A DNA stretch of 32,162 nt, taken from NCBI GenBank assembly GCA_016223045.1, contig JACRPT010000007.1, positions 1 to 32,162 of the forward strand, in the 5' to 3' direction. Below, in pieces: positions 1-32,162 of this stretch. The notes under the pieces were generated by a model. The model was not told the DNA's origin, made no database searches, and was given only the letters and a program-made list of their open reading frames with translations. How positions within the stretch are numbered: position 1 is the first letter of the stretch; every line of letters begins with the position of its first letter. This DNA comes from Candidatus Eiseniibacteriota bacterium (GTDB lineage Bacteria > Eisenbacteria > RBG-16-71-46). A program made the translations under genes and the position numbers.

Positions 1-40
1 CCCGCTTGCGCTTGCGTACCCGACGAATGACACTGCCCAT
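1..40 (-). CDS. bS22-like / AURKAIP1-COX24 domain small basic protein, 5' portion only (runs off the window)
   Basis: Minus strand from 40 reads MGSVIRRVRKRKR..., preceded by AAAGGAG. This matches the conserved start MGSVI(K/R)KRRKRM of the AURKAIP1/COX24 (bS22) family. Not in the ORF track because it is truncated. Confidence 0.65.
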   Translation of the reverse strand, partial: MGSVIRRVRKRKR

Positions 41-120
41 CGACGGCTCCTTTCCGCTGTGCGTGTTCGACGTCTCGCAACGCCATCACAACACAGAGGT
101 TGGAGCCGCTTCAATTTCCA

Positions 121-192
121 ACTAAGAATCGCACACCTTCCGGTGATAGCTGCTCCGAGGAGAGCGAGGATCGCGACGCGGGGCGTGCTCAT
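121..192 (-). pseudogene. Signal-peptide-like N-terminus (MSTPRVAILALLGAAITG...), probable remnant of a third tandem member
   Basis: ATG at 192 overlaps the upstream stop (ATGA). A hydrophobic leader is followed by sequence with no resemblance to the family. Confidence 0.3.
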
Positions 193-1205
193 GGTGTGGC
201 CTCCGTAGTCCAACGCGTCACTTCAAGGCCGCGGGTCGTCAGACGAAACTGGTAGACGTCGCCGCTCGCTGAGACTTGGAAGGCTCCCTTACCCTCTACG
301 AGGGCCTGGGTGGGACGGGCAGGAACGGTGCCTGAGGCAAGGAGCCGACCGCTGGGATCGTAGCGCTGCAAGATATCGACTCCCGACTCTCGGCCCGGCG
401 CGCGAAGATAGATGTTGTCCTGTGAGTCCGTACCGAGAAAAGCACCGGGCGTCTCGATCCTGGGTGCCTGGCTGCTCGGTCCGATGGCAGTGGCGCTGCC
501 GCTGGTGCGAACTACCAACCCACGGCGGAGTAGGGCACCCGGGGCAAGCCTCGTCCTCGCGGCTGCCCGCAGTGGTCCGCGCCGATCACCGACGACGATC
601 GCCGGACTCTTCCGTCGATCGAGGCCGTAGACCTCCACCTGCCCCCCGCTGTTGACGCCGATTCGTGTCGTTCCGCCCGCCGGGACTCGCTTTCCTCCGA
701 TCTCAGTCCAGCCAATGTCGCTATCGTCGAGTGATTCGGCCTCCTGCCACGTCGTATCTGATGGCCGGCGGTAATAGACCCTGTACCGGTTCTGGTGGGT
801 GGTGCGATCGGCCAGCAGGTAGATGGTGCCGTCCTCACCCACCGTGCCGTCGGTGGGCTGGTCATTCTGTGCTTGGAGCGGCGGCCCCGGAACGACCCTG
901 ATCCGCCCGGCGCCCGAAGCAGGCAAGGCCTTTAGGTTGTTGTGAGCGAAATCGATGAAATAGACCGTGCCATCAGGGCCGAGGAATGGAGCGCCGCCGC
1001 AGATATCGCCACAGTCGTCGCAACCGACATCGGAGATGCGGTCCGGTCCGCTCCCAACCAGAATGCGCGCAACCGGGACTTCGCGGAGAACTCTCGGCGG
1101 TGATGCGCCACTTGGTGGCGCGAAGCTTCTTGGAGCGACAAGAACCAGAGAGAGAGAAAGGAGCGACATCGAGATAGAAAGCGCATAGATTCTTTCAGCG
1201 CGCAT
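189..1205 (-). CDS. Secreted hypothetical protein, beta-propeller-like
   Basis: 338-aa ORF with signal peptide; internal motifs GPDGTVYFID, GEDGTIYLLA, DSQDNIYLRA and SASGDVYQF resemble 6-bladed propeller blade strands. Confidence 0.7.
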   Translation of the reverse strand: MRAERIYALSISMSLLSLSLVLVAPRSFAPPSGASPPRVLREVPVARILVGSGPDRISDVGCDDCGDICGGAPFLGPDGTVYFIDFAHNNLKALPASGAGRIRVVPGPPLQAQNDQPTDGTVGEDGTIYLLADRTTHQNRYRVYYRRPSDTTWQEAESLDDSDIGWTEIGGKRVPAGGTTRIGVNSGGQVEVYGLDRRKSPAIVVGDRRGPLRAAARTRLAPGALLRRGLVVRTSGSATAIGPSSQAPRIETPGAFLGTDSQDNIYLRAPGRESGVDILQRYDPSGRLLASGTVPARPTQALVEGKGAFQVSASGDVYQFRLTTRGLEVTRWTTEATP

Positions 1206-1533
1206 GAAGAGCTCCCTGGCTGGAGAGGGCGGAATCGCGCTCGGGACGGAGCCGTCCTGTTTCGGCTGGCCTGGAGGCTTCAGGAGCGATTACCCACTGC
1301 GGGGTGGGCAACGATGCATCTGGACCAGCGTTGGGGAGCAGGTCATCGCCGCAGTCTTCACACTCGATGGCGGAGATCTCGTTCGGGCTCGTGCCCACTG
1401 GGATCGAGGCCAGCTCTTGCGGGTGGAACCTCGGGACCTCGGGGGTGACAGCGCTCGTCGCGTCCCACATCGCAAGGTCGGCTGCTAGGACAAGCGCGAG
1501 GATGACGGCAGCCCGTCTCCTGACCCTGCTCAA
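1195..1533 (-). pseudogene. Truncated tandem paralog of the 189..1205 gene
   Basis: From a TTG at 1533: signal peptide then PVGTSPNEISAIECEDCGDDLLPNAGPDAS, alignable to LVGSGPDRISDVGCDDCGDICGGAPFLGPDGT of the neighbour; then unrelated sequence and a stop. Confidence 0.55.
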
Positions 1534-1681
1534 GGCGTGCAAGCGTGGAGGGCCGTGGCCATGTCCTGACGCGTTCGCGAGGATTGCACCGGGGCGTGCC
1601 AGCGCTCTCTCCCCCGCTCTCTGCGCAGTGATGGTGTTCGGAGGGACACTCGCAATGGATGTGTGCGCGCCCAACCGCCGC

Positions 1682-1700
1682 GTTCCCGTGGGACGGGAAC
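1682..1700. repeat. Perfect inverted repeat GTTCCCGT-GGG-ACGGGAAC
   Basis: 8-bp arms, 3-nt loop, read directly. Confidence 0.6.
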
Positions 1701-1731
1701 AGAAGCCCACATCTTGCTGAAGAGAATCGCG

Positions 1732-1748
1732 GGCCTGCATAGCAGGCC
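1732..1748. repeat. Perfect inverted repeat GGCCTGC-ATA-GCAGGCC
   Basis: 7-bp arms, 3-nt loop, read directly. Confidence 0.6.
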
Positions 1749-2056
1749 GAGACGGCGAGCTCAGTCTCACGTTGACTGTGCCTCCTGTTCGGCGGCTGTG
1801 GACCGCTCTCAGGATGTTGCCGTTGGGGAAGTTGAGGAGATGAACGCACGACGATAAAGCCGTGTCAAGAGAAGACAAGTAGTATCCAGTTGTTCGTGGA
1901 CGCGGCGAACGGGCTGCTGCAGCGGTGGATGTTCGGGAGGTGTGGGCGGCGGGTCCGCAAGGTGTCGCGGTACGTCCGAGGAGCACCGCCGCCGTGACGG
2001 TGGAAGCGGGGCACCCGCTCGAAGAGCTGGTCCGGCATACAGCGAGCGCCGCCCGC

Positions 2057-2824
2057 CTACCTCCGCTCCGCCTCCACCGCCGCGCGCAGCCTCTCCGCCC
2101 ACGCGCTGCCGGGCTCGCGCGCCGCGAACTCATCCGCCATCCGCCGTGCCTCGTCGCGGCGCCCGACGTGCGCCAACAGCAGCGCGCGGTCGTAGAGCGC
2201 CGCGTCGCACACCGCGTCCTCGGGTCGCACCGCCGCCAACTGGGCGATGGCCTCGAGCCGCAGGCCGCGCTGCCGCAGCGGGTCGGGCTCCGCCGCTGCC
2301 GCGAGCGCCAGCGTCACCCCCAGCCCGAGGTGCGCCTCGGGGCTGTGGACCCCGCGCTCGATGACGCCGCGGTAGCCGCGCTCGGCGCTGGCGTAGCGGC
2401 GACGCGCGAGATCGAGGTGGGCGAGCGCCACGGCGAGGCGGCCGTCGCGGCGGTGACGCTCGCGGGCGCGCGCGAGCAGCGCGGCGGCCCGGTCGGCGAG
2501 CGCGGCAGCGGCGGCGGGGTCGGACACGGCGGCGGGTTCGCCGGTGAGCGCGGAGCGGAAGCGCAGCTCGCCGGTCATGAACCCGAGCCGGCCGGCGACC
2601 AGCGCGCGTGCGGCCGCGACGTCCGGGTCTTCGGGCAGGCCGGTGAGCGGCCGGGGCGGCGCGAGCAGCGAGAGGCCGGCGACCACGGCGAGCGACAGCA
2701 TCAGGCCGAGGAACGCCAGCACCGGCAGCGCGCGCCACTTCAGGCGGCGCTCGATCTCGGCGACCGGCGGGACGGAAGAGGAGACGGGTTCGGGCACGGG
2801 CACCTCGCAAGTCGGGGCGGGCAT
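2057..2824 (-). CDS. Membrane-anchored TPR-type protein
   Basis: Start chosen at MPAPTCEVPV; one TM (LPVLAFLGLMLSLAVVAGLSLL); helical repeats typical of TPR (YASAERGYRGVIERGVHSPEAHLGLG). Confidence 0.7.
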   Translation of the reverse strand: MPAPTCEVPVPEPVSSSVPPVAEIERRLKWRALPVLAFLGLMLSLAVVAGLSLLAPPRPLTGLPEDPDVAAARALVAGRLGFMTGELRFRSALTGEPAAVSDPAAAAALADRAAALLARARERHRRDGRLAVALAHLDLARRRYASAERGYRGVIERGVHSPEAHLGLGVTLALAAAAEPDPLRQRGLRLEAIAQLAAVRPEDAVCDAALYDRALLLAHVGRRDEARRMADEFAAREPGSAWAERLRAAVEAERR

Positions 2825-3080
2825 CGTAGAGGGCGCTCGCGGCCGCTTCAACAACCTCCGCCAGACACCCCGGGTCGCACAACCCCACACCCCAAACCCG
2901 AGTCGCGCTACCCAACTCATTGCCCGCCTGCGGGCTTCCTGATAGGTTGGCGCCCGCGCCGAATCCAACGGACCCACCCGATCCACCCTGCGCGTGGGTA
3001 CCCGGTGGGTGCACCAGCGGGGGCCGCGCCGAGAGCTTCGACCCACGCTACGTCAGCCAGGGCCAGGAGCGTTCCTTCGC

Positions 3081-4322
3081 ATGGCCGTCGTCCGGTTCCT
3101 TCAGGTCTCCGATCTCCACCTCGGCCGCCCCTTCGGCAGCCTGCCGGCCGAGCGTCGCTCCGACCGCCGCCGCGACCAGCGCCGCGCGCTCGAGTTGGCG
3201 GTGCGGCTCGCGATGGAGCGCGGCGTCCACGCCATCCTGCTGCCCGGCGACCTGTTCGACATGGAGTGGGTGGACGCGGACACGCTCGCCTTCGCGGTCG
3301 AGGCCTTCAAGGTGAGCGGCTGCCCGCCGGTGTTCGTGGCGCCGGGCAACCACGACCCGTACTCCGACGCGAGTCCGACCTGGAGCCCGAGCCTGATGCG
3401 CGCGCGCGGCTGCCCGTGGCCGGAGCACGTCCACGTGTTCACCACCGTGGAGTGGAGCGCGCGGCCGCTGCCGGGCATGGAGTCGGTGCGCATCTGGGGG
3501 CGCTGCGCGATCGCGGGCGTGGCCTCGGCCGAGCGCCCGCTCGGGCCCGAAGCCGTCTCGCACGTCGAGCGCGCGCGGGGCACCCGTCCGCAGGACGGGT
3601 CCGCGGGCGCGGACGTCGCGGTGTTCCACGGCTCGCGCGAGGGCTTCCTGCCGCCGGGGCAGAAGAGCTGGGCGCCGTTCTCGGACGACGAGGCCTGGCG
3701 CTCGCCGTTCGACTACCTCGCGGTCGGCCACATCCACACCGCGCAGCGCCTGCAGGGCGACGGCGCGGTGCGCCTCGCCTACGCGGGCGCGGCGATCGGG
3801 CTCGACTTCGGCGAGCTGGGCACGCACGGGTGCTGCGAGGTCCGTCTCGCGGTGGGCGAGGGGCGCCCGGGCGCGGAGCTGGAGTTCATCGAGCTCGACC
3901 GGCGCCAGGTCTTCGACATCGCCGCCGACGTCACCGGTTGCGGCTCCGCCGAACAGGTGGACCGCCGCATCGCCAAGGCGCTCGACCAGGTCGGGGCGAG
4001 CGAGCAGGACCTGGCCACGGTGCGGCTCGCGGGCCGACTCGGGCGCGGCGTGCGCTACGCCGGGCCTGGGCCGGAGCTCAGGCCCCGCGCCTTCCACCTG
4101 CGCGTGGACACGCGCGGCCTGCGTCCCGACTACGACCTGGACGCCCTGCGCGCGGGCGACGGCGGCAGCACCGAGGAGCGCTTCGCGCGCGCGCTGCTCG
4201 CGCAGCTCGACGCCGAGCAGGATCCCGCGCGCCGCGCCGGGATCGAGGCCGCCCTGTACTACGGGCTCGACGCGTTCCGGCTCCACGAGGTGACGCCCGC
4301 CTACGAGGAGCTGGGCGGATGA
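3081..4322 (+). CDS. DNA repair exonuclease, SbcD/YhaO-like calcineurin-type phosphoesterase
   Basis: Motifs FLQVSDLHLG, LLPGDLFD, VAPGNHDP, VFHGSREG, VGHIHTAQ. Confidence 0.9.
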   Translation: MAVVRFLQVSDLHLGRPFGSLPAERRSDRRRDQRRALELAVRLAMERGVHAILLPGDLFDMEWVDADTLAFAVEAFKVSGCPPVFVAPGNHDPYSDASPTWSPSLMRARGCPWPEHVHVFTTVEWSARPLPGMESVRIWGRCAIAGVASAERPLGPEAVSHVERARGTRPQDGSAGADVAVFHGSREGFLPPGQKSWAPFSDDEAWRSPFDYLAVGHIHTAQRLQGDGAVRLAYAGAAIGLDFGELGTHGCCEVRLAVGEGRPGAELEFIELDRRQVFDIAADVTGCGSAEQVDRRIAKALDQVGASEQDLATVRLAGRLGRGVRYAGPGPELRPRAFHLRVDTRGLRPDYDLDALRAGDGGSTEERFARALLAQLDAEQDPARRAGIEAALYYGLDAFRLHEVTPAYEELGG

Positions 4323-7213
4323 AGCTCCTCCGGCTCAAGGCCGACGGCTTCGGTCCGCTGCGGGGCGAGTACCCGTTCGACCCCGACAAGGTGACGCTGG
4401 TCGTGGACCGCAACGAGACCGGCAAGTCGAGCCTGCTCTCGGCGGTCGGCGCGGCGCTCTACGGGCTCGAAGGCGACAAGCGCAGCCACCGCGTGCTCAC
4501 GCCGCTCGAGCGCTGGCGCCCGTGGGACGGCGGCAGCTACCGGGTCGAGCTGGAGTTCGAGAACGACGGCGAGCGCTTCACCGTGCGCCGCGACTTCGAG
4601 CGCGGCACCGTCGAGGTCTGGAATGCGCGCGGCCAGGAGGTCACGCCCGAGTTCCGCGAGGGCAAGGACGACTTCCCGGTGGGGAAGAAGCTGTTCGGGC
4701 TCGACGTCGCCGAGTTCGAGAAGTGCGCGCTGGTGCGCCAGCACGAGCTGGACCTGGTGGTGCCGGCCGACGAGAAGGCGCGCCGCGCCACCACGCTCCA
4801 TGCGCGGCTCGAGAACGCGGCCGACACGCGCGGCGGCGACACCAACGCGGCCGAGGCGCTCCAGGTGCTCGAGGGTGCGGCGCGCAAGTACACCTGCGCC
4901 GAGCTGGAGTTCACCGGTACGGTCGAGACCGCGATCCAGCGCCTCGACCTGAAGCTCGGCACGCTCGGCACCGAGCTGAACACGCTCGAGCACGACCTGG
5001 CGCAGGCGTCCGGCCCGCTCGCCGAGCTGGCGCGGCTCGCCGACGAGGAGCAGGTCTCGCGCACGGCGCTGGACCGGCTGGAGGCCGAGCGCCGCGCCGG
5101 CGCGGCCGCCGAACTCAAGCGCGCGCTCGCCGAGATCGAGGAGCAGGAGCGCGCGCTCGCCCGGCTCCGCGCCGAGGCCGAGCCGCTGGCGGCGGCCGCC
5201 CACCTGCCGGCGAACGCCGAGGCCGACCTGCGCGAGACCATCGCGCGCCACGCCGAGGCCCAGCGCAACCTCGAGACGCTCGAGGCGCGGCGCCGCGAGG
5301 AGCAGGAGCGCGAGCGGCGCGAGCTCGAGACGGCGGTCGAGAGCCTCAAGGCCTACGCCGGCTGCGGGCCCGAGGACGCGGACCGGCTGGTGGCGCTGGC
5401 CGCCGAGGTCCGGCGCGTCGCCGAGGAGGAAGGACGCCTGCGCGGCGCGATGGGCGGACTCCGGGAGACGCTCACGGCGAAGGGCTACGAGCCGGCGCGC
5501 ATCGAGGCGCTCACCGGGCGCTTCGATGCGCTCGACGAGGCGCAGCAGAAGCTGCTCGCCGGCCAGGCGCAGCTCGCGCTCGCCTATCAGACCGACGTGG
5601 CGCGGCTCGAGGCGGCGCGCACCGCGCATTCGGAGACGCTGCGCGAGATCGACGCGGCGCGCAGCGCGCGCCGGCTGCCCGGGCTGATCGTGGCCGCGCT
5701 CGGCGCGGGTGCGGCGGTGGCGGGCGGCACGGCGCTGGTGATCCAGGCCGAACCGCGCGTGTGGGCGCCGCTGCTGGCGGGTGGCGGCGTGCTGCTCGCC
5801 ACCGGGCTCGCGCTGCTGGCGGGTGGATCGGGCGCGCGAAGCGAGGAGCGCGAGACCGCGCTGCGCGGGCTCACCGACGCGCAGCGGCAGCTCAACCAGC
5901 TCAAGACCCGCCGCGCCGAGAGCGAGGTGGGGCTCGCCGAGCTGGCGCGCGCGCTCGGCTACCGCGACGGGGTCGAGCTGATGCGCGACCGGAACGAGCA
6001 CCAGCGGCTGATGGAGGAGAGCGGACCGGTGCTGCGCGCGCAGGAGCAGCTCTCCGGCCTCGAGGGCCGGCGCCGCGCCGCCTTCGCCGACGTGCGCGCC
6101 GTGCTCGACCGCGCCGGCGGCGGCCCGCCGGACCCCGCGCACCTCGAGCGCGTGGCCGCCGGCATCCGCCACTTGACCGCGGTGCGCCAGCGCCTCGGCG
6201 AGCTCGACCGGAGCTGGTCGTGGATCGACGACGAGAAGCGCGTCGCCGAGGCCGCGGTCACCGGGCTGCACGAGCGCGCGGTGCGCATCCTGCAGTCGGC
6301 CGGGCTCGCCTACGACCCCGAAAAGCCGTGGGCCGAGCAGGTGCAGGAGCTGGCGGAGCGCGCGCAGGGCCGGGCGCGCTGGCAGCTGCTCACCGACGAG
6401 CTGATCCCGCAGGCCGAACGGCGGCTGCCGCCCGCGCCCGCGATCGCCGACCTGCGCCGCCAACTGGCCGCGATCGAGGCCGAGGCGGGCGGCGCGCTGC
6501 CCGAGCCGCCGGCCGGCCCGCGCCCGGGGTTCGACATCGAGCGGGACGCGAAGCGCCATCGCGAGCTGCTCGAGCTGATCCAGCGCCGGCGCGCGGACCT
6601 GAGGGTCGAGGTCGAGGACGTGGTGAAGCGCGCGAACGCGGCGCGGCCGGAGCTGCTCGCGCAGCAGGAGCGCATCGAGCGCGCGCTCGAGCGGGCCCGG
6701 CGCTTCAAGCGCGCGGTCGAGCTGGCGTGCACCAGCATCCAGGGCGTGGCGCTCGAGACCCACCGGCGCTGGGCGGAGTTCCTGAACCGGCGCGTGACCC
6801 AGCTGCTCGAGACCGTGGGCACGCAGGTCGAGGACCTGCGCTTCGGCGAGGACCTCGACTTCTCGGTGAAGCTCTGGAACGGGCAGCAGATCGCGCGCGG
6901 CAAGGCGGTGCTCCAGCTCTCGGCCGGCGCGCGCGACCAGCTGTGGCTGGCGATCCGGCTGGCGATCAGCGAATACCTGTCGCGCCCCGGCTGCCCGCTG
7001 CCGCTGCTCATGGACGACGTGTTCGCGACCAGCGACGACGAGCGCGCGCGCGCCGGCATGAGGCTCCTGATCGAGTACTTCGCGCGCCAGCACCAGGTGA
7101 TCCTCGCGACCTGCCACCGCCACCGTCACGAGAAGCTGGCCGCGCTCGACCCCGAGCTGTGGGCCGCGCAGGTGCACTGGCTCGACGCCCGCGCGGCGAG
7201 CCTGTCGCGGTAG
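4319..7213 (+). CDS. SbcC/YhaN-like AAA ATPase with coiled coils and a central TM hairpin
   Basis: Overlaps the upstream stop (ATGA, 4319-4322). Walker A DRNETGKSSL, signature LSAGARDQLWLAIRLAI, Walker B PLLMDDVFATSD, long coiled coil. Confidence 0.9.
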   Translation: MKLLRLKADGFGPLRGEYPFDPDKVTLVVDRNETGKSSLLSAVGAALYGLEGDKRSHRVLTPLERWRPWDGGSYRVELEFENDGERFTVRRDFERGTVEVWNARGQEVTPEFREGKDDFPVGKKLFGLDVAEFEKCALVRQHELDLVVPADEKARRATTLHARLENAADTRGGDTNAAEALQVLEGAARKYTCAELEFTGTVETAIQRLDLKLGTLGTELNTLEHDLAQASGPLAELARLADEEQVSRTALDRLEAERRAGAAAELKRALAEIEEQERALARLRAEAEPLAAAAHLPANAEADLRETIARHAEAQRNLETLEARRREEQERERRELETAVESLKAYAGCGPEDADRLVALAAEVRRVAEEEGRLRGAMGGLRETLTAKGYEPARIEALTGRFDALDEAQQKLLAGQAQLALAYQTDVARLEAARTAHSETLREIDAARSARRLPGLIVAALGAGAAVAGGTALVIQAEPRVWAPLLAGGGVLLATGLALLAGGSGARSEERETALRGLTDAQRQLNQLKTRRAESEVGLAELARALGYRDGVELMRDRNEHQRLMEESGPVLRAQEQLSGLEGRRRAAFADVRAVLDRAGGGPPDPAHLERVAAGIRHLTAVRQRLGELDRSWSWIDDEKRVAEAAVTGLHERAVRILQSAGLAYDPEKPWAEQVQELAERAQGRARWQLLTDELIPQAERRLPPAPAIADLRRQLAAIEAEAGGALPEPPAGPRPGFDIERDAKRHRELLELIQRRRADLRVEVEDVVKRANAARPELLAQQERIERALERARRFKRAVELACTSIQGVALETHRRWAEFLNRRVTQLLETVGTQVEDLRFGEDLDFSVKLWNGQQIARGKAVLQLSAGARDQLWLAIRLAISEYLSRPGCPLPLLMDDVFATSDDERARAGMRLLIEYFARQHQVILATCHRHRHEKLAALDPELWAAQVHWLDARAASLSR

Positions 7214-7254
7214 CACCGTCCCCGGGCCGCTCCCGTCACGACCAGGAGGATACG

Positions 7255-9459
7255 ATGCGCTCCATTCCCCGACTGCTGTGGTCCCTCGCGCCCGCGTCCC
7301 TGATCCTGGCGCTCGCCCTGCCGCCCGCGCCGCCTGCTCGCGCCGCTGAACCGGCCGCGCCCGCGCGCATCACCGGCTTCCGCGCGGCGGAGGTCGAGGC
7401 GGAGCGCGCGCGCGAGGCGGCGGCGTGCGCGGTGCCGAAGGCCGATTCGCTCCGCCGCCACCTCAGGATCCTCACCGCCGAGCCGCACGTCGCGGGCACG
7501 CCGGCCGACCGCGCCACCGCCGAGTACGTGCGCGACCGGCTGGCGGCGTGGGGCTGGGAGGCGAAGATCGAGGCCATCCCGGTGTGGCTCAACTACCCGA
7601 AGCTCTCGCGCCTCGAGCTGGTCGAGCCGACGCGCGAGCCGCTCGCGGTGCGCGAGCGCGGCGTGGCGTGGGACAAGGACGCCTACGACGGACGCGCGTT
7701 CGACGCGTTCCACGGCTACGGCGCCGCCGGCGACGTCACCGCGCCGGTGGTGTACGCGAACTACGGCGACGTGGACGACCTGAAGAAGCTCGCCGAGCTC
7801 GGCATCGAGGTGAAGGGCCGGATCGTGCTGGTGCGCTACGGCAAGATCTTCCGCGGGCTCAAGGTCAGGAACGCCGAGCGCGCGGGGGCGGCGGGGGTGG
7901 TCATCTACAGCGACCCGCTCGACGACGGCTACGACAGGGCCGATCCGTACCCGCGCGGCCAGGCGCGCCCCGAGGACGCGATCCAGCGCGGCAGCGTGCA
8001 GTTCCTCTCCGAGGGTCCGGGCGACCCGACCACGCCGGGCTGGGCGTCGCGCGAGGGCGGCAGGCGGCTCGCGGGCGCGCAGGCGGCGGGCGTGCCGCGG
8101 ATCCCGTCGCTGCCGATCGCCTACGGCGAGGCGCAGAAGATCCTGCTCGCGCTCGAAGGCCCGGTGGTGCCCGCGGGCTGGCAGGGCGGGCTCGCGTTCA
8201 CCTATCACGTCGGGCCGGGCCCGGCGAAGCTCCACCTGGAGACCGCGCAGGACTACGCGGTGCGCCCGATCTGGGACGTGGTCGCGACGCTGAAGGGCCG
8301 CGAAGCGCCCGACCAGTGGGTGATCTGCGGGAACCACCGCGACGCCTGGACCTTCGGCGCGGTGGACCCCAACAGCGGCACCATCGCCATGCTCGAGATG
8401 GCGCGCGCTCTCGGCGAGCTGGCGAAGACCGGCTGGCGCCCGCGCCGCACGCTCATGCTGTGCTCGTGGGATGGCGAGGAGTACGGCCTGCTCGGCTCGA
8501 CCGAGTGGGCCGAGGCGCACGCCGACGAGCTGGGGGAGAAGGCGGTGGCCTACGTCAACGTGGATGCCGCAGTCTCGGGGAAGGAGTTCGGCGCCGGCGG
8601 CAGCCACGCGCTGCGCGACCTGCTCGCCGAATCGCTCGGCGAGGTCGCCGACCCGGGCCTGGGCGCGCCGCTCCAGAAGAGCTGGAGCGACCGCCTGTTC
8701 ACCGCGCAGCGCGCCGACTGGGCGCGCCGCAACCGCGAGCGGCGCTGGCGCGGTGAGCCCGAGCGGCCGTTCGAGCCGGACCTCTCGCCGCTCGGCAGCG
8801 GCTCCGACTACACGGCGTTCGAGGACCACCTCGGCATCCCGTCGCTCAACCTGGGGTTCGACGGGCTGCACGGCACCTACCACGCGATCTACGACGACTT
8901 CGAGTTCATGGACCGCGTGGTGGACCCCGGCTATCCGTACCACCTGGCGCTCACCCGCGTGTGGACGCGCGTGGCGCTGCGGCTCGCCGAGGCCGAGGCG
9001 CTGCCGCTGCGCTTCTCGAATACCGCGCAGTTCGTCCAGGACGAGCTGCAGGCGATCGAGGAGCGGATGGACGACGCGAACGTGGGTGTGACCGACTCGA
9101 CCAGGCTGCTGCGCGCGGACCTGCGACCCGCACGGGCTGCTGCGGCTCATCTGCGCGAGGCGGCGCGCGCGTTCGAGCAGCGCGCCGACGCCGCGCTGGC
9201 GGGCGGCGGGAGCCTCGCGACGATCAACGCCGCGCTGATGGCGGCCGAACGCGAGCTGCTGGGCGCCGGGCTGCCGGGGCGGGCGTGGTTCCGCAACGAG
9301 CTCTACGCGCCGGGGCTCAACACCGGCTACGCCGCGGTGCCGCTGCCCCGGCTCGGCCAGGCGGTGCTCGACCGGGATCCGGTCGCGCTCGCCGCGGGCG
9401 TGGCGCCGATCGCGCAGGCGCTCGAGCGCGCGGCGGCGGCGCTGGAGCAGGCGAAGTAG
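7255..9459 (+). CDS. Secreted M28 family metallopeptidase (glutamate carboxypeptidase II / transferrin-receptor-like)
   Basis: Signal peptide; CGNHRDAWTFGAVDPNSGT, SWDGEEYGLLGSTEWAE, VNVDAAVSG, GTYHAIYDDFEF; PA-domain-like insert and C-terminal dimerisation-like helices. RBS AGGAGG at 7244. Confidence 0.9.
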   Translation: MRSIPRLLWSLAPASLILALALPPAPPARAAEPAAPARITGFRAAEVEAERAREAAACAVPKADSLRRHLRILTAEPHVAGTPADRATAEYVRDRLAAWGWEAKIEAIPVWLNYPKLSRLELVEPTREPLAVRERGVAWDKDAYDGRAFDAFHGYGAAGDVTAPVVYANYGDVDDLKKLAELGIEVKGRIVLVRYGKIFRGLKVRNAERAGAAGVVIYSDPLDDGYDRADPYPRGQARPEDAIQRGSVQFLSEGPGDPTTPGWASREGGRRLAGAQAAGVPRIPSLPIAYGEAQKILLALEGPVVPAGWQGGLAFTYHVGPGPAKLHLETAQDYAVRPIWDVVATLKGREAPDQWVICGNHRDAWTFGAVDPNSGTIAMLEMARALGELAKTGWRPRRTLMLCSWDGEEYGLLGSTEWAEAHADELGEKAVAYVNVDAAVSGKEFGAGGSHALRDLLAESLGEVADPGLGAPLQKSWSDRLFTAQRADWARRNRERRWRGEPERPFEPDLSPLGSGSDYTAFEDHLGIPSLNLGFDGLHGTYHAIYDDFEFMDRVVDPGYPYHLALTRVWTRVALRLAEAEALPLRFSNTAQFVQDELQAIEERMDDANVGVTDSTRLLRADLRPARAAAAHLREAARAFEQRADAALAGGGSLATINAALMAAERELLGAGLPGRAWFRNELYAPGLNTGYAAVPLPRLGQAVLDRDPVALAAGVAPIAQALERAAAALEQAK

Positions 9460-9618
9460 GCGGCCGGGGACGCCGGCGGTTGCACGCACTCGCCGCGCGT
9501 GACCCGGGACGGAAGACCGAAGGGAGGACCGCAGCGTGGATCCCGGACGGCGGGCGAACGGGCTGCTCCGGTTCACTGCGTCCCGGTGCCCGTCCGCGGT
9601 CCGCGAGGCGGGGCACGC

Positions 9619-11712
9619 TTGAGCCGCGAGCATCCCGGCGGCGGGCGCACGCTCCGGCCGGCGGCGAAGCCGCTGTGCCGGCCCGCGCGGCACGACCCGC
9701 CCGCGCCCGCTCGCGCGTCGCGGCTCGAGGCGTTCTGCGCGCGCCGCAGCCGCGCGATCCTGTGGGCGATGATCGCGCTCTATGCGGCCGCCTTCTCCGC
9801 GGTCTGCGCGATCAAGGTCCGCTACTACCTCTACACCGACTTCGACCTCGCGATCTTCGCGCAGGCCACCGACGGCATCCTGCGCGGCACCACCTTCAGC
9901 TCGATCCGCGGCATGAACTGGCTGGGCGACCACTCGTCGCTGATCCTGTTCCTGGTGGCTCCGCTCTACGCGCTGTTCCGCCACCCGCTCACGCTGCTCG
10001 TGGTGCAGAGCGCGGCGCTCGCGCTGGGAGCGCTGCCGGTGGCGTGGCTGGCACGCCGCGAGCTGGGGAGCGCCGCCCTCGCGCTCGGCTTCGCCGCACT
10101 CTACCTGCTCGACCCGGCGGTCGGGTACACCAGCCTCTACGAGTTCCACCCCGAGGTGCTGGCGACCCCCGCGCTGCTGTTCGCGTTCTTCTACCTGCGC
10201 GCCGGCCGGCCCGGGCGCATGGCGCTCGCCGCGGGGGTGGCGCTGCTCTGCAAGGAGGACGTGGCGCTGGTGGCGCTGATGCTCGCACTCTACGCGCTGC
10301 TCCAGCGTCCACGCCAGGTGCGCGCCGCGGCCCTGCTCGGCGGGCTGGCGGCCGCCTCGCTGGCGCTCTCGTTCGGCGTGCTCAAGCGGCTCGGCAGCGG
10401 CGAGGTGGACTACGGCCTGATGTACTCGCAGTGGGGGGCGTCGCCGCGCGCCGTCGTGGCGTCGCTCCTCGCGCACCCGCTGCGTGCGCTGGGCGCCTTC
10501 TTCACCTCGCCGGGCTACTCCTTCGACACGGTCATCAAGCTCCAGTACTACGTGCAGATGCTGCTGCCGCTCGCGTTCCTGCCGCTCGCGAGCCCGCTGA
10601 CGCTCGCCCTCGCGCTGCCGATCGTGGCGGAACACATGCTGTCGTGGCGGCCGCCCCAGCACACGATCCTCTACCACTACGCCGCGCTCGCCACGCCGTT
10701 CTTCGTGGCCGCGGCGGTGCTGGGCTTCCGGCGCGTGGCCGGACTCGCGCGGGCGGGCGCGGTGGAGCACGGCCCGCCGCGGCGCGCGCGCTGGCTCATG
10801 CTGGGGGCGCTGGCCGCGTCGCTCGCGGGCAACCTGATGTTCGGCCCGCTCCTCGGCACGGGGAAGCTCCAGCTGGTGCGCTCTGAGGAGAAGACCGCTC
10901 CCACGTCGCTCGACCGCGCGAGCGCGCGCGTCGCCGACCGTATGGTGGCGGCGGTCGGCAGGAGCGGAGGGATCGAGGCGGGCTTCGAGTTCCTGCTGCG
11001 CTTCACCGGGCGCTCCGACGTCTACTCGCTCCACAACGTGATGCAGGGCAAGCACACGTTCTCGGAGAAACCGTACCCCGTGCCGACCGGCATCGCATCC
11101 GCGCTCGCCGACATGAGCCACTTCCGCCTTCGGCCCTACGCCGACGCCGGCACCAGCCGGCGGCTGCGCGAGCTGCTCCGCGCGAACCGGCTCGGCGTGG
11201 TCGAGGAGGCGGGCGACCTGCTGCGCTTCGCGCGCGACGCGCGCGACACCGTGGACCTGGTCAGCGTCGGGACGTTCACGGCGGCGCGGCCACGTCGCAT
11301 CGTCTTCGACCGTCAGCTCGCTTTCCTGGGCTGCGATCTGGCGGACCCGGTCGCGCACCCGGGCGGCCTGCTGCCGCTCGCCACGTACTGGCGGCGCGTG
11401 ACGTCCACCGACTCGCTGTTCGTCGTGCAGCTCGTCGTGGCCGACGCGTTCGGGAACGCGGTGCTCGAGCACATGCGCTACCTGGGCTACGGGTTCGCGC
11501 CGGTCGCCGACTGGCCCGAAAGCGTCGCGGTCCGCGAGAACTACCGCCTCATCCTGCCCGACCGGATGCGACCCGGGAACTACACGCTCGGCATGCGGGT
11601 GGGGCGGAGGAAGGACCTGGGGCAGAAGCTCTCGGAGGCCGATGACCCCGCGCTCAGGGCGCGCGGGATGTTCGTCGAGCTGGGACGGTTCGAGGTGCGA
11701 CCGGGGCGCTGA
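9619..11712 (+). CDS. DUF2079 family polytopic membrane protein
   Basis: TDFDLAIFAQATDGILRGT..., NWLGDHSSLILFLVAPLYALF, YEFHPEVLATPALL; many TM helices. TTG start at 9619 is tentative; the ORF opens at 9499. Confidence 0.8.
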   Translation: MSREHPGGGRTLRPAAKPLCRPARHDPPAPARASRLEAFCARRSRAILWAMIALYAAAFSAVCAIKVRYYLYTDFDLAIFAQATDGILRGTTFSSIRGMNWLGDHSSLILFLVAPLYALFRHPLTLLVVQSAALALGALPVAWLARRELGSAALALGFAALYLLDPAVGYTSLYEFHPEVLATPALLFAFFYLRAGRPGRMALAAGVALLCKEDVALVALMLALYALLQRPRQVRAAALLGGLAAASLALSFGVLKRLGSGEVDYGLMYSQWGASPRAVVASLLAHPLRALGAFFTSPGYSFDTVIKLQYYVQMLLPLAFLPLASPLTLALALPIVAEHMLSWRPPQHTILYHYAALATPFFVAAAVLGFRRVAGLARAGAVEHGPPRRARWLMLGALAASLAGNLMFGPLLGTGKLQLVRSEEKTAPTSLDRASARVADRMVAAVGRSGGIEAGFEFLLRFTGRSDVYSLHNVMQGKHTFSEKPYPVPTGIASALADMSHFRLRPYADAGTSRRLRELLRANRLGVVEEAGDLLRFARDARDTVDLVSVGTFTAARPRRIVFDRQLAFLGCDLADPVAHPGGLLPLATYWRRVTSTDSLFVVQLVVADAFGNAVLEHMRYLGYGFAPVADWPESVAVRENYRLILPDRMRPGNYTLGMRVGRRKDLGQKLSEADDPALRARGMFVELGRFEVRPGR

Positions 11713-11739
11713 CCGAGCGGGCGGTTCAGACAGTATGGA

Positions 11740-11869
11740 ACGACCGGCCTGCGGTCGTATGGTCGTGCTCTCGCGAACGAGAGGCACGATGGTGGCGGGG
11801 ACGCCGCCACACACGATCGCGGGTTAGCACCTCGCGGCGCCAGAGCCGCATACGAAGGAGGCCGGTCGT
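11740..11869 (+). ncRNA. Highly structured 5' leader of the IS, multi-branch RNA that includes the RBS and start codon
   Basis: Closing stems ACGACCGGCCT/AGGCCGGTCGT (11740-11750/11859-11869) and TCGTATG/CATACGA (11755-11761/11849-11855) enclosing three hairpins (11763-11789, 11792-11810, 11818-11836). Confidence 0.5.
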
Positions 11870-12986
11870 GGACCCGAAGGGTATCACCTGGGTGGGCCTG
11901 GACACACACCAGAACTCGAACAAGGTGGCGGCGTTCTTCCCGGAGCGCCCCGAGCCGGTCGAGTGGCAGGAAGCGACCACGGTCGAGGCGGTCCGGCGGC
12001 TGGCGCGCAAGCTGCGGCGCGAGGCCCCGGGCGAGGTGCGGTGCTGCTACGAGGCGGGGCCGACCGGCTACGCGCTGCAGCGGCAGCTCCGGGCGGAGGG
12101 CATCGCCTGCACGGTGGTGGCGCCCTCGCTGACCCCGGTCAAACCCGGGGTGCGGATCAAGACCGATCGGCGTGATGCCCGCAAGCTGGCCGAGCTGTTC
12201 CGCGCCGGGCTGCTGACCGAGGTGCATCCGCCGAGCGAGAGCGACGAGGCGCTGCGCGACCTGTGCCGCTGCCGGGATGACGTGCGGGTCGACCTGCTGC
12301 GCGCGCGCCACCGGCTGAGCAAGTTCCTGCTGCGGCGCCACTGCCTCTACCGCGAGACCCAGCATCACTGGGGCACCCGCCACCTGGCCTGGCTCGAGCA
12401 ACTGCGCTTCGACGACCCGATCAGCCAGGCCACCTTCGACAGCTACTTCCTCGCCATCCAGCAGCTCGACGAGCGGCTGCGCCAGCTCGACGCGCGGCTC
12501 GCCGAGTTCGGAGCGCAGGAGCCGTACCGTGACCCCGTGGCGTGGCTGCGCTGCTTCCGCGGCATCGACACCGTGACCGCGGTGTGCCTGGTCGCCGAGC
12601 TCCACGACTTCCGCCGCTTTCACTCCGCGCGCCAGCTCATGTCCTACGTCGGACTCGTACCGAGCGAACACTCGAGCGGGGAGCGGGAGCGCCGCGGCTC
12701 GATTACCAAAGCCGGCAACGGGCACGTCCGCCGCCTGCTGGTGGAAGCGGCCTGGCATCAGCGACACCGGCCCGCGATCAGTGCCCCGCTGCGACAGCGG
12801 CGCGAGGGACAGCCGGCGCGCGTGCTGGCGATCGCCGACCGCGCCCAGGAGCGACTCGCCGCCCGCTATCGTCGCATGACGCTTCACGGCAAGGTGCATC
12901 CCAAGACCATCGTCGCCATGGCGCGCGAGCTGACCGGCTATCTCTGGGCAGTCCTCCATCCCGCGGCCGTGGCGACGCGGAACTGA
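11868..12986 (+). CDS. IS110 family transposase (DEDD plus Transposase_20)
   Basis: VGLDTHQ, CYEAGPTGYALQR, IKTDRRDARKLAEL, FRGIDTVTAVCLVAEL, SYVGLVPSEHSSGERERRGSITKAGNGHVRRLLVEAAW. GTG start, RBS AAGGAGG at 11855. Confidence 0.95.
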   Translation: MDPKGITWVGLDTHQNSNKVAAFFPERPEPVEWQEATTVEAVRRLARKLRREAPGEVRCCYEAGPTGYALQRQLRAEGIACTVVAPSLTPVKPGVRIKTDRRDARKLAELFRAGLLTEVHPPSESDEALRDLCRCRDDVRVDLLRARHRLSKFLLRRHCLYRETQHHWGTRHLAWLEQLRFDDPISQATFDSYFLAIQQLDERLRQLDARLAEFGAQEPYRDPVAWLRCFRGIDTVTAVCLVAELHDFRRFHSARQLMSYVGLVPSEHSSGERERRGSITKAGNGHVRRLLVEAAWHQRHRPAISAPLRQRREGQPARVLAIADRAQERLAARYRRMTLHGKVHPKTIVAMARELTGYLWAVLHPAAVATRN

Positions 12987-13036
12987 ACTCGAGCAAGCAA
13001 CCCACGTGATGCGAGGTGACGGATGAAGGTCGGCAC

Positions 13037-13262
13037 GATCCGGAGGACGCGCGACTGCGCTGTGCGATACGGACGAAGTCGGTCCCCAACTCGCGATCTC
13101 AGAGAGCGGACCCTCCCGACGGATCACAGTCATGCGGCTCTGGCCGGGACGCCGACGCAACCCGCGAATACTAGCGTGACTCGTCGTCGAAGCGCCCGAC
13201 CTTCTCCGTCCCTCGGCCTGGCAGGCCCAACACTGCGGCCACTTCCCGGAGGAAGTGGCCGC
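13037..13262 (+). ncRNA. Candidate bridge RNA / seekRNA region in the 3' non-coding part of the IS
   Basis: About 300 bp of non-coding sequence between the transposase stop and the right IR, where IS1111-type elements encode their guide RNA. Inverted repeats GATCCG/CGGATC (13037/13120), GTCGG/CCGAC (13078/13116) and a 12-bp hairpin at 13235. Confidence 0.4.
13235..13262 (+). repeat. Perfect 12-bp stem, 4-nt loop hairpin GCGGCCACTTCC-CGGA-GGAAGTGGCCGC
   Basis: Read directly; lies 26 bp before the right IR. Confidence 0.7.
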
Positions 13263-13300
13263 CTGGAGAGAAAAGTGCCTTGACGTAGGGTCGTTCCATA

Positions 13301-15358
13301 CTAGAGCGTGAGCGCGTGGCTCCCGGCGCCGAGCGTGCCGACCTCGCGCGAGAGGACGCGCCGGCCCGCGAGGTCGAACAGCTCGAGCGTGGCGGACCCG
13401 GACCCGGACCCGGACCCGGACCCGGACCCGGACCCACCTCTGGTGGGTGCCCCGGTGGGTGCCCCGACCTGCGCGGGGTGCGGGTGCCCCGGTGCCCCGA
13501 CCTGCGCGGGGGCACCCGAAGGAGTCGGGACCGGGTGCCCGGGCGCCCCGACGTCCGGCAGGGTGAACCAGACCACGAGCGCGCCCGACGCCGGATTCGG
13601 CCGCGCGCCGGCCAGCGCGAACGCCGCGCCGTCGGGCACCTCGACCCAGGTCTCGCCGGCGTGCGCCGCGGCGCCGCCCGCGGCGATCGCCAGCCGGTAG
13701 CCGTAGCGCGCTCCCGGCGTCACGTCGCGGTCCTCGTACGCGACCATGCCCGCGCCGTCGGGCAGCGCGCGCGCGACCGCGCTCCACGCGGAACCGGGCG
13801 AGTGGCGCTCGATCACGACCGGAGCGCCGCCGCTCACGTTCCAGCGCAGCAGCACGCGCTCGCGCGTGGCGTCGGCGCTCACCAGCGATGCGAGTGCGGC
13901 GACCACGCCGTTCGAAGTGACGCGCGCGGCATAGATGTCGCCGGCGTTCCCCGCGCGCTGGTCCTGCCACGCCACGATGGCGCCGGCCGCGCCGTCGCTC
14001 ACGATCACCGGCGCGCTCTGGTCGCCGGTCGCGTTGCAGATCGCCGCGCCGTTCGCGGGCCAGCCCGCGACGACGGCGCCCGCGCCGGTCACGTGCTGCG
14101 CGTAGATGTCGGCGCCTGCGCCGCGAGCGTCGCTCCACGCCACCACCGCGCCCCCGCTGCCGTCCGCGACCGCGACCGGCTCGAGCTGGTCGCCCGCCGC
14201 GTCGCACAGCGCGGCGCCGTTCGCGGGCCAGCCGGCCGCGATGGTCCCGCCGCCCTGCACGTGCTGGGCGACGATGTCGGCGCCGCCGCCGCGCAGGTCG
14301 CTCCACGCCACGAGCGCGCCGCCCGCGAGATCGCGGACCGCGACCGGGTGCGCGTCGCCCACGGCCGCGGTCGAGAGCGGCACGCCGTCCGCGGTCCAGC
14401 CGGGGTAGAGCGCGCCCGCGTCGGTGACGCGCACGGCGTAGATCCCGGGCGACACGGCGCGCGCGTCGAGCCACGCCGCCACCGCGCCGCTCGCTCCGTC
14501 CGCCGCCAGCGCCAGGTGGTTCTGGTCGCCCGCGCGCGTGCACAGCGGCACCCCGGTGGCGAGCCAGCCCGCGGCGATGGTCCCGGCGCCGGTCACGTGC
14601 TGGGCGTAGAGGTCGGCCTCGGTCCCCGCGCCGCCATCGCGGAAGTCGCGCCAGGCGACGATTGCGCCGTTAGCCTCGTCGGAGATGAGCACCGGGTCGG
14701 TCTGGTCGCCGGATGCGCTGCCCGCGGCGCGGCCGTTGATTGGCCATCCCGGCAGCAGGTCGCCGCGGGAGTCGAAGCGCACCAGGTAGACCTTCACCAC
14801 CGAGCCGGCGCGGTAGTCGGCCCACGCCACGATCGCGCCGCCCGAGCCGTCCGGCACCACCGATGGCGCGAACTGGTCGCCGGGGGCGTTGCAGACGGCG
14901 AGTCCGTCGGCGGGCCAGCCCGGCGCAGCCGCGCCCGAGGCGAGCAGGTGCTGCAGGTAGATGTCAGGCAGCCCGTCGCGCGGGTCCGACCAGGCGATGA
15001 AGGCGCCGCCCGCGGCGTCGCTGGCGATCGCCGGCTGCGTCTGCTCGCCGGCCGCGCCACAGACCGCCATGCCGTTCACGGGCCAGCCCGCGACGCGCTG
15101 CCCGAGGCCGTCCAGACGCGCGAGATAGAGGTCGTAGTCCACGCCGCCGCGCAGGTCCTTCCAGCCCACCAGCGCGCCGCCCGCGCCGTCGGCGGCCACG
15201 AACGGCGCGCGCTGGATGAAGAACGCGTCGCTGACGACCGGCACCCCGTTCGCGGTCCACGCGGTGTCGGCCGTCGCCGCCGCGCGGGCGTTGGGAGCGA
15301 GCGCGGCGGAGAGCGCGAGCGCAAGGACTGGCGCAGCGATGGCGCAGTATTGACGCAT
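13301..15358 (-). CDS. Secreted repeat (beta-propeller-like) protein with FlgD-like C-terminal domain, 3' end truncated at the IS boundary
   Basis: Signal peptide MRQYCAIAAPVLALALSAALAPNARA; eight repeats of about 48 aa (P-V-SDG-GGAIVAWxDxR...DIYAQHV...GWPANGxAxCNAxGDQ); ends ...ATLELFDLAGRRVLSREVGTLGAGSHALTL* with the stop TAG built from the IR. Confidence 0.8.
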   Translation of the reverse strand: MRQYCAIAAPVLALALSAALAPNARAAATADTAWTANGVPVVSDAFFIQRAPFVAADGAGGALVGWKDLRGGVDYDLYLARLDGLGQRVAGWPVNGMAVCGAAGEQTQPAIASDAAGGAFIAWSDPRDGLPDIYLQHLLASGAAAPGWPADGLAVCNAPGDQFAPSVVPDGSGGAIVAWADYRAGSVVKVYLVRFDSRGDLLPGWPINGRAAGSASGDQTDPVLISDEANGAIVAWRDFRDGGAGTEADLYAQHVTGAGTIAAGWLATGVPLCTRAGDQNHLALAADGASGAVAAWLDARAVSPGIYAVRVTDAGALYPGWTADGVPLSTAAVGDAHPVAVRDLAGGALVAWSDLRGGGADIVAQHVQGGGTIAAGWPANGAALCDAAGDQLEPVAVADGSGGAVVAWSDARGAGADIYAQHVTGAGAVVAGWPANGAAICNATGDQSAPVIVSDGAAGAIVAWQDQRAGNAGDIYAARVTSNGVVAALASLVSADATRERVLLRWNVSGGAPVVIERHSPGSAWSAVARALPDGAGMVAYEDRDVTPGARYGYRLAIAAGGAAAHAGETWVEVPDGAAFALAGARPNPASGALVVWFTLPDVGAPGHPVPTPSGAPAQVGAPGHPHPAQVGAPTGAPTRGGSGSGSGSGSGSGSATLELFDLAGRRVLSREVGTLGAGSHALTL
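13394..13435 (-). repeat. (GGACCC)7 hexanucleotide microsatellite encoding (GS)7
   Basis: Seven perfect units read directly. Confidence 0.95.
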
Positions 15359-15535
15359 GGGGAGCTCCGGGGCCGGGGGAGATGCGCGACGATGATACGA
15401 CACGGCTCGCCCGGCGCGGAACGGCGATGCGCCGGCGCCGCGTCGAGCTGGAGTGCCTGCGCTATGATGCCCGGGCCCGGAGCGGCGCCGCTGCGACATG
15501 CGACGCGCCGTCCGTCCGGTCAGCGGAGGGGTTCC

Positions 15536-16519
15536 ATGAAGGGCGCTCTCGCGGTTTGCCTGGTCCTGGTCGCGCTCGTCCTCAGCGGATGCAGCGACCG
15601 CCGGCGCGTGGTCGTTCCCGAACCCGCGGCCCGCATGAAGGGCATCACGCTCACGCCGCGCAGCTTCTCGGACGCCGACTTCGCGGAGTTCTGGCAGAGG
15701 GCGAAACTGGCGGGCTCGGTCGTCACCTGGAGCGGCGACTGGATGGAGCTGGCCGACACGGTCGCGGGCGGCCCCAAGGTGACGACGGAGGTGGCAGCGG
15801 CCAACCAGCTCGTGCCCATCGTCGAGGCGCAGTTCTTCGATCAAGCCTCCGGCGCGCTGCTGCGCCCGCTCGACGCCGCGAACCGGGCGGCCTACAAGCG
15901 CAGCGCGGCGCGGTTCGCGAGCACCTACCACCCGGCCTACCTGGGATTCGGGATCGAGGTCAACGTGCTCTACGAGAAGTCGCCCGCGGACTTCGACGCC
16001 TTCGTCCCGTTCTTCGCCGAGGTGGCCGACACGGTGAAGGCGGTCTCGCCGGGCACCAGGGTGTTCACCATCTTCCAGCTCGAGCTGATGAAGGGGCTCC
16101 GTGGCGGCCTGTTCGGCGGTGTCAATGACACGACGAGCGCGGAGTGGGCGCTGCTCGACCGGTTCCCGGGCTCGGACCTGGCCGCGTTCACCACCTACCC
16201 GGCGCTGGTCTTCCACGACCCCGCGGAGATCCTCGAGGGCTACTACGCGCAGATCGCCGCGCACACCACGAAGCCGGTCGCGTTCACCGAGATCGGCTGG
16301 CACAGCGCGGCGGTCCCCGTGGGCTGGGAGAGCACGGAGGAGGAGCAGAGCCGGTTCGTGACCCGGTTCTTCGAGCTGACCGCGGGCCTCGATCGCAGGT
16401 TCGCGGTGTGGAGCTTCCTCTACGACCAGGTGGCGCCGGTGCCCTTCGACAGCATGGGGCTCATCCGCCTGGACGGCGTCGCGCGGCCCGCGTGGGGACA
16501 GTGGGTGGCGGCGCCATAG
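15536..16519 (+). CDS. Lipoprotein, glycoside-hydrolase-like TIM-barrel type
   Basis: Lipobox VLSGC; FGIEVNVLYEKSPADFDAFVPFF, PVAFTEIGWHSA resemble GH-type barrel strands. Confidence 0.65.
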   Translation: MKGALAVCLVLVALVLSGCSDRRRVVVPEPAARMKGITLTPRSFSDADFAEFWQRAKLAGSVVTWSGDWMELADTVAGGPKVTTEVAAANQLVPIVEAQFFDQASGALLRPLDAANRAAYKRSAARFASTYHPAYLGFGIEVNVLYEKSPADFDAFVPFFAEVADTVKAVSPGTRVFTIFQLELMKGLRGGLFGGVNDTTSAEWALLDRFPGSDLAAFTTYPALVFHDPAEILEGYYAQIAAHTTKPVAFTEIGWHSAAVPVGWESTEEEQSRFVTRFFELTAGLDRRFAVWSFLYDQVAPVPFDSMGLIRLDGVARPAWGQWVAAP

Positions 16520-16534
16520 CGGGGTGGTCCCGAT

Positions 16535-16651
16535 CATGCCCGAGACGCGGGGGGCGTCGAGCCGCGGGCCCCAGGGCAGGAGGGTCCCCGTGCTGGCGTC
16601 GAGCGCCGCGAGGTACGACCTCGGCTGCCAGTCATGAGGGCTGGCGAAGTC
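16535..16651 (-). pseudogene. Fragment of a delta-60/PQQ-like repeat protein
   Basis: Minus strand reads DFASPHDWQPRSYLAALDASTGTLLPWGPRLDAPRVSGM, close to the delta-60 motif RxxLAALDAxTGxLLPWxP; no start or full ORF. Confidence 0.5.
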
Positions 16652-16669
16652 CCCCGGCCTTCCTTCTCA

Positions 16670-17308
16670 TCATCTGGAGGAACTCGAGGATCTCTTCCCT
16701 GCTATTCTGGAAATCTTCACTGTGCACTTGTCTCCCGCGGCCTTCCAGCTCAACCGCCAGCGGGATGGCGCGCCGGGCCGAACCCACACCGAGGTCGTGT
16801 CCTTGCACATGTTGAACCCGACCCCGGTCGCGCTGAGAGTCAGTTGCACCTTGCCGCCCACCACGGGATCGAGCCGCAGCTCGCATCCACCTTGGTCGAT
16901 GAGGCCCACCGGCGTGACGATGTCGTTGAAGATATCGAACTCATGGAACTTCGGCGTCGGCTGGGGGGCGGGAACTCTGACGAAGGCTGTATCGATGCCT
17001 ACCGTCTCGGGCAACGCCACCTCGGTCGTATCCTCGGGCAGCCACCACTCCTCTGGAATGCCCTCGTCCGACCCGGAGCCGTAGACGCACCCCGGGATCT
17101 CATCGATGGGTCGATCCACGTTCCACCCCGTTCGCCTGCCCTTCCGGTCGATGAGTACCGCCCCCACGCGCGCGTCGTTCCATGCGGAGATGCTCACGAG
17201 AACCTGAGAGAACCTCCCGGACGGCGACGGAGATTCACCGTACCCAGGTGAGCATGCGCTCGCGCCGACCAGCGCCCATGCGAAGATCCAAGGAACGACA
17301 GCTTTCAT
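16670..17308 (-). CDS. Small lipoprotein of unknown function
   Basis: MKAVVPWIFAWALVGASACSPGYGES: signal peptide with lipobox-like GASAC. Confidence 0.6.
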   Translation of the reverse strand: MKAVVPWIFAWALVGASACSPGYGESPSPSGRFSQVLVSISAWNDARVGAVLIDRKGRRTGWNVDRPIDEIPGCVYGSGSDEGIPEEWWLPEDTTEVALPETVGIDTAFVRVPAPQPTPKFHEFDIFNDIVTPVGLIDQGGCELRLDPVVGGKVQLTLSATGVGFNMCKDTTSVWVRPGAPSRWRLSWKAAGDKCTVKISRIAGKRSSSSSR

Positions 17309-17325
17309 GGCTGACATGACCGCAC

Positions 17326-19575
17326 CTACCGAACCACGACGAAGCGCACCATGGCGTTGCCAGACCGCAGCCGCGCCAGGTAGACGCCCGGCCGACACCC
17401 GGCCCGGGTCCAATACCACGACACGACCTGCCTTCCCGGCGCAACATCCAAGGCGTCCACTCTTCGCCCGCCAATGTCGAAGATCTCGATCGCGTCGCCT
17501 GCCGTTCCAGCCCCGGCGATGACGAACTCCACTGGACCCGTTGTCGGGTTCGTACGCACCGTCAGCAAGCTCGGACCAGTTGGCGCCGTGCTCTCAACAC
17601 CGACCGCGCCGAGCCACGTCACCACGATGGACTGCCCGGCGGCCGAGTAGGCGAGACGGTAGGTGTTCCCGGTCGGTCCGACCGAGGTATCCGCTGCGGC
17701 ATCCGAGGCGAACACGCCGCTCGCATCGTACGCCGAGGCGCTCAACGAGAGCCCGTCGTCGGCATAGACCCGCACGGTGTAGTTGCCATCGAGGGCCGTC
17801 GGAATCTGGAGATCGTACCCGGTGAGCGGGTCGTCCACGTCCCCGCCGTTGTCGTGCTCCGACGACAGGTCTTCGATCGCAGCCTCAGGGATCTCGTAGA
17901 TGGCTTCCCCCGAGCCCGCATCGCGCAACATCCGCCGGCCCAGGGGGTCGATGATCTCCACACGCCGGGCGCCGCTCGCGAGAACCACCAGGCCCGCCGT
18001 GCCGACGGTCACGGCCGCGGCCGAATCGGCGAGCAACGGCCCCGGGCCCCCGACCGGGACGACGTAGCGGGCCATCGTGAAGGTGTTCCGATACTTGCCC
18101 TCGATCAGCTTGGTGTAGTTCCTGTCATCGAAGGGGTCCTTGATGGAATAGGTTCCTCGGGCGCTGCCGTCCGGGCGGAATGAGGACGTCCATCCAGAGG
18201 CCACCACGAAGTGGCCCCCTCTTGCTCCCACATTCAGTTGGACGGGAATCTCCCGAACCAGCAGGCTCTCCACCCGGGCTGCAAGCTGAGGCGAATCGTA
18301 GAGGTCCCCCGAGCGGAGCTGCGGGCTCTGCGTGTACGCGTCCGCGATTCGGGGGATCATCTTCCAATACACCTGTCCGAGATCGCCGATGGAGGGCACC
18401 GTGGCGTTGTGGACCGCGACGCGGACCGCCTGCCCGTTCCGGCCGGCGACGGTCACTCGATAGGTCGCAAGCGGGTTGGTGTACGTGCCGTGTTCGACGA
18501 GAAACTCGTCGTCCACGTTCAACTTCGACTGGCCCGCAGCGGTGTAGCGGATCGCATCACCACTTGGCGAGACGAAGGTGACGACGGCCACGCGGTCCGG
18601 TTCGTAGCCTCGGCTTCGCTGGAGGTGCGCGTTGAGGCTGTCCACCGTGCAGGCGAAACCCGCGTAGGTGTAGCTCATCGCCTGAGACGCGACCTGACAG
18701 GCAGTGCGGTCCGTCCTTCGTCGCGTGCCCACCACCGTGCTGCCGAAGAGGTACCCGCCGTGGTCGCGGCCGGTCACCTGCGATTGCCGCACGACCGGTT
18801 GGTTCAGCGCGTTGCGCACCGCGAAATTCGGCCAGAGCGAAACCCCGAACAGGTCAGAGCCGGCGTAGATGTGCGGAACCCAGGTGCTGCAGAAGTGATC
18901 CAACACCACGCCGTCGATTCGGATGCTGACAGCTCGCTTGCTCCGTTTGCTCTGCGGCAGGAGTTGCTCCTGAACGTCATAGAAGTACGTGCCGTCCTCG
19001 TAGATGTATCCACTGAGGGGATCGGAAGGACGAGTCGTGTACAAGGGTATGTTCACGAAGTTGCAGCTGAAGTCCGAATCCAGGTACTCGCGGACATGAT
19101 TCCCCACGTGAAGCGTGCGGATCGCCGTGTCGCCGTCAGCGTAGGTGACGGTCGCGCGGAGCAGCGGCTTCCCGAAATCGTTGAACGCCCCCGTTCCGTT
19201 GAAGACGATGACGCCCATGGCGAGGAATCCAAGCGAGGTCGCGAACTGCGGCGGAGTGACGGCGTATTCCACGTAGGACTGTGGGTGGCTGCCGTTGACC
19301 TCGAAGTAGACCCCATCGTGTGGCTCGCTGTTGAACAGGGCCACCGTGTCGCTCGATCCTGGAGTTCGGGTGACGAGCAGCGAGTTGCTGACGAGGTAGC
19401 TCGGGTAGCCCGAGACGTTCACGTGATCGACGACATTCACGGCGGCGGTGCGATCCGCATAAAGGTCAAAGGTCCGGAACGCCGCGGCGTCGTTGGTCGG
19501 CGTTCGAGCGGCCGCGGAAGCAAGGAGAGAAATCGCGGCCAGCGCCGTGGCAACCGGCGTGGCCAGGGTCTTCAT
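17326..19575 (-). CDS. Secreted C39-like cysteine peptidase domain protein with FlgD/T9SS-like C-terminal domain
   Basis: Signal peptide; RTACQVASQAMSYTYAGFACTVDSLNAHLQ (Cys region) and GGHFVVASGW...YSIKDPFDD (His/Asp region) fit C39_2; C-terminus VEFVIAGAGTAGDAIEIFDIGGRRVDALDV...CRPGVYLARLRSGNAMVRFVVVR. Confidence 0.65.
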   Translation of the reverse strand: MKTLATPVATALAAISLLASAAARTPTNDAAAFRTFDLYADRTAAVNVVDHVNVSGYPSYLVSNSLLVTRTPGSSDTVALFNSEPHDGVYFEVNGSHPQSYVEYAVTPPQFATSLGFLAMGVIVFNGTGAFNDFGKPLLRATVTYADGDTAIRTLHVGNHVREYLDSDFSCNFVNIPLYTTRPSDPLSGYIYEDGTYFYDVQEQLLPQSKRSKRAVSIRIDGVVLDHFCSTWVPHIYAGSDLFGVSLWPNFAVRNALNQPVVRQSQVTGRDHGGYLFGSTVVGTRRRTDRTACQVASQAMSYTYAGFACTVDSLNAHLQRSRGYEPDRVAVVTFVSPSGDAIRYTAAGQSKLNVDDEFLVEHGTYTNPLATYRVTVAGRNGQAVRVAVHNATVPSIGDLGQVYWKMIPRIADAYTQSPQLRSGDLYDSPQLAARVESLLVREIPVQLNVGARGGHFVVASGWTSSFRPDGSARGTYSIKDPFDDRNYTKLIEGKYRNTFTMARYVVPVGGPGPLLADSAAAVTVGTAGLVVLASGARRVEIIDPLGRRMLRDAGSGEAIYEIPEAAIEDLSSEHDNGGDVDDPLTGYDLQIPTALDGNYTVRVYADDGLSLSASAYDASGVFASDAAADTSVGPTGNTYRLAYSAAGQSIVVTWLGAVGVESTAPTGPSLLTVRTNPTTGPVEFVIAGAGTAGDAIEIFDIGGRRVDALDVAPGRQVVSWYWTRAGCRPGVYLARLRSGNAMVRFVVVR

Positions 19576-19741
19576 GAGAGGATCCTCCAGAAGAAGCAAC
19601 AGGCGCAGGGTTCGCGACCATGAGTAGCTCGTCCCCGGGCGAGCGAGGGGCCTCGCCCGTCCGTGGATGGGACCGCGCCGGAATCATGTGGGGAAAACGC
19701 TAGCACCCGTTGCGTGGTCCGGCAACGGTTCCTTGGGAGCT

Positions 19742-21283
19742 CTACCGCCCGGCCGAGACGAAGACCGGCGTCGGCGTCAGGTCGAGCGCGAACGTGCCGC
19801 CTTGGGCGCGCACGGCCCGTCGCGCGGGCTCGCTCTGCCCCGGCGTGGTGATCAGCAGCTCGGCCTGTGCCATCGCGTCACCCGGCACCTGCAGCTCGAC
19901 GACTGCCGACGGCACCGGGTCGCCCGGGAGCAGCAGGTGGCCGGGCTCCAGCCACGCGATCCACCCGCGCGCGCCGTCCGCGTCGCTCAGCTCGTAGAGC
20001 CGCACGCGAGGATCGTCCGTCGCGATCCGGCGGACCGCTGCGGCGTCCTTGAGGTGCGACCACACCTGTCGCACCGCGTTGAACGAGGGACGCAGCTCCA
20101 CGACCTCGCGCTCGTCGCGCAGCGGGCGCACCTTCACCTCGACCATCCCGCCCCACGCCGAGTTGCCGGCGGCCGCGTGGAACAGCCTGGCCTTGAGGAT
20201 CTCGAGGTCCTCCATGAACGAGGTGTCGAGGAGCCGCGCGCCCTGCTCGGCGGCGACCACCACCTTCTTGGCCATGTCCTCGGCGACGAACGCGTGCACC
20301 CAGCGCACGGTCGCCGGGTCGCCGTCGAGCAGGCGGCGGAAGTACGCGGCGAGCCGCAGCCGGTCCGCCTCGGTCGCGGGCGGCACGACCACGCCGCGCT
20401 TCCCGGGTGGACCGGCGACCACCGTGGCCGGGCCCCAGGCGATGAACGGCGAGGGCGAGGTGTCGGAGATGACGAGGGGCTTCTGGTAGTGGCGCCGCGC
20501 CGTCTCCCAGCGCAGCCAGCGCGCCAGGTCCTCGATCTCGTACGGATCGCCGAGCGCGTGCACGTTGAGCGCGTCGAACAGCTCGGGATGGTCGAGCACC
20601 GCGCGCAGGCTCGACAACGGGTGGAAGAGGATGCGCCGGTCGCCGCGGGCGTAGGCGGGCTCGACGGCTTCGGGTGCGGGGTGGTCGCGGAACACGGTCG
20701 TGGTGAGGAACGCGGCGTGCAGCACCTGCGCATCCGGGTTCGCCGCCTTCGCCGCGCCGTGCGCGAGCGCGAGCATGCGCAGGTAGTCCTCGACCGGCTC
20801 GGGCTCGTAGCTCGAGAACTCGACGCCGACCTCGAACCAGCGCACCGGCGCCTTCAGGCCCGGCATATCGTCGCGGCCGTCGCCGTCGTAGCGCTCGACG
20901 ATGGCGCCGACCCACGCGGCGTAGCGCGCCTCGTGCTGCGGTCTGGGCGCGAGGTTCGCGCGCGCGTCCTTCACGCCCCACGCGCAGTTCGACTTGAGGC
21001 CCAGCACGATCTCGCTGAAGCCGGCCTGCTGATACTCGCGCACCAGCCGGTCGAGCACGCGGAAGTCCACGGGCCGGTCCGGGCCCGCCTGCATCTTGCC
21101 CCACGTGAACTGGTCGGGCAGCGGCTTGACCGCGGGCACGCCGAGCGGCGCGAAGCCGCGCGCCTCGCCGGGCAGTGCGTACTCGATGCCGACCAGGATG
21201 GGCGGTGGCGCATCCGCGGCTCGGGTGGGCGCCGCGATGAGGCAGGCGGCCAGGAGCACGGGTGCGACGAGCGGCCGACGCAT
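19742..21283 (-). CDS. Secreted glycoside-hydrolase-like protein
   Basis: Signal peptide MRRPLVAPVLLAACLIAAPTRA; barrel-like WFEVGVEFSSYEP, DALNVHALGDPYEIEDLARWLR, KPLVISDTSPSPF. Confidence 0.6.
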   Translation of the reverse strand: MRRPLVAPVLLAACLIAAPTRAADAPPPILVGIEYALPGEARGFAPLGVPAVKPLPDQFTWGKMQAGPDRPVDFRVLDRLVREYQQAGFSEIVLGLKSNCAWGVKDARANLAPRPQHEARYAAWVGAIVERYDGDGRDDMPGLKAPVRWFEVGVEFSSYEPEPVEDYLRMLALAHGAAKAANPDAQVLHAAFLTTTVFRDHPAPEAVEPAYARGDRRILFHPLSSLRAVLDHPELFDALNVHALGDPYEIEDLARWLRWETARRHYQKPLVISDTSPSPFIAWGPATVVAGPPGKRGVVVPPATEADRLRLAAYFRRLLDGDPATVRWVHAFVAEDMAKKVVVAAEQGARLLDTSFMEDLEILKARLFHAAAGNSAWGGMVEVKVRPLRDEREVVELRPSFNAVRQVWSHLKDAAAVRRIATDDPRVRLYELSDADGARGWIAWLEPGHLLLPGDPVPSAVVELQVPGDAMAQAELLITTPGQSEPARRAVRAQGGTFALDLTPTPVFVSAGR

Positions 21284-21433
21284 GGCGCGAGCAGAGCACG
21301 CGCGCCCGCAGGCCGCAAGCGGACATCGGTGCCGCGGGAGCGCCGCCGGGGTGGCACCGTGCATCCGACGAGGGCGGACCCGCGCTAAGGGAACTGCGCG
21401 GGTCCGAGCGTGGCGTCGCGCGGGCGGCGGCTA

Positions 21434-21904
21434 TCACCCCACGCGCGGTGGCGTGCCGGAGCCGATGTCGTGGCGCTTCGGCTTCACCAGCCACGCGCTC
21501 AGCAGCAGCGCGATGCCGATCGAGCCCGGGATGAGCCCCACGGCCCAGACGTTGTGATCCCCGTCGGCCACCAGGTAGAGGAAGATGGCGAGCGAGATGC
21601 CCACGGCCAGCGTCACCAGCCCGCCGATCATCAGGCCCTGCGCGTGGCGGTCGGGGCTCGACTGGCCCAGGCCCAGGTCGCCCAGCGCGCGCAGGGTGGC
21701 CGCTTCGGGGGTGGGGATGTCCGGCAGCTTCGACGGGTCCACGCCGCGCTCGATGGCGGCGAGACGCTCGCGGTGGGCCAGCTCCAGCAGGCGCTGCTGG
21801 CCGAGGGTCTTGACGATGCCCGCGGTGATGCCGCCCACGATGGCGATGATGGGGATGGCGAAGACGATCAGGGGGACGAACACGTCGGAATCGAAGTGGA
21901 ACAT
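21434..21904 (-). CDS. DUF6249-like membrane protein
   Basis: TM segments around a HRERLAAIERGVDPSKLP helix; GLMIGGLVTLAVGISLAIFLYL. Confidence 0.65.
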   Translation of the reverse strand: MFHFDSDVFVPLIVFAIPIIAIVGGITAGIVKTLGQQRLLELAHRERLAAIERGVDPSKLPDIPTPEAATLRALGDLGLGQSSPDRHAQGLMIGGLVTLAVGISLAIFLYLVADGDHNVWAVGLIPGSIGIALLLSAWLVKPKRHDIGSGTPPRVG

Positions 21905-22081
21905 GGGACAGGCGCCTCCTCTTCTTCTGGTCTAACATGGCCGCGGCTGGCCGGCCGCGCTCTCCTGTGTTCACCGCCTTGGACCGGCGCGGCCGCCCGG
22001 CAGGTTTCAGGAAGATCCATTCAGAGCGGGGGCCCGAGGATCTTGAAACCCGATGCGACCTCCGACCGGTCCAAGGGGGCG

Positions 22082-22756
22082 ATGGAGCCCCTGGCTCGCG
22101 GCGCGCCCGCTTCGGCTGGAGCGCCCCGGGCGCAGGACGTGGTGGCACGCGCCGGGGCACGGGCCGGGACGACGGGCCCGCCGGACCCGCCTTCGGCCGG
22201 CGCCCCCGAGCGGGTCGAGGCGCCGTCTGAAGGCGGATCCGGATTCGGGGCCGAGTTCGAGTGCACGCCGGGTGGGGTGGAAGCCGCGGCGGAGCGGGCG
22301 CTCGTTACGCGCGCGAGCCGCGGGGATCAGGGCGCGTTCCGCGCGCTCGTGGAGCGGCACCAGGCGCGGGCGTACGGGCTGGCGCTGCGCATCACGCGCT
22401 CGGCGCCCGACGCCGAGGAGGTGGCGCAGGACGCGTTCGTGCGCGCGTGGCTCGCCCTGCCGCGCTTCCGCGGTGAGTCGAGCTTCGCGACCTGGCTCTA
22501 CCGTATCGTGGCGCGCCGCGCCCTCGATCGCGCGGCCGTGCTCCGGGCGCGGCGCGGGCGCGAGGCGGACGTGGATGAGGCGGACGCGCTGCCCGCGGGC
22601 GGCGCGCTTGCGCGGGACCTCGAATCGGAGGTGCGCGCGCGGCGCCTCGAGCGGATGGTGATGACGCTGGCGATGCCGGAGAACACGGTGAAGACGCACC
22701 TCTCCCGCGCGCGCGCTGCGCTGCGCAAGGCGTGGCTGCGCGAGGAGGACGCCTGA
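22082..22756 (+). CDS. ECF-type RNA polymerase sigma factor with apparent internal deletion in region 4
   Basis: Region 2 RDQGAFRALVERHQARAYGLALRITRSAPDAEEVAQDAFVRAWLALPRFRGESSFATWLYRIVARRALD; region 4 reads only RLERMVMTLAMPENTVKTHLSRARAALRKAW. Confidence 0.8.
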   Translation: MEPLARGAPASAGAPRAQDVVARAGARAGTTGPPDPPSAGAPERVEAPSEGGSGFGAEFECTPGGVEAAAERALVTRASRGDQGAFRALVERHQARAYGLALRITRSAPDAEEVAQDAFVRAWLALPRFRGESSFATWLYRIVARRALDRAAVLRARRGREADVDEADALPAGGALARDLESEVRARRLERMVMTLAMPENTVKTHLSRARAALRKAWLREEDA

Positions 22757-23325
22757 TGGACTGCGCGTCGTTCGAGCGCTGGCTCGATGAGGGGAGCCCG
22801 GGGGCTCGCGCGCGCGAGGCGCAGGCGCACGCCGGCGCTTGCCCGCGCTGCGCTGCCGCGCACGCCGTGGCGCTCGAGCTGGATGCCCTGCTCGCGGCGC
22901 CGCCCGCGGCGCCTGCGGGCTTGGCCGACCGCGTGATGGCGCGCATCGAGCGCGCGCGCGAGGCGCGGGCGCGCGTTCCCGCCATCGCCGCCGCCGGGGC
23001 ACTCCCGTGGTGGGTGCGCGTGGCGGCCGAGCCCGCGGCGGCGCTGGCGCTCGTACTGGCCGGGCTGCTGCTGTGGACGCACGACCTCGCGGTCGCGCTC
23101 TCCGCCGGGGCGCTCGCCGGCGCCTCGCGCTGGCTCGCGGGTGTGGCGTCCGGGCTGGGGGATTCGATCGCGGCCGGAGGACTCCCGGCCGTGCCGCACG
23201 TGTGGACCGAGCCGGTCGTGGTGCTCGGGCTCGCGGTGGCGCTCGCGCCCGCGCTGGCCTGGGCCGGGCTCGGGCTCTATCGCTGGAGCGAAGCGCTCGC
23301 ACAGCCGCGCGCCCGCCGCGCGTGA
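22756..23325 (+). CDS. Putative anti-sigma factor, zinc-finger-like
   Basis: Overlaps the sigma stop (TGATG); HAGACPRCAAAH (HxxxCxxC) and TM helices. Confidence 0.7.
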   Translation: MDCASFERWLDEGSPGARAREAQAHAGACPRCAAAHAVALELDALLAAPPAAPAGLADRVMARIERAREARARVPAIAAAGALPWWVRVAAEPAAALALVLAGLLLWTHDLAVALSAGALAGASRWLAGVASGLGDSIAAGGLPAVPHVWTEPVVVLGLAVALAPALAWAGLGLYRWSEALAQPRARRA

Positions 23326-23441
23326 GCCCGGCCGCAGCGGCCGCGCGAGCCGTGGCCCCGCGTCCGGCCGCTCCCGTCCGCTGGCCGCGCACCCGCCGCG
23401 CGTGAGCCCGGCCGCGGCGACCGCGCGAGCCGTCGCCCCGC
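23312..23441. repeat. Imperfect direct repeat of about 50 bp, period 80 bp
   Basis: CCCGCCGCGCGTGAGCCCGGCCGC(a/g)GCG(g/a)CCGCGCGAGCCGT(g/c)GCCCCGC at 23312 and 23392; 47/50 by eye. Confidence 0.75.
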
Positions 23442-23529
23442 CCGCGTTCGGCGGAGATGCGACCGCGCCCGGGGCCGTGATGACCCTTCCGTGACACCGC
23501 GGGCCGAGCCGCTCTGATAACCTCCGCCG

Positions 23530-25787
<2,258 letters not shown>

Positions 25788-25794
<7 letters not shown>

Positions 25795-25901
25795 CAGGGA
25801 GCGGAGGGAGCGAGGGCATGAGGAGAGCGGGAGGCGCGGCCGTGGCGATGATGCGGAGCGGAGGGAGCGCAGGCATGGGAAAGGCGGGAAGCGCGGCGCT
25901 G
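25788..25901 (+). repeat. Tandem duplication of the dsbD start region, period 57 bp
   Basis: gcgatgacagggagcggagggagcgagggcatgaggagagcggg / gcgatgatgcggagcggagggagcgcaggcatgggaaaggcggg. Confidence 0.7.
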
Positions 25902-27824
25902 GCCGCGGCGCTGGCGCTGGCATGGGCCCTGCCCGCGCGTGCTCAACTCGGAGGCGGGGCCGCGGTGCCGATCCCGAAGGCCGAGACGCTGGTGCGCGCG
26001 AGCGCGACGCCCGTGACCATCACCGCGGGCGGGCGCGCCGGGGCGAGCGTCACGCTCGCCATCCAGCCGGGCTGGCACATCAACGCGAGTCCGCCCTCGC
26101 CCGACTACATGATCCCGACCACCGTCGAGCTGAAGGGTGCGGAAGGGCTCACCGCCGGCAGGCCGGCCTACCCGGCGGGTACGCCGATGAAGGTGGGCTT
26201 CGACGAGAGCCCGATCTCGGTCTACAGCGGCCAGGCGGTGGTGAAGCTGGTGCTCGCCGCCGCGCCCGGGGCGCCGAACGGCACCCACGTCCTGAAGGGC
26301 AAGGTGCGCTTCCAGGCCTGCAACGACCAGGTGTGCCTGGCCCCCGCGGGCGTGCCCTTCGAGATCGCGGCCACGGTGTCGGGCGGTACGAGCGCGGCGC
26401 CTCCGCAGGCGGGCGCTGCCGCGCCCGGCGCCGCGCGCGCCCCACCGCCGCAGCGCGCGCCCGGGGCGACGCCCGCTCCCGGCGCGGAGTCCATTCCGGC
26501 GACGACGCCCGCGCCCGCGACGCTCCAGTCGCCCGCGCCGGGCGTGACGCAGGTGCCGGGCTCCGCGCCCGCTTCCGGCGGCGCCAGCATCCTCGACAAC
26601 CCGATCGCGCGCGCGCTCGACCGCGGCGGCTGGGCCGCGTTCCTGACGCTCTTCCTGGTCGGCCTGGCGCTCAATCTCACGCCCTGCGTCTATCCGATGC
26701 TCGGCGTCACCGTCTCGATCTTCGGCGCGCGCCGCGCCGCGCCGCCGCTCCAGGTGTTCGCCTTCGCCGTGCTCTACGTGCTCGGGATGGCGGTGATGTA
26801 CAGCGCGCTCGGGCTGGTCGCCGCCTTGACCGGCGGGCTGTTCGGCGGCTTCCTTGCGAACCCCCTCGTGCTGGCCGCCATCGGACTGCTGATGCTGGCG
26901 CTCGCGCTCTCGATGTTCGGGCTCTACGAGTTCCAGATCCCGCCGCAGTTGCTCTCGAAGCTCGGCGGCGCCGGCGCCACCAGCGCCGCCGGCGTGTTCT
27001 TCTCGGGACTGGTGGTCGGCATCTTCGCCGCGCCCTGCATCGGGCCGCCGGTGGTGGCGCTGCTCGCCATCGTCGGCGCGAAGGGTGACCCGTGGTTCGG
27101 CTTCACCACCCTGTTCACGCTCGCGCTCGGCCTGGGCGCGCCGTACCTGGTGCTCGGCACGTTCTCCAACCTGCTCCAGAACCTGCCGCGCTCGGGCGAA
27201 TGGATGGTGTGGGTGAAGAAGGTGTTCGGCGTGATCCTGGTTGCGGTGGGCGCCTTCTACCTGCTGCTCGCGCTGGCGCCGAAGTGGGCGGGCTGGGTGG
27301 TGCCGGCGGCGCTGGTGCTGGGCGGGCTCTACCTCGGCTTCGTCGAAAGAAGCGCGAGCGCCCGCCGCGGCTTCCGCGCGCTCAAGCGGGCGACCGGCCT
27401 CGCCGCGCTCGCCGCGGGCGTGTTCATCATCGTCACCACGCCCGCGCGCGGCATCGCGTTCCGCGGCTTCGCGCCCGCCGATCTCGAGGCCGCGCTCAGG
27501 GGCGGCAGGATCGCGATGCTCGACTTCTCCGCCGACTGGTGCGTGCCGTGCCACGAGCTCGACCGCCGGACCTTCACCGACCGCCGCGTCATCGCGCGCG
27601 CGCGCGACTTCGAGACGTTCAAGGTGGACCTCACGCACTACGACTCCCCGGACGCCGAGCGCTGGCGCCGGCAGTATCGCATCTCGGGTGTGCCCACAAT
27701 CGTGTTCCTCGCCCCGGACGGCAGCGAGGTGCGCGCCGCGCGCGTCGAGGGCTTCCTGCCGCCCGCGCGCTTCCTCGAGAAGATGGAGCTGGCCGCCGCC
27801 GCGGGCGAGCGCGCGGCGGAGTAG
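25791..27824 (+). CDS. dsbD: Thiol:disulfide interchange protein DsbD
   Basis: Overlaps the upstream stop (ATGA). nDsb[14 protein letters not shown] domain [10 protein letters not shown] and [15 protein letters not shown]-terminal thioredoxin [14 protein letters not shown]. Confidence 0.92.
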
Positions 27825-27891
27825 CGGGAAGCGACGGGACGGGCCGGCGCCCCCGCGGCGCCGGCCCCCGGTCGTCCGCTGCGGCAGCGGC

Positions 27892-28311
27892 CTACATCAT
27901 CGTGGCGATGGAGATCTCCTTCCACTGGCCGTCAGCGCCCTTCACCTCGACCTTGTCGGGACGCAGCGAGCCCTGGTACACCTTCGCGCCGGTCACGCGC
28001 GCCTCCTTAGCCATGTGGTCGGCGAACGCGCCCGACGGCGCCACCAGCACGATCACCTGCCCGTTCGCGGTCCGCAGCCCGACCGGCAGCCCCATCTTCG
28101 CGCACGCCGCGGCGCACGACGGCACCCTGCCCTTCGGCGTGTCGTGGTCGCCGCCGACGTTCGCAGGATTCATCGAGTAGCACTTGGTGTCCACAAGCAC
28201 GCCGGTCACCGTGACCGCCTTCTCCTTCGGCATCGCCATCTGCGCATACCCGGCGGCCGCGACGAACAGGCCCGCTGCCACCAGCACCCACACTCCAGCG
28301 GTACGACGCAT
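27892..28311 (-). CDS. Conserved secreted hypothetical protein
   Basis: Signal peptide; TGVLVDTKCYSMNPANVGGDHDTPKGRVPSCAAACAKMGLPVGL. Confidence 0.7.
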   Translation of the reverse strand: MRRTAGVWVLVAAGLFVAAAGYAQMAMPKEKAVTVTGVLVDTKCYSMNPANVGGDHDTPKGRVPSCAAACAKMGLPVGLRTANGQVIVLVAPSGAFADHMAKEARVTGAKVYQGSLRPDKVEVKGADGQWKEISIATMM

Positions 28312-28448
28312 CAAGATCTCCTTTTCGGCCTGCGAGGGAATCCGCCAGCCCGCGCGGTGGCCGGATCCCGCGCGGTCGTTCAGCAGATGAGACTCGGAGG
28401 GGGCCGGGGCGTTACACTGCGGCGGTTCGCCGGACGGAAGGAGGCCCG

Positions 28449-29123
28449 TTGGGGCGGGAAACGGTCGGGGACGACGCGGAGCTGCTCGCGCGCCTGCGTG
28501 CACGCGACGAGGCGGCGTTCGCCGAGCTGCTCGGGCGGCTGCACTCCGGGCTGCTGGCCGCGGCGCGCGCGATCGTGCCGACGGCGGAGATCGCGCAGGA
28601 GGCGGTGCAGGACACCTGGCTCTCGGTGGTGCGCAACCTCGACGGTTTCGAGGGCCGTTCCTCGCTCAGCACCTGGATCTACACCATCCTCATCAATCGC
28701 GCCCGCACGCTGGCCGCTCGCGAGCGGCGCACGGCATCGTCCGCCGCCTACGCAGCGACACCCGCGGGCGACGGGGACGGCGAGGATGACGAGCCCGGCC
28801 TGGGCGCAGCGGGCCGCTGGGAACAGCCGCCCGCGCCCTGGGGGCTCGATGACCCGGCTGCGGCGATGGCGAGCCGGGAGACCCTCGAGGTGGTGGAGCG
28901 GGCGCTCGCGACGCTGCCGGAGGCCCAGCGCCTCGCCGTGGTCCTCCGGGACGTGGAGGGACTTCCCGCCGGGGACGCGTGTAACATCCTCGCCGTGTCC
29001 GAGTCGAATCTACGGGTGCTGCTGCACCGCGGGCGGCAGAAGGTGCGCCGGGCCCTCGACCAGTACATGAAGGAGGGCACGCGTCCCTCGCGCCCGCCTC
29101 CTGCAGGAAAGGCGCGACGATGA
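28449..29123 (+). CDS. ECF-type RNA polymerase sigma factor
   Basis: TTG start; region 2 DEAAFAELLGRLHSGLLAAARAIVPTAEIAQEAVQDTWLSVVRNLDGFEGRSSLSTWIYTILINRA; region 4 VVERALATLPEAQRLAVVLRDVEGLPAGDACNILAVSESNLRVLLHRGRQKVR. Confidence 0.9.
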   Translation: MGRETVGDDAELLARLRARDEAAFAELLGRLHSGLLAAARAIVPTAEIAQEAVQDTWLSVVRNLDGFEGRSSLSTWIYTILINRARTLAARERRTASSAAYAATPAGDGDGEDDEPGLGAAGRWEQPPAPWGLDDPAAAMASRETLEVVERALATLPEAQRLAVVLRDVEGLPAGDACNILAVSESNLRVLLHRGRQKVRRALDQYMKEGTRPSRPPPAGKARR

Positions 29124-29371
29124 TCGGGATGCTCAGGTGCCGGGAGGTCGTGAGCCTGGCGGGCGACTACATCGAGCGCCGGCTGCGGCTGCGCCGGCGG
29201 CTCGCCGTGCTGCTGCACCTCGCGATGTGCCGCGGCTGCCGCGCCTACATCGAGCAGCTGCGGCTCACGCTGCTCGCGCTCGCGTCGCGCCCACGCACCG
29301 CTCCCGCAGCGGACGAGCGCGACGCGCTGCTGCGCGCGTTCCGCGAAGGCCCGGGCAGGCCGGGCGTCTGA
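29120..29371 (+). CDS. Small anti-sigma factor (zf-HC2-like)
   Basis: Overlaps the sigma stop (ATGA); LHLAMCRGCRAYIEQL (HxxxCxxC). Confidence 0.75.
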   Translation: MIGMLRCREVVSLAGDYIERRLRLRRRLAVLLHLAMCRGCRAYIEQLRLTLLALASRPRTAPAADERDALLRAFREGPGRPGV

Positions 29372-29479
29372 GCCCGTGCCGCCCGGGGCACCGGCGGCGG
29401 ATGATCCACTCGGTGGCGCAGTCGCAGGACCACGCGTCCTGCGAGCGGTGCGGCCCGGGCATCGCGCCCTGCGCGACGG

Positions 29480-29971
29480 CTACAGCCTGAAGCGCAGCCC
29501 TGCGAGCAGCTTGAGGTCCGGCACCTCGCTGTTGCCGAGGCCGAAGCGCATCTCACCGAACCAGTGGTTGCCCGAGGCGAGCGGCGCGTCGAAGCCGAGC
29601 GCGATGTTGAGCGCCAGGTCGGTCGAGGTGTCGTCGCGCAGCCCCGGCGGCATGTCGATGCTGATCGAGTTCACGCCCAGGCCGGCGCCGAGGTACGGCC
29701 GCCAGTTCGAGCCCGACATGCGCGCGTGGTAGAGCAGGTCGCCGTTGAAGGCGATGATCGTGCGGTCGCTGCCGAGGCCGATCTCCAGGCTGGGGTCGAA
29801 GCTCCACGGGGCGGCGAACCCCGTGATGGTCAACTGGCCGCCGAGGACGACCTGGTCCGGGCTGACGCTGAAGCCGACCCGGGGCCCGCCCGAGACGACG
29901 GACGAGGACGCAGCGAATGCGACGGCGGGCAGCACGGCGAGCGCGCCGGTGAGAAGCAGCTTCCTGAACAT
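29480..29971 (-). CDS. Outer-membrane beta-barrel-like protein
   Basis: Signal peptide; alternating strands, NWRPYLGAGLGVNS, terminal LKLLAGLRFRL. Confidence 0.65.
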   Translation of the reverse strand: MFRKLLLTGALAVLPAVAFAASSSVVSGGPRVGFSVSPDQVVLGGQLTITGFAAPWSFDPSLEIGLGSDRTIIAFNGDLLYHARMSGSNWRPYLGAGLGVNSISIDMPPGLRDDTSTDLALNIALGFDAPLASGNHWFGEMRFGLGNSEVPDLKLLAGLRFRL

Positions 29972-30186
29972 GGTGTTCCTCCCTTCGGGCGTGGGGAGCG
30001 CCGGTGGGTGCGGGCAAGATAGCCGCGGGTGCCGGGCAAGGCAACCCGGCGAAGAACGCCGAGCAAGGAGCGCGCCCGGCGGCCGGTTCCCCGCGCGGGT
30101 CGCTCCGGGTTCGTGCTTCCCGCGGACTCTACGCTATCCTGCGGCGCTGTTCACGGCCACGCCATCCCGCCGGCCCGGAGGGTCCC

Positions 30187-32073
30187 ATGAACCGTGCATT
30201 CCGCCCGCAGCGGCTGGGCCCGCTGCTGTTGCTCGGTGCCACGCTCGTTGCGCTTCCGGCACGCGCCGCGATTACACCCGGAGCCCGCGAGGTCCTCGAC
30301 CGCTACGTCCAGGCGATGGGGGGCAGGGCGTTCCTCGAGCTGCGCGCGCTGCACACCAGGTCCACGCTCTCCGCGTTCGGGCTCAAGGGCTCGACCGAGT
30401 CGTGGATGGTGCGCCCGAACCTCCACGCCAGCCTCACCGAGATCGGCCCGCTCAAGCTGCGCGACGGCTTCGACGGCACCACGGCGTGGCGCACCGACCC
30501 GGGCGGCAAGATCCTCACGCTCGACGGCAAGGACCTGGAGCGCCTCCGGGCCAGCGCGTGGTTCGACGCCGAGGGCTACCTGCTTCCCGACCAGGGTGGC
30601 GGGAGCGTGGCGATGACGGGCACGGAGCAGGACTCGGCCGGGAGCTACGCGGTGCTCGAGATCACGCCGCCGGTGGGCAAACCGCGCCGCTACTGGTTCG
30701 ACGAGAAGAGCGGGCTGCCGGTGAAGCAGGAGGCGAAGAACGACCAGCAGACCATCGTCGGCCGCGCCCTTGCCTGGCGGACGGTGGCGGGCGTGCTGGT
30801 GGAGGAGCGCTCGGTGACCGAGATCGCGGGGATGCCGGCCAACACCATCACGCTGACGCTCGACTCGGCGTGGGTGAACGAGGAGATCCCGGCCGCGCTG
30901 TTCGCAAAGCCCGCCGAGGGCGGGGGCGAGCCGGTGCACTGGCTCGGAACCCCCGGCGTGGCGAAGCTGCCGTTCGAGTACCGCGGCCGGCACGTGTGGG
31001 TGCGCGCGTCGGTGAACGGCGGCCCGCCCGCCGACTTCATCTTCGACACCGGGGCGAGCATCACGGTGATCGACAGCGCCTACGCCGCGAAGATCGGGCT
31101 CGAGACCCAGGGGCGCCAGCAGGCGCAGGGCGCGGGCGCGTCGGGGGGCGCGTCGTTCGCGCAGCTCCAGTCGCTGCGCGTGGCCGGAGCGGACGGCGAC
31201 GGGGTCGAGCTCGCGGACGTCAAGGTCGGCGTGCTCTCGGTGAACGGCGTGCTCGGCCCGTTCTTCTGGAAGGACGCGGCCGGCGTGATCGGCTTCGACT
31301 TCGTCGTCCGCTTCGTGGACGAGGTGGACTACGACCGGCGCCTGCTGACGCTCTACGATTCGAAGAGCTTCGCGTACGCCGGCAAGGGTGCGGCCGTGCC
31401 GATGACGCTCGCCGGCCACACGCCGGTGGTGAAGATGAAGCTCGACGGCGCCATCGAGGGCGACTTCCGCGTGGACGTGGGCAGCGGCTCGACCGTGGAC
31501 CTGCACGGCCCGTTCGTGAAGCAGAACGGGCTCGACGCGAAGGCCGGCCGCTCGGTCCCGGTCACCGGCGGCGGCTTCGGCGGCACCTTCACCTCGCGCA
31601 TCACGCGATTGAAGAAGCTCGAGCTCGGGCCCTACGCGTGGGACGACCCGGTGGTGTCGCTGTCCGAGGCGACGAGCGGCGCGTTCACCAGCGAGGACTA
31701 CGCCGGCAACATCGGCAACCGCCTGCTCGAGCGCTTCAGGTGCACCTTCGACTACGACCGCCGCGTGCTGTACCTCGAGCCGGGGAAGAAGTTCGCGGAG
31801 CGCGATCGTTTCACCCGCTCGGGGTTCCAGCTCGCGCGCTTCGGCGACACCGTGAAGGCGATGCAGGTGCTGCCCGGCTCGCCGGCGGAGAAGGCGGGGC
31901 TCCAGGCCGGCGACGAAGTGACCGCCATTGATGGCAGGCCGGTCGGTCCGATGACTCCCGACGACGTGACCGCGCTGCTGGACGATGGCGAGCCGGGGAG
32001 CAGGCACACGCTTACGGTGAAGCGCGAGGGCGGGGAGAGGACGCTGAAGATCAGGCTGAAGGAGATGCTCTAA
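30187..32073 (+). CDS. Secreted retropepsin-like aspartyl protease with C-terminal PDZ domain
   Basis: Signal peptide; ADFIFDTGASITVIDSAYAAKIGL; second lobe FRVDVGSGSTVDLHGPFVKQNGL; PDZ VLPGSPAEKAGLQAGDEVTAIDGRPV. Confidence 0.85.
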   Translation: MNRAFRPQRLGPLLLLGATLVALPARAAITPGAREVLDRYVQAMGGRAFLELRALHTRSTLSAFGLKGSTESWMVRPNLHASLTEIGPLKLRDGFDGTTAWRTDPGGKILTLDGKDLERLRASAWFDAEGYLLPDQGGGSVAMTGTEQDSAGSYAVLEITPPVGKPRRYWFDEKSGLPVKQEAKNDQQTIVGRALAWRTVAGVLVEERSVTEIAGMPANTITLTLDSAWVNEEIPAALFAKPAEGGGEPVHWLGTPGVAKLPFEYRGRHVWVRASVNGGPPADFIFDTGASITVIDSAYAAKIGLETQGRQQAQGAGASGGASFAQLQSLRVAGADGDGVELADVKVGVLSVNGVLGPFFWKDAAGVIGFDFVVRFVDEVDYDRRLLTLYDSKSFAYAGKGAAVPMTLAGHTPVVKMKLDGAIEGDFRVDVGSGSTVDLHGPFVKQNGLDAKAGRSVPVTGGGFGGTFTSRITRLKKLELGPYAWDDPVVSLSEATSGAFTSEDYAGNIGNRLLERFRCTFDYDRRVLYLEPGKKFAERDRFTRSGFQLARFGDTVKAMQVLPGSPAEKAGLQAGDEVTAIDGRPVGPMTPDDVTALLDDGEPGSRHTLTVKREGGERTLKIRLKEML

Positions 32074-32162
32074 ATCGTTTCGCCTGAATCGGCGAAGGGC
32101 TTGAAAAACGTGAGACCTGCCTTTATCTCTGAGGTTGTCGAAGTCCAGCAGCCCAGAGACAA

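What the first reader, a model, noticed from the sequence alone, without database searches (positions are those of the whole stretch)
11740..11869. IS110-family 5' leader folds into a closed multi-branch RNA that sequesters the transposase RBS and start
Nearly the whole 130-nt leader is self-complementary. An 11-bp closing stem (11740-11750 with 11859-11869) covers part of AAGGAGG and the GTG start. A 7-bp stem (11755-11761 with 11849-11855) follows. Inside are hairpin TCGTGC-TCTCG-CGAA-CGAGA-g-GCACGA, hairpin GTGGCGG-GGACG-CCGCCAC and hairpin CGCGGGT-TAGC-ACC-t-CGCG. This density is not expected by chance. It could be a translational lock on the transposase, a guide RNA, or both. IS1111-type elements are known for 3' guide RNAs, so a structured 5' leader here would be a second RNA element.
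Basis: partly seen in the sequence, partly recalled or inferred. Interest (0 to 1): 0.82.

Follow-up and report, generated by a model that had tools for sequence, protein, structure and literature searches.

The report
RNA lock on a jumping-gene transposase
The stretch of RNA just before a mobile element's transposase gene folds so that it hides the ribosome's landing site, and because the same fold is kept through matching sequence changes in related elements from four bacterial phyla, it is probably a built-in brake on the element's jumping; a similar brake has been shown by experiment in one other element of the same broad family.

Summary
In detail: the 130-nt leader folds far better than shuffles (z about -5.6), and the closing stem covers part of the Shine-Dalgarno and the GTG start. 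Relatives of this IS110-family element from Eisenbacteria, Proteobacteria, Bacillota and Actinomycetota carry a leader of the same architecture: P1 pairs with the SD/start, P2 lies just upstream, and the inner hairpin P3 has a conserved frame (GNGG-GUUA...AGAG-CCN'C). On 19 distant leaders (window excluded) 15 of 20 pairs show double-sided compensatory changes (0 of 500 shuffles). A covariance model from those leaders finds the window leader independently (E 1.6e-6). It is not a guide RNA: that is a separate ~180-nt structure 3' of the gene, whose two guides track the insertion junctions across 27 elements (z 4.9 and 6.0); the leader tracks neither. Best reading: a conserved cis-acting translational lock. 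The mechanism has an experimental precedent in ISPpu9 (NAR 2021), so the kind is known; the family-wide motif, absent from Rfam, is new to the sources searched. What opens the lock is unknown; leader-guide pairing is striking only in this element's small clade. Selection on sense RNA, antisense RNA or DNA could not be separated.

The parts
11728..13304 (+). Whole element, bounded by an AG dinucleotide on both sides (11728-11729 and 13303-13304)
   Evidence: Two other left ends (L005, L006) and two other right ends (L028, L029) in the same genome diverge from the window upstream of 11726 and after 13302-13307
11732..11745 (+). Left subterminal inverted repeat AGTATGGAACGACC
   Evidence: 14 bp, 100% complementary to 13289-13302
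13289..13302 (-). Right subterminal inverted repeat
11740..11750 (+). P1 5' arm (closing stem)
   Evidence: covariation in distant leaders; predicted start of a circle-junction transcript lies at about 11741
11859..11869 (+). P1 3' arm, covers part of the SD and of the GTG start
11755..11761 (+). P2 5' arm
   Evidence: P2 has 4 of 6 pairs with double-sided changes in A2
11849..11855 (+). P2 3' arm, just upstream of the SD
11763..11789 (+). Extra hairpin a, seen in the window clade only
   Evidence: 3 pairs with double-sided changes among 5 close relatives
11792..11810 (+). Extra hairpin b, seen in the window clade only
   Evidence: weaker support, 76.7% of cells paired
11819..11849 (+). P3 hairpin GCGG-GUUA...AGAG-CCGC (stem 11819-11822 with 11846-11849), the family-wide conserved motif
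   Evidence: Second pair of the stem is AU 8, UA 4, GC 3, CG 2, UG 2 in 19 distant leaders, never unpaired
11855..11861 (+). Shine-Dalgarno AAGGAGG
   Evidence: sequence
11868..12986 (+). IS110-family transposase, 372 aa
   Evidence: PF01548 E 6.5e-14 and PF02371 E 2.2e-23
13025..13204 (+). 3' guide RNA (bridge/seekRNA type), about 180 nt, closed by GAAGGTCGG/CCGACCTTC; target guide about 13097-13106, donor guide about 13167-13176
   Evidence: 3' region tracks left (z 4.9) and right (z 6.0) junctions across 27 elements; extent and closing stem read from the sequence, not mapped
11839..11851 (+). 13 nt of the leader perfectly complementary to 13132-13144 in the guide RNA (window clade only)
   Evidence: I3; same 13 nt in L020, L021
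13280..13285 (+). -35-like TTGACG in the right end; with the left end abutted it would form a circle-junction promoter
   Evidence: TTGAC/TTGAA present inside IR-R in most relatives, 15-19 nt from a -10-like site; no linear promoter match in the window

Best explanation
The leader is a conserved cis-acting RNA element of a subgroup of IS110-family insertion sequences that keeps transposase translation low. The transcript made from the abutted ends of the excised circle starts at about the first base of P1, so every native transcript (and any read-through transcript) carries the whole fold. P1 and P2 bury the Shine-Dalgarno and flank the start, and P3, with a conserved internal loop, sits at the tip. 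Translation is therefore weak unless something opens the fold. Shown: the fold, its conservation with compensatory changes, its place directly against the start codon, and that it is not the guide RNA. Inferred: the transcript start, that the fold lowers translation, and that the conserved P3 loop is the handle by which the lock is opened or held (transposase, guide RNA, an antisense RNA or a host factor).
For: z -5.58; median z -3.7 over 32 relatives, 24 of 32 below -2; SD pairing 0.80 v 0.59 in shuffles. 19 distant leaders: 82.9% of cells paired, 15 of 20 pairs and 45 cells with double-sided changes, 0 of 500 shuffles, at most 8 pairs when slid by 1-3 columns. Model R1 built without the window clade finds the window leader ending at the GTG (E 1.6e-6), the Rhodococcus leader (2.1e-5), and in 47 genomes gives 4 hits, all of them leaders abutting an IS110 start codon, one on a truncated copy the protein search had not listed. 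Predicted junction TSS about 11741. Precedent: in ISPpu9, also IS110 family, the tnp 5'-UTR is predicted to bury the RBS and mutations weakening the fold raise translation (PMC8450116).
Against: No expression data for this element. Start-codon pairing is not above shuffles in the family, nor is SD pairing in the window itself, so occlusion of the SD by the whole fold is less clear-cut here than in relatives. Strand asymmetry is absent: 224 Watson-Crick, 7 G-U and 12 A-C cells, so the covariation does not by itself show that the sense RNA is the selected molecule. Three group members (L049, L054, L055) lack an R1 match and ISEc45 keeps only a short SD-pairing stem.
Confidence: 0.7

Rival explanations
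1. The lock is a regulated switch opened (or held) by the element's own guide RNA: the 3' guide RNA pairs with the leader, so transposase is made only when guide RNA is at hand, as antisense Asr9 opens the ISPpu9 leader.
For: 13 nt of perfect leader/guide complementarity 11839-11851 with 13132-13144, same 13 nt in L020 and L021, plus the nearby CGCGGGTT/AACCCGCG. Model R1 also matches the antisense strand of the guide's donor hairpin in the window (E 4.6e-4) and in L008, L009, L020, L021, L031. ISPpu9 precedent.
Against: Across the family own leader/guide pairs are no better than swapped pairs (duplex energy p 0.28; longest match p 0.036 without and 0.31 with G-U). The leader's variable P3 base changes without the guide (e.g. 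GAGG leaders, GCGG guides). Co-folding gains only 0 to -3.8 kcal/mol.
Confidence: 0.15
2. The transposase (or its guide RNP) binds P3 and represses its own translation, a classical autogenous loop.
For: P3 has an internal loop that stays constant (GUUA/AGAG) while a stem pair varies freely, the usual mark of a protein or ligand site; leader and transposase are together in all the genome hits seen.
Against: No binding data; the P3 loop has no sense-strand counterpart found in the guide RNA that the transposase is expected to bind; the likeness is antisense.
Confidence: 0.2
3. The leader encodes a second guide RNA or a decayed 5' bridge RNA, as in IS110-group elements.
For: IS110-group elements keep their guide RNA 5' of the gene (PMC11187229, PMC11208160); some ISs have two long non-coding regions.
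Against: Leader does not track left or right junction (z 0.1 and -0.7; best of four tests p 0.039), the 3' region does; no Rfam match.
Confidence: 0.05
4. The selected molecule is an antisense RNA from the opposite strand (Asr9-like) or extruded DNA at the left end rather than the mRNA leader.
For: G-U and A-C cells are about equally rare; the antisense strand of the guide's donor hairpin resembles the leader in the window clade; ISPpu9 makes an antisense RNA there.
Against: P1 ends at the SD/start whatever its distance from the inverted repeat, and in several relatives (L038, L041, L047, L048) its 5' arm lies well inside the repeat; no antisense promoter match.
Confidence: 0.1

Closest known systems
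ISPpu9 of Pseudomonas putida (IS110 family; 244-nt tnp 5'-UTR, antisense Asr9, sense Ssr9; PMC8450116)
   Same: IS110-family transposase; long tnp leader predicted to bury the RBS; a separate sense RNA of about 180 nt 3' of the gene; AG dinucleotide at both ends; low tnp expression shown there.
   Different: Leader about 130 nt here, roughly 80-138 in relatives, 244 nt there; no evidence here of an antisense RNA; here the 3' RNA is complementary to the leader, there Ssr9 is complementary to Asr9; ISPpu9 has no clear inverted repeats. Its sequence could not be fetched, so kinship of the two leaders is untested.
IS1111 group with 3' seekRNA/bridge RNA (Siddiquee 2024 PMC11187229; Durrant 2024 PMC11208160)
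   Same: Subterminal inverted repeats, DEDD + Transposase_20 protein, guide RNA 3' of the gene with segments matching target and donor ends, circle-junction promoter.
   Different: Transposase forms a different clade and is longer (372 aa); a conserved structured leader with P3 is present here and not found by model R1 in IS5708, ISShdy1 and ISCfr26.
Fold-back or antisense control of transposase translation in IS10, IS50, IS200 (general knowledge; antisense cases as reviewed in PMC8450116)
   Same: Low transposase by hiding the ribosome-binding site or lowering translation.
   Different: Here the native junction transcript is itself predicted to carry the fold, and the fold is a conserved motif rather than a by-product of the inverted repeat.

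Membership tests
IS110 family (DEDD transposases) | DEDD_Tnp_IS110 and Transposase_20 domains | tested here: met
   PF01548 and PF02371 above cut-off
IS110 family (DEDD transposases) | Guide RNA with target and donor segments | tested here: met
   3' NCR tracks both junctions
IS1111 group | Subterminal inverted repeats of 7-17 bp | tested here: met
   14 bp
IS1111 group | Long non-coding region with guide RNA downstream of tnp | tested here: met
   about 300 nt downstream, guide RNA about 13025-13204
IS1111 group | Transposase in the IS1111 clade, 330-350 aa | tested here: not met
   372 aa; separate clade from IS5708/ISShdy1/ISCfr26 transposases, taken here as IS1111 representatives; IS1111 itself was not fetched and ISEc11 was not held
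Translational-lock leader (as in ISPpu9) | Leader folds with the SD paired, beyond chance and conserved | tested here: met
   in the window alone SD pairing is not above the control
Translational-lock leader (as in ISPpu9) | Weakening the fold raises translation | not testable with these tools
   needs reporter fusions
Translational-lock leader (as in ISPpu9) | Antisense RNA to the leader | tested here: inconclusive
   no antisense promoter match, but the scan covers only sigma-70 consensus; no RNA data
5' bridge RNA (IS110 group) | Leader carries target and donor guides | tested here: not met
Any Rfam 15 family | Match at or above the gathering score | tested here: not met
   none at gathering score; only chance-level matches at E up to 10

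The most novel reading that the evidence does not exclude
The leader is a regulated RNA switch, with P3 as its sensing domain, through which an RNA-guided transposase couples its own synthesis to the supply of its guide RNA (or of guide-loaded protein). In this clade the guide RNA itself would be the trans-acting antisense that opens the lock.
Probability: 0.2. Interest if true: 0.78.

Novelty: new variant of a known kind. Interest (0 to 1): 0.55.

Why it matters
IS110-family recombinases with bridge/seek RNAs are being developed as genome-insertion tools, but how the elements keep their own transposase in check is little studied: in the library searched, one experimental case (ISPpu9) was found. 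A covariation-supported leader motif shared by elements in four phyla would make that control a general, testable property of a whole subgroup. It also warns that native 5' ends can depress expression when such recombinases are cloned with their leaders.

Tried and rejected
Leader as guide RNA: rejected by the junction-tracking test. Leader-guide antisense pairing as a family-wide mechanism: not supported for lack of a clear own-versus-swapped preference, kept only as a clade-level possibility. Use of G-U versus A-C counts to decide the strand: uninformative. RNAalifold on the MAFFT alignment of distant leaders predicted no pairs, because several rows are misaligned in P1; pairs were therefore counted for a structure taken from one member (L047), which favours cells paired, so weight is put on double-sided changes and on the independent model hits. 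Rfam: nothing. Viral contigs: no relative. Phages: weak hits only. ISEc11 and ISEc21 reference copies not in the collections.

Full report
Observation. The leader folds at -80.6 kcal/mol against a shuffle mean of -59.3 (sd 3.8), z -5.58, none of 200 shuffles as good. The 11-bp closing stem P1 covers the last three bases of AAGGAGG and two of the GTG start.

Element. The gene at 11868-12986 is an IS110-family transposase (PF01548, PF02371). A 14-bp inverted repeat lies at 11732-11745 and 13289-13302. Four partial copies at contig ends of the same genome, two left and two right, fix the boundaries: homology starts at 11726 and ends by 13307, with an AG dinucleotide on each side. Inspected copies and relatives insert at the stop codon of a gene on the opposite strand.

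Where the guide RNA is. Relatives were collected from the phylum and from plasmids. Nearly all have a 3' non-coding region with a shared scaffold. For 27 elements the longest match between the left junction and the own 3' region exceeds swapped pairs (z 4.9), and so does the right junction (z 6.0); neither junction is tracked by the leader on the same strand (z 0.1 and -0.7), and of four leader tests the best was p 0.039. For example, elements whose right end reads ATACTAG carry AATACTAG in the 3' RNA and those ending ATATCAG carry ATATCAG. The guide RNA is therefore 3' of the gene, about 13025-13204, closed by GAAGGTCGG/CCGACCTTC (extent read from the sequence). The leader is a second RNA element and not a guide.

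Leader in relatives. Thirty-two leaders (the window among them) were folded from the inverted repeat to the start: median z -3.7, 24 below -2; SD pairing probability 0.80 against 0.59 when the upstream part is shuffled; start-codon pairing not raised. For the window alone SD pairing is not above that control. The common architecture is P1 (inner left end with SD/start), P2 (just upstream of the SD) and P3, a hairpin with stem GNGG/CCN'C and conserved GUUA/AGAG loop edges. In 19 distant leaders that exclude the window clade, 15 of 20 pairs and 45 cells have changes on both sides, 0 of 500 shuffles reach four of the five measures, and sliding the partner by one to three columns drops pairing from 82.9% to at most 48.2%. 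The fifth measure, further pair types, is not above shuffles. One P3 pair occurs as AU, UA, GC, CG and UG and is never broken. In five close relatives 7 of 42 pairs co-vary.

Independent check. A covariance model from those 19 leaders finds the window leader at 11788-11870, ending at the GTG (E 1.6e-6), the Rhodococcus leader and, among 47 genomes, four hits, each directly against an IS110 start codon, including a truncated copy that the protein search had not listed. Two of these four were in the training set. The leader-bearing transposases form one supported clade apart from ISCfr26/IS5708/ISShdy1. ISEc45, inside the clade, keeps only a short SD-pairing stem.

How it probably works. When the ends are abutted in the circle, TTGACG of the right end and a -10-like site of the left end give a predicted start at about 11741, the first bases of P1; most relatives behave alike, though the -10 matches are weak. 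Junction transcripts and read-through transcripts would then both carry the lock. That the fold lowers translation is inferred. The inference is strengthened by ISPpu9, an IS110-family element in which the tnp 5'-UTR was predicted to bury the RBS and mutations weakening it raised a lacZ fusion, with an antisense RNA (Asr9) that stimulates translation (PMC8450116).

What might open it. In the window clade the guide's donor hairpin is nearly the reverse complement of P3: 13 nt perfect (11839-11851 with 13132-13144), and the leader model matches the antisense strand of the guide (13203-13115, E 4.6e-4). Across the family, however, leaders do not clearly prefer their own guide RNA, and the variable P3 base changes independently of the guide. 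So guide-controlled opening is a lead for this clade, not a family rule. Transposase binding to the constant P3 loop is an equally open possibility.

Limits. No expression data. The covariation shows a conserved fold but not the strand: G-U and A-C cells are both rare. The structure counted was taken from one member. Sampling of relatives was limited to one phylum and plasmids. Statements on literature rest on the open-access library searched; ISPpu9's own sequence could not be compared.

Verdict. Because the general mechanism is precedented in ISPpu9, this is a new variant of a known kind: a family-wide, covariation-supported leader motif not in Rfam.

Noticed in passing
window 13295-13310; L008, L009, L020, L021, L026, L028, L029, L030, L032: In 10 of 10 copies or remnants inspected, the element's right end supplies or abuts the stop codon of the gene on the opposite strand, so the gene product appears to stay intact; 8 of the 10 look by eye like secretion-sorting C-terminal tails (five were run through Pfam: 3 pass the FlgD_ig cut-off, 2 are below cut-off).
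   Followed up: partly
window 13115-13203 minus strand; L008, L009, L020, L021, L031: The antisense strand of the guide RNA's donor hairpin matches the leader model, as if one were an inverted copy of the other; restricted to this element's clade.
   Followed up: partly
L002 (G000:C59) and L017: A distant second IS110-type element in the same genome also pairs its left end with the region just upstream of the start: GGGTTGCCC with GGGCAACCC (read).
   Followed up: no
L065, L067: IS1111-like IS5708 and ISCfr26 have AACGAAT upstream and ATTCGTT just before the start, so start-region occlusion may be wider than this subgroup.
   Followed up: no
window 13393-13435: Tandem CGGACC repeat in the neighbouring gene, read as a GSGSGS linker before the sorting tail.
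   Followed up: no
L030-L032 (G000 C139, C140, C120): Decayed remnants of guide-RNA and right-end sequence without a full element elsewhere in the genome.
   Followed up: no

What the first reader, a model, noticed from the sequence alone, without database searches (positions are those of the whole stretch)
12987..13288. Candidate seekRNA/bridge RNA in the 300-bp 3' non-coding region
IS1111-subgroup elements (subterminal IRs, as here) carry their guide RNA between the transposase stop and the right IR. This region has no convincing CDS but has nested inverted repeats (GATCCG/CGGATC, GTCGG-TCC/GGA-CCGAC) and a perfect 12-bp hairpin just before the right IR.
Basis: partly seen in the sequence, partly recalled or inferred. 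Interest (0 to 1): 0.7.

Follow-up and report, generated by a model that had tools for sequence, protein, structure and literature searches.

The report
Stop-codon-targeting insertion sequence guide RNA
The non-coding tail of this bacterial jumping gene encodes a conserved guide RNA, and in relatives that RNA appears to steer the element into the stop codons of a large family of secreted-protein genes, where the element's own end supplies a new stop codon and the host protein is left unchanged.

Summary
The RNA is about 193 nt (window 13018-13210). It is closed by a long stem and carries a target-binding loop and a donor-binding loop. An alignment of 13 related elements gave 15 of 32 pairs with compensatory changes. 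Guides in the loops match each element's own flanks: RTG p<5e-6, LTG p=8.5e-5, donor guide concordant in 14/14. An element left out of the model agrees.

The targets were unexpected. Of 38 right ends defined without using the stop, 36 place an element-borne TGA/TAG directly after host sequence, and 33 of these close a long open frame, mostly genes with FlgD-like/T9SS-like sorting tails. The left flank carries what looks like the original stop codon. So the element appears to insert between the last sense codon and the stop, and to donate a replacement stop. RNA expression and transposition are inferred, not shown. In the window copy itself the host gene's tail looks truncated, so its right junction is atypical.

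The parts
11729..13303 (+). IS1111-type insertion sequence (ends as inferred here: left GACAG..., right ...CCATACTA)
   Evidence: boundaries inferred from guide matching, no circle junction or empty site seen
11726..11728 (-). TCA on the + strand = TGA: probable original stop codon of the host gene, left at the far end of the element
   Evidence: 21 of 24 left ends of the clade have TCA/CTA/TTA here (counted); matched by the LTG and by the last two letters of the RTG
11732..11745 (+). left subterminal inverted repeat AGTATGGAACGACC
13289..13302 (-). right subterminal inverted repeat
11868..12986 (+). transposase (372 aa, DEDD type), GTG start
   Evidence: D12, E62, D100, D103 invariant, GLVPSEHSSG motif
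13018..13210 (+). guide RNA (seekRNA/bridge RNA), about 193 nt, closed by stem P1 (13018-13033 with 13196-13210)
13042..13116 (+). target-binding loop domain (P2 GGAG/CTCC, inner stem)
13053..13062 (+). RTG guide GACTGCGCTG: sense copy of target gene end plus first two letters of its stop codon
13096..13105 (+). LTG guide ATCTCAGAGA: copies the left flank across the stop (TCAGA)
13117..13186 (+). donor-binding loop domain (P3 GACG/CGTC, inner stem GCGG/CCGC)
13167..13174 (+). LDG donor guide AATACTAG: copies the right end CATACTAG
   Evidence: CTA/TCA concordant with the right end in 14 of 14 elements
13235..13262 (+). perfect 12-bp hairpin between the RNA and the right end; similar hairpins with different sequence in relatives; role unknown
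13280..13285 (+). TTGACG, candidate -35 box of a promoter formed when the ends join in the circle
   Evidence: TTGAC-like in most relatives; no complete promoter in the linear element
13301..13303 (-). CTA on the + strand = TAG: stop codon supplied by the element's right end to the host gene
13301..16537 (-). host ORF closed by the element's TAG (true start uncertain; C-terminal tail about 30 residues shorter than homologues)

Best explanation
The region encodes an IS1111-type guide RNA of about 190 nt. Its target-binding loop carries two guides: one copies the last codons of a target gene plus the start of its stop codon, the other copies the opposite strand across that stop. Its donor-binding loop copies the element's right end. 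With the transposase, the RNA most likely brings the circular element to the stop codon of a host gene and inserts it there. The original stop then lies at the far left end, and the right end supplies a new in-frame TAG or TGA, so the host protein is unchanged. Shown from sequence: RNA structure, guide/flank matching, position of right ends at stop codons. Inferred: transcription, binding to the transposase, transposition, exact element boundaries, and neutrality for the host.
For: RNAalifold on an unforced alignment of 13 elements: 32 pairs, 15 with compensatory changes; helix counts 97.6% paired, 52 double-change cells against 14.1 shuffled. RTG vs own target: none of 200,000 permutations as good; LTG vs own left flank p=8.5e-5; LDG vs own right end 14/14, p=9e-4. 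Only one register works. Element G045:C1142, left out of the model, agrees. 36 of 38 right ends, defined without using the stop, carry TGA/TAG at the junction and 33 close a long frame. Targets are FlgD_ig/Por_Secre_tail genes, 98 FlgD_ig matches in this genome. Transposase family and motifs.
Against: No RNA or transposition data. Elements are related, so permutation values are optimistic. Helices and the guides were set by hand, though the unforced alignment shows the same. The right donor guide is not clearly matched. The fold of the single window sequence is not above chance. The window's own right flank matches the RTG in only 3 of 8 positions and its host gene looks truncated. No empty site or circle junction was found, so which triplet belongs to the element rests on guide matching.
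Confidence: 0.88

Rival explanations
1. Guide RNA as above, but the right-end TAG/TGA is the target's own stop: the element inserts just downstream of stop codons and donates nothing, and the left triplet is part of the element.
For: Both triplets are constant among copies within one genome (e.g. G000 left TCA x3, right CTA x3), so copy comparison alone cannot assign them.
Against: The contiguous RTG ends in two letters that match the left triplet in 9 of 10 elements but the right triplet in only 1 of the same 10. The left triplet pairs with the guide in the same loop as the RTG, and the right triplet with the other loop.
Confidence: 0.1
2. The element inserts with looser specificity and only insertions at stop codons survive; the guide RNA matters less for the stop-codon bias than selection does.
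For: Purifying selection would give the same bias. The window copy sits at a poor guide match.
Against: Selection does not explain the match between each guide and its own target, nor the concentration on sorting-tail and WGxLKxLYR gene ends rather than any stop codon.
Confidence: 0.1
3. The 3' region is only conserved terminal DNA (transposase binding sites or a transcription terminator), with no guide RNA.
For: There is a strong hairpin near the right end and subterminal DNA of transposons is often conserved.
Against: Compensatory changes in six helices, guides that diverge together with their targets, and no T-tract terminator.
Confidence: 0.02

Closest known systems
IS1111-family seekRNA (ISEc11, ISPa11, ISKpn4, ISPst6; PMC11187229)
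   Same: DEDD transposase, subterminal repeats, guide RNA in the NCR downstream of tnp, top-strand complement 5' of bottom-strand match, the two matches overlapping in the target, natural retargeting among relatives.
   Different: Targets here are stop codons of multicopy tail genes, with a stop supplied by the right end. The inferred RNA (193 nt) is longer than the reported 70-100 nt and 145-170 nt forms; processing here is unknown.
IS110/IS621 bridge RNA (PMC11208160, PMC11208158)
   Same: Target-binding and donor-binding loops, each with a guide on either strand of the loop; RNA-guided recombinase of the same superfamily (IS621 8wt6 and ISCro4 9t56 are the only PDB matches).
   Different: IS621's RNA is upstream of the gene; here it is downstream and the target guides are in the opposite order. 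The right donor guide is unclear here.
ISEc21 (IS110 group), which targets codons of IS3-family transposase genes (PMC11187229)
   Same: A multicopy protein-coding motif is used as a repeated RNA-guided target.
   Different: Its target lies within the coding sequence (the codons around a catalytic residue); the elements here lie at the stop codon and appear to leave the protein intact.

Membership tests
IS1111 family | DEDD transposase with PF01548 and PF02371 domains and a GL-P----S(T)G motif | tested here: met
   D12, E62, D100, D103 invariant among 9 relatives; GLVPSEHSSG in the window. Length 372 aa is above the reported 330-350 aa.
IS1111 family | Subterminal inverted repeats of about 11-13 bp, perfect or nearly so | tested here: met
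   14 bp perfect in the window; 12-bp core shared across the clade.
IS1111 family | Terminal extensions of 7 (or 6) bp left and 3 bp right | tested here: inconclusive
   From the 12-bp core, right = 3 bp (CTA/TCA). Left = 5 bp if the left triplet is target, 7 if two of its letters are counted to the element; needs a circle junction.
IS1111 family | Longer non-coding region downstream of tnp | tested here: met
   About 300 nt downstream against about 120 nt between left repeat and start codon.
[quoted passage not shown]
   RTG before LTG in all 14 elements, both matching own flanks. Sequence evidence only.
IS1111 family | RNA co-purifies with the transposase and is required for movement | not testable with these tools
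   Needs an experiment.
Bridge RNA | Two-loop RNA: target-binding loop and donor-binding loop with guides on both strands of each loop | tested here: inconclusive
   Both loops are predicted. Three of four guides are supported; the right donor guide is not clearly matched.
Rfam families | Match at gathering score | tested here: not met
   No match in the window.

The most novel reading that the evidence does not exclude
A clade of RNA-guided insertion sequences in Eisenbacteria has specialised on stop codons. The guide reads the last codons and the stop of multicopy C-terminal tail genes, the right end donates a replacement stop so that insertion is protein-neutral, and guides have been retargeted from sorting-tail ends to a second tail family (WGxLKxLYR*) while staying on the stop codon.
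Probability: 0.75. Interest if true: 0.7.

Novelty: new variant of a known kind. Interest (0 to 1): 0.62.

Why it matters
It would give a natural example of a programmable RNA-guided recombinase that avoids harming its host by swapping stop codons, with dozens of possible landing genes per genome. It also supplies a set of naturally retargeted guide/target pairs from which pairing rules for the IS1111 group could be derived, and suggests a route to seamless insertion at gene ends.

Tried and rejected
Rfam scan: nothing. Single-sequence folding: not above chance (z -0.91). GATCCG/CGGATC pairing: not kept in relatives. RTG placed at other registers: much worse. Direct antisense pairing between the RNA and the tnp leader as a general rule: 13 nt in G000, G045 and G042, but at chance in G004 and G034 and not clearly above it in the others. 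Intrinsic terminators or complete sigma-70 promoters inside the element: none. Right donor guide: only partial matches by eye, left open. The one genome-contig scan gave a single relative. Literature searches for insertion sequences that target stop codons found none in the held library, which is not proof of absence. An empty site for the window copy was sought through homologues of the host gene; only diverged paralogues came up.

Full report
What is there. The window holds one complete IS1111-type element. The transposase is at 11868-12986 (Pfam DEDD_Tnp_IS110 and Transposase_20; NCBIfam IS110 RNA-guided transposase). A perfect 14-bp subterminal repeat lies at 11732-11745 / 13289-13302, and a 12-bp hairpin at 13235-13262. 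Other copies in the same genome are cut by contig ends, leaving left ends on C145 and C141 and right ends on C99 and C70. A relative found by name is a Candidatus Eisenbacteria genome. Relatives were gathered by DNA, protein, repeat-pattern and RNA-model searches of the class.

The RNA. Aligning the 3' regions shows an RNA at 13018-13210. MAFFT plus RNAalifold, with no structure imposed, gives a closing stem P1, a first loop domain (GGAG/CTCC, CGC/GCG, inner stem TGCGR/YCGCG) and a second one (GACG/CGTC, inner stem GYGG/CCRC); 15 of 32 pairs show compensatory changes. Counting hand-set helices: 97.6% paired, 52 double-change cells against 14.1 shuffled and at most 7 in slid registers. In 9 of 13 elements the longest helix in the region is a P1 helix of 9-15 bp, 11 bp or more in 8 of them, against a shuffled mean near 7; only some of these exceed every shuffle. 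A covariance model finds the RNA in 17 of 47 genomes of the class, including places not used to build it.

Guides. Ten nucleotides 5' of the inner stem of the first loop (RTG, GACTGCGCTG here) match the sense strand at the end of the gene to the right of each element: 68 of 112 positions against 40 expected, none of 200,000 permutations as good. Only this register works (63 against at most 41). Examples: G017 RTG GATTCCGCTA against target GCTTCCGC|TA; G024 GAAGATACTA against GTTGATAC|TA; G045 GAGTTCGTTG against TCGTTCGC|TG. The 3' strand of that loop (LTG, ATCTCAGAGA) matches the left flank (p=8.5e-5), and the 3' strand of the second loop (AATACTAG) matches the element's right end, CTA with CTA and TCA with TCA, in 14 of 14 (p=9e-4). 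An element left out of the model, G045:C1142, has RTG GTCTCCGTTA and target end TGCTCCGC, with TCA at both donor guide and right end. Because the elements are related, these probabilities are indicative, but the guides have clearly diverged together with their sites.

Targets. Right ends were defined by the repeat and the following -35-like box, without regard to stops. 36 of 38 have TGA or TAG immediately outside the 12-bp repeat core, and 33 of these close a frame open for at least 80 codons or to the end of the DNA. Most host proteins end in a FlgD-like / T9SS-type sorting tail, of which this genome has 98 FlgD_ig matches. A second group (G009, G010, G015, G017, G006) ends in WGxLKxLYR or close variants. 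Left ends read [TCA/CTA/TTA]GA.. in 21 of 24 (counted). The RTG's last two letters match the left triplet in 9 of 10 elements but the right triplet in only 1. So the left triplet is best read as the target's original stop and the right triplet as a stop carried by the element. Insertion then exchanges the stop and leaves the protein unchanged. In L054 (G024) the right triplet is also TCA although the site is not a gene end, so the stop-like right end may be older than the stop-codon habit (inference).

The window copy. Its right flank matches the RTG in only 3 of 8 positions, and the host ORF ends '...GAGSHALTL', about 30 residues short of homologues. The left flank is the end of a convergent DUF2079 gene. 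This junction may be an off-target insertion or a later deletion; the C70 and C99 copies are canonical.

Comparison with what is known. Transposase motifs, subterminal repeats, downstream NCR, guide order and overlapping matches agree with IS1111 seekRNAs (PMC11187229), and the two loops with the bridge RNA model (PMC11208160). The left extension length is unsettled. The stop-codon target and the donated stop were not found in the papers held. Steps not shown: transcription, protein binding, transposition.

Noticed in passing
window 11817-11851; tnp leaders in L046-L055: The tnp leader just before the ribosome-binding site holds TCGCGGGTTA...CAGAGCCGCAT, an inverted copy of part of the donor-loop scaffold of the guide RNA (13-nt perfect complement ATGCGGCTCTGGC in G000, G045, G042). 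Its own stem covaries in distant relatives (GCGG/CCGC, GTGG/CCAC, GTAG/CTAC), so it may be a separate structured leader. Role unexplained.
   Followed up: partly
window 11740-11750 with 11859-11869: ACGACCGGCCT next to the left repeat pairs with AGGCCGGTCGT over the tnp ribosome-binding site and start; clearly above chance in G000, G004, G042, G045 and G042b, with changed letters. Possible translation block on transcripts entering from outside.
   Followed up: partly
L061, L091, L095, L096 (G031) and others: Right ends outnumber left ends in the class, some with no RNA or transposase nearby. Decayed copies may keep the right end because it holds the host gene's stop codon.
   Followed up: no
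L034 around 1500-1561 (G043): A right-end remnant after a tail gene carries a GC hairpin followed by TTTTTT on the gene's strand, which looks like a terminator for the host gene.
   Followed up: no
window 13301-13620 (- strand): Host gene tail contains a run of GGACCC repeats (coding GSGSGS) and stops about 30 residues before the usual end of the sorting tail.
   Followed up: partly
L046 1501-2613 (G004): The transposase of this close relative has one in-frame TAG, although its RNA and ends look intact.
   Followed up: no
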